From: Sphingobium nicotianae
GTDB lineage: Bacteria > Pseudomonadota > Alphaproteobacteria > Sphingomonadales > Sphingomonadaceae
Assembly (NCBI RefSeq): GCF_018603885.1
Contig: NZ_JAHGAW010000001.1
Coordinates: 434,001 to 498,000, forward strand
Length of the DNA: 64,000 bases
Reading direction: 5' to 3'
Shown here: positions 1 to 64,000 of the stretch, one piece after another
Numbering within the stretch: position 1 is the first letter of the stretch
How the letters are laid out: the number at the start of each line of letters is the position of its first letter
Program-made: the position numbers and the translations under genes
The notes under the pieces: generated by a model
The model's input: only the letters and a program-made list of their open reading frames with translations
Told to the model about the DNA's origin: nothing
The model's database searches: none

Positions 1-1110
1 CATGACCGGGGGCACGGGCCTGACCCGATCCGCGCCGAAATGCGTGGCGAAGACCCCGGCCAGCCGCTCCGTGATCGCCGGCGTGTTGAAGGTCGAAGGC
101 GTGTAATCCTTCTCGGCCGTCATGATCGGCATGCGGTCCTCGGGCACGCCGGCGGCGATCGCCTCGCCCCGCGCGATCCGCTCGATGCCCTTGAGCAGCG
201 CGTCCCGCGCCCCGTCCGAATAGCTGCGCACGGTAATCAGCAGCTTCGCCTGGTCGGGAATGACATTATGCTTGGCGCCCGCGATGAAGCTGCCGACCGT
301 GACCACCGCCGGCTCCTGCGGATCGCGCTCGCGGCTGACCAGGGTCTGGAGACTGGTGACGATGCGGCTCGCGATGACGATAGGATCCTTCGTCATGTGC
401 GGATAGGCGCCATGGCCGCCGACGCCGCGCACGGTCAGGTCGATGCTGTCGACATTGGCCAGCGCCCAGTCCTTGGGATAGCCGATCGTCCCGGCCGGCA
501 GCTCGGCGCTGTCATGGAAGGCGATGACATAATCGGGCTTGGGAAAGCGGGTGAACAGGCCGTCCTCGATCATGGCCTTGGCGCCCAGGCCGATCTCCTC
601 GGCAGGCTGCAGGATCATGACGAGGGTGCCGGACCATCTGTCCTTCATCGCCGACAGCGTCTGCGCCGCGCCGATCCAGGCGGACATGTGCGTATCGTGC
701 CCGCAGGCATGCATGACCGGGCTCTCGATGCCGTCACGCGTGGTGGCGACGACCTTCGACGCGAAGGGCAGACCGGTCTTCTCGGCGAGCGGCAGCGCGT
801 CCATGTCTGCGCGGATCATCAGCACCGGGCCAGTGCCGTTCCTGAGCACCGCGACGACGCCGGTCTGGCCGACCTTCTCGGTCACGGCGAAGCCCAGCTT
901 CCTCGCCCGCGCGGCGAGCTTGGCGGCGGTCTGCACTTCCTGGAAGCTCAGCTCGGGATGCGCATGCAGATCGCGGTAGAGCTCGATCAGGCCGGGCATT
1001 GCGCCGTCGATGCGGGCGTCGACATCGTCGGCTGCGGCGGCTGGACTGCTCAACGTCATCAATGCTCCTCCGATGAGGCAGGCGAGCCGGGCCGCCCTGG
1101 ACTGTCTCAT
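1..1110 (-). CDS. M20-family metal-dependent amidohydrolase, C-terminus cut by window edge
   Basis: Hydrolyses N-acyl amino acids or related amides in the hippurate hydrolase/IAA-amino-acid hydrolase branch of M20; the substrate is not predictable. The 370 codons present start with MRQSRAARLACLIGG and an Ala-rich hydrophobic stretch ending near AAA-DD, a signal peptide that implies periplasmic location. Metal and catalytic motifs are visible: RADMDALP, HACGHDTHMS and LQPAEEIGLGA, followed by the dimerisation-domain GGHGAYPH. The reading frame is open to base 1, so the stop lies outside the window. Start chosen at the ATG that gives a complete signal peptide. Family assignment is firm. Confidence 0.93.
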   Translation of the reverse strand, partial: MRQSRAARLACLIGGALMTLSSPAAAADDVDARIDGAMPGLIELYRDLHAHPELSFQEVQTAAKLAARARKLGFAVTEKVGQTGVVAVLRNGTGPVLMIRADMDALPLAEKTGLPFASKVVATTRDGIESPVMHACGHDTHMSAWIGAAQTLSAMKDRWSGTLVMILQPAEEIGLGAKAMIEDGLFTRFPKPDYVIAFHDSAELPAGTIGYPKDWALANVDSIDLTVRGVGGHGAYPHMTKDPIVIASRIVTSLQTLVSRERDPQEPAVVTVGSFIAGAKHNVIPDQAKLLITVRSYSDGARDALLKGIERIARGEAIAAGVPEDRMPIMTAEKDYTPSTFNTPAITERLAGVFATHFGADRVRPVPPVM

Positions 1111-1228
1111 GAATGGGTCTCCCTCTTGAGAGCGAGCATAAGCGGTTTTGGCGAGGGGGAAAGGGGCGGCGGGAGGTTTGTCATGACGAGCGCTCTTGCG
1201 AACGCCCTGTCCTACTCCCGTCGGATGA

Positions 1229-2674
1229 TTATTCCGCCGCCTCGGATGCATCATTGGCAGGAGCAGCCCCTTCGCCCGACCCGAGCTCCGGCAATCTTGC
1301 CAGCGCCTCGACCGGTTCCATCGCATCGATCTCGCGCGAGCCGGTCTCGACGCTCAGTTCCTTGAAGCGGCGGCCTGTGACCAGCACGCGATTCTCGAAG
1401 CTGGAGACAAACCGGTTGTAATGCCCCACCGAGCCGTTGAGGCTGCGCCCGAGCGCGGACAAGTGCCCGGCCGCGACCGACAGCCGCTCATACATCTCCT
1501 TGCCGAGCACACCGATCGCCTGCGCCTGCTCGGCCAGCTTCTCCTGCCGCCAGACGCTCGCGACAGTGCGGGTGATGGCGATGAGATTGGTCGGCGTCGC
1601 CAGCAGCACGCGCCGCTCGAACGCCCATTCCCACAGCGCGGCATCCTGCTCCAGCGCGGCGGAGAGGAAATGCTCGCCGGGGATGAACATCACCACATAG
1701 TCCGCCGCCTTGCCGAAGCGCGTCCAGTAATCCTTGGCGCCAAGCTGCTGCGCGTGGAGGCGGATCGCGGCGGCATGGGCGCGCAGATGGCCGAGGCGCG
1801 CGGTATCGTCGGCCGCCTCGCTGGCATCCTGATAGGCATTGAGCGAGCATTTCGCGTCGATGATCAGCTCGCGCCCACCCGGCAGGCGCACGATCACGTC
1901 CGGCCGCAGTCGCCCGTCCTCGGTGTCGACCGAGACTTCGCGCAGATAGTCGATATGCTCGGAGAGACCGGCCTGCTCGAGCAGATTGTGGAGCGACTGC
2001 TCGCCCCAGCGCCCTCGCGCCTTGGGGCTGGAACGCAGGGCATTGACCAGCCGCTGCGTCTCGTCCCGCACCTGCCCCTGCCCGCTGCGGACCAACTCGA
2101 TCGACTCGCGCAGCGCCGCATAGCTGTCCACCCGCTCCTTCTCGACGCGGCCGAGGCCTTCCTCATAGCGCTTGAGCGTCGTCTCGACAGGCTGCAGCAG
2201 CGCCTTCAGGCTCGCCTCGCTCTTCTCGTGCGCCTGATTGAAACGATGATCGGCTCGCTCGATCAGGGCGCGCTGCGCCTCGCCCAGCAGCTTGCCGGCA
2301 GTCTCGCTGAACTGCGCCGAGAGCTGCTCGCGCGCCTCGTTGAGCGCCTTGATCTGCGCTTCGAAGCCTTCCGTCCGCGCGGCATGATCGGCACGGATCG
2401 CGGCCAGCGTCCGCTCCGCCTGTTCGCGCGCCGCCGTGGTCAGCTCCAGCTTGGTGCGCAGCTCGTCCGCCTGCCCGGCCCGTTCCTGCGCGACGAAGAG
2501 GTCGCGGATCGCCGCGGTCCGCATCTCCTCCACCGTCGCCAGCCGGTCGGCCAGCGCCCGCCGCTCGGCCTCGACCGGCGCAGCCATGCGCGCGCGGATC
2601 AGCCAGCCGGCGAGCAGTCCGACGAGGGTCGCGGCGAAAATGAGACTGAGCGCAAGCGGAGACACGGGCCACAC
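1229..2674 (-). CDS. rmuC: DNA recombination protein RmuC
   Basis: RmuC limits recombination between inverted repeats and is predicted to be a membrane-tethered nuclease-like protein. The 481-residue product has an N-terminal membrane helix (about residues 5-27), a long Glu/Arg/Ala coiled coil (about 30-180) and the conserved RmuC domain with GRWGEQSLHNLLEQAGL, RPDVIVRLPGG and IDAKCSLNAY, which resembles the restriction-endonuclease fold. Length and domain order are normal. The start is a GTG directly preceded by AGGAAA; spacing is tight, so a nearby alternative start is possible. The gene appears monocistronic. Confidence 0.95.
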   Translation of the reverse strand: MWPVSPLALSLIFAATLVGLLAGWLIRARMAAPVEAERRALADRLATVEEMRTAAIRDLFVAQERAGQADELRTKLELTTAAREQAERTLAAIRADHAARTEGFEAQIKALNEAREQLSAQFSETAGKLLGEAQRALIERADHRFNQAHEKSEASLKALLQPVETTLKRYEEGLGRVEKERVDSYAALRESIELVRSGQGQVRDETQRLVNALRSSPKARGRWGEQSLHNLLEQAGLSEHIDYLREVSVDTEDGRLRPDVIVRLPGGRELIIDAKCSLNAYQDASEAADDTARLGHLRAHAAAIRLHAQQLGAKDYWTRFGKAADYVVMFIPGEHFLSAALEQDAALWEWAFERRVLLATPTNLIAITRTVASVWRQEKLAEQAQAIGVLGKEMYERLSVAAGHLSALGRSLNGSVGHYNRFVSSFENRVLVTGRRFKELSVETGSREIDAMEPVEALARLPELGSGEGAAPANDASEAAE

Positions 2675-2732
2675 TTTCCTGGATGGGAACGAAAAGAGAA
2701 CCTATCGCCTCATCGCTCCTGGCGCAAGCGCC

Positions 2733-3245
2733 TCACTTCTTCGGCTTCCTGGCATTCTCTTCGAAGAACTTGGGCACCTCGCCCAGCATCGAGTCCCACC
2801 AGGCCAGGATATCGGCGAAATTCTCCGGCGTGATCCCGCCGATCGTCGCCACGTCGTAGCTCAGACGGGAATATTTGCCGTCCTCATAGGCCATCTGGAG
2901 GAACCGCTTCCTGGTGTTCCAAAGATTGGCCAGCTCCTGGCCGTTGCTGATCACGTCGTCGAAGCTGATGTAGAATTGCAGGGAGTCGCACAGGCTGCCC
3001 TCGGTGCAACCGTAGAAATAAATGTCGTATTTATAGCCATTGGCCTCGCTGTGGATCAGCGGGGCGCCGTTGGCGTCCTTGGCGAGCTCCGCCTTGTGGC
3101 CCGCTTTGACGATGGCCGCGACCACCGTCTGGGGCACGGTCGCACAGACCAGCCCCTTGCCGCAGACCGTCGTATCATTCGCCAGCGCCGCCCCGCCCGC
3201 CATAAAAAACAGCAGGGCGCCGCCGATCCATTTCAGAAGAGCCAT
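2733..3245 (-). CDS. secreted YbjN-domain protein (paralogue 1)
   Basis: A 170-residue protein with a clear signal peptide (MALLKWIGGALLFFMAGGAALA). The rest resembles YbjN/type III secretion chaperone-like domains: an alpha/beta segment YKYDIYFYGC, then LQFYISFDD, LANLWNTRKRF and an NFADILAWWDSML tail. Four cysteines in the mature part could form disulfides. The function of periplasmic YbjN proteins is unknown. The next upstream gene is a close paralogue in the same orientation with 91 bp between them, so the pair arose by tandem duplication. It ends 58 bp from rmuC. Confidence 0.8.
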   Translation of the reverse strand: MALLKWIGGALLFFMAGGAALANDTTVCGKGLVCATVPQTVVAAIVKAGHKAELAKDANGAPLIHSEANGYKYDIYFYGCTEGSLCDSLQFYISFDDVISNGQELANLWNTRKRFLQMAYEDGKYSRLSYDVATIGGITPENFADILAWWDSMLGEVPKFFEENARKPKK

Positions 3246-3336
3246 ATTTCCCCCAAGTTTGATATCCCGTCCGGTGACGTGGCTGCCGTTCTTGCCGGGG
3301 CGCTGGGGTCACGCAAGCGGGATCAGCCCGACTCGC

Positions 3337-3849
3337 TCATTTCCCGGCGGGATGCTCCTTGAAGAAACGGCCGAGCTGGCCCAGCATCGTGGCCCACCAA
3401 TCGATCACGTCGGCGAAATTCTTCTGGTTGAGTCCGCCCAACGTTGTCACGTCATAGCTGAAGCTCAGCGACCTGTCGGACGGGTCGAACGACATCTGGC
3501 TGAACCGTTTGTCCTTGTTCCACAGATTGGCGAGCTCGGCCGAATTGGCGCCGTCATCGTCGTTGAAGGTGATGTTGAACTGGATGGAGGCGCAGGCGGC
3601 GCCCTTCTCGCACTCGTAGAAATAGATCCAGAACTTGTAGCCGCTGGCCGCGCTCTCGATCATCGGGTTGCCGCTTTTGCTCTTGGAGAGCACGCCCTTG
3701 TAGCCGGCCGCCTGCAATGCATCGACGACGGTCTGCGGGCTGCTCGCGCAGACCATGGCCTTGGCGCAGGGCTCCGTGTCGGCCGCGCCGGCGCTGGCCG
3801 TGGCGAGGCCGGCCGCCAGCACGCAGCCGGCCAGATATGTCCATCGCAT
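3337..3849 (-). CDS. secreted YbjN-domain protein (paralogue 2)
   Basis: A 170-residue paralogue of the following gene; they share AxxVCASxPQTVV, GYK(F/Y)xIYFYxC, LANLWNxxKRF and the NFADxxxWWxxML tail. The start is set at the ATG giving MRWTYLAGCVLAAGLATASAGA, a good signal peptide preceded by GAGGGGAA; an upstream in-frame ATG would add 23 Arg-rich residues with no support. Cysteine positions match paralogue 1, so disulfide-bonded periplasmic domains are likely. Function unknown. Confidence 0.8.
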   Translation of the reverse strand: MRWTYLAGCVLAAGLATASAGAADTEPCAKAMVCASSPQTVVDALQAAGYKGVLSKSKSGNPMIESAASGYKFWIYFYECEKGAACASIQFNITFNDDDGANSAELANLWNKDKRFSQMSFDPSDRSLSFSYDVTTLGGLNQKNFADVIDWWATMLGQLGRFFKEHPAGK

Positions 3850-3924
3850 CGATCGTTCCCCTCTGCCGCGAATCCTGGACGCCAGTCTAGCCCGGCGCGG
3901 GGTCCTCGCAAACCTCAACGCCGC

Positions 3925-5130
3925 TCAGAGGGCGAGCGCTGCTCCGACCGGCAGGGGACCGCCGACGATCCGCCGCGAGATGACGGCCGACATCGTTGCC
4001 GTGGACGGATTCTCCATGGCCTTGCGCGTGGCCTCGCGCTGCTGTGCGCGCACGGCCGGATCGGGCTCGCTCATCTGCTTCTTGAAATGCTGGGCGCTGG
4101 GCGAGGTGATCTCCAGGAAGATGCGCCGCCGCTCGCGCGCATAATGGTCCAGCGCTTCCTCGCCCACATGACCATGCATGACCGCACCGAGCAGCTGGAA
4201 CAGCGCATTGGCATCCATAAGGCCGGTGGTGAGGCCGAGGCCTCCGCACGGGTTGCAGGCATGGGCCGCATCGCCGGCGAGCAGGACGCGATCGACGCGG
4301 AAGCTCGGCGCGCTGCGCTCATGGCAGCGATAGGGCGCGGCCTGGACGATCTTATAGTCCGTCTCGGGCGGCATGAAGGCGCGGTAATGGGCGGGGACAC
4401 GTTCCCACATCGTCTCCTCGTCGAGCCGGCCATCCTCGCCATAGGTCAGCCGCCAGAGATTGCCGCGGCTGAGCCGTGCGATCACCGCCCAGTTGACGGG
4501 ATCGATCACCATATTGGTGTCGAAATAGCCGAGCGCGCGCAGATCGACCTCGACGTTGGTGGCGATAAAGCGCTCCGGCCAGGTGAACCCCTCGAACGGC
4601 AGGCCGAGCAGATGCCGCACCGTGCTGCGCGCGCCGTCCGCGCCGATCACCCAGCGCGCGCTGATCTGCTTGCGCCCGTCCGGCGTCTCGACTCCGAGCA
4701 TGACGCGCTCGCCATCCTGCACCAGCCCTTCCAGCCGATGGTTCCAGTGCACCCGCGTATTGGGCAGGCGCGCGAGATGATCGGCGATGACAGCGGCCAG
4801 CTCATGCTGCCCGAAGTGCAGGTTGAACTTGTATTTCTGCTCCGGCAGCGCCGCCTTCTCATAATTGAAGGCGATGATGTCGCCGGTCTCGGGATAGCGC
4901 ATAGCGAGACCGTGGCAGTGGAAGGCGATCGCCATGCAATCGTCGATTACGCCGAGCCGATCGAGCAGTTCCATCGTGACCGGATGATAGATCGCGGCGC
5001 GCGGCGAATTGACGATGCCCGGCTCGGCATCGATCAGCGTCACGTCGATTCCCTGCCGCGCCAGGCCCAGGGCTGTCACGAACCCGACCGGTCCCGCGCC
5101 GACGATCACGACGTCCCGCTGTTCTGTCAT
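3925..5130 (-). CDS. FAD-dependent aromatic-ring monooxygenase (PheA/TfdB-like)
   Basis: Flavoprotein monooxygenase of the group that includes phenol/3-hydroxyphenylpropionate hydroxylases, which use NAD(P)H and O2 to hydroxylate phenolic compounds. In the 401 residues are the dinucleotide-binding GAGPVGFVTALGLA near the N-terminus, the DG motif GADGARSTVR near residue 165, and the second FAD motif LLAGDAAHACNPCGGLGLTTGL near 290. It lacks the C-terminal thioredoxin-like domain of larger phenol hydroxylases. No aromatic catabolic partners are adjacent, so the substrate is unknown. Confidence 0.87.
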   Translation of the reverse strand: MTEQRDVVIVGAGPVGFVTALGLARQGIDVTLIDAEPGIVNSPRAAIYHPVTMELLDRLGVIDDCMAIAFHCHGLAMRYPETGDIIAFNYEKAALPEQKYKFNLHFGQHELAAVIADHLARLPNTRVHWNHRLEGLVQDGERVMLGVETPDGRKQISARWVIGADGARSTVRHLLGLPFEGFTWPERFIATNVEVDLRALGYFDTNMVIDPVNWAVIARLSRGNLWRLTYGEDGRLDEETMWERVPAHYRAFMPPETDYKIVQAAPYRCHERSAPSFRVDRVLLAGDAAHACNPCGGLGLTTGLMDANALFQLLGAVMHGHVGEEALDHYARERRRIFLEITSPSAQHFKKQMSEPDPAVRAQQREATRKAMENPSTATMSAVISRRIVGGPLPVGAALAL

Positions 5131-5264
5131 ATGTTTCCCTCACTCGGCGCGCTCTCTGGCGAGTCCGTTCCGCAAGACAGCCTGCGCGCCGGGCTGGGTC
5201 TTGTCAATTTGGGCTGCGACGCTTCGTGGCCGGGGTGAAACGGCTGAAGCGAGCCTGCACATTT

Positions 5265-5279
5265 GTTCTCTTTATGTTC
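5265..5279 (+). promoter_or_regulatory. LexA (SOS) box, alphaproteobacterial GTTC-N7-GTTC
   Basis: Exact GTTC, 7 bp, GTTC direct repeat, 10 bp upstream of the ATG of the truncated radical-SAM gene. This is the LexA operator form known from Caulobacter and Rhodobacter. Its position over the start region predicts SOS-inducible, LexA-repressed transcription of the original gene. A chance match cannot be excluded, but the placement next to a COG1533 (spore photoproduct lyase-like) gene is sensible. Confidence 0.6.
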
Positions 5280-5289
5280 TTTTTCCGCC

Positions 5290-5544
5290 ATGCCCCTGAT
5301 CAAGGGCCGCGGTGCCCCGTCCAATGTCGGTTCGTCACGTTTCAGCTTGCCCGCGCGGCAGGTCGATGGCGACTGGATGGACTTTCGGCTGGAGGACGAG
5401 GACGCCCCGCCCCCGCTGCGCACCACGATCACCGAGGAGCGCGCCCGGACGATCATCACGCGCAACACATCGCCGGACGTCGGCTTCGACCAGTCGATCA
5501 ATGCCTATCGCGGCTGCGAGCACCCCCGCAACGGTTGCAACTGA
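5290..5544 (+). pseudogene. 5' fragment of PA0069-family radical SAM gene
   Basis: It starts at an ATG (MPLIKGRGAPSNVGSSRF) and matches the intact gene at 5915 over its first 78 residues, with about half of them identical: GRGA, DGDW, LRTT, TIITRN, SPD.GF, QSINA and GCEH. It breaks inside the radical-SAM cysteine motif: GCEH is followed by PRNGCN and a stop, while the intact gene continues GCEHGCIYCF. Codon use is GC-rich like the neighbourhood, so this looks like the original resident 5' end. It retains a consensus LexA box upstream. Confidence 0.8.
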
Positions 5545-5820
5545 CTAGGGAATGCTTCGACGATTGAGGTAAGCAACCTGCTCCCTCGCCTCCTGGTCGG
5601 TGTAAAAAGTATCGGGACAATCTACTGGCGGCTTGTAATCTCCATAACCAAGCCGCTCTCGGTATGATTGCATCGCCTCAAACCACGATGACGCACGGAG
5701 ACGGAAAACAAAGCGAGCATCGGGAAAAAGAGTCGGCCTCAACTGATCGGAGCGTTCTTGCACGATGCCGAACTCTCCACCGTCATCGCTTTCCCAATAC
5801 TCGTGCAACAGCTCAGCCAT
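5545..5820 (-). CDS. hypothetical protein carried by the insertion
   Basis: A 91-residue protein starting MAELLHEYWESDDGGEFG and ending AREQVAYLNRRSIP. It is acidic in the first third and has FVFRLRASSWFEAMQSYRERLGYG in the middle. The frame is open further upstream (PLFVAVAKYEH precedes the ATG and looks coding), so the true start may be a GTG or ATG up to 5949. Base composition is lower in GC than the flanks. I do not recognise the family. It is the only gene wholly inside the insertion, transcribed away from the substitute radical-SAM promoter, and its stop lies 22 bp from the left junction. Confidence 0.5.
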   Translation of the reverse strand: MAELLHEYWESDDGGEFGIVQERSDQLRPTLFPDARFVFRLRASSWFEAMQSYRERLGYGDYKPPVDCPDTFYTDQEAREQVAYLNRRSIP

Positions 5821-5890
5821 GTGCTCATATTTAGCCACCGCCACAAACAGGGGCAACCGGCAGTTTGGATCGCGGGCCACTTGCCCTTTT

Positions 5891-5905
5891 GTTTCATATA
5901 TGTTC
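5891..5905 (+). promoter_or_regulatory. degenerate LexA-like box upstream of intact radical SAM gene
   Basis: GTTT-N7-GTTC, one mismatch from the GTTC-N7-GTTC operator, ending 9 bp before the ATG at 5915. The position mirrors the consensus box of the fragment at 5265-5279, and both share TGTTCTCTTT. This suggests the substitute promoter derives from an orthologous SOS-regulated promoter that has drifted. Evidence is the spacing and position only. Confidence 0.3.
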
Positions 5906-5914
5906 TCTTTGCAT

Positions 5915-6982
5915 ATGCCCTTTAAAAACGGTCGCGGCGCGACGAACAATCAGGCGAGCACACGCTTTAACCTCGCTCAACGTGAGGCAGACGGCGATTG
6001 GCTGGACGAGTTTGAGGAAATCGATGGTCCTGCATCAAAGCTCAGAACTACTGTTACCGAACTGAAATCAAAGACGATCATAACGCGCAACAGCTCCCCC
6101 GATATCGGATTTTCCCAATCGATCAACGCGTTCGCCGGCTGCGAGCATGGCTGCATCTACTGCTTTGCGCGGCCGACCCATGCCCGGATGGATCTATCGC
6201 CCGGCCTCGATTTCGAGAGCAGATTGTTCGTGAAACCCGAAGCAGCCAGGTTGCTGCGGGCCGAGCTCGCCAGACCGCGCTATGTCGTCAGGACCATCGC
6301 GATGGGGACCAACACCGATCCCTATCAGCCGATCGAGGGCCGCTATCGCATCACCCGCGCCTGCATCGAGGTGCTCGCCGCCTGTAGGCACCCGTTGATG
6401 ATCACCACCAAGTCCGACCGGGTCACGCGCGATCTCGATCTGCTGGCACCGATGGCCGCGCAGGAACTGGTCGCGGTCGCTCTCTCGGTGACCAGTCTCG
6501 ACCCAGCCCTCTCCCGCAAGCTGGAACCGCGCGCTCCGCATCCGCGCAAGCGCCTCGCCGCGATCCGCGCGCTGAGCGAAGCGGGCGTGCCGGTGAACGC
6601 CTGCATCTCGCCGATCATTCCGGCGATCAACGACATGGAGATTGAGGCGCTGGTCGAGGCGACGGTCGAGGCGGGTGCGCGCTCGGTCTCAAACATCCCA
6701 GTGCGCCTGCCGTTCGAGGTCGCGCCGCTGTTTCGCGAGTGGCTCGCCGAGCATTTCCCCGATCGTGCCGACAAGGTGATGCACCAGATCCAGTCGATCC
6801 GTGGTGGGCGGGACAACGACCCGGACTTTGGAACCCGCATGCGTGGACAGGGGCCCTATGCCGACCTCATCCGCCTGCGCTTCGACAAGGCCCGCGCCCG
6901 GCATGGCATCCACAACGACGGGCGGATCAGCCTACGGAAGGATCTGTTCGTGCCGCCGAGCGATCAGGGACGGCTGTTTTAG
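5915..6982 (+). CDS. PA0069-family radical SAM protein (SplB-like, COG1533)
   Basis: A 355-residue radical S-adenosylmethionine enzyme related to spore photoproduct lyase; the reaction of this subfamily is unknown, though DNA repair is often suggested. It starts MPFKNGRGATNNQ. The [4Fe-4S] motif is CX3CX2C (C76, C80, C83; GCEHGCIYCFARPTHARM). Later conserved blocks are MGTNTDPYQPIEGRYRITR, MITTKSD and CISPIIPAIND. The first ~75 codons are clearly richer in A/T than the remainder, so the gene is a mosaic whose N-terminal part came with the insertion. A longer in-frame start at 5765 is rejected because it overlaps the reverse gene. Confidence 0.9.
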   Translation: MPFKNGRGATNNQASTRFNLAQREADGDWLDEFEEIDGPASKLRTTVTELKSKTIITRNSSPDIGFSQSINAFAGCEHGCIYCFARPTHARMDLSPGLDFESRLFVKPEAARLLRAELARPRYVVRTIAMGTNTDPYQPIEGRYRITRACIEVLAACRHPLMITTKSDRVTRDLDLLAPMAAQELVAVALSVTSLDPALSRKLEPRAPHPRKRLAAIRALSEAGVPVNACISPIIPAINDMEIEALVEATVEAGARSVSNIPVRLPFEVAPLFREWLAEHFPDRADKVMHQIQSIRGGRDNDPDFGTRMRGQGPYADLIRLRFDKARARHGIHNDGRISLRKDLFVPPSDQGRLF

Positions 6983-7231
6983 CCGCATGGACAGATTTCG
7001 TGTCGAGCTGATGTCCGCCTCAAGGAGGCACCTAGCCGAACATCGCCAGAAACAGATCGTTCGCCCAGAGGATCCTGCCGTCGGGCGCAAATTTCTGTGA
7101 CGGCCTGCGAGAGACACGGGACTTGCCGGTCGGTGTCACGCTTTCCGACAGGGACCCCACGCCTTGCTGCGGGTTAGAAGACCCATCGGGTTAAGCGTCC
7201 GCCGTGGATTGCAAATTCTACATGGCTTCGT

Positions 7232-10200
7232 TCAGGCGACGACGCGCAACTGCGGGCCGAGCGGAGTCATGCTGGCCGCGCTCACGCCGGCGATCGCCTC
7301 GATGCGTTCGGCCAATTCCCCGTCGACCTGGAAATCGCTGCCGAGCCGCACCAGCGCGACGCCCTGCGGCGTCTGCGTCTCAATCAGCACTTCCGATCGG
7401 CCGCCCCGCCGGTCGGCGAGCATCGCCGCCAGTGGGTTGATCGCCTCGGGTGCGTCGACCCGGACAACCATCCGCAGCTTGGCGACGCTCTGTACGCGCG
7501 AGAAAGGCGTCACCCCGCGCACGGTGACGCGCGGCGTTTCCTCGCCGGGCTGGCGGTCAAGCTCGACGGTCAGCAGCGCGCATTCCCCCTGCTCGTGCAT
7601 CTGCGCGAGCAGCTTGCAGCCTTCCTCGTCGAAGCAGCTCGCCTGGAACTGCCCGCTGCTGTCCGAGAATTTCGCCGAGACGAAACGGCCGCCCTTGCGG
7701 GTGTCGCGCCATTTCAGCTCCTCGACCAGTCCCGCCATCGCAGCACCGGTGCGCTCGCCGCTGCCCAGGCCATCCGCAGCGCCGCACAGCTCGGCATAGG
7801 TGCGCACGCCGCGCTCGCGGGCGATCTGGCGATAGCGATCGACGGGATGCGCCGAGAAATAGAAGCCGAACGCGTCCTTCTCCTGCTCCATGCGCTCGTT
7901 GCGCGCCCAGACCGCGTCGTGCGGCAGCGGCACATTGGCATGCGGCACATCGTCGCCGCCGAACAGCCCGCCCTGCCCGCTCTCGCGCTGCTCGGCCGCC
8001 TTGGCCGCGACCGAAAGGATCGCCTCGGCGGCGGCATGGACGACGGCGCGGTCCAGCCCGAGCGTGTCGAACGCGCCGCCCGCCGCCAGGCTCTCCAGCT
8101 GGCGCCGGTTGAGCAGGCGCGGTTCGATGCGCTCGGCCAGATCGTCGAGATCCTGGAACGGCCCGCCCCGCTCGCGCTCTTCGACCAGAGTCTCCATCGC
8201 CTTCTCGCCGACGCCCTTGAGGCCGCCCAGCGCATAGCGCACGGCCTGCCGCACCGGATCCGCCGGGTCCGGCTCGACCGTGAAGTCGGCGCGACTGACG
8301 TTGATGTCCGGCGGCAGGCAGGTCAGCCCCATGCGCCGCATATCGTCGACGAAGACGCAGAGCTTGTCGGTCTGATGAATGTCGAAGGCCATCGACGCAG
8401 CATAGAATTCCGCCGGATGATGCGCCTTGAGCCAGGCCGTCTGATAGGTCAGCAGCGCATAGGCGGCCGCGTGGCTCTTGTTGAAGCCGTAGCCCGCGAA
8501 CTTGTCGATCAAGTCGAACAGCTCGTTGGCCTTCTTCTTGTCGATATTGTGGTGCGCCTTGCAGCCCTCGACAAAGGTGGCGCGCTGGGCGTCCATCTCC
8601 GCCTTGACCTTCTTGCCCATGGCGCGGCGCAAGAGGTCGGCGCCGCCGAGCGAATAGCCGGCCAGGATCTGCGCGGCCTGCATCACCTGCTCCTGATAGA
8701 CGAAGATCCCGTAGGTCTCCTTCAGGATCGGCTCGAGCAGCGGATGGGGATACTCGATCTCCTCCTGCCCGTTCTTGCGGCGGCCGAACATCGGGATATT
8801 GTCCATCGGCCCGGGCCGATAGAGCGCGCCGAGCGCGATGATGTCCTCGAACACCGTCGGCTTCACCGCCGCCAGCGTCTTGCGCATGCCCTCTGATTCC
8901 ACCTGGAACACGCCGACCGTGTCGCCGCGCTGGAGCAGGGCATAGGTCTTCTCGTCGGTCCATTCGAGCCCGTCGAGGTCGATCCCGACGCCGCGCTCGG
9001 CCAGAAGCTGCACCGCGCGCTGGAGCACGGAGAGCGTCTTGAGGCCGAGAAAGTCGAATTTCACGAGGCCGGCGGTCTCGACATATTTCATGTCGAACTG
9101 GGTCACCTGCATGTCCGACTTGGGATCGCGGTAGAGCGGCACCAGCTCGCTCAGCGGCCGGTCACCGATCACCACGCCGGCGGCATGGGTCGAGCTGTTG
9201 CGGGGCAGTCCCTCAAGCATCATGGCCTGGTCGACCAGCCGCTTGATCTGCCGGTCGGCCTGATATTCGGCCAGGAATTCGGCCGATCCGTTCATCGTGC
9301 GCTTGAGCGTCCAGGGATCGGTCGGATGGTTCGGCACCAGTTTCGCGAGCCGATCGACCTGATTGTAACCCATCTGGAGAACGCGGCCGGTGTCCTTCAG
9401 CGCAGCGCGGGCTTTGAGCGTACCGAAAGTGATGATCTGGGCGACATGGTCGGCGCCATATTTGTTCTGGACGTAGCGGATGACTTCGCCGCGCCGCGTT
9501 TCGCAAAAGTCGATGTCGAAGTCCGGCATCGAGACGCGCTCGGGATTGAGGAAGCGCTCGAACAGCAGGCCGAGCTGGAGCGGATCGAGGTCGGTGATGG
9601 TCAGCGACCATGCCACCACGGAACCCGCGCCGGAGCCGCGCCCCGGCCCCACCGGGATGCCCTGTCCCTTCGCCCATTTGATGAAGTCGGCAACGATCAG
9701 GAAGTAGCCCGGGAAACCCATCTGGATGATGACGTCCAGCTCGAAGTCGAGGCGGGCGAAGTAGTCTGGGTAGAGGGTGCGGAGCTCTGCATCTCCAACC
9801 TCGTCATGCCCGCTTTCGTGGGAATGACGATGATGCTTCGCCAATCGCGCGACCAGCCCGTCGGTCGCGTCCCTGCGCAATTGCGCCTCCTCGCCCGCCC
9901 GATCGCCGGCGAGGCTCGGCAGGATCGGCTTGCGCTTGGGCGCCATCACCGCGCAGCGCTGCGCCACCACCAGCGTGTTGGCGATCGCCTCGGGCAGGTC
10001 GGCAAACAGGGCCACCATCTCGTCGGCCGGTTTCATCCAGCTTTGTGGCGAGCTTTTCGGCCGCTCGTCGCTTTCGACATAGCTGCTGTTTGCAATGCAC
10101 AGCAGCACGTCATGCGCACCGTGAAAGTCGGCATCCGCATAGCAAGCGGGATTGGTCGCGACGAGGGGCAGGTCGCGCGCATAAGCGAGATCGATCAGCG

Positions 10201-10768
10201 TCGCCTCGGCTTGCTCCATGACGGGATCGCCCGCGCGCGACAGCTCGATATACAGCCGGTCACCGAACAGCCTCTGCAGCCGGTCCAGATAGGCATCCGC
10301 CGCATCAGGCTGATCCTCGGCGATTAGCCGGGCCAGCGCGCCTTCGCCGGATGCGGTAAGGCATATCAGCCCCTCGGTATGGCGGGCCAGCGTCGCCATC
10401 TCGACATGCGCCTCCGCCTCCATCGGCCGGGCTACATGTGCCTGGCTGACGAGAGCACAGAGGTTGCTGTAGCCCGCCTCATCCTGGGCGAGCAGCACCA
10501 GCCAGTCGAGCGCGAGCGGCGCCGTCTCGGGGCGATCCGGCCGCGCCACCGCCAGAGTCGCGCCGATGATCGGTTGTACGCCGGCCTTCGCCGCCGCCTC
10601 CGAAAAGGACATGGCGGCATAGAGTCCGTTGCGATCGGTCAGCGCCGCGGCGGGAAAGCCCAGATCCTTGGCGCGCGAGGCCAGATGCTTGGGCGCGATG
10701 GCGCCCTCGAGCAGCGTATAGGCCGACAGGTTGCGAAGCGGGACGTAGGGCGCATGCGGCATGGCCAT
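7232..10768 (-). CDS. dnaE: DNA polymerase III subunit alpha
   Basis: Replicative polymerase of about 1178 residues. Visible parts are the N-terminal PHP domain (VPLRNLSAYTLLEGAIAP; AALTDRNGLYAA), the polymerase core GFPGYFLIVADFIKWAK, GPGRGSGAGS and MPDFDIDFCE with the catalytic acids, the helix-hairpin-helix region (GGLKGVGEKA) and a C-terminal OB domain. The start is at 10768 (MAMPHAP); an in-frame ATG 210 bp further upstream adds an unconserved, Arg/Cys/Trp-rich leader. A REP-like palindrome is embedded at 9802-9829. This looks like housekeeping DnaE1 rather than DnaE2, since no imuAB lies nearby. Confidence 0.96.
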   Translation of the reverse strand: MAMPHAPYVPLRNLSAYTLLEGAIAPKHLASRAKDLGFPAAALTDRNGLYAAMSFSEAAAKAGVQPIIGATLAVARPDRPETAPLALDWLVLLAQDEAGYSNLCALVSQAHVARPMEAEAHVEMATLARHTEGLICLTASGEGALARLIAEDQPDAADAYLDRLQRLFGDRLYIELSRAGDPVMEQAEATLIDLAYARDLPLVATNPACYADADFHGAHDVLLCIANSSYVESDERPKSSPQSWMKPADEMVALFADLPEAIANTLVVAQRCAVMAPKRKPILPSLAGDRAGEEAQLRRDATDGLVARLAKHHRHSHESGHDEVGDAELRTLYPDYFARLDFELDVIIQMGFPGYFLIVADFIKWAKGQGIPVGPGRGSGAGSVVAWSLTITDLDPLQLGLLFERFLNPERVSMPDFDIDFCETRRGEVIRYVQNKYGADHVAQIITFGTLKARAALKDTGRVLQMGYNQVDRLAKLVPNHPTDPWTLKRTMNGSAEFLAEYQADRQIKRLVDQAMMLEGLPRNSSTHAAGVVIGDRPLSELVPLYRDPKSDMQVTQFDMKYVETAGLVKFDFLGLKTLSVLQRAVQLLAERGVGIDLDGLEWTDEKTYALLQRGDTVGVFQVESEGMRKTLAAVKPTVFEDIIALGALYRPGPMDNIPMFGRRKNGQEEIEYPHPLLEPILKETYGIFVYQEQVMQAAQILAGYSLGGADLLRRAMGKKVKAEMDAQRATFVEGCKAHHNIDKKKANELFDLIDKFAGYGFNKSHAAAYALLTYQTAWLKAHHPAEFYAASMAFDIHQTDKLCVFVDDMRRMGLTCLPPDINVSRADFTVEPDPADPVRQAVRYALGGLKGVGEKAMETLVEERERGGPFQDLDDLAERIEPRLLNRRQLESLAAGGAFDTLGLDRAVVHAAAEAILSVAAKAAEQRESGQGGLFGGDDVPHANVPLPHDAVWARNERMEQEKDAFGFYFSAHPVDRYRQIARERGVRTYAELCGAADGLGSGERTGAAMAGLVEELKWRDTRKGGRFVSAKFSDSSGQFQASCFDEEGCKLLAQMHEQGECALLTVELDRQPGEETPRVTVRGVTPFSRVQSVAKLRMVVRVDAPEAINPLAAMLADRRGGRSEVLIETQTPQGVALVRLGSDFQVDGELAERIEAIAGVSAASMTPLGPQLRVVA
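9802..9829. repeat. REP-like palindrome inside dnaE
   Basis: CGTCATgCCCGC-tttc-GTGGGaATGACG is a near-perfect hairpin with the CGTCAT...ATGACG ends of the intergenic palindromes elsewhere in this window (for example 22722 and 40437). Here it is translated as part of dnaE (about residues 314-323, HSHESGHDEVG), between RLAK and LYPDYFARLDFEL, a region of variable length in DnaE proteins. Confidence 0.65.
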
Positions 10769-10920
10769 GCTTATGTGGCGAGCACCCTCGTCAACACAAG
10801 CGCCGCGATCGTCTGTTGTCGACTTGTCCACAAGCTTTTGCGGGCGCGCCCGATCTTGCCAGCAGGCCCGTTTCATGATCCAACACCAGCCCTGTTCTCG
10901 ACAGGGGGAGTGCAAATGCC

Positions 10921-12093
10921 ATGACTGACGGAACGCCAGAAGGTGCCGGCCGCTCGATCGTCGAACGCGCCAAGGCAATCATCCTCAAGCCAAAAGACGA
11001 ATGGCCGGTCATCGATCGCGAGACGACGTCCAGCGGCGATATTTTCACCCGCTACGCGGTGCCGCTCGCGGCGATCGGCCCGGTCGCGCTGCTGATCGGC
11101 AGCCAACTGTTCGGTTATGGTGCCTTCGGCATCACCTATCGCCCCTCGCTGATGTCCAGCCTGTCGCTGGCGATCACCAGCTTCGTGCTCGGCCTCATCG
11201 GCCTGTTCGCGCTGAGCTTTGTGGCGGACAAGCTCGCGCCAAATTTCGGCGGCGCATCGAGCTCGCGCAATGCCTTCAAGCTGGTCGCCTATTCGATGAC
11301 CGCGTCGTGGCTGGCGGGCTTCTTCAGCATCGTGCCGTCGCTGGGTTTCCTCGGCCTGCTCGGCCTCTATTCCTTCTACCTCTTCTACACAGGCGCGATG
11401 CCCCTGATGAAGGTGCCGGTCGACAAGGCGCTGACCTACACGATCGTGACCGCGATCTGCATGATCGTCATTTATGTCTGCATCGGCGCACTCACATCGG
11501 CGATCGGCGGTCTGTTCGGTGCGTCGCCGCTCAGCGTGATGGGCGGCGGCACGGTCACGAGCTCGGACGGTGGCAGCGTCTCCGTTCCGGGTGTCGGCAC
11601 GCTCGACACCGGCAAGATTCAGCAGGCGACGAAGGATCTGGAGGCCGCAGCCAACGGCAAGAGTCAGGCGGTTGCGCCCGACGCCCTTCAAGCACTTCTG
11701 CCTGGCGCGATCGGCGGTTATCAGCGCACCGCTGTCGAGAGCCAGCGGGTCGGCCCCGCCAGCAATGCCGAGGGCACCTATGAGGCGAGCGGCAAGAGCT
11801 TCAAATTGAAGGTCTCCGACATGACCGTGGTCGGTGCCATCGCCGGCATGGCCACCGCCTTCGGCGTCGAGCAGAATCGCGAGGATGGCGACAGCTACGA
11901 GCACACCACGACCAAGGACGGCAATCTGACGATCGAGAAATGGGATCGCGGCGACAGCAGCGGCACCTTCTCGACCATGGTCGGCAAGCGCTTCATGATC
12001 GAGGCCGAGGGCGAGGCTGGCAGCATCGACGAGTTGAAAGCCGCCGTCGCGACGATCGACCTCGGTAAACTCGCATCGCTGGCGAAGAGCTGA
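10921..12093 (+). CDS. Yip1-family membrane protein
   Basis: A 390-residue protein. Residues 10-30 carry the typical Yip1 N-terminal motif (RAKAIILKPKDEWPVIDRE). About five hydrophobic helices follow between residues 45 and 205 (e.g. YAVPLAAIGPVALLIG, TSFVLGLIGLFALSFVADKL, LGFLGLLGLYSFYLFYTG). After a Gly/Ser/Thr linker there is a soluble C-terminal domain of about 170 residues. Bacterial Yip1 proteins have no assigned role. GGGGGAG precedes the ATG. Divergent from dnaE with 152 bp between the starts. Confidence 0.85.
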   Translation: MTDGTPEGAGRSIVERAKAIILKPKDEWPVIDRETTSSGDIFTRYAVPLAAIGPVALLIGSQLFGYGAFGITYRPSLMSSLSLAITSFVLGLIGLFALSFVADKLAPNFGGASSSRNAFKLVAYSMTASWLAGFFSIVPSLGFLGLLGLYSFYLFYTGAMPLMKVPVDKALTYTIVTAICMIVIYVCIGALTSAIGGLFGASPLSVMGGGTVTSSDGGSVSVPGVGTLDTGKIQQATKDLEAAANGKSQAVAPDALQALLPGAIGGYQRTAVESQRVGPASNAEGTYEASGKSFKLKVSDMTVVGAIAGMATAFGVEQNREDGDSYEHTTTKDGNLTIEKWDRGDSSGTFSTMVGKRFMIEAEGEAGSIDELKAAVATIDLGKLASLAKS

Positions 12094-12110
12094 GCGGCCC
12101 GCCTCTCCTT

Positions 12111-12191
12111 CGTCATCCCAGCGAAAGCTGGGAACTCATCCAGACCCGCGCTTTGCGTCCGCAAGAGCTCCCAGCTTGCGCCGGGGCGACG
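12111..12191. repeat. intergenic REP-like palindrome (GTCATCCC family)
   Basis: Paired arms CGTCATCCCAGCGAAAGCTGGGA and CCCAGCTTGCGCCGGGGCGACG flank a short centre. Related units stand at 32323-32386 and 40437-40515, with single-hairpin forms at 9802 and 22722. This copy lies between convergent yip1 and SDR genes, where it may terminate transcription or protect mRNA 3' ends. Confidence 0.7.
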
Positions 12192-12195
12192 TCAT

Positions 12196-12861
12196 CTACC
12201 AGGGCAGAACCTCACCGTCATAAGCCCAGAACGAGCCGGTGTTCGCGACGCTCAGCCCATCGAGCACCTTGCGCAGGCCCGCCGCGCTGGTCCGCACATC
12301 GATGTCCGCGCCCTGCCCGCCCATGTCGGTGCGGACCCAGCCGGGATGCAGCATCGCCACCGCGATCCCGTCACCCTTGAGCTCGCCGGCAAGCAGCTTG
12401 AACGCCATGTTCACCGCCGCCTTCGAGGTGCGATAGGCGACGCTGCCCCCTTGCGCGAGCGTGAGCGACCCCATCCGGCTGGACATCACCGCCACCTTCG
12501 CGTCCCTCGCCTTGCGCAGATTGGGCAACAGCGCCTGCGTCACGCGCAGCGGGCCGAAGACATTGGCATCGATCACCTGCTGGAAGCCGGCGAAGTCCAT
12601 GTCCGTCGCGCTCTGTCGGGTCGGCCCGGCAATACCGGCATTGTTGATCAGCAGATCGATCGCCTCGCCGTCCAGTCCCGCGACCGCCTTGGCGATCGAT
12701 TCCTCGTCAGTGACATCGAGCGCGATCGTTGTTCCGAACAGCGGGTCGGCCTTGTCCACGCCCCGCATCGCGCGGATCACCTCATGCCCGTCGGCCGCAT
12801 ATTGGCGCGCCAGCTCCAGCCCGATGCCGCGATTGGCACCCGTGATGAGAATATTGGCCAT
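12196..12861 (-). CDS. SDR-family oxidoreductase
   Basis: Short-chain dehydrogenase of 221 residues. The Rossmann motif TGANRGIGLELARQ is at residues 7-20, NNAGIAG at about 73-79, the catalytic serine region SSRMGS near 127 and YRTSKAA (YxxxK) near 144. A cofactor preference for NADP is only a guess from the Arg after TGAN. It is similar in outline to C-factor/carbonyl-reductase-type SDRs. AAGGAGA precedes the ATG. The substrate is unknown. Confidence 0.88.
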   Translation of the reverse strand: MANILITGANRGIGLELARQYAADGHEVIRAMRGVDKADPLFGTTIALDVTDEESIAKAVAGLDGEAIDLLINNAGIAGPTRQSATDMDFAGFQQVIDANVFGPLRVTQALLPNLRKARDAKVAVMSSRMGSLTLAQGGSVAYRTSKAAVNMAFKLLAGELKGDGIAVAMLHPGWVRTDMGGQGADIDVRTSAAGLRKVLDGLSVANTGSFWAYDGEVLPW

Positions 12862-12924
12862 GGTCGCTCTCCTTCATGCCTTGCAGTCTTCAGTGAAGTC
12901 GAAACGCACAGCGCGGGATGGGCC

Positions 12925-13596
12925 TTATTCCAGTTTCCCGTCATGCAGCCGCACGAGCCTGTCCATGCGCGCGGCAAGCCGCTCGTTATGCGTGGCGATC
13001 ACCGCGGCCGAGCCCTGTTCACGCACCAGCCGGATGAACTCGTCGATGACGATGTCGGCCGTGCGCTCGTCGAGATTGCCGGTGGGCTCGTCGGCCAGCA
13101 CTAGCGCCGGGCGATTGGCGAGTGCACGGCCCACGGCGACGCGCTGCTGCTCGCCGCCCGAGAGCTGACTCGGCTTGTGATCGAGGCGCTGCGCCAGCCC
13201 AAGGCTGCCGAGCAGGCTCTCCGCGCGCGCCCGCGCTTCCTCCAGCGTCTTTCCAAGAATGAGCTGGGGGAGAATCACATTCTCGACCGCGCTGAAATCG
13301 GGCAGCAGATGATGGAACTGGTAGACGAAGCCGAGCTTCTCGCGCCGTAATTTGGTGCGCCCCTCATTGCCCTCGTTCGCCACCTCGATGCCGCAGAGGC
13401 GGATCGAACCACCATAGCCGCCTTCCAGGAGCCCAACGGCCTGCAGCATGGTCGACTTGCCCGTGCCCGAGGGACCGAGCAGGGCGACGATCTCGCCCGA
13501 GCCGACGGTCAGGTCGACACCGCGCAGCACGTCGATCTGCGCCCCGCCCTGGGTGAAGCTGCGCGAGAGCGCGGAGACGGCGAGCACTTCACTCAT
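12925..13596 (-). CDS. lolD: lipoprotein-releasing ABC transporter ATPase LolD
   Basis: ATPase of the LolCDE-type complex, which extracts lipoproteins from the inner membrane for transport to the outer membrane. The 223 residues contain Walker [10 protein letters not shown], signature [15 protein letters not shown], Walker [13 protein letters not shown] and the H-loop (ATHNE). It overlaps lolC by 8 bp, so translation is coupled. Confidence 0.94.
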
Positions 13597-14839
13597 AGCG
13601 CAGCACCTGCACGGGATCGGTATTGGCGGCCTTGAGCGCCGGGTAGAGCGTCGCCAGGAACGAGAAGCCGATCGACATGACGCAGATGCCGATGATCTCG
13701 ACCGGATCGGGCTTGGACGGCAGCGTCGTCAGGAAGCGGATCGACGGATCCCAGATCTGCTGCCCGGTCAGGAACTGCACGCCGTCGAGGATGCCCTGGC
13801 GGAAGAAGAGGATGATGAAGCCGAGCACCGTGCCCGCCAGCGTCCCCATCGTGCCGATGGCGAGGCCCACCGTCACGAAGATGCGCAGCAGGCTGCTGCG
13901 CGAGGCGCCCATGGTGCGCAGGATGGCGATGTCGCGCGTCTTGGCGCGCACCAGCATGATGAGCGAGGAGAGGATGTTGAACACCGCGACCAGGATGATC
14001 AGCGAGAGGATGACGAAAGAGACCACCCGGTCGACCTGGAGGGCTTCGAACAGGCTCGAGTTCATCTGCCGCCAGTCGATGACCAGCGCCTTGCCCTGTA
14101 CCTGTTTCGCGAGCGGCGCGAGGATCTGCTGGACCCGGTCCGGATCGTCGGTTTGCACCTCCACCATGCCGACTTTGTCGCCAAGCAGCAGCAAGGTCTG
14201 CGCGTCCTGCATCGGCAGGATGATGAATGCCTTGTCGTAATCGTAGATGCCGATCTCGAAAACCGCCCCGATTTCATAGGGTAATTGCCGCGGCACGGTC
14301 CCGAACGGCGTCGACCGCCCCGCCGGATTGATTACACTGATTGTATCGCCCACCGTGACGCCAAGATTTTCTGCCAACCGGGACCCGATCGCCACTTTGC
14401 CGCTCCCGGCGCGCACGGCGTCGAGCGATCCGCCCACCAGCTTGCTCTTGAGCGAGGGATTGTCCCGAATGTCATGCTCGGTCATGCCGCGAATCAGCGC
14501 GGCCTCGACGCGCCCCTGATAAGTCGCGAGCAAGGGCTGCTCGATCAGTGGTGTGGCCTGGGTCACGCCCGGCGTGTTGCGAGCAGCGGCGGCGATCGCC
14601 TGCCAGTTGTCGAGCCGGCCGCCATAGCCCTGGATCACGGCATGGCCGTTCAGCCCCACGATCTTGTCGAACAGCTCGGCGCGAAAGCCGTTCATCACGC
14701 TCATCACCACGATCAGCGCGGCGACACCGAGCATGACCGCGACGAGGCTGATCGAGGCGACGAGAAAGATGAACCCCTCGCCCTTCCCCGGCAGCAGGTA
14801 GCGCCGGGCGATCATCTGTTCGTAGCGGTTAAGGATCAT
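13589..14839 (-). CDS. lolC: lipoprotein-releasing ABC transporter permease LolC/LolE
   Basis: Membrane subunit of the LolCDE-type lipoprotein exporter, 416 residues. It starts [25 protein letters not shown], then a membrane helix and the family motif [18 protein letters not shown], a large periplasmic domain and three C-terminal helices ([20 protein letters not shown] onward). The start is set here because an upstream extension of 58 residues is unconserved. Alphaproteobacteria commonly carry one LolC/E-type permease (sometimes called LolF) that may homodimerise; only one is encoded here. Confidence 0.93.
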
Positions 14840-15029
14840 GATGCTGCGGGCAGCCTTGAAGCGGGTGGCCGGGACAGGCGATTGGCGCACCTCTATGGTG
14901 CGGCGAAGAGACTGACAAGGGCGCAGACAAACCGCTACGGGAAAGGCGACATGTCGTAGCGTCAGCTGTGATCCCTCAAATCTGTTGCGGAACTGACACA
15001 GATGCCGAGACAATTATCCGGGAACCCCG

Positions 15030-15235
15030 TTTGCCCCGTGACAGCCCGGCGCACCTCGCCTAGCTTCGCCAGCGAAACACAGGCTGTCATAGCAGGCCGT
15101 GGTTCAGGGACGTCGCTCTCCCGCCTTCACGCTTGAGGGGGCCGGTAAGGTGAGTGGAGACGACGGCTAAGGGGGAGACGATTTTTTCGTCCACGGGCGC
15201 CCGGATCGGCAACGATCTGGGCGCTTAGTCTTTGT
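15030..15235 (+). other. structured non-coding stretch, possible small RNA or terminator
   Basis: The gap between lolC and hsp20 is 538 bp. Its middle holds an inverted repeat TGACAGCC (15039-15046)/GGCTGTCA (15082-15089) with an inner TTCG/CGAA hairpin. Further right is an uninterrupted 12-bp stem (15197-15208/15213-15224, one G-T pair) closed by a GCAA tetraloop and followed by a T-rich run. No plausible open reading frame was seen. The orientation and any transcript are guesses; the strong hairpin could be the terminator of a small RNA. Confidence 0.3.
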
Positions 15236-15246
15236 GACGACCTGCC

Positions 15247-15274
15247 CTTGAAACCTCTCGGTCCAAAATTATCT
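15247..15274 (+). promoter_or_regulatory. candidate RpoH (sigma-32) promoter of hsp20
   Basis: CTTGAA at 15247-15252, a 16-bp spacer, then TTATCT at 15269-15274. This fits the alphaproteobacterial heat-shock promoter (CTTG -35, CYTATNT-like -10). It lies about 100 bp upstream of the hsp20 start, leaving a structured leader. Confidence 0.5.
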
Positions 15275-15280
15275 CCAGGC

Positions 15281-15377
15281 CATCCGGTCGCCTGTCATGG
15301 GGCCGGAGGATGAACCGGACGCCCGCCGCGGGTCCGGCATCGCACGTTCAACACGCTCCAAACGGAGGATTTGACCT
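15281..15377 (+). promoter_or_regulatory. candidate ROSE-like RNA thermometer in hsp20 leader
   Basis: The leader folds into successive hairpins: CATCCGG/CCGG-AG-GATG (15281-15312), CCGGAC/GTCCGG (15315-15337), and a small final hairpin CTCC (15356-15359) with AAAC loop and GGAG (15364-15367) that buries the Shine-Dalgarno sequence. The flanking CGCT opposite GGA would put a G against a G, as in the U(U/C)GCU-SD pairing of rhizobial ROSE elements. It sits upstream of an hsp20 gene, the classical ROSE target. Based on manual pairing only. Confidence 0.45.
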
Positions 15378-15851
15378 ATGCGTACTGGTTTCGACCTGAC
15401 TCCCTATCGTCGCTCCACAGTCGGCTTCGATCGCCTCTTCGACCTGATCGAGAATAATGCGCGGCTGCAGCAGGGCGACAATTACCCGCCTTACAATATC
15501 GAGCGTCTGGACGAGGATCGCTATCGCGTGACACTCGCCGTCGCCGGCTTCAAGCCCGACGAGATCGACATCACCGCCCAGCAGAACCTGCTCCAGATCA
15601 GCGGCCGCAAGGCTGAGATCGCCGAGAGCGACACCAGCAAATTCCTCCATCTCGGCATCGCCAATCGCGGTTTTGAGCGCCGCTTCGAGCTGGCCGATTT
15701 CGTCCGCGTCGAGCGCGCCGATCTCGCCGACGGCCTGCTTACCGTCGAGCTGGTCCGTGAGATCCCGGACGCGATGAAGCCGCGCAAGATCGCCATCAAC
15801 GGCAAGGGCGAGGTCATCGACATCACGGCTGGCGACAAAAACGCAGCCTGA
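15378..15851 (+). CDS. Hsp20/IbpA-family small heat-shock protein
   Basis: ATP-independent holdase that binds unfolding proteins. It has 157 residues: N-terminal MRTGFDLTPYRRSTVGFDRLFDLIEN typical of IbpA, an alpha-crystallin domain (about 35-130, YNIERLDEDRYRVTLAVAGF; LQISGRKAE; FERRFELADFV; ADGLLTVELVREIP) and a short C-terminal tail with KIAI. The ATG is preceded by GGAGGA at 8 bp, which is paired in the proposed thermometer. Heat-shock promoter upstream and strong terminator downstream, so monocistronic. Confidence 0.95.
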   Translation: MRTGFDLTPYRRSTVGFDRLFDLIENNARLQQGDNYPPYNIERLDEDRYRVTLAVAGFKPDEIDITAQQNLLQISGRKAEIAESDTSKFLHLGIANRGFERRFELADFVRVERADLADGLLTVELVREIPDAMKPRKIAINGKGEVIDITAGDKNAA

Positions 15852-15885
15852 GCCGTCTTACAGTCTCTCAACCCAGAGCAGAGGA

Positions 15886-15917
15886 GGGGCGACCGGGCAA
15901 CCGGCCGCCCCTTTTTT
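15886..15917 (+). terminator. rho-independent terminator of hsp20
   Basis: GGGGCGaCCGG, loop gcaa, CCGGcCGCCCC, then six T. The stem is essentially uninterrupted. It also lies downstream of the convergent GFA-family gene. Confidence 0.9.
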
Positions 15918-15943
15918 CCTTGGCGTATCGGGGCCGGTCGTGC

Positions 15944-16357
15944 CTATTCTGGCATGCTTGCGAATTGCGGCAGATCCTGCGGCTTAATCCAGCCGTGACG
16001 GCGCTTGGTGAACATCTCCAGCATCGGCCGGATCAGGTCCGGTTCGTCCAGACTGCCGAGCATCACGAAGATCGTGCCCGGAAAGGTTTCCAGATTACTG
16101 GTGAACAGTCTGGCACCGCAGGCCGGGCAAAAGTTGCGCTCCAGCGTCTTGCCGGACTCGGCGACATAGCGAAACGATGTCGGCGCCCCGCTGATCAGGG
16201 TGAAGTCGTCCTCGGGCACGCCGAAGAAAGTCGCCATCACGCCGCCGGACGCCTTCTGGCAATCCTTGCAGTAACAGTCGGCAATGAAGGTCGGATCGGT
16301 ATCGAACGCGAACTTGACGGCGCCACACGCACATTTCGCCGTGTATTTCTTAGCCAT
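15944..16357 (-). CDS. GFA-family zinc-binding protein
   Basis: A 137-residue protein of the glutathione-dependent formaldehyde-activating (GFA/CENP-V) fold. Zinc-ligand cysteines are visible in CACGAVKF, CYCKDCQKASGG and NFCPACGARLF. Most members have no proven activity, so no reaction is assigned. The start is the ATG preceded by CAGGAG; an upstream in-frame ATG would add 82 unconserved residues. Confidence 0.9.
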   Translation of the reverse strand: MAKKYTAKCACGAVKFAFDTDPTFIADCYCKDCQKASGGVMATFFGVPEDDFTLISGAPTSFRYVAESGKTLERNFCPACGARLFTSNLETFPGTIFVMLGSLDEPDLIRPMLEMFTKRRHGWIKPQDLPQFASMPE

Positions 16358-16419
16358 AACCAACTCCTGGTCGAGGGAAATGGTACGGATCCGCCATCCG
16401 TCCACGCCCATCTTGCCGG

Positions 16420-17193
16420 TCACGCAGACGGATCGCAACCGCTCTGCGCCGCTGGGGCGATGCGATAATGATAGCCGTACAGATCGCGCGCGATTCCGAG
16501 GCTTTGATACAGAGCGACGGCGGGGGCATTGTCCGCCATCACCTGCAACGCCGCCGAGCGCGCGCCCTGCCCTCTCGCCCAGCCAAACAGGCCGGACAGG
16601 CATTGCCGCGCAAGGCCACGTCCGCGCATGGTCGCATCGGTCATGACCGATTCCACGACAAGCAGATCATCCTGCAGCACGCCGAACGCGAGGGACGCGA
16701 TCTGGCCATCGACCGAGAGCGATGCGAAGCCGCAGGGCAAGGCGATCACGCCGATGATGGCCCGATAGGCAGCCACCGCTTCCGCATCCACGCCGCTCAC
16801 ACGATCGCGCGCGGCGAGCCACGTTTCACCCGGGTCGGGCGTGATCGCCAGGTTGTCTGGGCCATTTGCAAAGCCGTCGAGCGGTCCGAACAAGGTCCGC
16901 GTTCGCGCATCCGTCGCATAGCCGCGCACATCCAGCGCCGCGTCGATCCCGCCCGCCATGTCCGGGATGCGGAACATCGCGCGCCGGCCTTGCCGGCGGT
17001 AGAATGCCTCGACGCGGTCGATGAATCGCTCGCTCGACTGTGCGCCCGCGTGCAAAGGATTGGCGGAATTCGTCCGCCGCGTCGGGCCGCCCGACGAGCG
17101 CAGCGCCCAGCCATCGAGAATAACCTGCCGGGGCGACGGCCAGGCATTGAAGCAAGCCTGCTCGATCTGCCAGTTCAGCGCGTCCGATGTCAT
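16420..17193 (-). CDS. GNAT-family N-acetyltransferase
   Basis: A 257-residue protein. The C-terminal half carries the acetyl-CoA-binding motif MRGRGLARQCLSGLFGWARGQG (about 190-211) followed by LQVMADNAPAVALYQSLG. The N-terminal half is a second, degenerate GNAT-like lobe. The acceptor is unknown. It lies upstream of the GFA-family gene (62 bp gap) and may be cotranscribed with it. Confidence 0.88.
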   Translation of the reverse strand: MTSDALNWQIEQACFNAWPSPRQVILDGWALRSSGGPTRRTNSANPLHAGAQSSERFIDRVEAFYRRQGRRAMFRIPDMAGGIDAALDVRGYATDARTRTLFGPLDGFANGPDNLAITPDPGETWLAARDRVSGVDAEAVAAYRAIIGVIALPCGFASLSVDGQIASLAFGVLQDDLLVVESVMTDATMRGRGLARQCLSGLFGWARGQGARSAALQVMADNAPAVALYQSLGIARDLYGYHYRIAPAAQSGCDPSA

Positions 17194-17233
17194 GCACGCC
17201 CCCCAAAAGGAGATTCTATCGTGCGCTCGTCCC

Positions 17234-18868
17234 TTAGAACAGCCGGCTCTGCTTGACCGCCGCCGCGATGAAGCTCGCGAACAGCGGGTGCGGATCGAAC
17301 GGCTTGGACTTGAGTTCCGGATGGAACTGTACGCCGATGAACCAGGGATGGTCCGGCCGCTCGACGATCTCGGGCAGCGCGCCGTCCGGCGACATGCCCG
17401 AGAAGATCAGGCCGCCTTTCTCGAGCGGCTCGCGATAGCTGGCATTGACCTCGTAGCGATGGCGATGCCGCTCGCTGATATCATTGCTGCCATAGATGCC
17501 CGCGACAACGCTGTTGCCGGTGAGCTTGGCCGGATAGGCGCCCAGGCGCATCGTACCGCCCAGATCGCCATCGGCGTGACGCTGCTGCAGCCCTTCCTTG
17601 CTCATCCACTCGGTGATGAGGCCGACCACCGGCTCCTCGGTGGGTCCGAACTCGGTGGTCGAGGCCTTCCCGATGCCCGCGGTGTTGCGAGCGCCTTCGA
17701 TGCAGGCCATCTGCATGCCGAGGCAGATGCCGAAGAAGGGCACGTTGCGCTCGCGGGCGAAGCGCACCGAAGCGATCTTGCCCTCTGAGCCGCGCACGCC
17801 GAACCCGCCCGGCACGAGGATGCCGTGCATCGGCTCCAGCTTGGCGGCGATGTCGCTGTCTTCCGCCTCGAAGAGCTCGGCATCGAGCCACTGCACGTTG
17901 ACCTTCACGCGGTTCGACAGGCCGCCATGGACCAGCGCCTCATGCAGCGACTTGTAGGCGTCCGGCAGGCCGACATATTTGCCGACCACGCCGATCGTCA
18001 CCTCGCCTTCCGGGTTCTGCTGGCGATCCATGATATCGATCCAGCGCGCCATGTCCGGCTCGCGCGATCCCTCGATCCCGAACGCGCTCAACACCGCCGA
18101 ATCGAGGCCCTCGGCATGATATTGCTCAGGCACCGCATAGATGCTCTTGGCGTCGAGCGCTGGGATGACCGCGCTTTTCTGGACGTTGCAGAACAGGGCG
18201 ATCTTGGCTCGCTCGCTGTCCGGCAGCGGATGCTCGCAGCGGCAGAGCAGGATGTCGGGCTGGATGCCGAGCGAAGTCAACTCGCGCACGCTGTGCTGGG
18301 TCGGCTTGGTCTTCAGCTCGCCAGCCGCAGCGATATACGGCACCAGCGTGACATGGACGAAGATCGACTGGCGCGGGCCCAGCTCATTATGGAGCTGGCG
18401 GATCGCCTCCATGAACGGCAGGCTCTCGATGTCGCCGACCGTGCCGCCAATCTCGCAGAGCACGAAGTCGACATCATCGGTCTCGGCCAGCGCGAACGCC
18501 TTGATCTCGTCGGTGACGTGCGGGATCACCTGGACGGTCGCGCCGAGATAGTCGCCGCGCCGCTCCTTCTGAATGATCGTCTGATAGATGCGGCCCTGCG
18601 TGACATTGTCCGCCTGACGGCTCGCGACGCCGGTGAAACGCTCATAATGGCCGAGGTCGAGGTCGGTCTCGGCCCCGTCGTCGGTCACATAGACTTCGCC
18701 ATGCTGATAGGGCGACATCGTGCCCGGATCGACATTGAGATAGGGATCGAACTTGCGGGTCCGCACCTTGAAGCCACGCGCCTGCAGGAGCGCCCCGAGG
18801 GACGCGGCCATGAGACCCTTGCCAAGCGATGAGACCACGCCGCCGGTGATGAAAATGAACCGCGCCAT
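17234..18868 (-). CDS. pyrG: CTP synthase
   Basis: Converts UTP, ATP and glutamine to CTP, the last step of pyrimidine nucleotide synthesis. Its 544 residues are the usual length. The amidoligase domain has [20 protein letters not shown] at the N-terminus, the [19 protein letters not shown] block and [11 protein letters not shown]. The glutamine amidotransferase domain has the nucleophile in [16 protein letters not shown] and the catalytic His/Glu in [11 protein letters not shown]. It lies 82 bp downstream of secG in the same direction, a conserved alphaproteobacterial pairing. Confidence 0.98.
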
Positions 18869-18950
18869 GGGAGAAAAGGCTTAAGCTGAACCGATACGAA
18901 AGGGCAAGCGAACGAATCCGCAAGCCTGCGAAAAAATATTCTGGCGCTGG

Positions 18951-19349
18951 TTATTGCGCGAGCGGGACGGACTGATTGCCGCCGGCCGGAGCCGCCGAGC
19001 GATTGCTCGCCGCCGAAGCCGCCGCGCCGGAAAGCGCATCCCCTTCCGCACTCGGAGCGGGCCCGCCCTGCGCCGCCGGCGCCGTCTTGCCGACCAGTGA
19101 GGTATCGACCGAGGCGGCGCGATGCTGAGTCGCCGCGATGACGGCCAGAATGACGCTCATGCCCACGAACAGGGTGGCGAGGATCGTCGTCGCGCGCGTC
19201 AGGAAATCGGCAGCGCCGCGCGCGGACATCAGACCGCTCGGGCTGCCGCCCATGCCAAGACCGCCGCCCTCCGAGCGCTGCATGAGGATGACCGTGACCA
19301 GCGCGAACGCGATGACGGCCTGAACGACGAGGAGGAACGTGAAAAGCAT
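18951..19349 (-). CDS. secG: preprotein translocase subunit SecG
   Basis: Small membrane subunit of the SecYEG channel, 132 residues. It has two hydrophobic helices (MLFTFLLVVQAVIAFALVTVILMQ and TTILATLFVGMSVILAVIAA) around the conserved loop RSEGGGLGMGGSPSGLMSARGAADFLTR, then an Ala/Ser/Pro-rich tail typical of alphaproteobacteria. The start at 19349 is preferred over 19388 because it begins directly at the first helix. The tpiA gene often found next to secG is absent here. Confidence 0.94.
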   Translation of the reverse strand: MLFTFLLVVQAVIAFALVTVILMQRSEGGGLGMGGSPSGLMSARGAADFLTRATTILATLFVGMSVILAVIAATQHRAASVDTSLVGKTAPAAQGGPAPSAEGDALSGAAASAASNRSAAPAGGNQSVPLAQ

Positions 19350-19389
19350 GAGTGTGGAAATATCCGTTATGGTCTTGCTGCAGCGCACT

Positions 19390-19845
19390 TAGCGACGAAT
19401 TCGTGAAGGTTCAACCTTGGCCGACTCAGGCCTGACGCTCCGGTCAAGCCGCGCGCGTTCCATTTCCGCGATCTAGAGGCCGCTTTTCGCCGACGAAAGC
19501 GCATGGAGAGAGGCGCAATTGCCACATGTCGGCGTCGCACTGCCATCCGGGAAGGCGCGGTTTTCCGCCCGGTTCGGCCGGAACTTCGTCAACCTCACAC
19601 ATGGGCGCCATGGAAAACGCGAGAAGTTTCGCTCCGGCACGAACGAAAGTGGCGGTTTTTGGGGAATTTTGACGAAGTCGAAGACGGCCGCACCCCACAG
19701 AGGTTGCGAGCATGGCGTGAAGTTCTGGCATGGAAGGATGGTCGTAGGACAGGCTGCCGCTTTTTGACGCCAGGTCACGGGGTCATCGCTGCTTATGGGC
19801 TGTGTCCCGCAAGCGGCTTTTGAGGAATCGGCGGCCTACGCCGGA
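19390..19845. other. gene-poor interval between secG and the Hpt-like gene
   Basis: About 455 bp. Several open frames of 80-106 codons exist on both strands, but none has recognisable domains or a convincing ribosome binding site, and they contradict each other. No tRNA or clear terminator was seen. It may contain secG promoter sequences at its left end. Function otherwise unknown. Confidence 0.4.
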
Positions 19846-20157
19846 TCAGCTGTGCTCGTCCGCCCCGATAACAGCCAGCGCGCGGCTGATCTTGCGCACG
19901 ATGACCGGATCGCCCGGCGCGCTTTCCAGCGCTTCGTCGGCGAGATTCATGACATTGTTGACGCCGAAGCTGGCGCAGAGGCCCTTCAGCCGGAGCGCGG
20001 CCATGGTCCAGTTCGCATCACAGCGGGCACGAGCGAGAAGGTTGAGCTGGCGCTCGGCACTCTCCAGAAACGCCTGACGCAACTCGGTGATCAGAGCGAG
20101 ATCTGAACCAACGGCCGCCGAAAGCGCCGCTTCGAGTGTGCCGGGATCATAAGCCAT
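19846..20157 (-). CDS. Hpt-like protein lacking the phosphorylatable histidine
   Basis: A 103-residue four-helix protein with the outline of a histidine phosphotransfer domain. The signature normally reading AH.LKG....G appears here as ALRLKGLCASFG (residues 54-65), so the phospho-accepting His is replaced by Leu55. It therefore cannot relay phosphate in the usual way and may act as a binding or sequestering partner for a response regulator. Divergent from the coiled-coil protein gene at 20237. Confidence 0.7.
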   Translation of the reverse strand: MAYDPGTLEAALSAAVGSDLALITELRQAFLESAERQLNLLARARCDANWTMAALRLKGLCASFGVNNVMNLADEALESAPGDPVIVRKISRALAVIGADEHS

Positions 20158-20236
20158 GCATTTTGATAGTCCGCCAAATGTAAACAGCGCGTAAAATTGC
20201 GGTTCCCCGCCGATAGGAAAATGTTAAGAACGAGAG

Positions 20237-22687
20237 ATGTCCGGACCCCGAAAAGAGACAAATCCGTCCCAGAACGGAACAGAAGGTCCGGACTCAGGGC
20301 AAGCAAAGGACGGCGAAGGCATGAGCCAGGATTGGCTATCGCGACTGCGCGATTCTGACTCGGGATGGGATCAGCCGGCATTTCCGGACCGCTTCGGCGA
20401 CCGCAAGGAGAAGCGCGCCAAAGCCACGGTGGCCCCCGCCCAGGCAACCACCACCCAACCGGTGGAACCGCAGACGGCGCAAACGGAGACTCACCCCATC
20501 ACTTATGATTATGACGACGCACCGGAGACGGAAAACGGGCTGCCCCGCGGCGTGCGCATCATTGCGATGCTGCTGCTCGGCGCGCTGGCTCTCGGTTGGG
20601 TGGGCATCGTGATCGCCAGCGGACTGCGGCCCGATCTGGCAGAGCGTTCGGCGACCTTCATCAATCTGATCGCCGTCCTCTCCGGCCCGCTGGTGCTGAT
20701 CGGGGGCGTCGCTTATGCGCTGCTGCGACGGCGCGAGACCGATCCTGGCGCGATCCGTGCGGCCGATACGCTTCATCTCGCCGACCAGGCGGCGCAAGCA
20801 GCGGCGCGCCTCAGCGAGGCCCATGCGCAAGTGATGACCCATACGCGCGACTTCACCACGGTCGCGGACCAGTCCGCCAGCGCGATCCTTGGCGCGCTCC
20901 AGACGATGAGCACGCAGACCGGCCAGCTCGAACAGAGCACGACGATATCCATCGCGACGCTGACCGCACTCGGTGAACGGATCGCGACCATGACCGACGC
21001 GCTGCCGCGCCTGGAAGATCGCCTCGCCACCCTCGGCGAGACACTCGCACGCGTCGGCGGCGACCTCGGCCAGCGGCACGACCAGCTCGACCAGCAGTTG
21101 CAATCGACCGCGCTCATTGCCGAGGAGGCCCGGCTGCAGCTGGTGGATGCCGGGAGCGCTCTCGCCGAGCAGCTTGGCGGCCTGCGGGACGGCGCACGCG
21201 ATGCCGGCGACGAGCTGGCGAGTCTCTCGGAACTCTCGTCCGCGCGGCTGGACCTGACGCTCGACCGCGTGAAGCAAATCCTCGACGCCACCGAGCAGCG
21301 CATGGAAGCGCAGAATGCGGCGCTCGTCGCTCTGGTCGAGAAGAGCCGCAAAGGCATCGAGACAGCATCGGGCCATTCGCTCGATCGTTTCGCCGAGCAT
21401 TGCCGCAAGATCGAGGCGATCCTGGGCGCGCTCGATGCCCGGATCGAGGGACATGCCGAAAAGAGCAATGCCTGGCTGGAAGGCACCGCACGGGGCGTCA
21501 CGGCGCTGGCCGGCGAGTTCAATGCGCTTGAGCAATCCGCCATCGCCCGGACCGAGACGCTGTCCGCAACGATGATGCAGCTCTCCGGCGACACGCGCAA
21601 GCTGGTCGAGGCGATCGAAAGCGGTCATGCCGGCTCCGATCAGCTCATCAATCGGGCGGAGGCCCTGCTGGTCGCGCTCGATTCCGGCGTGCGCGAGCTC
21701 GATGAGAGCATGCCGGCCGCAATCGGCCGGGTTGAGGTGCAGATCGATGCGATGCACGAGCGCATTGTCTCTGCCAATCCCGTGGTGGAGGCGGTGGAAG
21801 CAGTGGCGAAAGGCGTCGTCAGCCAGCTTCAGGAATCCGACCACCTCGCGCGGGCCCATGTCGCCGCGCTGACGGAGGCGATGCAGCGCTCGCAGGGGGC
21901 TCTCGCCGCGCAGAAGCAGCAGATCGATGCGCTGGCCGCTGCCGTGGACGAAGCCAGCGCCGGCATGGCCCGGCTCGGCGAGAGCGTCGGCCCGCAAATG
22001 GTCGAAGCGCTGGTGCGTGTGCGCGAGACGGCCGATGCCGCTGCGGCCAAGGCTCGCGCCGCCATGACGGCCGCCATTCCCGATGCCGCCGCCCAGCTCG
22101 GCGCGGCGAGCAGCCGGGCCGTCGAGCAGGCCGTCTCAGGCGCGGTCTCCGATCAGCTCGAGCGGCTCTCGCTGGTGGCCGACGATGCCGTCAAGGCAGC
22201 CCATCGCGCGACCGACAAGCTCACCCGCCAGATGCTCAGCCTGACCGATGCCAGCAAGGAGCTGGAGCGTATCCTCGCCGGCAATGCCGAGCGGATCGCT
22301 TCCCAGGACCGCGACCTCATGGCGCACCGATCGGCCAAGCTGATCGCCTCGCTCAACGAGCGCGCGATCGACGTCAACAAATGGCTCGACAAGGAGGTGT
22401 CGGAGCCGGAGTGGACCGCCTATCTCAAGGGCGACCAGGGCCTGTTCGCACGACGCGCAACACGGCTGGTGAGCGGATCTGACGCGAAGAATGTCCATGC
22501 GCTCTACAATGAAGATCCCGACTTTCGCGAACATGTGAACCGCTATGTCCACGACTTCGAGAGCCTGCTGCGCGCGGTCATGGCGAGCAAGGATGGCAGC
22601 GCGCTGGCACTGACGATGGTCTCATCGGACATCGGCAAGCTCTATGTGGCGCTGGCTCAGGCGATCGAGCGGTTAAGGTCGCATTGA
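20237..22687 (+). CDS. membrane-anchored long coiled-coil protein, function unknown
   Basis: 816 residues. A polar N-terminal tail (1-104) rich in Gln, Thr and Pro is followed by two membrane helices (about 105-129 and 140-163) with RRRE after the second. Then come about 550 residues of Ala/Glu/Gln/Leu-rich heptads (for example LPRLEDRLATLGETLARVGGDLGQRHDQL), and a folded C-terminal region (about 700-816, NKWLDKEVSEPEWTAYLKGDQGLFARRATRLV). It resembles methyl-accepting receptor signalling stalks but lacks the conserved MCP hairpin tip. Alphaproteobacterial polarity or cell-envelope scaffolds have similar layouts; that comparison is inference. The start could also be Met29. Confidence 0.72.
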   Translation: MSGPRKETNPSQNGTEGPDSGQAKDGEGMSQDWLSRLRDSDSGWDQPAFPDRFGDRKEKRAKATVAPAQATTTQPVEPQTAQTETHPITYDYDDAPETENGLPRGVRIIAMLLLGALALGWVGIVIASGLRPDLAERSATFINLIAVLSGPLVLIGGVAYALLRRRETDPGAIRAADTLHLADQAAQAAARLSEAHAQVMTHTRDFTTVADQSASAILGALQTMSTQTGQLEQSTTISIATLTALGERIATMTDALPRLEDRLATLGETLARVGGDLGQRHDQLDQQLQSTALIAEEARLQLVDAGSALAEQLGGLRDGARDAGDELASLSELSSARLDLTLDRVKQILDATEQRMEAQNAALVALVEKSRKGIETASGHSLDRFAEHCRKIEAILGALDARIEGHAEKSNAWLEGTARGVTALAGEFNALEQSAIARTETLSATMMQLSGDTRKLVEAIESGHAGSDQLINRAEALLVALDSGVRELDESMPAAIGRVEVQIDAMHERIVSANPVVEAVEAVAKGVVSQLQESDHLARAHVAALTEAMQRSQGALAAQKQQIDALAAAVDEASAGMARLGESVGPQMVEALVRVRETADAAAAKARAAMTAAIPDAAAQLGAASSRAVEQAVSGAVSDQLERLSLVADDAVKAAHRATDKLTRQMLSLTDASKELERILAGNAERIASQDRDLMAHRSAKLIASLNERAIDVNKWLDKEVSEPEWTAYLKGDQGLFARRATRLVSGSDAKNVHALYNEDPDFREHVNRYVHDFESLLRAVMASKDGSALALTMVSSDIGKLYVALAQAIERLRSH

Positions 22688-22721
22688 GGGGCGACGCTCG
22701 ACGCTCCTTCCCGTCATTTCC

Positions 22722-22749
22722 GCGAACGCGGGAATCCCGTGCCGCTTGC
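22722..22749. repeat. single-hairpin REP-like palindrome
   Basis: CGTCATTTCCGCGAACGCGGGAATCCCG, a short GC-rich hairpin of the CGTCATTCCCGCG family. It stands just after the coiled-coil gene and before the convergent kup gene. Related to the unit inside dnaE at 9802. Confidence 0.65.
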
Positions 22750-22869
22750 GCGATCCAGGCTGTAGTGATGCAATAATCATTTAATTCAGGGCATGATGCG
22801 GCGCGTTTGTAAGCTCGCCTTCTACACCAAATACTCGCTGCCCGTGAAACCCTGGAATGTCACGACTGC

Positions 22870-24798
22870 CTAGATCTCGACCTGACTGCCCAGTTCGATC
22901 ACGCGATTGGTCGGCAGGCGGAAGAACTCCATCGCACTTTCCGCGTTGCGCAGCATCCAGGCGAAAAGCTTCTCGCGCCAGATGTGCATGCCCGGCCGGG
23001 CCGAGGGCAGGAGCGTTTGCCGGGCGAGGAAGAAGCTGGTCTCCATCATCCGGAACGTCTGGCCGCAGCCAGTGACCTGGCTCAAGGCGTCGGGCACGTC
23101 GGCTTCCTCCATGAAGCCGTAGTTCAAAATCACACGGAAGAAACCGCGGCCAAGATCCTCTATCCCGAAACGTGCCGTCGAAACGACCACCGGCACGTCG
23201 GCAATCTTGACCGTCAGCAACACAACCCGCTCGTGCAGCACCTTGTTGTGCTTGAGGTTGTGCAGCAGCGCGTGGGGCACACCGTCCGGCGTCGACGTCA
23301 TGAACACCGCCGTGCCGGGGACACGCACCGCGCTGTTCGAGGCTGATGCGACGAACACCGGGATCGGCATGGCGGATTCGCGCAGCCGATCCATCATCAG
23401 CTTGCGCCCCTTCGCCCAGGTGGTGAGCAGGGTGAACACGATCAGGCCGATCAGCAGCGGGAACCAGCCGCCGTCCGGGATCTTGGTCAGATTGGCGGCG
23501 AGATAGGCGCCGTCGACGACGTAGAACATCGCGAGAAGCGGGATCGCGGTCCAGCGCTTCCATTTCCACAGCTTGAACATCACGACGGTGAGCAGGACAT
23601 TGTCGATGAACATCGCGCCGGTCACCGCGATGCCATAGGCCGCGGTCAGGTTGGACGAGGTCCGGAAGGTCATCACCAGCAGGATGACCATGATCATGAG
23701 GCCCCAGTTGATCAGCGGGATATAGATCTGGCCGGCCGTGGCGGCGCTGGTATGCGCGATGCGCAGGCGCGGGATGAAGCCGAGCTGGATGGCCTGCTGC
23801 GTCACCGAGAAAGCGCCGGTGATCACCGCCTGCGAGGCGATGATCGCGGCCAGCGTCGCGATGCCGACCAGCGGCAGGCGGAAGGCGTCGGGCGCCAGAT
23901 TGTAGAACGGGCTTTCCAGCGCCGCATGGCCTTCGCGCATCAGCAGCGATCCCTGGCCCATATAATTCAGCATCAGCGCCGGCAGGACGAACCACAGCCA
24001 GGAGATGCGGATCGGTTTGCGGCCGAAATGGCCCATGTCGGCATAGAGCGCCTCGGCACCGGTGACGGCCAGCACGACGGCGCCCAGCGCAAGGAAGGCC
24101 TGCATCGGCGTGAGCAGGAAGAATTCCAGCGCATAACCGGGATTGAGCGCCCACAGGATGGCCGGCAGCTGCACGATGCTCATCACGCCGAGCGTGGCGA
24201 TCGAGAGGAAATAGAGCAGCATGATCGGGCCGAACATCGCCGCCACCCGGCTCGTGCCCGCGCGCTGGATCGAGAAGAGGAAGATAAGGATCGCCAGGGC
24301 CAGCGGCACCACAAGCCCGCCGAAGCCGGGGTTGACGACGGCAAGACCTTCCACCGCGGAGAGCACCGACACCGCCGGTGTGATCATGCTGTCGCCATAG
24401 AAGAGCGCAGTCGCGAACACGCCCATCAGCACGATCCCCGCCGACCAGCGCTTGGACGGAACCGAGCGGCTGATCAGCGCCAGCAGAGCCAGCGACCCGC
24501 CCTCGCCCTTGTTGTCGGCGCGCATGATGATCGTGACATATTTGAGCGTCACCACCAGCATCATCGACCAGAACATCAGGCTGATCGCGCCCATGATGTG
24601 AGCGTCGTCGAGATCGAGATGATGATGGCCGGCGAAGGTCTCGCGGAAGGCGTAGAGCGGGCTGGTGCCGATGTCGCCGAAGACGACGCCGATGGCGCCG
24701 ACGGCCAGCTTGATCGCGCTGTCGTGAGCGTGACCGTGACTTGCTGGCGCCTCCGCCGGAACCGGCGTGGCGGCAGTGCCTTGATCGGGCGTGGTCAC
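22870..24798 (-). CDS. kup: low-affinity potassium transporter Kup
   Basis: K+/H+ symporter of the KUP/HAK/KT family in the inner membrane, 642 residues. Family motifs include [22 protein letters not shown] near the N-terminus, [34 protein letters not shown] and a [17 protein letters not shown] block. About twelve membrane helices precede a cytoplasmic C-terminal domain. The start is a GTG after AGGCGGG. An extra His-rich N-terminal segment (about residues 1-27, ASHGHAHD) precedes the first helix. Confidence 0.96.
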
Positions 24799-24901
24799 TT
24801 GCCCGCCTGAACCGATGTCATCGGATGCGCGTCCCCTGCTGCGGCTTGCGCCGCAATGCGGCGTGCGCCTAGCACTTCACTTGTGATGGTGCAACGCACA
24901 A

Positions 24902-25561
24902 TCACGGGGCGCGGTTTCCAGTCTGGGACTCGGCGTCGCGCCGCTTGATCAACGCCTGGAGGAGCGCAACGTTTCGGATCAATTCTTCGCGCAGTTCAAA
25001 CTTTTCGGGCAGGCGCGCGGCCAGTCGCAGCCAGATGTCGCGGGCGCGCTCGAACTGGCCGGACTCGGCGAGGGCGAGGCCATAGAAATAATTCGGGGAA
25101 ATACCGTCCGGCTGCAGCCTGATTGCCTGCTTGAAGGCATAGTCGGCTGCCGGCGTCAGGGTCCCCTCGCCATGCATCACCAGCGCATTGCCGAGACCGA
25201 CCCAGAGATTGGCATCGTTGGGGAACTCGCGCAGGCCGGACTGGAAGATGTTGACCGCATTCTGCGTGTCGCCGCGCCGGGCATAGCCGTCCGAAATCAC
25301 CAGCCAGCGCGTTGCGCCGCTGATCCGCTCGCCTATCTCGCTGCGCTTCTTCGCCAGCGCTTCGTCGAAGCGGACGCGCTCGACGCCCGGCGCCACCGGC
25401 TTGCCGGCAAGGCCCGGGCTGCCCTGCCAGGCATAGCCGGCGAGCCCGAGGAGCAGCGCCGTTGCGATCGGCGCGAGCTTGCGCAGCGGCAAACGTGTGG
25501 CTGCCCAGATGCCGCCGCCGGTCAGCAGCGCGAGAAGGATGGCGATGGCGAGCCCGGTCAT
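24902..25561 (-). CDS. ccmI: cytochrome c maturation protein CcmI (TPR)
   Basis: 219 residues: two N-terminal membrane segments (MTGLAIAILLALLTGGGIWAA; LAPIATALLLGLAGYAW), then tetratricopeptide repeats (DTQNAVNIFQSGLREFPNDANLWVGLGNAL; ADYAFKQAIRLQPDGISPNYFYGLALAESGQFERA). CcmI chaperones apocytochrome c for heme ligation. Last gene of the ccm operon; it overlaps ccmH by 4 bp. Shorter than some CcmI proteins but complete in outline. Confidence 0.85.
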   Translation of the reverse strand: MTGLAIAILLALLTGGGIWAATRLPLRKLAPIATALLLGLAGYAWQGSPGLAGKPVAPGVERVRFDEALAKKRSEIGERISGATRWLVISDGYARRGDTQNAVNIFQSGLREFPNDANLWVGLGNALVMHGEGTLTPAADYAFKQAIRLQPDGISPNYFYGLALAESGQFERARDIWLRLAARLPEKFELREELIRNVALLQALIKRRDAESQTGNRAP

Positions 25562-25974
25562 GCCCTGACTTTCTTGTGCCGGATCCGGCTCCAGGCCAGC
25601 ACGCCGCCGGCACCGAGCAGCACCAATGGTGCCGCCCAGAGCGGCCAGAGGATCGGATCGGCGGTCGGCTTGTAGCTGATCCAGTCGCCATAGCGCTCGA
25701 TCAGCCAGGCCCGGATATGCTCGGGCTCCTCGCCCCTGGCGATGCGCTCGCGGATCTCCGAGCGCAGGTCTGAGGCCATGCTGGCATTGCTGTCGGCGAT
25801 CGACTGGCTCTGGCAGGTGAGGCAGCGGATCGTCTGCATGAGGGCCATCGCCTTGGCTTCCTGCGCGGGATCTTCGAGCTGGCGGTCGGCATAAGGCGCG
25901 GGCGGCAACGCCGTCTGCGCAAGGGCCGGGCCGGCGAGCATCAGCGCACTCAGGAAGATGAACAGCGGCCTCAT
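25558..25974 (-). CDS. ccmH: cytochrome c maturation thiol reductase CcmH
   Basis: 138 residues. Signal peptide MRPLFIFLSALMLAGPALA, the conserved thiol motif LMQTIRCLTCQSQSIADSNASMA (C51 and C54), LRSEIRERIARGEEPEHIRAWLIERYGDWI, and a C-terminal membrane anchor ending RIRHKKVRA. It reduces apocytochrome CXXCH disulfides so that heme can be attached. It overlaps ccmG by 4 bp. Confidence 0.95.
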   Translation of the reverse strand: MRPLFIFLSALMLAGPALAQTALPPAPYADRQLEDPAQEAKAMALMQTIRCLTCQSQSIADSNASMASDLRSEIRERIARGEEPEHIRAWLIERYGDWISYKPTADPILWPLWAAPLVLLGAGGVLAWSRIRHKKVRA

Positions 25975-26504
25975 GCCCCCGCCTCGCGCAGCTTCGTCAG
26001 GATCGTGTCGATGTCCTGCGGGCCGATATAGCCGATGTGCTGGTAACGGATGATGCCCTTGCCATCGATCACGAATGTCTCCGGCACGCCGGAGGAACCG
26101 AGATAGAATTGCAGGGTCGAGCGCGCGTCGAGACCGATGCGATGAAAGGGATTGCCGTTGCGTTGCAGGAAGGCGTCGACATCGGGTCGCGCATCGCGAA
26201 TGGCCACTCCGTCGATCCGCACGCCGCGCTGGGCAAGCTGCGCGAGCTGGGGCGCTTCGGCCGCACAAGGGACGCACCAGCTCGCGAAGACGTTCAGCAG
26301 GCGCGGCTTGCCGTCCGCCATCTGCTTGGTCGAGAGTGCCGGCGCCATCGCCGAGGCAGCCGGGAGATCGATGCCGGGCACGGGCTTGCCGATCATCCGC
26401 GACTGGATGACGGTCTGGTTCTTCTGGGTGAGGCCGAGCGAGGCGACCACCAGGAACACGAGATAGGCCGCGAGCGGCACCCACAGGATGAGCGAGCGCT
26501 TCAT
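25971..26504 (-). CDS. ccmG: thiol:disulfide interchange protein CcmG/DsbE
   Basis: 177 residues: N-terminal membrane anchor, then a periplasmic thioredoxin fold with the active site FASWCVPCAAEAPQL (C77, C80) and the cis-proline segment SGVPETFVIDGKGIIRYQHIG. It keeps the CcmH/apocytochrome cysteines reduced. Embedded in the operon with 4-bp overlaps at both ends. Confidence 0.95.
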   Translation of the reverse strand: MKRSLILWVPLAAYLVFLVVASLGLTQKNQTVIQSRMIGKPVPGIDLPAASAMAPALSTKQMADGKPRLLNVFASWCVPCAAEAPQLAQLAQRGVRIDGVAIRDARPDVDAFLQRNGNPFHRIGLDARSTLQFYLGSSGVPETFVIDGKGIIRYQHIGYIGPQDIDTILTKLREAGA

Positions 26505-28444
26505 GCGAACCGCTCCCGCGCCGGCTTGCGCGCCTGCACCTTGTGCCGCCGCTCACGCCGCACCCGGCCGATCAGCGCCAGTGCGCCGCCGATCGCGATC
26601 AGCGCGCCGCCGGCCCAGATCAAGGTGACGAACGGCTTCCACCAGATGCGCAGTTGCCAGCGGCCATCCTCGAGCTGATCGCCGAGCACCAGATAGAGCT
26701 GGCCGTTCCAGTGCGTCATCTGGACCGACTCGGTGGTCGGCGTCGGCGGATCGGAGAAGAAGCGCGCCTGCGGCCTGGCGGTGCCGATCACCTCGCCATC
26801 GCGGCTGACGGTCAGGCTCGCCTGCATCGCCGTCCAGTTCGGTCCGGCGATCGGAATGACGCTGTCGAAGCGCACGGTCTGCCCGGCAATCTCGAATGTG
26901 TCGCCCGGCCGCGCCGCCGCCAGCTTCTCGCTCGAGAAGCTGCTCTCGGCCGCCATGCCCGCCAGACTCACCGCGCAACCGAGATGCGCGAGCACCATGC
27001 CGTAGGTGAACATGGGCGTCCGCAGCAGATTGCGCTTCCAGAGCGGCAGGACGCTGGCAATGGCGACAGCGCCCGCGGCGGCGAAGCCCAGAGCCGGCAG
27101 CCAGCCGATCCGCCCGGCCGATAGGATCAGCGCCGCGGCAAGCGCCAGCACGGCGAGCGCGATCGACGGCGTAACACGCCGGAGCAGCTTTCGGGGATCG
27201 TCATGGCGCCAGCGCAGCAGCGGCCCGACAACCAGCACGGCCATCAGCGCGATCGTGATCGGCCCGATGATCGTGTTGAAATAAGGTGGCCCGACCGACA
27301 CGCGCACGCCCATCATCTCCGTGAGCAGCGGATAGAGCGTCCCGATCAGGACAAGGCCGAGGATCACGCACAGCAGCAGATTGTTGAGCACCAGCATCGC
27401 CTCGCGGCTGACCGGATCGAAGCGCGAGCCTTCGTTGACGGTATGGACGCGCAGCGCGAACAGAGCGAGCGCGCCGCCGATATAGAGGCCGAGCAAGGCG
27501 AGGATGAAGGTGCCGCGCGTTGGATCGACGGCGAAGGCGTGGACGCTGGTGAGGATGCCGGAGCGGACGAGGAAGGTGCCGACCATCGACATGGCGAAGG
27601 CGACGACCGAGAGCATGACCGTCCAGGCCCGCAACGCATCGCGCGTCGCCAGCACCGTCGCGCTGTGCAGCAGCGCCGTCGCCGCGAGCCAGGGCATGAG
27701 CGAGGCATTCTCGACCGGATCCCAGAACCACCAGCCGCCCCAGCCGAGCTCATAATAAGCCCAGTAGGAGCCGGCGGTGATGCCGAGCGTCAGCAGGATC
27801 CAGGCGCCGAGCACCCAGGGCCGCACCGCTCTCGCAAATCGCGCATCGACCTGCCGGGTCAGCAGCGCGCCGACCGCGAAGGAGAAGGCGACCGACAGGC
27901 CGACATAGCCGAGGTACAGCGTGGGCGGATGGAAAGCGAGGCCTGGGTCCTGCAACAGCGGGTTGAGCCCCTGCCCGTCCGCCGGCGCCGGATTGAGCCG
28001 CGCGAAGGGATTGGAGGCGAAGAGCAGAAAGGCATAGAAGCCCAGGCTGATCGCCGCCTGCGCGCCCAATGTCGCGACATGCGTACGTTGATCCAGGCCG
28101 CGCTCGAACAAAGCCACGGCGGCCCCCGCCGCGCTCATCACCGCGACCCAGAGCAGCATCGAGCCTTCGTGATTGCCCCAGGCTCCCGCGAATTTGTAGA
28201 TGAAGGGCTTCATCGAATGGCTGTTTTCCGCCACCAGCAGGACCGACATGTCGGACCGCAGGAACAGGGTGATCAGCAGCGCCAGAGCAAGGCAGGTCAG
28301 GACGCCCTGCGCCACCGCGATGGGCCGGATCAGCCGACGAGCATCCTCATTGCCCTTCGCCACCGCACTCCAGGCGAGCAGCAGTTGCAGGCCGGCAAGC
28401 GTCGCGGCGAGCCACAGGGCGGCGAGGCCGGCTTCGGCGATCAT
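26501..28444 (-). CDS. ccmF: heme lyase subunit CcmF
   Basis: Integral membrane heme ligase component that attaches heme from CcmE to apocytochrome c. It has 647 residues and about fifteen membrane helices. The tryptophan-rich heme-handling motif WGGWWFWDPVENASLMPWL is near residue 235, and conserved histidine-bearing loops are present (GNHEGSMLLW; DPGLAFHPPTLYLGYVG). It overlaps ccmE and ccmG by 4 bp. Confidence 0.97.
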   Translation of the reverse strand: MIAEAGLAALWLAATLAGLQLLLAWSAVAKGNEDARRLIRPIAVAQGVLTCLALALLITLFLRSDMSVLLVAENSHSMKPFIYKFAGAWGNHEGSMLLWVAVMSAAGAAVALFERGLDQRTHVATLGAQAAISLGFYAFLLFASNPFARLNPAPADGQGLNPLLQDPGLAFHPPTLYLGYVGLSVAFSFAVGALLTRQVDARFARAVRPWVLGAWILLTLGITAGSYWAYYELGWGGWWFWDPVENASLMPWLAATALLHSATVLATRDALRAWTVMLSVVAFAMSMVGTFLVRSGILTSVHAFAVDPTRGTFILALLGLYIGGALALFALRVHTVNEGSRFDPVSREAMLVLNNLLLCVILGLVLIGTLYPLLTEMMGVRVSVGPPYFNTIIGPITIALMAVLVVGPLLRWRHDDPRKLLRRVTPSIALAVLALAAALILSAGRIGWLPALGFAAAGAVAIASVLPLWKRNLLRTPMFTYGMVLAHLGCAVSLAGMAAESSFSSEKLAAARPGDTFEIAGQTVRFDSVIPIAGPNWTAMQASLTVSRDGEVIGTARPQARFFSDPPTPTTESVQMTHWNGQLYLVLGDQLEDGRWQLRIWWKPFVTLIWAGGALIAIGGALALIGRVRRERRHKVQARKPARERFA

Positions 28445-28917
28445 GGCTTGGCCGCGCTCACCTTGTGCGTGTTGGGATCATATTTGATTCCCTCCATCTC
28501 GCGCGGCATGTAGCGCTCGTCATGCTTGGCGAGGATGTTGGTCGCGCGGAAGGTACCGCTGGCGTCGAATGCGCCCTCCGCGATCGCGCCGCCATTCTCC
28601 TTGAAAAGATCGGGCGTGATGCCGCTGAAGGTGGCGGGTACGCTGGCTTTCCCGTCTGTCAGGCGAAAACTGATCGTGACGCCATCGGCCGCCCGCTTGA
28701 GGCTGCCGCCCTCGACCATGCCACCCAGGCGTACCGCCCTGCCCGGCTCGACCTTCGCGGCAATCGCCTCGGCGGGCGTGTAGAAATAGGCCGCCTGTCC
28801 CTTGAGTGCCGACATGGCGAGCAAGACGCCACCCAGCATGGCGGCGATCGCCAGCAGTATCAGCACGAGGCGCTGATGCTTGCGTTTCGTCTTCGGCCGT
28901 GTCGTGGTCATGTCCAT
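28441..28917 (-). CDS. ccmE: heme chaperone CcmE
   Basis: 158 residues: N-terminal membrane helix (LVLILLAIAAMLGGVLLAMSAL) and an OB-fold domain. The heme-binding histidine lies in LAKHDERYMP (H132, with Y136). It carries heme covalently in the periplasm from CcmC to CcmF. One base separates it from ccmD upstream. Confidence 0.97.
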   Translation of the reverse strand: MDMTTTRPKTKRKHQRLVLILLAIAAMLGGVLLAMSALKGQAAYFYTPAEAIAAKVEPGRAVRLGGMVEGGSLKRAADGVTISFRLTDGKASVPATFSGITPDLFKENGGAIAEGAFDASGTFRATNILAKHDERYMPREMEGIKYDPNTHKVSAAKP

Positions 28918-28918
28918 C

Positions 28919-29050
28919 TCAGTCGCGCCTCGTCAGCTGGTCGGCGCGCGCTTCGGCTTGCCGTGCGCTGCGCCAGGCCCACAGGCTCGTCGCCAGCGTC
29001 GCGATGAAGGTAAGGCCGTAAGCGGCAATAACAAAGGGCCAGGGCGCCAT
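28919..29050 (-). CDS. ccmD: heme exporter protein CcmD
   Basis: A 43-residue protein MAPWPFVIAAYGLTFIATLATSL... with one membrane helix and a charged tail (WRSARQAEARADQLTRRD), the standard CcmD form. It helps release holo-CcmE from CcmC. GAGG precedes the ATG. Placed between ccmC and ccmE as in other ccm operons. Confidence 0.9.
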   Translation of the reverse strand: MAPWPFVIAAYGLTFIATLATSLWAWRSARQAEARADQLTRRD

Positions 29051-29055
29051 GCCGA

Positions 29056-29781
29056 TCAGCCTCGCGACATCCGGGCGAGGCGCGCCTCGATGCGATTCTC
29101 GGCGAGGATGGCGCGCATCCGCAGCAGCACGATGGCGGTGAACCAGAACGTGAAGCCGAGCACGGTGAGGCCCAGCGGCCAGAGCATCGAGCCGGCGATC
29201 TTGCTGCCCGAGAGGCCGATGCTCGATCCCTGGTGCAGGCTGTTCCACCACTCGACCGAATAGTGGATGACCGGCAGGTTGAGCGCGCCGATCAGCGCGA
29301 AGATCGCCGTCACCCGGCTGACCCCGCCCGCCTCGCCGCGATCGGCGCTGGAGCGAGCCAGCGCGATATAGCCGATATAGAGGAACAGCATGAGCAGCAT
29401 GGAGGTCATGCGCCCGTCCCATTCCCACCAGGTGCCCCAGGTCGGGCGGCCCCAGATCGATCCGGTGGAGAGGCACAGCGCCGTGAACACGGCGCCCGGC
29501 GTCGCGATCGCTCGTCCCGCCACGGCGGCGAGCGGATGCCGCCAGACAAGCTGCATGACCGCGGCGATGGTGAGCCCGCTCCAACCACCCATGCCGAGCC
29601 ACGCGGCCGGCACATGGATATAGAGGATGCGGAAGCTGTCGCCCTGCAGATAATCTGCCGGGGCGATGAACAGACCCGCCCAGCATCCCGCCACGATCAG
29701 CAGGACACCGCTCCAGAAGCACCAGGGCGTCACGGGCACGGCAATGGCGAGGAATCGGCGCGGGTTCGCGAAAGCGTGCAT
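29056..29781 (-). CDS. ccmC: heme transporter/handling protein CcmC
   Basis: 241 residues with six membrane helices and the tryptophan-rich motif WGRPTWGTWWEWDGRMTSMLLMLFLYIGY. It presents heme to CcmE. First gene of this ccm operon. The ABC-type partners ccmA and ccmB are not adjacent, which is common in alphaproteobacteria, so they must lie elsewhere. Confidence 0.97.
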   Translation of the reverse strand: MHAFANPRRFLAIAVPVTPWCFWSGVLLIVAGCWAGLFIAPADYLQGDSFRILYIHVPAAWLGMGGWSGLTIAAVMQLVWRHPLAAVAGRAIATPGAVFTALCLSTGSIWGRPTWGTWWEWDGRMTSMLLMLFLYIGYIALARSSADRGEAGGVSRVTAIFALIGALNLPVIHYSVEWWNSLHQGSSIGLSGSKIAGSMLWPLGLTVLGFTFWFTAIVLLRMRAILAENRIEARLARMSRG

Positions 29782-29968
29782 CGCGTCCCTTTAGAGCGCC
29801 GTTGGATGAGTGACCAGTGCGTTGATCTCGTACAGACCGGCCAAGAAATACCTATCAATGTATTTTTTGCGACAATGGGGCGACAAAGCTGCAATCGGTC
29901 CCTATATGGCGGGCCAACGAGGATCGCGGCGTGGCGAGAATCGCCTCGCTGGCCACTTTGAGAGAGCC

Positions 29969-31432
29969 ATGCTGACCACCCATCCATTCGATGATGACAA
30001 GCTGCGCGAAGAGTGCGGCATATTCGGCGTTTACGGCGCCGAGACCGCCTCCGCCATGGTCGCGCTGGGGCTGCATGCTCTCCAGCACCGCGGTCAGGAA
30101 GCCGCGGGAATCACCAGTTGGGATGGGGAGGAATTCCATACCCACCGGGCGATGGGCCATGTGGCGGGCAATTTCGACAATGACGAGATCATCCGCCAGC
30201 TCGCCGGCGACATCGCCTGCGGCCATGTCCGTTATTCGACGACGGGCGAGACGGCGTTGCGCAACGTGCAGCCGCTCTATGCCGATCTCAGCTCGGGCGG
30301 CTTCGCCATCTCGCATAACGGCAATATCTCCAACGCCACCAATCTGCGCCGCCGCCTGGTGCGCGAAGGCGCGATCTTCCAGTCGACCAGTGACACGGAA
30401 GTTATCATCCATCTTCTCGCCCGCTCGCGCTACCGCACCCTCCTCGACCGCTTCATCGACGCGCTGAAGCAGGTCGAAGGCGCCTATTCGCTGATCTGCC
30501 TGACGCCCGAGGGCATGATCGCGTGCCGCGATCCGCTCGGCATCCGTCCGCTCGTAATGGGCCGCCTGGGTGATGCGATCATCTTTGCGTCCGAGACGGT
30601 CGCCTTCGACGTGGTCGGCGCCGAATATATCCGCTCTGTCGAGCCCGGCGAACTGATCGTCGTCACGCAGGGCTGCGAGATTCGCTCCCACCGCCCCTTC
30701 GGCGAGTCGGTGCGCCCGCGCCCCTGCATCTTCGAGCATGTCTATTTCTCGCGGCCCGATTCCGTGCTCGACGGGAACAGCGTCTATGCAGTGCGCAAGG
30801 GTATCGGCGCGCAGCTCGCGCTCGAGAGCCCGGTCGAGGCCGATCTGGTCATTCCGGTGCCGGACAGCGGCGTGCCAGCGGCGATCGGCTATTCGCAACA
30901 GTCGGGCATTCCCTTCGAGCTCGGCATCATCCGCTCGCACTATATCGGCCGCACTTTCATCCAGCCCGGCGACAAGGTCCGCCATCTCGGCGTCAAGCTG
31001 AAGCATAACGCCAATCGCGCACTGATCGACGGCAAGAAGATCGTGCTGATCGACGATTCGATCGTGCGTGGCACCACCAGCCTCAAGATCGTGCAGATGA
31101 TGCGCGAGGCAGGCGCGAAGGAAGTGCATATGCGCATCGCCAGTCCGCCGACCCGGCATAGCTGCTTCTACGGCGTCGACACGCCCGAGCGCGGCAAGCT
31201 GCTCGCCCACAAGATGGATGTGGCGCAGATGGCTGCCTATATCCACGCCGACAGCCTGGCTTTCGTCTCGATCGACGGCCTCTATCGCGCGATCGGCGAG
31301 ACCATGCGCGACGATGACAGCCCGCAATATTGCGATGCCTGCTTCACCGGCGACTATCCCACCACCCTCACCGATTTCGACGACATGGCCGAGATCAACC
31401 AGCTCGAACTGCTGCACGAGCGCGTCGTCTAA
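29969..31432 (+). CDS. purF: amidophosphoribosyltransferase
   Basis: First committed enzyme of purine synthesis (PRPP + glutamine to phosphoribosylamine), 487 residues. Short propeptide MLTTHPFDDDKLREE precedes the nucleophile C16 (ECGIFGVYG). The N-terminal Ntn domain has HRGQEAAGI and SHNGNISN; the C-terminal domain has the PRPP loop VLIDDSIVRGTTS. Cysteines in RHSCFYG and YCDACFTGDY suggest the Fe-S-containing B. subtilis-like class. Start chosen to place the cysteine near the N-terminus. An AAATAC...GTATTT inverted repeat (29846-29865) lies upstream, of unknown significance. Confidence 0.96.
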   Translation: MLTTHPFDDDKLREECGIFGVYGAETASAMVALGLHALQHRGQEAAGITSWDGEEFHTHRAMGHVAGNFDNDEIIRQLAGDIACGHVRYSTTGETALRNVQPLYADLSSGGFAISHNGNISNATNLRRRLVREGAIFQSTSDTEVIIHLLARSRYRTLLDRFIDALKQVEGAYSLICLTPEGMIACRDPLGIRPLVMGRLGDAIIFASETVAFDVVGAEYIRSVEPGELIVVTQGCEIRSHRPFGESVRPRPCIFEHVYFSRPDSVLDGNSVYAVRKGIGAQLALESPVEADLVIPVPDSGVPAAIGYSQQSGIPFELGIIRSHYIGRTFIQPGDKVRHLGVKLKHNANRALIDGKKIVLIDDSIVRGTTSLKIVQMMREAGAKEVHMRIASPPTRHSCFYGVDTPERGKLLAHKMDVAQMAAYIHADSLAFVSIDGLYRAIGETMRDDDSPQYCDACFTGDYPTTLTDFDDMAEINQLELLHERVV

Positions 31433-31464
31433 CAGCAACCCGTGCCCGGTTTCGACTTCCGTTC

Positions 31465-31526
31465 GTGTCGAGCGATGTCGAGACACGTCATGCGCTGTGC
31501 CAACCTGCCTCGACTTCGCTCGACAC
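31465..31526. repeat. intergenic inverted repeat (GTGTCGAGCGA family)
   Basis: 18-bp arms GTGTCGAGCGATGTCGAG (31465-31482) and CTCGACTTCGCTCGACAC (31509-31526), complementary at all but one position, with a 26-bp loop. It stands 33 bp after the purF stop. Single arms of the same sequence occur at about 48112-48130 and, more diverged, 12890-12906. A likely role is mRNA 3'-end stabilisation or termination. Confidence 0.65.
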
Positions 31527-31586
31527 CAGCGCCTAGAGACGGCGCTGACCTGAATGCTACCGCTCCAGCTGGAAGAAACGCGACCC

Positions 31587-32318
31587 ATGACCGACACAGA
31601 CCAGGATAAACGCCCCCTCGCCGGCCGGCTCGCCATCGTGACGGGCGCCAGTCGCGGAATCGGCGCCGCTACTGCCCATGCCCTCGCGGCCGACGGCGCC
31701 CATGTCGTGCTGGTCGCCCGTTCGGTACCCGATCTCGAAGCGGTCGAGGAAGCAATCCACGCCGCCGGCGGCAGCGCAACCATCGCGCCGCTTGACCTGA
31801 CCGATGGCGAGAGCATCGGCCGCCTCGCCCAGGCTGTGGGCGGACGCTGGCAAGCGCTCGATATCCTCGTGTTGAACGCGGCGACGCTGGGCACGCTGGC
31901 GGCGGTGCCGGCGATCGACGTCAAGGAATTCGCCCGCCAGCTCACCTTGAACGTCGCCGCGCCCCAGGCGTTGATCGCGGCGTTCGATCCGATGCTGCGC
32001 GCTAGCAAGGACGCCCGCGTGATCGCGCTGTCGACCGGCGTCGCGGCCACCAATCCACGTGCTTACTGGGGCGCTTACGGCGCGTCCAAGGCGGCGCTCG
32101 ACGTGCTGGTCGCGGCCTATGGAAAGGAAGTCAGCAAGATTTCGGCGATCCGCACTCATATCGTCGATCCCGGCGCAACCCGCACGACGATGCGCGCGCG
32201 GGCCTATCCGGGCGAGGATCCGGCGACGCTCAAGACGCCCGATGTCGTGGGTCGCGCGATCGCCGATCTGGTCGCCAGCGACGCCGAGGACGGCGCGCGG
32301 ATCGTGCTACCGAAATGA
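31587..32318 (+). CDS. SDR-family oxidoreductase
   Basis: 243-residue short-chain dehydrogenase: TGASRGIGAATAHALA near the N-terminus, LNAATLG (variant of NNAG) near residue 97, serine in ALSTGVA, YGASKAALDV (YxxxK) near 160. In related bacteria such SDRs resemble YciK-type oxidoreductases. The start is the ATG after GGAAGAA, giving MTDTDQDKRPLAGRLAIVTG; a start 33 bp upstream is less likely. Substrate unknown. Confidence 0.88.
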   Translation: MTDTDQDKRPLAGRLAIVTGASRGIGAATAHALAADGAHVVLVARSVPDLEAVEEAIHAAGGSATIAPLDLTDGESIGRLAQAVGGRWQALDILVLNAATLGTLAAVPAIDVKEFARQLTLNVAAPQALIAAFDPMLRASKDARVIALSTGVAATNPRAYWGAYGASKAALDVLVAAYGKEVSKISAIRTHIVDPGATRTTMRARAYPGEDPATLKTPDVVGRAIADLVASDAEDGARIVLPK

Positions 32319-32322
32319 CTCT

Positions 32323-32386
32323 CGTCACCCTGGCGAAAGCTTGGGTCTCGTGCGAATGAGATCTCGCTTTTCGCTTGGGCGTGACG
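32323..32386. repeat. intergenic REP-like palindrome (GTCATCCC family)
   Basis: CGTCACCCTGGCGAAAGCTTGGGTCTCGT on the left pairs with AGATCTCGCTTTTCGCTTGGGCGTGACG on the right. It lies between the convergent SDR and dnaJ genes and matches the layout of the copies at 12111 and 40437. Confidence 0.65.
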
Positions 32387-32410
32387 ACCGAGACCGGACA
32401 TTCGCTCGGA

Positions 32411-33523
32411 TCAGCCGAACATCCCCTTGAGCTTTCCGAAGAAGCCGCTCGATTCCGGACATTCCTCGCCCGTCTCGGTCTCGCGGAACTCCTCCAGCAG
32501 TTCCTTCTGGCGCGCGGTCAGCCTGGTGGGCGTCTCGACCTCGATCTGGGTGACGAGATCGCCATGGCCCCGGCTGTTGAGCACCGGCATGCCCGCGCCG
32601 CGCTGGCGCAGCTGCTTGCCGGACTGGATGCCGCTCGGAATCTTGATCTCATGCTCGATGCCGTCGAGCCCCGGCACGGTGATCGTGCCGCCGAGCGCGG
32701 CCAGCGTGAAGCTGATCGGCACGCGGCAGAAAAGATTGCTGCCCTCGCGCTCGAAGATCGGGTGCCGCTTCACATGCAGGAAGATGTAGAGATCGCCCGC
32801 CGGCGCGCCGCGCGGCCCGGCCTCGCCCTGCCCTGCCAGACGGATGCGCGTGCCCTCGTCGACACCGGCCGGGATATTGACGTCGAGCGCCCGCTCCTTG
32901 TCGACCCGGCCCTCGCCGCGGCACGAGCGGCACGGCGACTTGATGCGCTGCCCCGCGCCATGACAGCTCGGGCAGGTCCGCTCGATAACGAAGAAGCCCT
33001 GCTGCGCGCGCACCTTGCCGTGGCCCGAGCAGGTCGGGCAAGTCTCGGCGCTGGTGCCAGGCTCCGCGCCGCTGCCGTCACACGCCTCGCACGACGTAGA
33101 GACGTCGATCTTGATCGTCGTGTCGCTGCCATGAAAGGCGTCTTCCAGGCTGATTTCGAGGTCGTAGCGCAGGTCCGCGCCGCGCCGCGTCTGCTGGCGC
33201 TGGCCACCGAAGCCGCCGCCGAAGATCGTATCGAAAATGTCGCTGAAGTCGCCGAAGCCGCCGCCCGCGCCGCCGCCACCGCCCATGCCGCCCTGCTGGA
33301 AGGCGGCGTGGCCGAACCGGTCATAGGCCGCGCGCTTCTGGGGATCCTTGAGGCACTCATAGGCCTCGCCGATCGCCTTGAACTTGGCTTCGCTTTCCTG
33401 ACAGCCCGGATTACGGTCCGGATGGAATTGCATCGCCAGCTTGCGATAGCTGCTCTTGATGGTGCTGGCGTCGGCGGTCCGCTCGACTTCCAGCAGTTCA
33501 TAATAATCGATTTCGCTACTCAT
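32411..33523 (-). CDS. dnaJ: chaperone DnaJ
   Basis: Hsp40 co-chaperone, 370 residues. The J domain has the HPD triad in [11 protein letters not shown] Gly/Phe-rich linker ([20 protein letters not shown]) follows. The zinc domain has four CXXCXGXG units: [34 protein letters not shown]-terminal substrate-binding region completes it. It stimulates DnaK ATPase. It follows dnaK by 71 bp in the same direction and is probably driven by the same heat-shock promoter. Confidence 0.98.
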
Positions 33524-33594
33524 TGCCCCGCAGCAGCCCCGTAGGTCGGCCCGGCCAGCTTATGAGTTCGCCGGCCGGGTCCGATCATTGATCA

Positions 33595-35502
<1,908 letters not shown>

Positions 35503-35589
35503 GTGTGTCCTCTTTTACCCCAAATTGAATCAGCGGTTCACGCTCCCGGCCGCGCTGCGCGCCGACGCGGGTTACGTCGTTTCGCTGGC

Positions 35590-35619
35590 GGATATAGGGC
35601 GGCTTTCGCTTGGCACAAG
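35590..35619 (-). promoter_or_regulatory. RpoH (sigma-32) promoter of dnaKJ
   Basis: Read on the minus strand: CTTGTG (35619-35614), a 16-bp spacer, then CTATAT within CCCTATATCC (35599-35590). This matches the alphaproteobacterial heat-shock promoter CTTG-N16-17-CYTATNT. The distance to the dnaK start is about 90 bp, a normal leader length. The divergent copper-chaperone gene starts just to the right. Confidence 0.65.
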
Positions 35620-35675
35620 TCATCGCCGCGCATAGAGAAGCGGACGATTTCGGGACAAGGCGAATGGAGAGCGGA

Positions 35676-36182
35676 ATGCGCAGGGCCTGTTTGTCGATCG
35701 CCGCGATGGCGACGCTGTTGATCATGACCGGCTGCAGCGGTCCGCCGCCGCTTTACGTCGACGGGGGATATGTCCGCCTCAACGCCAATCCGCAGGCACC
35801 GTCCGCCGCTTATTTCACGATTCATGGCGGCGGCGATCCGGTCGTCCTGCGTGGCGTGACGACCGACGAGGCCGTGCGCCTCGAAATCCACGAGAGCATG
35901 ACGCAGGGCGGCATGGCCTCGATGAAGCCCGTCGACAGCGTCGACATTCCCGCCGGCAAGACGGTCAAGTTCGCGCCGGGCGGCAAGCATATCATGCTCT
36001 GGGGCGTCAACGCGCAGACCGTGGCCGATGGCAAGATCAGCTTCACCTTCATCTTCTCCAATGGCGATCGCATCCTCGCCGATGCCGTTGTGCAGAAGCC
36101 CGACGGCAGTGCCGCGAACGCCGCGGCCGGCAATGCGGCCGCGGGCGACCATATGGAAAACATGGCCAACATGGCCCATTAG
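35676..36182 (+). CDS. PCuAC-family copper chaperone lipoprotein
   Basis: Periplasmic Cu(I) carrier for cytochrome oxidase Cu-A assembly. The exact ligand pattern H-X10-M-X21-H-X-M is present, from the His of IHESMTQ to HIM. The N-terminus (MRRACLSIAAMATLLIMTGCSG) is a lipoprotein signal with a Cys after TG. The tail is Ala/Asn/Met-rich and ends MENMANMAH, offering further copper ligands. GGAG precedes the chosen ATG; Met codons at 35664 and 35610 are less likely starts. Divergent from dnaK. Confidence 0.88.
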   Translation: MRRACLSIAAMATLLIMTGCSGPPPLYVDGGYVRLNANPQAPSAAYFTIHGGGDPVVLRGVTTDEAVRLEIHESMTQGGMASMKPVDSVDIPAGKTVKFAPGGKHIMLWGVNAQTVADGKISFTFIFSNGDRILADAVVQKPDGSAANAAAGNAAAGDHMENMANMAH

Positions 36183-36297
36183 CCGCCGGCGCCCGTGCTG
36201 CGCCGCCCTGACCTTGTTCCGGGCTTCATTGCGCCTCAACGCGTTGCGCTGACGGCGAGTTGGACGCCTGGTCCCCAAACGGCATCGCGCGCCCTGA

Positions 36298-37911
36298 TCA
36301 GAGCGGCTTCGGCCATCTCCCCGAATTGCCGTCGCGCAGCACCTCGCGCGCGCAGTTGTGGCCTGGCGCGCCGGTCACGCCGCCGCCCGGATGGGTGCCT
36401 GCCCCGCACATATAGAGGCCGCGCACCGGCCCGCGATAGTTGCCGTTACCCAGCACTGGCCGGGCCGCCCAGAGCTGATCGAGCGACATGTGGCCATGCA
36501 TGATGTCGCCGCCGGCCAGGCCGAACTTGCGCTCCAGCCCGAGCGGTGAGAGCGCGCTGTGGCCCAGCACCGTCGTCCGGAAGCCTGGCGCGAAATGCTC
36601 GATCGTCTCGAAGATCGCATCGATCGCCCCTTGCTCCTCGGCCGGATCGTCCCAGCTCCGGCCATCCGGCAGCACCGGCGCGAACTGCTGGCAGAACAGG
36701 CTGGCCACATGCCGCCCCAGCGGCGCGAGGCTGTCGTCCACCGTCGAGGGGATCAGCATCTCGACGATCGGCCGCTTCGACCAGCCATGCGCCCGTGCAT
36801 CGCTGAAGGCACGGTCCATATAGTCCAGCGTCGGCGCCAGGATGATCCCGCTGCGATGATGCTCGCCCGGCTCGGGCAACGCGGTGAAGCGCGGCAGATC
36901 GGACAGCGCGACGTTCATCCGGAACGTGCCGGATCCGGCCTTGAAGCCCTTCATGCGCCGCGCGAAATCCGCCGGAAGGTCCGACGCATCCATCAGGCGA
37001 TTATAGAGCAGCACCGGCCCGACATTGCCGATCACCCGCCTGGCCGCGATCTCCTCGCCGCTTTCGAGCCGCACCCCGGCCACCTTGTCGCCATCAACCA
37101 AAACCCGCGCCACCGCGCGCTCCAGGCTGATCTCGACGCCGACCTCGCGGCAAGCCTCTGCCATCAGTTGTGTGATCCGGCCCATCCCGCCGACGCTGTG
37201 GCCCCAGGCGCCTTTCTTGCCGTTCACCTCGCCGAAGACATGGTGGAGCAGCACATAGGCGCTGCCTGGCGTATCGGGCGAGACATAGTTGCCGACCACC
37301 GCATCGAAGCCGAACGCAGCCTTGACCGCCTCGCTCTCGAACCAGCCATCCAGGAAATCGCGCGCCGATTTCGTGAAAAGGTCGAGCATGTCACGCTGCT
37401 GCGCCAGACCCAGCTTGGCGAACCGTCGCCCTTGCATCGCCGCGTCGATCAATGCGCCATAGCCGCCACCGGCATTGGGCGGCGTCCGCAGCGCCATGTC
37501 GCGCAGCACGTCCGCCACGGCATCGAGCATGGCGTAATAGGCCGGCAGCGCCTCGGCATCCGCCGCAGAGAATTTTCGGAACTCGGCCTGCGTCCGCGCC
37601 AGCCCGCCGCCGAGCTTGAGGAAACCGCCATCCTCCTGCGGCAGGAAGTTGGAGATCGGCCGCTCGATCACGCGATAGCCGCGCGCGATCAGCCCCATGT
37701 CGGCGATCACCTTCGGCTGCAGCAGGCTGACCGTATAGCTCGCCACCGAGTTGCGGAAGCCGGGATGGAATTCCTCCGTGACCGCCGCGCCGCCTACCAC
37801 GTCCCGCCGCTCCAGGATGCGCACCGAGAGACCCGCCCGCGCCAGATAGAAGGCACAGGCCAGCCCGTTATGGCCCCCGCCGATGATGACCGCATCATAG
37901 GCCTGACTCAT
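36298..37911 (-). CDS. phytoene desaturase-like FAD oxidoreductase (PYROXD2-like)
   Basis: 537 residues. N-terminal FAD motif YDAVIIGGGHNGLACAFYLARAG with ERRDVVGGAA, and C-terminal GLYMCGAGTHPGGGVTGAPGHNCAREVL, which together define the carotenoid-desaturase-like NAD(P)/FAD oxidoreductase family. No carotenoid genes are nearby, and the length and motifs fit the PYROXD2-type group rather than CrtI; substrate unknown. The start at 37911 is preceded by AAAGGTGG; an ATG 51 bp upstream adds an unconserved leader. Confidence 0.87.
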   Translation of the reverse strand: MSQAYDAVIIGGGHNGLACAFYLARAGLSVRILERRDVVGGAAVTEEFHPGFRNSVASYTVSLLQPKVIADMGLIARGYRVIERPISNFLPQEDGGFLKLGGGLARTQAEFRKFSAADAEALPAYYAMLDAVADVLRDMALRTPPNAGGGYGALIDAAMQGRRFAKLGLAQQRDMLDLFTKSARDFLDGWFESEAVKAAFGFDAVVGNYVSPDTPGSAYVLLHHVFGEVNGKKGAWGHSVGGMGRITQLMAEACREVGVEISLERAVARVLVDGDKVAGVRLESGEEIAARRVIGNVGPVLLYNRLMDASDLPADFARRMKGFKAGSGTFRMNVALSDLPRFTALPEPGEHHRSGIILAPTLDYMDRAFSDARAHGWSKRPIVEMLIPSTVDDSLAPLGRHVASLFCQQFAPVLPDGRSWDDPAEEQGAIDAIFETIEHFAPGFRTTVLGHSALSPLGLERKFGLAGGDIMHGHMSLDQLWAARPVLGNGNYRGPVRGLYMCGAGTHPGGGVTGAPGHNCAREVLRDGNSGRWPKPL

Positions 37912-38156
37912 GCCACCTTTGCCGATCACCCGCTTCCCATCATTTCGAGATTCCCGGACCAAAGCTCTTATTTTCCGCCAGAACCTCCGCGAGCATTGCT
38001 CGCTTTCGCCCGGCGGCCGCTACCAGACGCTGCGCGAGGGAAACAGGCGGATGACGCATGGAAGCCTCACGAAAACCTGGAAAGTTTGCTGCTCCAGTGA
38101 TGGCACTGCCCGGCGCGGGGCGCAACGATGGCGCGAGCGGCGGTGCTGTGCGGAGA

Positions 38157-38231
38157 TGGTGGGCGCGGTAGGGATTGAACCTACGACCCCACCCGTGTGA
38201 AGGGTGTGCTCTACCACTGAGCTACGCGCCC
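38157..38231 (-). tRNA. tRNA-Val (CAC)
   Basis: On the minus strand, acceptor arm GGGCGCG pairs with CGCGCCC and is followed by ACCA, so CCA is encoded. The D arm is AGCTC..GAGC. The anticodon loop TTCACAC gives anticodon CAC between ACCC and GGGT. The T arm contains GGTTCAATCCC. 75 nt. Confidence 0.96.
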
Positions 38232-38402
38232 GGCGATCAGTGTCGCGGAGGCGAGCGCTTTGACGAGAGTGGGCCGCGCTGTCAAGCCGCAAGCCTGTTT
38301 CGCGCTGTCCCGTGGTTTCGAGAACCCTGCCCTGTGCGCCGATGTTTGACATGCCTCCGCGCCTGCTTGCGCCGACGACGGCTCCAACCCATATGGCGGA
38401 CC

Positions 38403-38969
38403 ATGACCGCTCAAGACCATCACGCCATGCCGGTCTGGCACGGCACCACCATCCTCTCCGTCCGCTCCTCCGGCAAGGTCGTCGTCATCGGCGATGGCCA
38501 GGTCTCGATGGGGCAGACCGTCATGAAACCCAATGCCCGCAAGGTACGCCGCCTGCATGATGGCAGCGTCATCGGCGGCTTTGCCGGCGCCACGGCCGAT
38601 GCTTTCACCCTGTTCGAGCGCCTCGAGGGCAAACTGGAGCGCCACAACGGCCATCTCATGCGCGCCGCCGTCGAGCTCGCCAAGGACTGGCGGACGGACA
38701 AATATCTGCGCAATCTTGAAGCGATGATGATCGTCGCCGACAAGGAAACGACTTTGATCCTCACCGGCAATGGCGATGTGCTGGAGCCGGTCAATGGCAT
38801 CGCAGCGATTGGATCGGGCGGCAATTACGCGCTCTCCGCCGCACGTGCGCTTATGGATTACGAGAAGGACGCTGAGACTCTGGCGCGCAAGGCCATGAGC
38901 ATCGCGGCGGAGATCTGTGTCTATACCAATGACAGCCTGACCATCGAGACCCTGGACAGCACGACCTGA
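38403..38969 (+). CDS. hslV: ATP-dependent protease peptidase subunit HslV (ClpQ)
   Basis: Proteasome-like threonine peptidase; 188 residues. The catalytic Thr exposed after processing lies in [46 protein letters not shown] and GNGDVLEP are conserved. It forms the HslVU protease with HslU, encoded 144 bp downstream. The start could also be the ATG at 38427, since either leaves a short propeptide. Confidence 0.96.
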
Positions 38970-38978
38970 CCCTGACTT

Positions 38979-39106
38979 AACCCCTCCCTTTCAAGGGAGG
39001 GGTTGGGGTGGGTGGCGCGAAGCGCTCGGCAACCTGTCCCCCTAAACAACTGACCGCTGGCGCGGTCACACCCACCCCCTACCCCTCCCTTGAAAGGGAG
39101 GGGGGA
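38979..39106. repeat. large inverted repeat between hslV and hslU
   Basis: Each outer arm is itself a palindrome of the CCCCTCCCTTTCAAGGGAGGGG type (38981-39002 and 39081-39102). The arms plus flanking TTGGGGTGGGT/ACCCACCCCC are complementary to each other across a 55-bp centre. Either two local hairpins or one long stem can form. The right arm supplies the GGGAGG that serves as the hslU ribosome-binding site, so structure here could affect hslU translation. Confidence 0.75.
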
Positions 39107-39113
39107 GTAGAAA

Positions 39114-40415
39114 ATGAACGACGCACTCACCCCCAAAGCCATTGTCGCGGCGCTCGATGCGCACATTATCGGCCAGGCCGATGCCAAGCGCGCCGTCGCC
39201 GTCGCCCTGCGCAACCGCTGGCGCCGCCAGAAGCTCTCGCCCGATCTGCGCGACGAGGTGACGCCCAAGAACATTCTGATGATCGGGCCGACCGGCTGCG
39301 GCAAGACCGAGATCAGCCGCCGCCTCGCCAAGCTCGCCGACGCGCCCTTCATCAAGGTCGAGGCGACCAAGTTCACCGAGGTCGGCTATGTCGGCCGCGA
39401 CGTCGAGCAGATCGTGCGCGATCTCGTCGAGGAGTCCGTCCGCCTGGAGCGCGAGCGCCGGCGCGAGGCAGTGCGAGGCGCGGCGTCTGAGGCGGCGATG
39501 GGCCGGCTGCTCGATGCGTTGACCGGCAAGGAAGCCAGCGAGGCGACCCGCCTCTCCTTCCGCCAGAAGATCGAAGCCAGCCAGATGAACGATGTCGAGG
39601 TCGAGGTCGAAGTCGCCGACAGCCCCTCCGCGCCGATGGAAATCCCCGGCATGGGCGGCAATATCGGCATGATCAACCTCTCCGACATGATGGCCAAGGC
39701 AATGGGCGGCCAGCAGAAGAAACGGCGCAAGATGCGTGTTGCGGATGCGTGGGATAAACTTGTCGAGGAAGAACAGGATAAACGTCTCGACCCGGACGAT
39801 GTCGCGCGCGTCGCCATTGCCGCGGCCGAGCAGAACGGCATCGTCTTCCTCGACGAGATCGACAAGATCGCGGTCAGCGACGTGCGCGGCGGATCGGTCA
39901 GCCGCGAGGGCGTCCAGCGTGATCTCCTGCCGCTGATCGAGGGCACCACCGTCGCCACCAAATACGGCCCGCTCAAGACCGACCATATCCTGTTCATCGC
40001 GAGTGGCGCCTTCCACGTCGCCAAGCCGAGCGACCTGCTGCCCGAGCTGCAGGGCCGCCTGCCGATCCGCGTCGAGCTCAAGGGCCTGACCGAGGAGGAT
40101 TTCGTCGCGATCCTCTCCGACACCAAGGCCTCGCTGCCCGAGCAATATGCCGCGCTGCTGGCGACCGAGGGCGTCACGATCAGCCTGGAGCCGGACGGCA
40201 TCCGCGCGATCGCGAAGATCGCCGCCGGCGTGAACGAGCAGGTCGAGAATATCGGCGCGCGCCGCTTGCAGACGGTGATGGAGAAGCTGCTGGAGGATGT
40301 GAGCTTCGAGGCCGACACGCGCGCCGGCGAGACGATCCGCATCGACGCGGCCTATGTCGACCGGCAGCTCTCAAGCATCGCCAAGAATACCGATCTCAGC
40401 AAATATATCCTCTGA
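39114..40415 (+). CDS. hslU: HslVU unfoldase ATPase HslU (ClpY)
   Basis: AAA+ unfoldase that feeds proteins to HslV, 433 residues. It has [31 protein letters not shown], Walker [12 protein letters not shown], the pore motif GYVGRDVE, Walker [12 protein letters not shown], sensor/arginine region [12 protein letters not shown] and the C-terminal DLSKYIL that docks on HslV. The I domain (about residues 110-240) is of usual length. Confidence 0.98.
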
Positions 40416-40436
40416 CGGGGATTCCCGCCCCTGTTC

Positions 40437-40515
40437 CGTCATCCGGCGAAAGCTGGGATCTCATGCCGGCACGAAGCGCCTCCCGCCTGAGACCCCGGCT
40501 TTCGCCGGGGTGACG
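40437..40515. repeat. intergenic REP-like palindrome (GTCATCCC family)
   Basis: Left arm CGTCATCCGGCGAAAGCTGG and right arm CCCCGGCTTTCGCCGGGGTGACG surround a centre with GATCTCAT/CTGAGACC. It lies between convergent hslU and tetR, as expected for a 3'-end stabiliser or terminator. Confidence 0.7.
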
Positions 40516-40520
40516 AGAAG

Positions 40521-41144
40521 TCACGCGAGATCGAGCGCCGCCACGGTCAGGAATATCCGCTTGAGCGTCGGCAGGAACGCGGCCTGGTCGATCCGCAACG
40601 GGCCGGGATCGTTGAGCAGCGCATTGTTGAGCACGCTGTTGAACACCTGAACGGCAAGGTCGAGCCGGTGACGCTCCGAGGAGTCGAGCGGCCTTGCCCG
40701 GCTCGCTCCCAATTCCTCCGCAAATTTCTGGCGAATGGCTGCGAGCAGTTGTCTGAAAGGCTCCCAGCTCTGCGGATCGTCCATCGCCCGTTGCAGGGCG
40801 GCGCGCCAGAAGTAGCGATGGGACCGGATCCGCTCATACAAGCTCTCGAGATTGTGATCGATCACGGCCAGCGGCGTCGACGCCGGGCGCGCGACCTCAA
40901 GGCGCGCATGGCCCGCAGCAAGCCAGAGCTTGATCAGCACCGTCAGAAACTCGTCCTTGCTGCCGAAGCGCTGGTAGAAGATGCCGACCGATCGCCCCGC
41001 TTGCCTGGCGATCATCGCGACCGAGACCGCTTCCCACGGCGTGTCGCGCAGGATCGCCCAGCCCGCGTCGATCAGCGACTGCTGCGTCTGCAGGCTGCGC
41101 GATTGCTTCGGTTGCGGGATGTCCAGGTCGAAACGCGACGTCAT
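40521..41144 (-). CDS. TetR-family transcriptional regulator
   Basis: 207 residues with an N-terminal helix-turn-helix: SRSLQTQQSLIDAGWAILRDTPWEAVSVAMIARQAGRSVGIFYQRFGSKDEFL, a good TetR fit. The C-terminal ligand domain is unclassified. AAGGAAG precedes the ATG. It is divergent from the sulfatase gene with a palindromic operator candidate between them, so it probably represses the sulfatase/enoyl-CoA hydratase side, itself, or both. Confidence 0.92.
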   Translation of the reverse strand: MTSRFDLDIPQPKQSRSLQTQQSLIDAGWAILRDTPWEAVSVAMIARQAGRSVGIFYQRFGSKDEFLTVLIKLWLAAGHARLEVARPASTPLAVIDHNLESLYERIRSHRYFWRAALQRAMDDPQSWEPFRQLLAAIRQKFAEELGASRARPLDSSERHRLDLAVQVFNSVLNNALLNDPGPLRIDQAAFLPTLKRIFLTVAALDLA

Positions 41145-41238
41145 GGGCCTTCCTTATCGGCGGGTTTGCGTCATTGCCATCCTGCGCGGCGGAGGTCCTT
41201 GATGCGCAATCTTGCCAACGCGGCAAAGCCGCTCTAGC

Positions 41239-41260
41239 ATATGTGAAACTATATTCATAT
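41239..41260. promoter_or_regulatory. candidate TetR operator
   Basis: ATATGTGAA-actata-TTCATAT is an imperfect palindrome in the only AT-rich part of the tetR-sulfatase intergenic region, about 35 bp before the sulfatase start. Size and symmetry fit TetR operators. No experimental or comparative support. Confidence 0.4.
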
Positions 41261-41294
41261 TTTATGCCGCAAGAGCACGAGGAGGATGTCGACC

Positions 41295-42674
41295 ATGCCG
41301 ATCACGAGACGTGGTGTCCTGGGCGGAGCCCTGGGCGCGGGAGCGGCGCTGATGTCCGGAGAGGCGCTCTCGGCTGACATGACCGGGAAGGCGCCGCGAC
41401 AGCCGAACATCCTCTACATCATGGCCGACGACATGGGGTACGGCGATCTCGGTTGCACCGGCAAAGCCTATGACACGCCGAACATCGACCGGATCGCCGC
41501 CGAGGGGCTGCGCCTGACACAGGCCTATGCCAATAGCTGCGTGTGCACTGCGACCCGCGTCGGCCTGATCACCGGCCGCTACCAGAACCGCCTGCGCATC
41601 GGCCAGGAAGAGCCGCTGGCCGCGAATTCCGACAAGATCGGCCTGGAGCCGAGCGTGCCCACCATGCCGCGCTACATGAAGCAGCTTGGCTATCGCACCG
41701 TGCTGGTCGGCAAATGGCATATGGGCGACGGTCCGCGCTTCGGCCCGCTGAAGAGCGGCTACGACCGGTTCTTCGGCCTGTATGCGGGCGGGAAAGACTA
41801 TTTCATCCAGCCCAAGGACGGCAGCGCGGCCCTGCGCGACGGCGATCAGATTCTGGCCTCTCATCGCTACCTGACCGACGAGCTGGGCGATCGCGCCGTG
41901 CGCGAGATACGCGAAGCAAAGACGGATGACGCGCCGCTGTTCCTCAGCCTGCATTTCACCGCGCCGCACTGGCCCTGGGAAGGCCCGGAGGACATGAAGG
42001 TCGCCGAGGCGCTCTCCAATATCATGCATCATGACGGCGGCAGCATCGCCACCTTCCAGAAGATGCTGACCTCGCTCGACGTCAATGTCGGCAAGGTGCT
42101 GCAGGCGCTCGCCGACACCGGCCAGATGGAAGACACGATCGTGGTCTTCACGAGCGACAATGGCGGCGAGCGCTTCTCCAATGTCTGGCCGTTCACCGGC
42201 ATGAAGGGCGAACTGCTGGAAGGCGGCCTGCGCGTGCCGGCGCTGATCCGCTGGCCCGGCCGCATCAAGCCGGGAAGCCAGTGCGATCAGGTGGCGATCT
42301 CGATGGACTGGATGCCCACCTTCCTCGCGGCAGCCGGCGCCCCGGCCGCCTTCACCGCACCGACCGACGGGATGGACATCCTGCCTCACCTGTTCGGTGC
42401 GCCGAGCGTGCCTCGCAAACTGTTCTGGATGTACAAAGCGAACAATCAGGCCGCGCATCGCGACGGCGACTGGAAATATCTGCGCCTCGGCGCCTACGAG
42501 CACCTCTTCAACATCGTGGAGGACGCGCATGAGCGCGCCGACCTCTCCAAGCGCGAGTCGGCCCGGTTCGAGGCCATGAAGAAGGCCCATGCCGACTGGA
42601 CCGCGACCATGCTGCCCTACCCCAAGGACAGTTACAGCTGGGACATTCACGGCCAGGTGCCCGACCGCTATTGA
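41295..42674 (+). CDS. Tat-exported sulfatase (arylsulfatase family)
   Basis: 459 residues with twin-arginine leader MPITRRGVLGGALGAGAALM. The sulfatase core has PNILYIMADDMGYGDLGCTG (metal aspartates), the active-site motif VCTATRVGLITGRY in which the Cys would be converted to formylglycine, VGKWHMG, HFTAPHWPWEG and TSDNGGE. The motif is C-T-A-T-R, with Ala instead of the usual Pro, an accepted but less common variant. The ATG at 41286 sits directly against GAGGAGG, so the ATG 9 bp further on is preferred. Substrate unknown. Confidence 0.9.
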   Translation: MPITRRGVLGGALGAGAALMSGEALSADMTGKAPRQPNILYIMADDMGYGDLGCTGKAYDTPNIDRIAAEGLRLTQAYANSCVCTATRVGLITGRYQNRLRIGQEEPLAANSDKIGLEPSVPTMPRYMKQLGYRTVLVGKWHMGDGPRFGPLKSGYDRFFGLYAGGKDYFIQPKDGSAALRDGDQILASHRYLTDELGDRAVREIREAKTDDAPLFLSLHFTAPHWPWEGPEDMKVAEALSNIMHHDGGSIATFQKMLTSLDVNVGKVLQALADTGQMEDTIVVFTSDNGGERFSNVWPFTGMKGELLEGGLRVPALIRWPGRIKPGSQCDQVAISMDWMPTFLAAAGAPAAFTAPTDGMDILPHLFGAPSVPRKLFWMYKANNQAAHRDGDWKYLRLGAYEHLFNIVEDAHERADLSKRESARFEAMKKAHADWTATMLPYPKDSYSWDIHGQVPDRY

Positions 42675-42755
42675 GGCGGGATTGCATGATTTGAAGCTGC
42701 AAGGGCGCCGCCGATCGGCTAGCGAGGCGATCGGCGAGGCAAGGAGCAGATGATC

Positions 42756-43532
42756 ATGAGCTATGAGACGATCCTGGTGGAGCAGCGCGGCGCCGTCACG
42801 CTGGTGACGCTCAATCGCCCGCAGGCGCTCAATGCGCTCAACAGCCAGGTACTGGCCGACCTCATCGCGCTGTTCGCCGCCTATGACGCCGACGAGAGCC
42901 AGCACTGCCTCGTCCTCACCGGCAGCGAAAAGGCGTTCGCGGCGGGCGCGGACATCAAGGAGATGGCCGACAAGTCCGCCGCCGACATGTATCTGCGCGA
43001 GCTCTACTCGGAATGGACGACGCGGATCTGCGCGACGCGCAAGCCCTGGATCGCCGCGGTCGCCGGCTTCGCGCTCGGCGGCGGCTGTGAGCTCGCGATG
43101 ATGGCCGATTTCATCATCGCCGCCGACACGGCGAAGTTCGGCCAGCCCGAGATCACGCTGGGCGTCGCGCCGGGCATGGGCGGATCGCAGCGCCTCACCC
43201 GCGCCATCGGCAAGGCCAAGGCGATGGAGATGTGCCTCACCGGCCGCATGATGGGCGCGCAGGAAGCCGAGCAGGCCGGGCTGGTCGCGCGCGTCGTGGC
43301 CGCCGCCGATCTGGTCGACGAGGCGCTCAAGACCGCGCAGAAGATCGCCGCCATGCCGCCCATGGCCGCGATCGCCAACAAGGAGCTGGTCAATCTCGCC
43401 TTCGAGGCGCCGCTCTCGCAGGCGCTGGTCAGCGAGCGGCGGCTGTTCCAGATCCTCTTCTCATCCGAGGACAAGGCGGAAGGCATGGCCGCCTTCATCG
43501 AGAAGCGCCCGGCGATCTGGAAGGGCCGCTGA
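42756..43532 (+). CDS. enoyl-CoA hydratase
   Basis: Hydrates trans-2-enoyl-CoA in fatty acid beta-oxidation; 258 residues, short-chain crotonase type. The oxyanion segments [11 protein letters not shown] and [13 protein letters not shown] are present, as are both catalytic glutamates (GGCEL and GQPEITLG). Strongest match is to mitochondrial ECHS1-like enzymes. The ATG at 42756 is 9 bp after AAGGAG; the ATG at 42750 is too close. A perfect 8-bp hairpin (42710-42735) lies between the sulfatase and this gene. Confidence 0.94.
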
Positions 43533-43540
43533 ACCTATCC

Positions 43541-44179
43541 GTGGCGACCGGCCGGATCGCCATCGCGCTCGATCTGGACGGCGTCGTCATCGAGTCGACG
43601 CAAGGCAAGTCCGACGCGTTCGTCGCTGTGTTCGCGAATCGCTGGCCGGATTGGGAAGCGCGCGTCCGCCGCTATAATGAGGCACATTTCGGCGTGCCCC
43701 GGCGCGAGAAGATGCGCGCGTTGCTCGGGCAGATCACGCCGGGCGCGCCGGTCGAGCCGACGCTTGCCGATCTGCTCGCCGACTATGCGGCGCGGCTCCA
43801 AACCGCGCTGACCGGCGTCCCGCTCGTGCCCGGCGTCGCGGCGTTGCTGCGGGCGGGACGATACAGCTTCTTCATCTGCTCCGCCGCGCCGGAAGCGGAG
43901 ATCCGCCATATTCTCGCCCATCACGATCTGCTGGCCTGCGTCACCGCCATCTTCGACGGCACGACGCCCAAGCACGAGGCGCTGCGCCGGATCGCGCGCG
44001 ATCATCCGGGCCGATGCCTGTTCGTTGGCGATGCGCCGGCCGATCAGCGCGCCGCGCGTGAAGCGGGCGTGCCCTTCGTCCTGCGGCGAACCGGGATGCA
44101 GCCGCTCCTGCCCGATGCCGACGCCATGATCGACGACTTCCACGGTTTCGAGGCGATCGTCTCGGCGCTGCTCCCCTAA
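43541..44179 (+). CDS. HAD-family hydrolase
   Basis: 212-residue haloacid-dehalogenase-type phosphatase. Motif I ALDLDGVVIES with the nucleophilic Asp, motif II Ser in FFICSAAPE, motif III Lys in TPKHEALRR and the acidic FVGDAPADQRAAREAG. The cap is of helical phosphoglycolate-phosphatase type. GTG start 8 bp after the stop of the enoyl-CoA hydratase gene, so cotranscribed. Substrate unknown. Confidence 0.85.
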   Translation: MATGRIAIALDLDGVVIESTQGKSDAFVAVFANRWPDWEARVRRYNEAHFGVPRREKMRALLGQITPGAPVEPTLADLLADYAARLQTALTGVPLVPGVAALLRAGRYSFFICSAAPEAEIRHILAHHDLLACVTAIFDGTTPKHEALRRIARDHPGRCLFVGDAPADQRAAREAGVPFVLRRTGMQPLLPDADAMIDDFHGFEAIVSALLP

Positions 44180-44247
44180 AAGGCCACATCACCCTTCCCT
44201 CACCCGCTCCTCTTGCCTATGCGCAGGGCCGGAGGGGGGATCGCGAC

Positions 44248-45618
44248 ATGGCGAGCCGCATAAAAGGCGTGGCGATGACGCAGGGACCGCTGCTCGGCGT
44301 CCTGCTGCGCGTCGCGCTGCCGATCACCATCACCAATCTCGTCCAGTCGAGCTTCGACATCGTCAACGCCTTCTGGGTCGGGCGCCTGGGCGAAGCGGCC
44401 ATCGCCGCCATCGCCGCCGGTGGCCCCCTGTTCGGCGTGCTCATCTCGCTCGGCTCGGGACTGTCGACCGCCGGCGCCGTGCTGATCGCGCAGAACGCGG
44501 GCGCCAAACGGTTCGACATGCTCGATCATGTCGCCGCGCAGACCCTGCTCATGGTCGCGCTGATGGCGCTCGGCTTCATGGCGCTGGGCATGAGCCTCGC
44601 CTCGACCACGCTCGATCTCATCGGCGTCGAGCCGCGCATCCATGATCTCGCCCAATCCTATCTCAATGTGCGCTATCTCAGCATGGTGCCGACCTTCGGC
44701 CTGATGGCGATGCAGGCCATGCTCCAGTCGGTCGGCGAGGTGCGCTTCGCGATGCGGGTGCAGATCAGCATGATCTTCGCCAACGCCGCGCTGGATCCGT
44801 TCCTCATCTTCGGCCTCGGCCCCTTCCCGCAGCTCGGGGTCATCGGCGCGGCGCTCGCGACGCTGATCGTCCAGCTCGGTGCGCTGGTCATCATCTTGCA
44901 TCACCTGCTTTCGGGCCACTCGACGCTGCATCTGCGCTGGCATCATTTCCGCCCGGACTGGGCGCATATCCGCCTCGCCGGCAGCCTCGGCCTCCCCGCC
45001 TCGATCGAGCAGGGCATCCGCACCTTCAGCTCCTTGTTGCTCATGTCGCTGGCGGCCAGCTTCGGCACGCTCGGGCTGGCCGCCTATGGCGTCGGCTGCC
45101 GGCCGCTCTTCTTCTGGTTCACGCCGATGATCGGCCTGTCGATCGCGACCGCCGCCGTGGTCGGCCAGAATATCGGCGCCGGTCTCACCGCGCGGGCGGA
45201 GGAAGCCGCGCGCCTCGCCGCCTGGGTGGCCTTTCTCGGCATGACCGCGATCGGCCTCGCCCACCTGCCCTTCGTGCCCGCGATCATGCGCGCGCTGGCG
45301 CCGGGCGAACCCGCCGTCGTCTCCAGCGCCTCCGATTTCGCTTATGCCTATTTCCCGTTCCTTGGCATCCTCGCCGCGCCACAGGCCCTGCTCGGCGCGT
45401 TCCGGGGCGCGGGCAGCACGCGCCACAGCATGACCATCTCGATCGTCATGCAGTGGGTGTTCCAGATGCCGGCCGCCTACGTCATCGCCTTCGCGACCCC
45501 GCTCGGCATCCTCGGCGTCTGGTGGAGCTATGCCATCGCCAATGTCGGCGCGCTGATCCTGTGCACCCTCTGGTTCCGCTACGGGAGCTGGCGGCGGCGT
45601 CTCGTCGCGACGGCCTGA
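44248..45618 (+). CDS. MATE-family efflux transporter
   Basis: 456 residues with about twelve membrane helices in two homologous halves, the multidrug and toxin extrusion fold. N-terminal MTQGPLLGVLLRVALPITITNLVQSSFDIVNAFWVGRLGEAAIAAIA is diagnostic; ALLGAFRGAGSTRHSM is the equivalent in the second half. GGAGGGGG precedes the ATG. It exports drugs or metabolites by Na+ or H+ antiport; substrate unknown. Confidence 0.93.
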   Translation: MASRIKGVAMTQGPLLGVLLRVALPITITNLVQSSFDIVNAFWVGRLGEAAIAAIAAGGPLFGVLISLGSGLSTAGAVLIAQNAGAKRFDMLDHVAAQTLLMVALMALGFMALGMSLASTTLDLIGVEPRIHDLAQSYLNVRYLSMVPTFGLMAMQAMLQSVGEVRFAMRVQISMIFANAALDPFLIFGLGPFPQLGVIGAALATLIVQLGALVIILHHLLSGHSTLHLRWHHFRPDWAHIRLAGSLGLPASIEQGIRTFSSLLLMSLAASFGTLGLAAYGVGCRPLFFWFTPMIGLSIATAAVVGQNIGAGLTARAEEAARLAAWVAFLGMTAIGLAHLPFVPAIMRALAPGEPAVVSSASDFAYAYFPFLGILAAPQALLGAFRGAGSTRHSMTISIVMQWVFQMPAAYVIAFATPLGILGVWWSYAIANVGALILCTLWFRYGSWRRRLVATA

Positions 45619-45678
45619 TCTCGCCCTGCCCGGCTCAACTGTCCCAATATGGGATCGATGAGGCCTCCGCCTGCCGCC

Positions 45679-46299
45679 TCACATGGCCGCTGAGACCCGG
45701 AATGCGACGGGTCTGCGGCGACGCAAGCCAGCCCCCGCCAGCGCCATTCCGGCGATCATCAGCGCCCAGCTCGCGGGCTCGGGAATGCCGGGCAGCACGC
45801 CTTCGAGGCCGAAGGTGAAATCATCGATGCTGAACGGAACCTGCGACACGAACAGGCCGCGGGTGAAGATGGCCGGATTGTCCGCGCTGAAATAGGCATT
45901 CGTCCCGCCGGCCGGAATCATCCCCCAGAATATCTCGACTTCCCGGGAAGCGCCATAATCATAGCCCCAGAGCGTCACCGCGACGTCGGCGCTGTTGGTG
46001 AAGAAGGCGCCGACAGCCGGCCATGAAATATTATAGGGATCCTCGACATGAAATTCGATGGCCGTCCCTCGATAGACCTGCGTGCCAGACTTCGCCGGGT
46101 CGCTCGGCGTGGCGACGATCACTTCGCCGCCCGAGATGTGGATAAGAAAGATCCCATCGCCAAACGCGTCGACAACGAAACCCGTCGTCCCCGGCGCGAG
46201 CGTATCGAAATTCTCGACGAATACATCGTCCATCGCCGATGCCGGCGCGGCCGTTGCGAGGGCGCCGGCAGCCGCCAGCCCCCAAATCCAGTTCCGCAT
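45679..46299 (-). CDS. PEP-CTERM protein
   Basis: 206-residue exported protein: signal peptide MRNWIWGLAAAGALATAAPASA, a beta-rich middle (NFDTLAPGTTGFVVDAFGDGIFLIHISGG), and the C-terminal sorting signal PEPASWALMIAGMALAGAGLRRRR. Such proteins are processed by exosortase and often linked to exopolysaccharide or floc formation. No exosortase gene lies in the window. GGGAGAG precedes the chosen ATG. Divergent from a second PEP-CTERM gene. Confidence 0.9.
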   Translation of the reverse strand: MRNWIWGLAAAGALATAAPASAMDDVFVENFDTLAPGTTGFVVDAFGDGIFLIHISGGEVIVATPSDPAKSGTQVYRGTAIEFHVEDPYNISWPAVGAFFTNSADVAVTLWGYDYGASREVEIFWGMIPAGGTNAYFSADNPAIFTRGLFVSQVPFSIDDFTFGLEGVLPGIPEPASWALMIAGMALAGAGLRRRRPVAFRVSAAM

Positions 46300-46722
46300 G
46301 ACACTCTCCCACTTTGTCCGGCGGGAATATATCACGGCGACGCCTGCCTGTCGCGGCAGATGCCGTGCGTTAGGGCGCCCGGCATTTCACATTGAGCAGC
46401 CGCGGGGGCGAGATCGCCTGTTTGTCGCCGAGCCGCTTGAGTTCTCCGCTCCCACGGTGGCCATGAAAAGGGAGGCATGAGCGCTCCCGTGCTGACAAAG
46501 TGGCAGAGAGGGTGGTCACGCAACATCCGACGATCATCCGGATGCGGCCTCTGTCGCCATCTCGGTGCCGATCACCGGCGCCTCGAGCAACGACTGACCC
46601 ACCACAGCGCTCCCGCTGGAAACGGGCGAGGCGTCGCTTGTTTCATTTCGAAACAGAAATCCATTTTCCGACTCACCAAAGCATGCGCATCGTCGCAAGT
46701 GTCATTGGTGGGAGATGATCAG
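46300..46722. other. 423-bp interval between divergent PEP-CTERM genes
   Basis: No convincing gene. It contains a hairpin CGCTCCCG-ctggaaa-CGGGCGAGGCG (46606-46632) closely similar to the terminator after the second PEP-CTERM gene (47302), although no gene on the plus strand ends before it. It may mark a lost gene or a duplicated terminator. The last 60 bp before 46723 are AT-richer and probably hold the promoter. Confidence 0.4.
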
Positions 46723-47280
46723 ATGCAAAAGATCCTTATCATAGCGCTGCTGATCCTTGGCGGAACGTCATCACAGGCTCATAGGCTAGAAACATTCGTC
46801 GATTTGACGCGGGTCGTTAAACCTTCGCCAGTCGATAATCCAGAATGGACGCATCTTGGAGTTTATCACATTTCCTTCGCAGGAGATGATTATTTACACA
46901 TGAGCGTTAGTGGTTTTCCGACAGATTCCGCGAACTTTGTGCCCGGAAGTTGCTTCGAATGCGTTCGATTCGAGGCTTCTGGGGGGCAGCTTTTGATCAA
47001 CTATATCCCTGAATATTATGGTCTGGTCGGAATTTTCGACATGAGTCTCGGGTTCAGTATCCCGCTGAATGCCGACCTTTCCAATCTTGGCGCAGGCAAA
47101 TTAGTGTCGGGCTATTTTTCTGTCAGTGGACCGGCAAGGTATTGGCCGAACTATGGAGGGTTCGGCCCAGTCATAGCCGCCTACGTCCCCGAACCCGCGA
47201 CCTGGGCCATGATGATCAGCGGCTTCGCGCTGGCAGGTGCAGCGATGCGTCGGCGCAAGGCCGCCGTCAGGTTCGCCTGA
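46723..47280 (+). CDS. PEP-CTERM protein, low-GC
   Basis: 185 residues: signal peptide MQKILIIALLILGGTSSQA, a beta-rich domain with a single CFEC motif (GSCFECVRFEASGG), and C-terminal VPEPATWAMMISGFALAGAAMRRRK. The body is clearly AT-richer and uses codons (AAT, TTA, GAT) unlike its neighbours, while the sorting signal is GC-rich. This suggests a recently acquired body joined to a native-like C-terminus. GGGAGA precedes the ATG. Function unknown. Confidence 0.85.
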   Translation: MQKILIIALLILGGTSSQAHRLETFVDLTRVVKPSPVDNPEWTHLGVYHISFAGDDYLHMSVSGFPTDSANFVPGSCFECVRFEASGGQLLINYIPEYYGLVGIFDMSLGFSIPLNADLSNLGAGKLVSGYFSVSGPARYWPNYGGFGPVIAAYVPEPATWAMMISGFALAGAAMRRRKAAVRFA

Positions 47281-47301
47281 TATTTAAACTGAGAGACACA
47301 A

Positions 47302-47335
47302 GCGCCCCGCTGGAAACGGTCGGAGCGCATTTTTC
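47302..47335 (+). terminator. terminator of PEP-CTERM gene
   Basis: GCGCCCCG-ctggaaa-CGGtcGGAGCGC followed by ATTTTT, 22 bp after the stop. The stem has a small internal mismatch. Its CCCGCTGGAAACGG core recurs at 46610. Confidence 0.75.
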
Positions 47336-47362
47336 AGCGTACGCTAGCAGTGATGGCACGCC

Positions 47363-47411
47363 CCTAAAATCCTTAAGTCTTTGATTTTAGGCTTAAGTCC
47401 TTGATTTTAGG
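47363..47411. repeat. 20-bp tandem direct repeat with inverted arm beside tRNA-Ser
   Basis: Two copies of a 20-bp unit (47372-47391, 47392-47411) that starts CTTAAGTC and ends TTGATTTTAGG and differs at one base. CCTAAAATC at 47363-47371 is complementary to the unit end, so either repeat can close a hairpin. It lies 8 bp from the 3' end of tRNA-Ser. Confidence 0.7.
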
Positions 47412-47418
47412 AAGGTAG

Positions 47419-47508
<90 letters not shown>

Positions 47509-47653
47509 GCAGAGGCATTTCGCGCGCCGGGTGGTCATATCCGGCATGCCTTTAGAAATGCTGAGCGCGCGCTGTTAGCGGATGATCCGCGCTTTGCCAA
47601 GCGCCGCGAAGGCAAATCTTGCGCTTGCCCAAAAGCGCATTAGATCATGGGAC

Positions 47654-48064
47654 ATGGACCGTTCGCATAACACCAAGACCATCCCCGCCTCCACCGATCC
47701 GGCCGCGCCGCCCCAGGGCGTTTCCGGCGCCGCGCCGCTGATCGCGCACGCGCGTTTCCGCATCGGCGACACGGTGCGCCATCGCATGTTCGGCTTTCGC
47801 GGCGTGGTGTTCGACATCGACCCCGTCTTCGCCAACAGCGAGGACTGGTACGAGGCGATTCCAGCCGCCAGCCGGCCGGCCCGCGACCAGCCTTTCTATC
47901 ATCTTTTCGCCGACAATGGCGAATCGAGCTATGTCGCTTATGTCAGCCAGCAGAATCTGGTGGTCGATGAAAGCGGCGACCCGATCGACCATCCGGCGAT
48001 CGACGCCCTGTTCGAGCAGCAGGAAGACGGCAGCTACGAGTTGGATCCGAGCCGCTGGCATTGA
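47654..48064 (+). CDS. hspQ: heat-shock protein HspQ
   Basis: 136 residues. The YccV/HspQ domain starts HARFRIGDTVRHRMFGFRGVVFDIDPVFANSEDWYEAIP and continues QPFYHLFADNGESSYVAYVSQQNL. In E. coli HspQ is a Lon specificity-enhancing factor that also influences DnaA stability. The N-terminal ~38 residues are a variable polar extension. Start chosen at MDRSHNT; an upstream frame opening is not conserved. No clear RpoH promoter was found. Confidence 0.9.
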   Translation: MDRSHNTKTIPASTDPAAPPQGVSGAAPLIAHARFRIGDTVRHRMFGFRGVVFDIDPVFANSEDWYEAIPAASRPARDQPFYHLFADNGESSYVAYVSQQNLVVDESGDPIDHPAIDALFEQQEDGSYELDPSRWH

Positions 48065-48311
48065 GCGATAATATTCGCTCCCTGAGTCCTCTTCGCTAAC
48101 CCTCTCGGTTCGCATCGAGCGAAGTCGAGACCAGTACTGGTCCGCCATGAGCGTCTAGGACCCGTGGACAAATTCGGGAGGGCGGCTATCCGGAGATATC
48201 GCCCAAAAGCGGACGGTCGGGACACGACGACATTGCGGGCACACCGTCCAAATCATAAGGTGATCCAGTAACTGCGCTGATGCTCCAGCGGAAATGCCGT
48301 GAGGATGTCCC

Positions 48312-48539
48312 GTGCTAAATCTCGCTTTTATACTGGCGATGTGGGCCTTGGTGACCGGGTTACTGCTTTGGCTCCTAATAGACTGTTTGCGACGCGGCGT
48401 GGTGGGTTCAGGCAGTGTCTGGCGGCCAAGGGATGCCCATCGCGACAAACAGCCAATCCGTTATTGGACAGGCATCGCCGCGCTTACGATCGGGGTAGCG
48501 GGGATGATCGGCAATTTAGTTTATGTGATGATACGATAG
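48312..48539 (+). CDS. small two-helix membrane protein
   Basis: 75 residues starting at a GTG (MLNLAFILAMWALVTGLLLWLLIDCL). Two hydrophobic helices (about 2-26 and 54-73) with a polar middle RRGVVGSGSVWRPRDAHRDKQ. GAGGA lies 6 bp before the GTG. No family recognised; likely expressed given the good initiation site and codon use. Confidence 0.55.
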   Translation: MLNLAFILAMWALVTGLLLWLLIDCLRRGVVGSGSVWRPRDAHRDKQPIRYWTGIAALTIGVAGMIGNLVYVMIR

Positions 48540-48676
48540 CGCGGCGGGCAGAAGGTCCGCTCCCCACGATGTTTCGGCCGTGCACCACGGCCGCGAGGTA
48601 TTCCCATAGCAGCCCCGAATGTCGGGAGCTTATCGAATGAGATGGCCGCCCCGGAAAGGCGCGCCTCCGGCTTCCC

Positions 48677-49519
48677 TCAGGCCTTGATCTTCCACCCCGT
48701 CCGGATCGCGACATAGCAGATCGCGCCGAGCACGACATTCAGCCCCAGCATCACCAGCGCGCCGAGCAGGATCGGCGAGTCCGATGCCGCGAGGAAGCCA
48801 TAGCGGAAGCCCGAGATCGCGTAGAAGAAGGGATTGGCGTGGCTGATCGTGCGGAACAGCGGCGCGACATGATCCATCGAATAGAAGGTGCCGGAGAGCA
48901 ACGAGAGCGGCGTCACGATGAAATTGCCGATCGCGGCGGCATGATCGAACTTGTCGGCCCAGATCGCGGTCAGGATGCCCATGAACGCAAGCACCGCCGG
49001 TCCGGTGATGCCAAACCAGACGACCGCCCAGAGATGATGCGGCATGACATGGACGCCCGGCCACAGCAGCATCGCGCCCCAGATCGCCAGGCCCACGAAC
49101 ACCGAGCGCGTCACCGAGGAGGCGACCAGCGCGAAGAGCAGCTCGCCGGCGGAGATGGGCGGCATCAGATAGTCGACGATCGTCCCCTGGATCTTGGCGG
49201 GGAGCAGGCTGGAGGCCGAATTCTGGAAGCTGTTCTGCACCATCGCCGAGATGATCAGACCCGGCGCCACGAAATCGGCGAACTTGACGCCCATGACCAT
49301 GAGGCCACCGCGCCCGAGCGCGACCGTGAAGATGACCAGGAACAGCAGGGTGGTGAGTGCCGGCGCCCAGATGGTCTGAAGCTGCACCTTCATGAAGCGG
49401 CGCACCTCCTTCATGTAGAGCGCGCCCATCCCGGCCCAGTTGATGCTGTGGATCGTCGCGACGCCCGGCTCGTGCCGGATCAGCGACGGTGTGAAGGACT
49501 CCATGTTCTGGTCGGCCAT
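48677..49519 (-). CDS. ABC-2 type transporter permease
   Basis: 280 residues with six membrane helices and an ABC-2 permease signature in ALVMLGLNVVLGAICYVAIRTGWK; close to the YadH-type permeases. VQNSFQNSASSLLPAKIQGTIVDYLMPPISAGELLFALVASSVTRS is the conserved cytoplasmic loop. The partner ATPase usually lies directly upstream but is not present here, so it must be elsewhere. Substrate unknown. Confidence 0.9.
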   Translation of the reverse strand: MADQNMESFTPSLIRHEPGVATIHSINWAGMGALYMKEVRRFMKVQLQTIWAPALTTLLFLVIFTVALGRGGLMVMGVKFADFVAPGLIISAMVQNSFQNSASSLLPAKIQGTIVDYLMPPISAGELLFALVASSVTRSVFVGLAIWGAMLLWPGVHVMPHHLWAVVWFGITGPAVLAFMGILTAIWADKFDHAAAIGNFIVTPLSLLSGTFYSMDHVAPLFRTISHANPFFYAISGFRYGFLAASDSPILLGALVMLGLNVVLGAICYVAIRTGWKIKA

Positions 49520-49661
49520 GCCCCGCCCCTACCGCCTCGCACCAAGGGCGGCAACGGCTAACGGTGCGTCATGGCCCGAAAAACTTGCCGATTGCGCAGC
49601 CCGGATTTGACCTTTTCGAGCCTCGTGCCCATATGAGGCCCTTCAGATAAAGGAAGCACTC

Positions 49662-50372
49662 TTGTCCTGGACAGACGAACGCATCGAGCAGCTGCGGCAG
49701 ATGTGGGAACGCGGCATGACCGCGAGCCAGATTGCCGATGAACTTGGCGGTGTCAGCCGCAACGCCGTGATCGGCAAGGCGCATCGCCTCGGCCTGCAGG
49801 CCCGCCCCTCGCCGGTGAAGGCGACGGATGCCGCGCCCAAGCCGGCAGCGGCCCCGGCCGCGCGCAAGCCTGCCGCGCCCAAGATCGAGGCTGGCGCGAG
49901 CGACGAGCCGCGCGTCAGGCCGCAGCCCAAGGCGCCCACCGCGCCTGTCGAGCCCCGCCCCGCTCCCGTCGCCTCGCAGAACGCCGCGCCGCAGGCATCG
50001 GACGATGACGCGCCCGTCGCCCCCAAGGCGCCGCAGCCCCGCATCGTCTCGGTCGGCCCCGGCGGCTTTCTGCGTCAGGGTCCCGGCGAGATGCAGCAGC
50101 CGATCCCGCCCGCGCCGCCGCGCCGCCTCGTGCCGGCCAAGCCGAGCGCGGAGATCGCCGGCAAGACCAGCCTGCTCGATCTCAACGAGAAGATCTGCAA
50201 ATGGCCGATCGGTCATCCGGGCGAGCCGGATTTCCACTTCTGCGGCGACAAGGTGAACCCCGGCTTCCCTTATTGTGTCGACCATTGCGGCCGCGCCTAT
50301 CAGGCCCAGCTGCCGCGCGGCACCCGCCGCCCGCCACCGCCGCTGCCTTATGGCGGACCGCGGGTGCGCTGA
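49662..50372 (+). CDS. gcrA: GcrA cell cycle regulator
   Basis: Transcription factor that binds sigma-70 RNA polymerase and acts at promoters methylated by CcrM (GANTC) to drive the alphaproteobacterial cell cycle. 236 residues: N-terminal DNA-binding domain SWTDERIEQLRQMWERGMTASQIADELGGVSRNAVIGKAHRLGL, a Pro/Ala-rich linker of about 110 residues, and the sigma-binding C-terminal domain with CKWPIGHPGEPDFHFCG and FPYCVDHCGRAYQ. It starts at a TTG codon preceded by AAAGGAAG. The linker is longer than in Caulobacter. Confidence 0.95.
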   Translation: MSWTDERIEQLRQMWERGMTASQIADELGGVSRNAVIGKAHRLGLQARPSPVKATDAAPKPAAAPAARKPAAPKIEAGASDEPRVRPQPKAPTAPVEPRPAPVASQNAAPQASDDDAPVAPKAPQPRIVSVGPGGFLRQGPGEMQQPIPPAPPRRLVPAKPSAEIAGKTSLLDLNEKICKWPIGHPGEPDFHFCGDKVNPGFPYCVDHCGRAYQAQLPRGTRRPPPPLPYGGPRVR

Positions 50373-50400
50373 AGCGTCCGCTGATCCCATTGGCATGAGA

Positions 50401-50431
50401 AAAGCCGCTCTTCGGGGCGGCTTTTTTTTTT
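50401..50431 (+). terminator. rho-independent terminator of gcrA
   Basis: AAAGCCGC-tcttcgg-GGCGGCTTT followed by a run of more than eight T. Strong and unambiguous. Confidence 0.93.
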
Positions 50432-50845
50432 CTGGCCTTCTGTCCTATCGAACCGTCGACCAGTATGAAGGGGCGTGAAGTTCCGGCTTCCCCGCTCTTT
50501 AGCATCGTCAAGAAAATCTAGAAAATCCAGTGGTTTGTACTCGGTCAAGGCGAATTTTTCGTCACTCCCATGCACCACACGCCTGATGTTCATGAAGTTT
50601 CGAAGGTCAAGCGTCTGAAAAACAATATTTTTCATCATTCGGATGGTGTTGGAAACGGGGCGTCCATGCACCCCATCCGAGAAGTTATCCGACCGGAGGC
50701 GCACGATAGGCGACGATGAAAGGCGGAATGCGCGTCGCGGCGCGGAGTCGTTCGGCAGCGCCCGTCACGCCCCGCATCGGACGGCGAACAAAGCGCGCAC
50801 AGTCTGCACTTGCGGACCCGACTCCCCACCCCGTATAGCTCGCCC
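50432..50845. other. interval between gcrA and parE with an AT-richer relic
   Basis: About 410 bp. Between roughly 50500 and 50640 base composition drops in GC. The minus strand there is open from an ATG at 50635 (MKNIVFQTLDLRNFMNIRRV, then FALTEYKPLDFLDFLDD), a natural-looking protein stretch without a recognised family. The frame runs on through the gcrA terminator to 50348, so at best it is a decayed gene fragment. The parE promoter should lie in the last 150 bp. Confidence 0.35.
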
Positions 50846-52828
50846 ATGTCAGACGACCTTTTCGAGCGCCCTGGCGGCGCCCGCGCCACCGAAAGCTACA
50901 ACGCCTCCACCATCGAGGTTCTGGAAGGGCTGGAACCGGTCCGCCGGCGCCCGGGCATGTATATCGGCGGCACCGACGAGCGCGCGTTGCATCATCTCGG
51001 GTCTGAAGTGCTCGATAACAGCATGGACGAAGCCGTCGCGGGCTATGCCACGCGCATCGAGGTGACGCTGGAGGCCGGCAATCGCCTGACCATCACCGAC
51101 AATGGCCGTGGCATCCCCGTCGACGAGCATCCCAAATTTCCGGGCAAATCGGCGCTCGAAGTCATCATGACCACGCTCCATTCCGGCGGCAAGTTCAGCG
51201 ACAAGGCCTATCAGACCAGCGGTGGCCTGCACGGCGTCGGCATCAGCGTCGTCAATGCGCTCTCCTCCGATACCGAGATCGAGGTAGCGCTCAATCGCGA
51301 GCTCTATCGTCAGCGCTTCTCGCGCGGCCTGCCGCTCGGTTCGCTGGAGAAGGTCGGCGCGGCGCCCAACCGCCGCGGCACGGCGGTCAGCTTCACGCCG
51401 GACACCGAGATTTTCGGCGAGCTAAAGTTCAAGCCGGCGCGCCTGCATCGCCTCGCCCGCTCCAAGGCCTATCTGTTCGCCGGCGTCGAGATTCGCTGGA
51501 AATGCGATCCCTCGCTCATCACCGACGACACCCCGGCCGAGGCGGTGTTCCAGTTCCCCGGCGGCCTGTCCGATCATCTGCGCGAACAGCTTGGCGATCG
51601 CGAATGCGCGACGGCCGAGTTCTTCCGCGGTACGCAGGACTTCCCGGACGGTATGGGCCGGGTCGAGTGGGCCGTGGCCTGGCCGCTCTGGTCGGACGGC
51701 TCGACGAGCTGGTATTGCAACACCATCCCGACGCCGGATGGCGGCACGCACGAGGCGGGCCTGCGCGCCGCGCTCACCAAGGGCATCCGCGCCTTCGCCG
51801 ATCTGGTCGGCCAGAAGAAAGCCAAGGACGTCCAGACAGAGGACGTCATGAACGGCGCCGAACTGATGCTCAGCGTCTTCATTCGCGATCCGCAGTTCCA
51901 GAGCCAGACCAAGGACCGTCTGACCAGCCCCGAGGCCGCGCGCCTCGTGGAAGCGGCCGTCCGCGATCATTTCGACCATTTCCTCGCCGACAATATGGAT
52001 CGCGGCAAGGCGCTGCTCGGCCATATCCTCGAGCGCATGGACGAGCGCCTGAAGCGCCGCGCCGAGAAGGAGATCAAGCGCAAGACGGCGACCAGCGGCC
52101 GCAAGGTCCGCCTGCCCGGCAAGCTCACCGATTGCTCCTCCGATGATCCGGACGGCACCGAGCTCTTCATCGTCGAGGGCGACAGCGCCGGCGGCTCGGC
52201 CAAGCAGGCGCGCGACCGCAAGACGCAGGCGATCCTGCCGATCCGCGGCAAGATCCTCAACGTGGCCTCAGCCACCACCGCCAAGATCCTCGCCAATCAG
52301 GAAATCGCCGACCTCATCCTCGCCACCGGATGCGGGACCGGCAAGAACTGCAATGCCGACAATCTGCGCTACGAGCGGATCGTGATCATGACCGACGCCG
52401 ATGTCGACGGCGCCCATATCGCAACCCTGCTGATGACCTTCTTCTTTCAGGAAATGCCCGATCTCGTCCGGCGCGGCCATCTCTACCTCGCGCAACCCCC
52501 GCTCTATCGCGTCGTGGCGGGCGGCAAGAGCGGCTATGCCGCCAATGACGAGGCGCTCGCTGCGCTGGTGGCGGGCGAGTTCAAGGGCAAGAAGGTCGAG
52601 GTCAGCCGCTTCAAGGGGCTGGGCGAAATGAACCCGATGCAGCTGCGCGAAACCACCATGGACCCCAAGGTCCGCCAGCTGGTCCGCATCACCCTGCCGC
52701 AGGAATATGAAGAGCGCGCAGGGGTCAAGGACCTGGTCGACCGCCTGATGGGCACCAATCCCGCCCACCGCTTCGCCTTCATCCAGGAGAATGCGGCGCA
52801 GGTGGATGAGGACGTGATCGACGCCTGA
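50846..52828 (+). CDS. parE: DNA topoisomerase IV subunit B
   Basis: ATPase subunit of the chromosome decatenase, 660 residues. GHKL ATP-site motifs are EVLDNSMDEAVAGY, DNGRGIPVDEHP and GGLHGVGISVVNALS. The TOPRIM domain has EGDSAGGSAKQARDRKTQAILPIRGKILN and MTDADVDGAHI, and the sequence ends RFAFIQENAAQVDEDVIDA. SAKQARD rather than GyrB-type SAKQGRD, and the overall length, favour ParE over GyrB. Start at MSDDLFERPGG; an earlier ATG at 50810 has no good ribosome-binding site. Confidence 0.95.
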   Translation: MSDDLFERPGGARATESYNASTIEVLEGLEPVRRRPGMYIGGTDERALHHLGSEVLDNSMDEAVAGYATRIEVTLEAGNRLTITDNGRGIPVDEHPKFPGKSALEVIMTTLHSGGKFSDKAYQTSGGLHGVGISVVNALSSDTEIEVALNRELYRQRFSRGLPLGSLEKVGAAPNRRGTAVSFTPDTEIFGELKFKPARLHRLARSKAYLFAGVEIRWKCDPSLITDDTPAEAVFQFPGGLSDHLREQLGDRECATAEFFRGTQDFPDGMGRVEWAVAWPLWSDGSTSWYCNTIPTPDGGTHEAGLRAALTKGIRAFADLVGQKKAKDVQTEDVMNGAELMLSVFIRDPQFQSQTKDRLTSPEAARLVEAAVRDHFDHFLADNMDRGKALLGHILERMDERLKRRAEKEIKRKTATSGRKVRLPGKLTDCSSDDPDGTELFIVEGDSAGGSAKQARDRKTQAILPIRGKILNVASATTAKILANQEIADLILATGCGTGKNCNADNLRYERIVIMTDADVDGAHIATLLMTFFFQEMPDLVRRGHLYLAQPPLYRVVAGGKSGYAANDEALAALVAGEFKGKKVEVSRFKGLGEMNPMQLRETTMDPKVRQLVRITLPQEYEERAGVKDLVDRLMGTNPAHRFAFIQENAAQVDEDVIDA

Positions 52829-52921
52829 TCGCCGGGGCGGATCGGCCCATCGTTATGCCGCTTGTCTCAGTTATTAAAGATAACTAACCTCATCGCTCGA
52901 CTGGAATGAGAGGATGATGGC

Positions 52922-53632
52922 ATGGCACTCGACGACAACGCCCTGAAACCAGCCAGCGAACTGGCGCGGCTCCGCAAGCCGCTCTTTCCCGGCGAAAGCG
53001 AAGCTTATTCTCAGGCACGTCTCAAGCATCTGGAGGAGGAAATCGCGTTTCGCCGACAGGCCACGCGCCTTGTCGAGCAGCGCCAGGCACTGCCACCTGG
53101 GCCGGTGATCGAGAAGAACTACCGTTTCAAGGACGAGAATGGCGCGGATATCGGGCTCATCGACCTGTTCGGTGATCATGACACGCTGATCAGCTACTTC
53201 TGGATGTACGGCCCCCAGCGCGAACGGCCGTGCCCGATGTGCACCAACTGGCTCGGCGGCGTAAACGGCAATGCCGCAGACGTGAAGCAGCGCGCGGCCC
53301 TCAAGGTCTTCGGCCGCAGTCCGACGACCCGCCAGCGCGCTTTCGCGATCGAGCGTGGATGGCAGCATCTCGATTTCGTGCAGACGGTCGGCGACGATTA
53401 TGCGCGCGACATCGGCATTCTCGACGACGATGGATCGGAGGGTGCCGCCATTGTCGTGTTTCGCAAGGATGGCGACAAGGCCCGGCTCTTCTATGCTGCC
53501 GAGATGCCTTGGGAAGCTGCCGATCCGGGGCAGGATCCGCGCACCTATCCGGATATCGCACCACTCTGGAGCCTGCTTGACCTGACGCCGGAAGGGCGAC
53601 CGGAGAAATGGTATCCCAAGCTCAATTATTGA
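52922..53632 (+). CDS. DUF899-family thioredoxin-like protein
   Basis: 236 residues with the DUF899 layout: an N-terminal LARLRKPLFPGESEAYSQARLKHLEEE region, YRFKDENGADIGLIDLFGDHDTLISYFWMYGPQRERPCPMCTNW with a CPMC pair, a variable loop, and a C-terminal TYPDIAPLWSLLDLTPEGR. Members adopt a thioredoxin-like fold; no reaction is established. GAGGA lies upstream of the ATG. Monocistronic between parE and the convergent response regulator. Confidence 0.85.
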   Translation: MALDDNALKPASELARLRKPLFPGESEAYSQARLKHLEEEIAFRRQATRLVEQRQALPPGPVIEKNYRFKDENGADIGLIDLFGDHDTLISYFWMYGPQRERPCPMCTNWLGGVNGNAADVKQRAALKVFGRSPTTRQRAFAIERGWQHLDFVQTVGDDYARDIGILDDDGSEGAAIVVFRKDGDKARLFYAAEMPWEAADPGQDPRTYPDIAPLWSLLDLTPEGRPEKWYPKLNY

Positions 53633-53645
53633 GCCCGGCGCCGGA

Positions 53646-55094
53646 TCACGCCGCCGTGTCGATCCCCAGCTCCGCGAGCTTGCGGTAGAGTGTCGAGCGC
53701 CCGATGCCGAGCCGGCGCGCCACTTCGGTCATGCGACCGCGATAATGGCCGATGGCGAGGCGAATGACGTCCGCTTCGATGTCCGAGAGCGAGCGCAGAT
53801 GACCGTTCGTCTCGTAGAGCGTCACGCCAATGCCGTTCTCCTGAGCGCTGCGCACGATCGGCGTCATGCCCTTGCTCGCCCGCGGCCCGATATCTGCCTG
53901 GAGCTGTCCGGAGAGCTGCGGGAAATCGGCAACGGTCAGCGCATCGCCCTCACAGAGCACGGCGGCACGGAACAAGGTGTTGTGGAGCTGGCGAACATTG
54001 CCCGGCCAGTCATGTCGCCCGAGCAGGCTCAGCGCCTCGTTGGTGATGCCGAGGCTATGCAGCCCCGGCTGCGCCGCAATGCGATCAAGCAGGTGCCGCG
54101 CCAAGGCCGGAATATCGCCCACGCGCTCGCGCAGCGGCGGAATGGTGAGCTGGACGACGTTGAGGCGATAGTAGAGATCCTCACGGAAGCGCCCCGCCTC
54201 CACTTCGTCGATGAGGCGCTTGTTCGTCGCGGCGATGACGCGCACGTCGACCTGACTCGGCAGGCGCGCGCCGACCGGCTGGATCTCGCCGTCCTGCAGC
54301 ACGCGCAGCAGCTTGACCTGCGCATCGAGCGGAAGCTCGCTGATCTCGTCGAGGAAGATGGTGCCGCCGTTGGCCGACATGAATTTGCCGACATGCCGCT
54401 CGAAGGCGCCGGTGAAGGCCCCGCGCTCATGGCCGAACAGGTCGGATTCCACCAGATTGGCGGGAATGGCCCCGCAATTGACCGTCACCATCGCCGCGCG
54501 AGCGCGGGGAGAGGTGGTGTGGATGGCGTGGGCGATAACTTCCTTGCCAACTCCGCTCTCACCCTCGATGAGGATCGGCACGCGGGCGCGCGCGGCTTTG
54601 GCCGCGATGGCGAGGGCAGCGCGAAAAGTCGGCGATGAGCCGACGATCTCGTCGAAGCCGAGCGGCGCGCGGATCTTCTCGGTCAGCGGCCGCAGCTCTC
54701 CGGCGGAGCTGGGATGCCTGAGCACGGACTGCAGCGCGGCCAGGAAGCTGTCCGGCGCGATCGGCTTGATCAGGAAGTCATGGGCGCCCGCGCGCATCGC
54801 CTCGACGGCCTGCGCGGCCGAGCTGTTCGCGGTCAACACGAGCACGGGCAGTTGCGGACGGCGCTCGTGAATCTCGCGAACCAGCGCGGTGGCTTCCAGG
54901 CCCTGCGTCCAATCGTCGATCACCACGGCGGACAGGCGCATGCCTTCGCGAGTGCCGAGCATGGCCAGCGCGTCTTCAGCGCTGTTCGCGCAGACCGTGC
55001 GCCATCCGGCCCGGTTGGCCATGGCGATATTCAGACGGCGCTGCGCGGGCTCATCGTCAACCAGCAGCAGGATTGGATTTTCAGCGTCGCTCAT
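53646..55094 (-). CDS. sigma-54-dependent response regulator (NtrC family)
   Basis: 482 residues: receiver domain with D13/D14 (LLVDDEPA), an acidic pair at 60-61 (VVIDDWTQG) as phosphate acceptor and K110 (FLIKPIAP); AAA+ domain with Walker A GESGVGKE (178-185), the sigma-54 contact loop GAFTGA (225-230) and Walker B GGTIFLDE; Fis-type helix-turn-helix EVARRLGIGRSTLYRKLAELG at the end. It activates sigma-54 promoters when phosphorylated. No sensor kinase is adjacent. A frame extending 450 bp upstream is not conserved; MSDAENPILLLVDDEP is the natural start. Confidence 0.93.
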   Translation of the reverse strand: MSDAENPILLLVDDEPAQRRLNIAMANRAGWRTVCANSAEDALAMLGTREGMRLSAVVIDDWTQGLEATALVREIHERRPQLPVLVLTANSSAAQAVEAMRAGAHDFLIKPIAPDSFLAALQSVLRHPSSAGELRPLTEKIRAPLGFDEIVGSSPTFRAALAIAAKAARARVPILIEGESGVGKEVIAHAIHTTSPRARAAMVTVNCGAIPANLVESDLFGHERGAFTGAFERHVGKFMSANGGTIFLDEISELPLDAQVKLLRVLQDGEIQPVGARLPSQVDVRVIAATNKRLIDEVEAGRFREDLYYRLNVVQLTIPPLRERVGDIPALARHLLDRIAAQPGLHSLGITNEALSLLGRHDWPGNVRQLHNTLFRAAVLCEGDALTVADFPQLSGQLQADIGPRASKGMTPIVRSAQENGIGVTLYETNGHLRSLSDIEADVIRLAIGHYRGRMTEVARRLGIGRSTLYRKLAELGIDTAA

Positions 55095-55265
55095 CGATAA
55101 TTCCTGCACGTCCCCGGCGACCTTGATAGTGAAGGAGGGTAAAGAGCCGATTAAGCGCATGCGCCTCGCTGCATTTTCCGAACATGAACAGGCGCCAAGC
55201 CGCTTGAGATGACGTAACCTTGCCGCTAGGACGGCACCGGAGACGGAAGCAGGGAACCGGAAGAA

Positions 55266-55406
55266 ATGGCAGAACATCAGGACATGACGCAGGCGAACAA
55301 CACCTTCAGCGCGTTCACCACGCTGATGAAGTGGGGGACGATCGTGAGCGTGATCGCCGGCCTCCTCGTCATTCTCATCATTTCCCACGGAGGCGGCGCG
55401 AAATAG
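55266..55406 (+). CDS. aa3-type cytochrome c oxidase subunit IV-like protein
   Basis: 46 residues, MAEHQDMTQANNTFSAFTTLMK followed by one membrane helix (WGTIVSVIAGLLVILIISHGGG). This is the bacterial aa3-type oxidase subunit IV pattern (short polar N-terminus, TFxxFxxLxKWG, one helix). It ends 10 bp before pntAA. The link to the transhydrogenase is positional only. Confidence 0.8.
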   Translation: MAEHQDMTQANNTFSAFTTLMKWGTIVSVIAGLLVILIISHGGGAK

Positions 55407-55416
55407 GCCGCCAGCG

Positions 55417-56544
55417 ATGAAGATCGCTGTCCTGCGCGAAACTGCCGCGGGGGAAAAGCGCGTTGCCGCCTCACCCGAGACGGTGCGCAAGTTCATCGCG
55501 CTCGGCGCGCAAGTCGCGATCGAAAACGCCGCGGGCCTCACGGCGTCAGTTAGCGATGCCGAATATCAGGCAGCAGGTGCGGAGGTTGGCGATCGTGCGG
55601 CCGTCGTGAACGGCGCGGGAATCATACTCTGCGTCCAGGGACCGGAGCCTGCATCGCTCGCGGGCGCCAATGCCGGCGCGCTTGTCGTCGGCGGGCTCAA
55701 CCCCTTTGGCGAGCGCGCGCGTGTGGACGGCTATGCGGGCGCGGGCCTGGAAGCGCTCGCAATGGAATTCATGCCGCGCATCACACGCGCGCAATCGATG
55801 GACATTCTGTCCTCCCAGTCCAACCTCTCCGGCTACAAGGCGGTGCTCGATGCCGCTGCCGAATATGGCCGCGCCTTCCCGATGATGATGACGGCGGCCG
55901 GCACCGTCTCGGCCGCGCGGGTGTTCATCATGGGCGTCGGCGTCGCGGGCCTGCAGGCGATCGCCACGGCCCGCCGCCTCGGCGCCCAGGTCTCCGCGAC
56001 CGACGTGCGCGCCGCCACCAGGGAACAGATCGAATCGCTCGGCGCCAAGCCGGTCTTCGTCGAGGCCGTGAAAGGCATCGAGGGCGAAGGCACCGGCGGC
56101 TATGCCAGCGAGATGTCCCCGGAATATCAGAAGGCGCAGGCAGAGCTGGTCTCCAGTCACATCGCCAAGCAGGACATCGTCATCACCACCGCGCTGATCC
56201 CCGGCCGCCCTGCCCCGCGCCTGATCAGTGACGCGCAGATCGCGACGATGAAGCCCGGCAGCGTGATCGTCGATCTGGCCGTCGAGCAAGGCGGCAATGT
56301 CGAAGGTGCCGTGGCGGGCGAGATCGTCGAGACGCACGGCGTGAAGATCGTCGGCCACAAGAATGTGCCCTCGCGTCTCGCGGCGGACAGCTCCGCCCTC
56401 TTCGCGCGCAATCTCTATAATTTCCTGTCGGCCTACTGGGACAAGGACGCAGCCGCTCCCGTGCTGCCCGATGACGACGAGATCGTGAAGGGTATCCGCC
56501 TGACGCAGGGCGGCAAGGTCGTGAACGAAAGGCTGCTCGGATGA
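55417..56544 (+). CDS. pntAA: NAD(P) transhydrogenase subunit alpha part 1
   Basis: NAD(H)-binding domain I of proton-translocating transhydrogenase, 375 residues. Alanine-dehydrogenase-like N-terminus MKIAVLRETAAGEKRVAASPETV, the Rossmann region VFIMGVGVAGLQAIATARRLGAQVSATDVR, and ALIPGRPAPRLIS. The three-gene split (pntAA/pntAB/pntB) is usual in alphaproteobacteria. Its stop overlaps the ATG of the VOC gene (ATGA). Confidence 0.96.
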   Translation: MKIAVLRETAAGEKRVAASPETVRKFIALGAQVAIENAAGLTASVSDAEYQAAGAEVGDRAAVVNGAGIILCVQGPEPASLAGANAGALVVGGLNPFGERARVDGYAGAGLEALAMEFMPRITRAQSMDILSSQSNLSGYKAVLDAAAEYGRAFPMMMTAAGTVSAARVFIMGVGVAGLQAIATARRLGAQVSATDVRAATREQIESLGAKPVFVEAVKGIEGEGTGGYASEMSPEYQKAQAELVSSHIAKQDIVITTALIPGRPAPRLISDAQIATMKPGSVIVDLAVEQGGNVEGAVAGEIVETHGVKIVGHKNVPSRLAADSSALFARNLYNFLSAYWDKDAAAPVLPDDDEIVKGIRLTQGGKVVNERLLG

Positions 56545-57041
56545 GCCGGCGCATGCTCATCCCGCTCAGTCTCGCCTTTGCCGTCGCCCCGTCCGCCATG
56601 GCCGCGGAGGCACCCAACCCGCTTTCGCTCGCGCCCTTCATGGTCGGGCTCTCGGTGGCCGACATCGACAAGGTCAGCGCTTGGTATGTCGAGAAGCTGG
56701 GCTTCAAGGTGACGCTCGACGTGCCTCTCGGCACGACCGGCGGAAAGCTGCGCTGGATCGAAGCCGGCAGCCAGCGGATCGAGCTCATGTCGCTGCCAGA
56801 CTCCAAGCCTGGTCCGGAGCGCGCCCTGCCCCCGGACCATGCCGCCGTGCGCGGCTACACCCATCTGACCCTGCAGGTGCCAGACCTGGACGCCGCCATT
56901 GCGACGCTTGCCGCGCGTGGGGTTAAGCCTGCGCTCGGTCCGGTGCCGGTCGGCTCGCTCAAGGTCAAAGTCGCCTTTCTGCGCGATCCCGAGGGCAATA
57001 TGGTCGAACTGCTGCAGCGCGCGAGCAACCGGGAGAGCTAG
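56541..57041 (+). CDS. exported VOC-family (glyoxalase-like) protein
   Basis: 166 residues: signal peptide MSRRMLIPLSLAFAVAPSAMA, then one VOC domain (FMVGLSVADIDKVSAWYVEKLGFKVTLDV ... TLQVPDLDAAIATLAARGV ... VAFLRDPEGNMVELLQRA). His/Glu metal ligands are only partly recognisable (the C-terminal MVELLQ Glu is present). It is inserted between pntAA and pntAB with a 4-bp overlap upstream and 4 bp downstream, so it is expressed with the transhydrogenase. Function unknown. Confidence 0.85.
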   Translation: MSRRMLIPLSLAFAVAPSAMAAEAPNPLSLAPFMVGLSVADIDKVSAWYVEKLGFKVTLDVPLGTTGGKLRWIEAGSQRIELMSLPDSKPGPERALPPDHAAVRGYTHLTLQVPDLDAAIATLAARGVKPALGPVPVGSLKVKVAFLRDPEGNMVELLQRASNRES

Positions 57042-57045
57042 CCCC

Positions 57046-57330
57046 ATGGACTTCGTCGCCATCCTCTCCATCTTCGTGCTGGCCTGCTTTGTCGGCTATT
57101 ATGTCGTCTGGTCAGTGACGCCAGCGCTGCACACCCCGCTCATGGCTGTGACCAATGCCATTTCCTCGGTCATCATCGTCGGCGCGCTGATCGCCAGCGC
57201 GGAGGCGGAGAGCGAAGGCGCGCAATGGCTCGGCCTGATCGGGGTCGTGCTCGCCTCGATCAACATCTTCGGTGGCTTCGCCGTGACGGAGCGGATGCTG
57301 GCGATGTACAAGAAGAAGGAGCGCAAATGA
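57046..57330 (+). CDS. pntAB: NAD(P) transhydrogenase subunit alpha part 2
   Basis: 94 residues, three membrane helices: VAILSIFVLACFVGYYVVWSVTPALHTPLMAVTNAISSVIIVGAL is the conserved proton-channel segment, ending FGGFAVTERMLAMYKKKERK. Its stop overlaps pntB by 4 bp. Confidence 0.95.
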   Translation: MDFVAILSIFVLACFVGYYVVWSVTPALHTPLMAVTNAISSVIIVGALIASAEAESEGAQWLGLIGVVLASINIFGGFAVTERMLAMYKKKERK

Positions 57331-58748
57331 TGCTGGCGGGCCTCACCATCGAGCCGCTGGTCGCCTTTGCCTATCTGGTCTCGGGCATTCTCTTCATTCT
57401 CGCGCTGCGCGGCCTTTCGAACCCCGAGAGCAGTCGGCGCGGCAATCGCCTTGGCATGCTCGGCATGTTGATCGCGGTCGGCACGACCATCGCGACGCAT
57501 GATGCCGTCGCCCTGCCCCGGCTCGGCGCCGCGATCCTGATCGGCGGCGCGATCGGCTTCGTGATCGCGCGCAAGATCGCGATGACGGCCATGCCGCAAC
57601 TCGTCGCTGCGTTCCACAGCCTCGTCGGCCTCGCTGCCGTCGTGGTCGGCATCGCCGCCTTCCTCAATCCCGCCAGTTTCGGCATCATCGATCCCGCCAC
57701 CGGCGCGATTCACGCCGCGAGCCGCATCGAGATGGCACTCGGCGTCGCCATCGGCGCGATCACCTTCTCCGGCTCGGTCATCGCTTTCCTGAAACTGGCC
57801 GGCATGATGTCTGGCAAGCCGATCCTGCTGCCCGGCCGCCATGTCATCAACATCGGCGCGCTGCTGGCGATCCTGTTCTTCACATACGGCTTCTTCGACA
57901 GCCAGGCGCCGATGGACTTCTGGATCATCGTCGGCCTTTCCTTCGCCATCGGTTTCCTGTTGATCATCCCCATCGGCGGGGCGGACATGCCGGTCGTGGT
58001 CTCGATGCTGAACAGCTATTCGGGCTGGGCCGCCGCCGCGATGGGCTTCACGCTGCACAACACAGCGATGATCATCACCGGCGCGCTGGTCGGCTCGTCG
58101 GGCGCGATCCTGAGCTATATCATGTGCAAGGCGATGAACCGCAGCTTCCTCTCGGTCATCGCCGGCGGCTTCGGCGCTGAAGCTGCGTCCGGTGATGGCG
58201 AGGCGAAAGAGCAGCGCCCCTGGAAGCGCGGGTCGGCCGAGGACGCCGCCTTCCTGATGAAGCAGGCCGACAGCGTCATCATCGTGCCCGGCTATGGCAT
58301 GGCCGTCTCCCAGGCTCAGCATGCGCTGCGCGAGATGGCCGATCTGCTCAAGAAGGAAGGTGTCAGCGTCAAATATGCGATCCATCCGGTCGCGGGACGC
58401 ATGCCCGGCCATATGAACGTCCTGCTGGCCGAAGCGAACGTGCCCTATGACGAGGTGTTCGAGCTGGAAGACATCAACAGCGAATTCGCGCAGACCGACG
58501 TCGCTTTCGTCATCGGCGCCAATGACGTCACCAATCCGGCCGCCAAGACCGACAAGTCGTCGCCCATCTACGGCATGCCGATCCTCGACGTCGCCAATGC
58601 CAAGACCGTCCTGTTCGTGAAGCGCTCGATGGGCGGCGTCGGCTATGCCGGCGTCGACAATGATGTGTTCTACATGGACAACACGATGATGCTGCTCGCC
58701 GATGCCAAGAAAATGGTCGAGGACATCGTCAAATCGCTAGCGCACTGA
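57327..58748 (+). CDS. pntB: NAD(P) transhydrogenase subunit beta
   Basis: 473 residues: about nine membrane helices (domain II) then the NADP(H)-binding domain III with IIVPGYGMAVSQAQHALREMADLLKK, AIHPVAGRMPGHMNVLLAEANVPYDEVFE, DVAFVIGANDVTNPAAK and FVKRSMGGVGYAGVDN. It drives NADPH formation from NADH using the proton gradient. The start is the ATG overlapping the pntAB stop. Convergent with the M24 peptidase gene. Confidence 0.97.
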   Translation: MMLAGLTIEPLVAFAYLVSGILFILALRGLSNPESSRRGNRLGMLGMLIAVGTTIATHDAVALPRLGAAILIGGAIGFVIARKIAMTAMPQLVAAFHSLVGLAAVVVGIAAFLNPASFGIIDPATGAIHAASRIEMALGVAIGAITFSGSVIAFLKLAGMMSGKPILLPGRHVINIGALLAILFFTYGFFDSQAPMDFWIIVGLSFAIGFLLIIPIGGADMPVVVSMLNSYSGWAAAAMGFTLHNTAMIITGALVGSSGAILSYIMCKAMNRSFLSVIAGGFGAEAASGDGEAKEQRPWKRGSAEDAAFLMKQADSVIIVPGYGMAVSQAQHALREMADLLKKEGVSVKYAIHPVAGRMPGHMNVLLAEANVPYDEVFELEDINSEFAQTDVAFVIGANDVTNPAAKTDKSSPIYGMPILDVANAKTVLFVKRSMGGVGYAGVDNDVFYMDNTMMLLADAKKMVEDIVKSLAH

Positions 58749-58764
58749 GCCGAGCGACCCGCCA

Positions 58765-60039
58765 TTAGTCGAACGGCCGATCGATGGACGTCGGCGGCAC
58801 CGTGAACCATGTCGGTCCCGCGTCGGTCATGTGAAAGCAGTCCTCCAGGCGGACGCCGAACTGGCCGGGCAGATAGAGGCCCGGCTCGTTGGAGAAGCAC
58901 ATGCCTGCCGCCAATCGTGTGGCCTCGCCGTGGACCAGATTGACCGGCTCGTGGCCGTCCATGCCGATGCCGTGGCCCGTGCGATGGGAAAGCCCTGGCA
59001 GTCTGTAGCGCGGCCCATAGCCCAAGCGCTCGTAAAGGACGCGAACGGCGTCGTCGATCTCGCCCGCCGGCGCGCCAAGCCGGGCAGCGGCCAACGCCGC
59101 CTGCTGTCCGCGCGCGACATCGTCCCAGACCTTGCGCTGGGCGTTGCTGGCCGCGCCGAACACGAAGCTGCGCGAAATATCGGATGTATAGCCATGCACC
59201 TTGCAGCCGCAGTCGAGGAGCACCAGCGTGCCCTCGGTCACGCTCTGCGGCGCGTTGCTGCCATGGGGGTAGGCGCTTGCCTCACCGATCAGGATCAGCG
59301 CGTCGATGTCCTCCCCGCCGAGCCTCGCCGACGCTGCCACGACCAGAGCCGCGATATCGGCGCGCTGCATCCCCCTCTCGATGCGCGGATGGACCCAACG
59401 CAGGGCCGCCAGCGTCACGTCGTTCGCTGCCTGCATCAGGGCGATCTCGGCCGGGGACTTGAGCAGCCGGCAGCCGCGCACGACCGGATTGGCCGACACC
59501 AGCCTGGCGTCAGGCAAGGCCCGCTTGAGGCCGTCGACCGCGAAATAGCGCACCGTTTCCTCGATGCCGACGGGCTGCCCGGCCAGCCCGCGTTCCTTGA
59601 GGAAACCGGCGACCAGTCTCACCGGATCCTCATCCTCCTGCCACACGCGCAGATCAGCGGCGACGGCGAGAGTCTGGCGGACCGAGGGCTCTTCGAAGAA
59701 AGGCGTGACGAGGCAAACCTCCCCCTCCATGGGGAGAATCGCTGCCGTCAGCCGCTCACTGCGCCACCACTGCACGCCGGTGAAATAATCGAGGCTCGAT
59801 CCCGCTTCGATCAGCACGGCGCCGATGCCGTTCGCTTTCATGAGGGTCTGGGCGCGCGCAATCCGACCATTCCTTTCGTCCCGCCCGATAGGCGCGACGC
59901 CTCGCGTCATGTCCCCCAGGCCGGAGAGATCCGGCTCGGCCGCGCGCAGAAAACCGGGTCGCGCCAGCGCCGCAAGGGAAAGACCCGCCGCCCCGGCCAT
60001 CCAGTCCCGGCGCGAGATTCGCTGCCGTCCAGTGTGCAT
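58765..60039 (-). CDS. Tat-exported M24-family aminopeptidase (Xaa-Pro type)
   Basis: 424 residues. Twin-arginine signal ISRRDWMAGAAGLSLAALA, a creatinase-like N-terminal domain (about 45-185), and the pita-bread catalytic domain with dinuclear metal ligands: Asp in LLDCGCKVHGYTSDISRSF (two), His in SHRTGHGIGMDGHEP, Glu in CFSNEPGLY and GVRLEDCF. Cleaves Xaa-Pro peptides or a related substrate in the periplasm. An upstream in-frame start adds 59 Arg/Trp-rich residues and is rejected. Confidence 0.9.
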   Translation of the reverse strand: MHTGRQRISRRDWMAGAAGLSLAALARPGFLRAAEPDLSGLGDMTRGVAPIGRDERNGRIARAQTLMKANGIGAVLIEAGSSLDYFTGVQWWRSERLTAAILPMEGEVCLVTPFFEEPSVRQTLAVAADLRVWQEDEDPVRLVAGFLKERGLAGQPVGIEETVRYFAVDGLKRALPDARLVSANPVVRGCRLLKSPAEIALMQAANDVTLAALRWVHPRIERGMQRADIAALVVAASARLGGEDIDALILIGEASAYPHGSNAPQSVTEGTLVLLDCGCKVHGYTSDISRSFVFGAASNAQRKVWDDVARGQQAALAAARLGAPAGEIDDAVRVLYERLGYGPRYRLPGLSHRTGHGIGMDGHEPVNLVHGEATRLAAGMCFSNEPGLYLPGQFGVRLEDCFHMTDAGPTWFTVPPTSIDRPFD

Positions 60040-60167
60040 GATCTCATCCCTTCGCCCAACCTGGCGGGACGATAAGAGCGGCATCCAGGTCGAGCAATGA
60101 CGATTCCTCGACGGCCACGCGCCGCGCCGCCTTGCCCAAAGCGCCTGCATCCGCCAAGAAAGGCGCC

Positions 60168-60863
60168 ATGAAGAAACTCGGACTGATCGGCGGCCTCTCC
60201 TGGTCCTCCACCGCACGTTATTATGACCTCATCAATCGAGCCGTGCAGCGCGAACTGGGCGGGCTGCACAGCGCCACCCTGCTGATCGACAGCCTCGATT
60301 TCGCCGAGGTGGCTCGCTGCACCTCATCCAACGACTGGGACTGTGCGGCAGGGCACATGATCGGCGCGGCCAAGTCACTCGAGGCGGCGGGCGCGGAGGC
60401 GCTGATGATCTGCGCCAACAGTCTGCACAAGGTCGCATCGCAGATCGAAAGCTCGATCGGCATTCCGGTGATCAACATCATCGACGAGATCGGCGCCAAG
60501 CTGAAAGCGGACAAGATCAAGGCCGTGGCCCTGGTCGGCACCAGCAACGTCATGATGGACCGCGACTATCGCCAGAAGCTGGTCCAGACCGGCGGCGTCT
60601 CCCTCCTCCCGGCCGACGCGGAGCTGGCCGGCCGGATCGACCGCATGGTCTATGACGAGCTCGCGGCTGGCAAGATCACGCGCGACGCCGAGCGCTACAT
60701 GAAGTCCGAGCTGACCGATATCGCCAAGGAAGAGGTCCAGGCCGTTGTCCTCGCCTGCACCGAGCTGGAGCTGATCGTGGACGTTCACGCCAATGTGCTG
60801 CCGATCTACGACAGCACCATCATCCATGCTGCGGCAGGGGCGCGCTTCATCCTGAACGGATGA
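60168..60863 (+). CDS. aspartate/glutamate racemase family protein
   Basis: 231 residues of the YgeA-type Asp/Glu racemase group. N-terminal KKLGLIGGLSWSSTARYYDLINRAVQ; the two catalytic cysteines lie in MICANSLHK and VVLACTELELI, facing each other as in cofactor-independent racemases. AAGG precedes the ATG. It may supply D-amino acids; the true substrate is untested. Confidence 0.9.
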   Translation: MKKLGLIGGLSWSSTARYYDLINRAVQRELGGLHSATLLIDSLDFAEVARCTSSNDWDCAAGHMIGAAKSLEAAGAEALMICANSLHKVASQIESSIGIPVINIIDEIGAKLKADKIKAVALVGTSNVMMDRDYRQKLVQTGGVSLLPADAELAGRIDRMVYDELAAGKITRDAERYMKSELTDIAKEEVQAVVLACTELELIVDVHANVLPIYDSTIIHAAAGARFILNG

Positions 60864-60869
60864 GGCAGG

Positions 60870-61091
60870 TCAGTGCAGCAGGGACTGCACGACCAGGCCC
60901 AGGCCCAGCCACAACGCAGCGCTGACCGGCAGGGCGATCAGCATGCCAATGGCCAGGCTCGGGTCTGCGCTTCTCAACCGGGGCCGATACGGCGCCGCCA
61001 GACGCGGATCGCCTGTCGACGCGAGCAGGTCCGCGAGATTGCGCAGCTCCAACTCAGCCGGATCGACCGCCGGTTTATTGCGCGCATTCAT
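60870..61091 (-). CDS. small membrane protein coupled to EAL gene
   Basis: 73 residues. A polar N-terminal half (MNARNKPAVDPAELELRNLADLLASTGDPRLAAPYRPRL) and one C-terminal membrane helix (LAIGMLIALPVSAALWLGLGLVVQSLLH). The ATG overlaps the EAL gene stop (TGATG), so translation is coupled. No family recognised; the N-terminal half would face the cytoplasm. Confidence 0.6.
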   Translation of the reverse strand: MNARNKPAVDPAELELRNLADLLASTGDPRLAAPYRPRLRSADPSLAIGMLIALPVSAALWLGLGLVVQSLLH

Positions 61092-62398
61092 CAGGCCTGC
61101 CCCTCGCTTGCAGCACGGAACCAGGGACGAAAGCCAGTCGAGTGCATCGCAAGATCTCGCAGCGGGACGACGCGCGGTTCGGCGCCATCATGCCGCCAGC
61201 TCCGCCAGAAGGACGGTTTGCCGAAGTGATAGCCCTGCTGCCAGCATTCGCCTGACGGTCCGGCGTGGCGCGCCTGCAATTGCGCTGCGTGCTCGCTCTG
61301 CCGGAGGCCCTCGACCCCCTCGACGATGACGATCGGTGCGACATTGCCGGCAATGCCGATCAGGTGCTCCAACATCGCCCCGCTCCTGTCGGAGAGGCCC
61401 GAATTGCGCACGAAGAAAGCGTCGATCTTCACGATGTCCGGGCACAGGGAGATCGCATTGCGCACCGAGGCATGCCCGACGCCGAAGTCATCGAGCGCCA
61501 CGCGGCAGCCAAGCTTGCGCAGGGCGCGGACGAACATCGGCGCCTCGGGGGGAAGCGCCGCCGTCTCGGTGATCTCCACCACCAGCCTGTCCGCAATATC
61601 GGAGCGCTGCAACCGGTTGAACAGCGACGACCACCATCCGTCAAGCCGCGCGCTGTGACCGGAAATGTTGACGCCGAGCACCGCGCCCGGAAACGCCTCC
61701 AGCTCATCCAGAACGATGGCGACCATCTGGCGGTCGAAGGCGCGCACAAGACCCAGACGCTCGAGCGTGGGCACGAACAACGCGGGAGAAAGCTGCTCGC
61801 CGTCGTCTCCAATGATCCGGGCGAGCGCTTCATTATACAAAACCTTCGTCGGCCGATCGGCAGCCACGACGGGCTGCCAGCTCATGTGGAACCGACCGTC
61901 GAACAATGCGGCGAAGGTATCCACCGCCACTTGCATGTCGCGATGATATTGAGCAGCCGAGCCCTCGTCGTCGTGCAGCGGTTCGCACGTGGACGGGCTG
62001 TGCCCCGCGGTGCCCCAGGTGCCGATGCTGGCAGCGGAGCATGTGACGGCAAGGTGGAAGTGGTGGTCACCGAGGTGGACTGGCCTGCATGAGAGCTCAG
62101 CGACCACCACTTCCACGATCTCTGCGGCTTCCAACAGGGATCGTTGTCCGAACGAGATTTCCGCATGGCCGGGGCGGAGCGTCGATACCGAGCACCCGCC
62201 TTTGCGAATCTGGTCAAGAACAAGATCGACCGTCGCTACCGCAGCGGTGATCCCGGCAGCCCCATAGGCAGACAGAATGTGGGAGAAATTGTCTACGCGT
62301 ATGGTTACCCGTGCCTCGCCACTCACGTCCTGGATTGTGTCGAGGGTTCTTGGTGGCAGACCGACGTCGGTGGGTGCGACTTGCAGATGGGTGCTCAT
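61091..62398 (-). CDS. EAL-domain cyclic-di-GMP phosphodiesterase
   Basis: 435 residues. The EAL domain (about 165-400) keeps the catalytic set: E in YNEALAR, N in LGVNISGHS, E in VVEITETA, DD in ALDDFGVGHAS, K in DIVKIDAFFV, E in VEGVEG and the QGYHFGKP end. An active phosphodiesterase is therefore likely. The N-terminal ~150 residues (VRVDNFSHILSAYGAAGITAAVATV) look like a degenerate GGDEF lobe with no GGDEF motif. GGAGAG precedes the ATG. The upstream recombinase reading frame runs 185 bp into this gene. Confidence 0.9.
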   Translation of the reverse strand: MSTHLQVAPTDVGLPPRTLDTIQDVSGEARVTIRVDNFSHILSAYGAAGITAAVATVDLVLDQIRKGGCSVSTLRPGHAEISFGQRSLLEAAEIVEVVVAELSCRPVHLGDHHFHLAVTCSAASIGTWGTAGHSPSTCEPLHDDEGSAAQYHRDMQVAVDTFAALFDGRFHMSWQPVVAADRPTKVLYNEALARIIGDDGEQLSPALFVPTLERLGLVRAFDRQMVAIVLDELEAFPGAVLGVNISGHSARLDGWWSSLFNRLQRSDIADRLVVEITETAALPPEAPMFVRALRKLGCRVALDDFGVGHASVRNAISLCPDIVKIDAFFVRNSGLSDRSGAMLEHLIGIAGNVAPIVIVEGVEGLRQSEHAAQLQARHAGPSGECWQQGYHFGKPSFWRSWRHDGAEPRVVPLRDLAMHSTGFRPWFRAASEGQA

Positions 62399-63371
62399 CG
62401 ATGCTCTCCGCGGCCGGACGAACCACTCGTTCGGACGTGAGACCGAATAGATAAAACTGTATCAGTTGGCAAGTGGAGATTGCTCTTTCTCCCCAAGAAG
62501 ACCGTCTAAACCAAGGTTTTCGGCTCTTCGCTTTCCCAACTGGCCCTTCCACCATCACCGGGACAGTGGGCGGAACGATATCATCCGGATGGGTCATGGG
62601 CGGTTCCTCCCATTCCGATTCGGGAACAGGAGACGGGTGGTAGGCGGGTTGCGGTTTTTCCGTCCTGCTGTCCTGCTTCAGCCAGGTGCGTGACGCGATG
62701 TCGCGCTCCTCAGGACCAACAGCTCCCGCATAAATCGCTGTCGTCTTCATATCGGCGTGACCAAGCCAGCGTTGAACCATATGCAATGGCGCGCCTGACT
62801 GTACGGCACGCACGCCAAAAGCGTGCCTGAGCCCCTTGGGGGTCGCCCAAGGGCCTGAAATGCCAGCCTTCGCCATCACTTCAGTAATGCGCCGATATCC
62901 GGTCATGCGTGACCAGGGCCAGAGCCGCTGATCCGACGAAAAATTCGCCGTGTGGAACCATTTGCGCAGTGCGTCCAGCAGGGTGACGGGCAGAGGAACC
63001 GAGCGATAGACGCCAGTTCGGCGCTTTTTCAGGCTTTCCATGGTCACCAGCCCCGCCTCGAAATCGACGCATTGGGCCGTTGTCATCAACGCTTCTGAAA
63101 TTCTGCATCCGGTTACTGCAATGAACCAGCAGAATGAATAGACTTCTATGGTTTCTTTTTTAGCAACCATAAGAAATCGGTCTGCTTCAGCGCGCGTTAA
63201 ATACTTGCGCTGACCGTCAGAGCCAAAAGTTGACCACGGCATGGGGCGTTTTCCAATCTGTGCCCGCCGCCTATTTTTCTCTATATACCTCTCTCGATTG
63301 GCAGAGAAGTCTAAAGATACCGTTGTTACAGTTTTATCTATTTCGTAGCAAATTTTTTGACGATATATCAT
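62214..63371 (-). CDS. tyrosine recombinase/integrase with run-on C-terminus
   Basis: 385 codons. The catalytic domain is visible: FIAVTGCRISEAL (Arg I), TPKGLRHAFGVRAVQSG (His-X-X-Arg), MVQRWLGHADMKTTAIYAG (His and nucleophilic Tyr). The N-terminal core-binding domain is very short, so the protein is reduced or N-terminally degraded. After about residue 285 the sequence is Pro-rich, and from about residue 325 it is only an alternate frame of the EAL gene start, suggesting loss of the original stop. The 5' half and promoter region are AT-rich. No att site or cargo could be assigned. Confidence 0.8.
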   Translation of the reverse strand: MIYRQKICYEIDKTVTTVSLDFSANRERYIEKNRRRAQIGKRPMPWSTFGSDGQRKYLTRAEADRFLMVAKKETIEVYSFCWFIAVTGCRISEALMTTAQCVDFEAGLVTMESLKKRRTGVYRSVPLPVTLLDALRKWFHTANFSSDQRLWPWSRMTGYRRITEVMAKAGISGPWATPKGLRHAFGVRAVQSGAPLHMVQRWLGHADMKTTAIYAGAVGPEERDIASRTWLKQDSRTEKPQPAYHPSPVPESEWEEPPMTHPDDIVPPTVPVMVEGPVGKAKSRKPWFRRSSWGERAISTCQLIQFYLFGLTSERVVRPAAESIDEHPSASRTHRRRSATKNPRHNPGREWRGTGNHTRRQFLPHSVCLWGCRDHRCGSDGRSCS

Positions 63372-63660
63372 AGACTTAGGGATCCTGTGTTACGTTTTTA
63401 TCTTGATCGCCAGCCAAGCGAATCCTCGACCTGATCCCCCATTATTACTACCTTGATAGGCAGTTTTTAAACTTGCGATACCCGTGATTCGCGGCCTTCC
63501 ATGAACGCCCGACCACTGTCAACTATGGTTAACGGCACAGCCCATCCCGCAATAGAGCACAGATTTTTCGTTAACTTTGATGGATTTGCGCTACGTTATG
63601 CGGCTCGGAAGGCAGGCGCGGCAGCCGGGTTCCGGCCCGCGACCCGTGTATCAAAACGGA
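63372..63660. other. AT-rich interval upstream of the recombinase gene
   Basis: About 290 bp with clearly lower GC than the flanks. No gene recognised. Two GTTAAC sites (about 63529 and 63570) and a TTGACA-like hexamer on the minus strand (about 63515) may belong to the recombinase promoter. The 3' end borders the stop of the transporter gene. Confidence 0.35.
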
Positions 63661-64000
63661 TCAAACGCCGGCTTTGAAAGGCGTGAAATTCGTCTTCTCG
63701 TCATAGACGTCCATCCCTTCGCCGCGCTTGAAGGCGTTGACGAAGAGATAGGTGACCGGCGTCAGCACGATTTCCCAGCTCACCTTGAGGGCCCAATTGG
63801 TGATCATGACGGTCAGCACCTGCTCGTTTGACCAGATGCCGAAGAAGGCGAGCGGATAGAAAAGCAGGCTGTCCACTCCCTGGCCGATGATCGTCGACCC
63901 GATCGTTCGGGTCCAGAGATGCTTGCCCTGCGTCAGGATTTTCATCTTCGCGAGGACGAAGCTGTTGGTGAGCTCACCGGCCCAGAAGGCAAAGATCGAG
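63661..64000 (-). CDS. queuosine precursor transporter (YhhQ/VUT family), N-terminus beyond window
   Basis: The C-terminal 112 codons are present: SIFAFWAGELTNSFVLAKMKILTQGKHLWTRTIGSTIIGQGVDSLLFYPLAFFG, then further helices and FNAFKRGEGMDVYD-like ending. These match the VUT/YhhQ family, which imports queuosine precursors (preQ0/preQ1) across the inner membrane. The frame is open to the window edge, so the start and any upstream preQ1 riboswitch cannot be seen. Confidence 0.9.
   Translation of the reverse strand, partial: SIFAFWAGELTNSFVLAKMKILTQGKHLWTRTIGSTIIGQGVDSLLFYPLAFFGIWSNEQVLTVMITNWALKVSWEIVLTPVTYLFVNAFKRGEGMDVYDEKTNFTPFKAGV

Follow-up and report, generated by a model that had tools for sequence, protein, structure and literature searches.

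Prophages that rely on a large serine recombinase, such as those of the phiC31, Bxb1 and A118 type, mostly disrupt a gene or sit at its end. The integrase of phage HK022 is of the tyrosine type. Inserted at torS, the HK022 prophage replaces the promoter of the host gene at its attachment site, according to the part of the source drawn on here (PMC6814406). Farrugia and colleagues described islands and prophages at dusA with an integrase family of their own, for which the sections of their paper used here report an island-derived dusA 5' sequence (Farrugia et al. 2015, PMC4482086). Among smaller elements, CALINs and MITEs appear in the relevant part of PMC11389934 as hitchers without a recombinase, and PLE 1 of Vibrio cholerae is reported to make use of help from a phage and of a large serine recombinase (PMC6002521). 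With the dusA islands, elements that replace the 5' end of their target are already known, and the unit presented here looks like a fresh variation on them. Neither single-gene units of serine integrases nor integration into the radical-SAM gene were found described in mostly open-access literature with preprints excluded.

Anatomy of the locus

The window, i.e., the whole stretch of 64,000 nucleotides that was analyzed, corresponds to G000:C1:434001-498000 of the Sphingobium nicotianae genome (G000). The features of the interrupted gene are summarized in Table 1. The unit itself covers 5523-6147 (625 bp) and is composed of a tail, a reverse-strand gene, and a replacement promoter with a new 5' end for the radical-SAM gene. 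The original prediction had described a gene fragment (5290-5544) in front of an intact gene (5915-6982), separated by a block with one reverse-strand gene and an AT-richer replacement 5' end; both the coordinates and the content of the block were confirmed (GC 0.53 compared to 0.66-0.67 in the flanks). The translation of the cut-off fragment reads MPLIKGRGA...NAYRGCEHPRNGCN-stop. Joining 5522 to 6148 restored a single frame of 355 codons with no stop, as had been claimed. Since the unit supplies its own replacement front half, the enzyme gene is left unbroken by the insertion. The 3' part of a second radical-SAM copy was absent from the G000 genome.

Table 1. Annotated features of the interrupted radical-SAM locus (window positions).
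Feature	Position	Strand	Basis
Promoter box GTTC-N7-GTTC of the original promoter	5265..5279	+	Same box in genus relatives and fragments
Original 5' part of the radical-SAM gene (host type), severed after GCEH and running to a stop	5290..5544	+	NCBIfam NF033668, E 1.7e-17
Left junction core GGCTGCGAGCA, attL side	5512..5522	+	Repeat and cross-unit alignment
Unit tail cccccgcaacggttgcaac, putative right half-site for attachment of the element	5523..5541	+	11/12 cassettes and S. xinjiangensis prophage
Cargo gene, 91 aa, no assigned function	5545..5820	-	ORF; Pfam DUF7552, E 0.017, under its cut-off
Unit-borne divergent promoter region; half-box GTTC at 5902-5905, other half lost	5821..5914	.	Sequence and box scan
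Replacement 5' end from the unit, AT-richer, ending NAFAGCEH (host type NAYRG)	5915..6147	+	Sequence, genus comparison
Right 12-bp repeat copy, attR side core	6136..6147	+	Repeat search
Body of the host's radical-SAM gene (PA0069 family), made whole by the unit's 5' end; complete gene at 5915-6982	6148..6982	+	NF033668, 459.6 bits (cut-off 360)

Base composition changed in the steps that had been described. GC was 0.67 in the fragment, 0.53 in the cargo gene, 0.53 in the new 5' end, and 0.66 in the body, with corresponding GC3 values of 0.87, 0.55, 0.61, and 0.83. The 12-mer cggctgcgagca, proposed to mark both ends of the block, does lie at 5511-5522 and 6136-6147; it is merely the terminal part of a 75-nt repeat with 76% identity (5448-5522 and 6073-6147). 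A chance repeat or a simple target-site duplication was considered and ruled out by this surrounding repeat, because the 12-mer is the end of homologous gene sequence.

According to the ORFs and Pfam, the window unit contains one cargo gene and no integrase. The tail is followed by the cargo gene after 3 bp, and a further AT-rich spacer of approximately 94-95 bp separates the latter from the radical-SAM start, as calculated from the coordinates. Homologues in four other genomes (G040, G033, G026, and G090) start at or near the same Met, and the reverse gene is therefore best read as 91 aa (5545-5820). A longer reading of 134 aa, which overlaps the radical-SAM start, was dismissed in favor of it. 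The DUF7552 match below cut-off was the only one in Pfam, no PHROG match was obtained, sequence matches in the PDB had an E of 0.18 or worse, and a single-sequence fold model was uninformative (mean pLDDT of 50). The original prediction had proposed to see whether homologues of the 91-aa protein lie beside radical-SAM 5' ends. Those in the four genomes, and a partial one in G059, occupy ordinary loci in unrelated contexts; with no tail motif nearby, they were rejected as cassettes elsewhere. As the cargo is the variable part of the unit, this was not counted against the insertion.

Empty and occupied sites

The radical-SAM gene was present in 89 of the 94 genus genomes, and its 5' region was read in all 89. 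A single 5' end was found in 84 of them, which agrees with the expected uninterrupted gene in close relatives, while five (G000, G049, G054, G058, and G059) were cut at the codon seen in the window. The 84 uninterrupted genes comprise 83 with the motif and that of G043, which reads GSEHGC; G057, whose gene is incomplete at a contig end, was counted as uninterrupted. The G090 locus was continuous in blastn against both flanks of the insert, and its 5' end matched twice. In the other four cut genomes, the extra fragment stops at the same codon (GCEH, GCDQ, or GCEQ) and is followed by different cargo.

The survey was extended to a draw of 397 family genomes, of which 357 had a match to the 5' end (11 of these in the genus). 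Two such matches were obtained in nine genomes, namely G000, six with units outside the genus (G160, G186, G194, G199, G220, and G441; 6/346 gene-bearing genomes), G472, and G098. The last was dropped as a unit, having given two matches in the first search and one in each of two later ones. A pattern scan of a genome contig collection returned six matches: two loci that were already known (L087, G160, Sphingomonas sp. SCN 67-18; L091, G059, a MAG labelled Sphingobium), a further unit not met before (L090, G481, Sphingomonas sp. Leaf17), a prophage (L089, G480), and two matches inside coding sequence that were attributed to chance (Nocardioides L088 and Desertivirga L092). Within a class draw of 385 genomes, the 5' end was found in 204, with two matches only in G000 and G675. 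In total, 12 integrase-less units in 12 genomes were collected, all at the same codon, by genome searches that depend on cut-offs and that decayed fragments may escape.

The units measure 625, 633, 707, 782, 806, 818, 905, 997, 1108, 1146, 1183, and 1357 bp. In all 12, the GC content is lower than in both flanks, the host's own 5' end remains outside the unit, and the body is fused to the unit-borne 5' end. The units have the same ends and unlike cargo in several lineages, as expected of a non-autonomous mobile cassette. Site-specific insertion at the radical-SAM motif is well supported. With empty sites in relatives and an identical cut codon in the 11 other cases, the predicted insertion into the Cys motif with a spare 5' end that keeps the gene whole was borne out. 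The event needs to be corrected from a one-off to a recurrent, site-specific one, in which the cargo varies and the tail is common with the attL of a serine-integrase prophage.

The shared core GGNTGCGASCA is followed by a similar tail in 11 of the 12; the exception is G049, in which the tail is absent. The shared signature is about GGCTGCGASCA-N-CCCCgCAACnGTTGTG, and the consensus of 10 sequences (nine units and the prophage) is GGcTGCGAGCA-n-CCCCgCAACnGTTGTG; the tails of G058 and G441 fit by eye with a one-base shift. Over 20 nt and 13 sequences, the mean pairwise identity of the tail was 0.48, compared to 0.25 for random cassette 20-mers, and none of 20000 draws reached as high a value. 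The codons in front of the core differ between host and unit. All 83 uninterrupted motif-bearing genus genes encode N[AP]Y at this position, where the five cut genus genes encode NAF, NPF, NSF, NVF, and NPI (F or I for Y), and the R before the core occurs in 11/12 fragments, whereas it occurs in 0/12 unit-borne 5' ends. The Glu codon is GAG in 11/12 right junctions, compared to 42 GAG and 41 GAA in uninterrupted genus genes, which hints at a site preference. The dyad symmetry expected of serine-recombinase sites was not supported for the reconstructed attP in a weak test on 11 sites (1344 of 2000 column-shuffled nulls were as high). Two other readings of the tail, as a Xer/dif site or an integron attC site, were set aside on inspection by eye, in which spacing and cores did not fit and no resemblance to attC core sites was noted; arrays were not seen among the 12 units.

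Upstream of the gene, the box GTTC-N7-GTTC, which we take to be the SOS/LexA-type box of alphaproteobacteria, was found in 82 of 83 uninterrupted genus genes, 12/12 fragments, and 10/12 unit-borne 5' ends, at a shuffled rate of 0.2%. The full box is missing from the unit-borne 5' ends of G000, which keeps one half, and G441. Most units therefore bring the same kind of control beside the coding sequence. A radical-SAM protein, whose family may differ, is listed for the SOS regulons of Gram-positives and Balneolaeota in the part of PMC7739468 used here.

One clear cargo gene, in either orientation, was found in 11 of the 12 units; G186 has overlapping ORFs and allowed no clear call. The cargo regions of the 12 units showed no blastn similarity to each other at an E of 0.01. 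Of 10 cargo proteins other than that of the window, Pfam assigned DUF2199 to G054 (2.5e-35), DUF4145 to G058 (1.2e-10), and a weak WapI match to G160 (0.063), leaving seven without a match. Six cargo proteins were compared to PHROG and gave no match at an E of 0.1. The distance from tail to cargo was 12-67 bp in the nine tail-bearing cases measured, and the distance from cargo to radical-SAM start was 7-242 bp in 10/12.

With regards to the origin of the unit-borne 5' ends, the best native relative of each part was ranked by gene body among the 83 native genus genes. The G000 fragment was best matched by G090 (rank 4), and the best native relative of the fragment had rank 1-6 in four of the five genus cases (G000, G054, G049, and G059); the fragment of G058 is frameshifted, and its best relative had rank 25. 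For the unit-borne 5' ends, the best native relative had rank 16-33 in 5/5 genus cases, with agreement with the body in 0/5. Between G054 and G059, identity amounted to 84% for the unit-borne 5' ends, 67% for the bodies, and 56% for the fragments, and the equivalent values for G199 and G059 were 74%, 66%, and 56%. At the DNA level, the modules of promoter and 5' end in G054 and G059 share 77% identity, and their cargo is unrelated. A probable mosaic origin is supported only by these nearest-neighbor rankings and pairwise identities. When fragment and unit 5' end were each tested for rank correlation with the gene body over all 12 units, the outcome was not significant (p = 0.66); 7/12 of the hosts fall outside the genus reference set.

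A different kind of element occupies the site in G472. It is about 45 kb long, splits the same gene after GCEH, and leaves body and fragment apart. It has three tyrosine-recombinase-like genes (two with Pfam support) and a small fourth gene, an arrangement resembling that of the GInt islands as outlined in the cited part of PMC5385486. As it brings along another complete radical-SAM gene, including a GTTC-N7-GTTC box, rather than a 5' half, and has no tail, it was not accepted as a unit of the window type. In relatives of Rv2578c, an intein is placed at the same Cys motif according to the profile coordinates of NF038136. Together, this element and the intein suggest that the Cys motif is a favored target for unrelated parasites.

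Full-size elements and the recombinase

In Sphingomonas xinjiangensis DSM 26736, the same fragment and tail, with core and tail as in the window unit, are followed 48 bp on by the gene of a 564-aa recombinase. This protein has Resolvase, Recombinase, and zinc-ribbon domains and belongs to PHROG 95 (integrase). Siphophage-like genes come after this large serine recombinase gene, the next ones being large terminase, portal, head protease, major head protein, and tail fibre/J-like protein; an endolysin gene lies on the other contig. The intact regenerated gene lies on contig C5 and has a 5' end of the unit type (NPLVG), and the element would be at least about 43 kb (contig-end distances sum to 43.3 kb) only if the two contig ends adjoin. 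The elements found at the site are bimodal in size, with either 625-1357 bp or about 43-45 kb, and none in between.

Two IMG/VR contigs, L112 (23.9 kb) and L113 (9.8 kb), lead from phage-like genes straight into the radical-SAM gene. The regenerated copy lies at the contig end, and its 5' end is not of the host type (NTVQG and AQPYVG, respectively). L113 (G483) encodes a truncated recombinase with 56% identity over 262 aa to the S. xinjiangensis enzyme. Two tail-like motifs lie upstream of this gene; since neither is joined to a radical-SAM end, the record may be rearranged or chimeric. The L112 record, a fragment, contained no Recombinase-domain match. At least one bacterial virus thus appears to use the radical-SAM site.

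No serine recombinase match was obtained at an E of 0.001 or below in the five unit-bearing genus genomes including G000, and some relative of the S. xinjiangensis enzyme was present in 33/94 genus genomes, with a nearest identity of 37% (G025 and G062). In the 397 family genomes, no match reached an E of 1e-80 or below, with up to three candidates scored per genome in a draw without a positive control. From these results, it can be concluded that the helper recombinase is rare or lost. In the viral contig collection, pattern and protein scans yielded no free phage attP and no relative of the recombinase, and no tail pattern with a gap of 8, which the 7-nt form seen in G483 would escape; two pattern matches without radical-SAM sequence were judged to be chance. 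The radical-SAM 5' half had no match in the phage collection and matched 26 plasmid records, apparently large replicons (0.1-4.9 Mb).

Mode of transfer and known systems

In our assessment, the unit is probably a non-autonomous single-gene cassette that is moved via the attachment site of a serine-integrase prophage, with half of the host gene as part of that site. Such a cassette would consist of the tail as one half of the attachment site, one cargo gene, and, from a foreign radical-SAM gene, the promoter and the initial ~78 codons, whose end would form the other half. A large serine recombinase from prophages at the site would recombine the circular attP (unit-borne 5' end and tail) with attB, the conserved GGCTGCGAGCA sequence in the host radical-SAM gene, with the crossover in the core. 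The resulting attL, host 5' end plus tail, would be the fragment left behind, and attR, element 5' end plus host body, would keep the gene whole under the promoter of the cassette. Because its gene directly adjoins the same tail in the prophage, we infer that a large serine recombinase performs the reaction, based on one prophage and one viral contig. Judging from the anatomy of the loci, the enzyme may also move the integrase-less units in trans. For the wider picture, in which phage serine integrases run a cassette system that hops between sphingomonad lineages, has half of a DNA-damage-box gene in its site, and refits promoter box and 5' end so that the gene survives, we see the chances as even.

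The 12 units could instead be remnants of full serine-integrase prophages, each reduced by deletion to its two att halves plus a single accessory (moron) gene. Full prophages at the same site, ends common to the units, and genus cassette genomes without a recombinase would fit such a decay, which we nevertheless regard as rather doubtful. Among 12 cases, no intermediate sizes were found, neither recombinase nor structural-gene remnants were seen in the units, the six cargo proteins tested lacked PHROG matches, and the cargo is tightly packed. This tight packing, the unlike cargo, the split into two size classes, and the spread of similar 5' modules over different hosts favor mobilization in trans, while the missing helper and the lack of observed circles would also be compatible with remnants.

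The original prediction had named recombination between divergent alleles as its alternative. An incoming radical-SAM allele with a neighboring gene could have been exchanged at the conserved motif, and indeed no stretch is more conserved than the one that contains the exchange point, with homology on both flanks of the motif. Such an event leaves the shared non-homologous tail unexplained, since the left junction continues into this tail and not into radical-SAM sequence. With a single codon cut in all 12 cases, a host 5' end that persists as an additional fragment, and host-type residues missing before the core in the unit 5' ends, we consider homologous recombination very improbable. An old tandem duplication with one decayed copy would account for two tandem 5' ends and is scarcely credible otherwise: empty sites in 84/89 relatives contradict it, the insert is of foreign composition, cargo lies between the copies, and the genome has no 3' part of a second copy.

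If the cassette reading is true, a minimal mobile gene can be built from a single cargo gene, an att tail, and half a host gene, and the integron-like principle of a cassette plus separate recombinase extends to large serine recombinases. It would also supply genetic engineering with new attP/attB pairs, of which many natural variants exist, and account for a class of duplicated gene 5' ends that are annotated as pseudogenes.

For better comparison, the cassettes can be set beside the known systems. With the dusA islands, they share entry into a housekeeping gene at a conserved point close to its 5' end, an element-derived 5' sequence with the original 5' end outside, and semi-conserved direct repeats at both ends. 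In contrast to these islands, which carry their own tyrosine-type integrase, the units have none and only one cargo gene; furthermore, they lie in the PA0069 radical-SAM gene and not in dusA, and the recombinase of the nearest full element is of the serine type. HK022 differs as a full phage that replaces the promoter only. Like integron cassettes, CALINs, and MITEs, the units are small, non-autonomous, and limited to one gene each, with a recombinase presumably encoded elsewhere. Unlike integron cassettes, they appear to have no attC site (judging the tail by eye), show no array among the 12, would depend on another recombinase class, and have a half-site that is host coding sequence. Finally, the S. 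xinjiangensis element resembles prophages of the phiC31, Bxb1, and A118 type in having its recombinase directly beside attL and a site within a coding gene, whereas the replacement of a promoter and ~78 codons and a window unit without recombinase set the present system apart.

Variant gene and matches elsewhere

The uninterrupted radical-SAM gene of the genus genome G043 (locus L172) reads NAYRGSEHGCIYC, in which Ser replaces the first motif Cys, and the encoded protein may therefore be inactive, or the base in question may be an error. Beyond the family, G675 alone showed two matches to the radical-SAM 5' end in the class-wide search of 385 genomes. A second match to the promoter box GTTC-N7-GTTC was located in the window ahead of a reverse ORF, which looks RmuC-like; a count of two such matches does not exceed the chance expectation (29 of 100 shuffles).

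Features at the radical-SAM locus, in phage contigs and in the window
Feature	Location	Strand	Position
Small gene with paired Cys motifs (Zn-ribbon-like)	L112:2685-2981		2-3 nt ahead of regenerated radical-SAM start
Small gene with paired Cys motifs (Zn-ribbon-like)	L113:2639-2977		2-3 nt ahead of regenerated radical-SAM start
Second GTTC-N7-GTTC match	window 2687-2701	-	13 bp ahead of reverse ORF 1229-2674
~45-kb element (L085, L184)	G472:C1:92794-138634		splits radical-SAM gene at same codon as window unit

Phage contigs and related recombinases

Only one of the two small paired-Cys genes on the IMG/VR phage contigs L112 and L113 had a PHROG match, and this was weak. On the reverse complement of locus L124 in the viral contig record G483 (approximately 1180-1290), two tail-like motifs with a spacing of about 50 bp and the end ACGGTTGTGTA lie upstream of the truncated serine recombinase, and neither is joined to a radical-SAM end. 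The pair may be sites to which the recombinase binds, or the result of a secondary integration.

Serine recombinases in G025 (L118) and G062 (L119), 37% identical to that of S. xinjiangensis, lie near the same housekeeping region in both genomes, which has a MurA-like gene and is unrelated to the radical-SAM locus. As this region is shared and no radical-SAM sequence was found near either recombinase, recombinases of this class probably use it as a further attachment site.

Other elements at the Cys motif

The intein-containing Rv2578c family NF038136 aligned to window 5915-6982 in two parts, separated at the Cys motif by about 260 unmatched profile positions; given this gap, inteins of the family seem to occupy the same site. 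Three genes of the G472 element are tyrosine-recombinase-like, and a small fourth one accompanies them. By layout, the element resembles the GInt islands. It differs from the window unit in carrying a complete spare radical-SAM copy instead of a 5' half.
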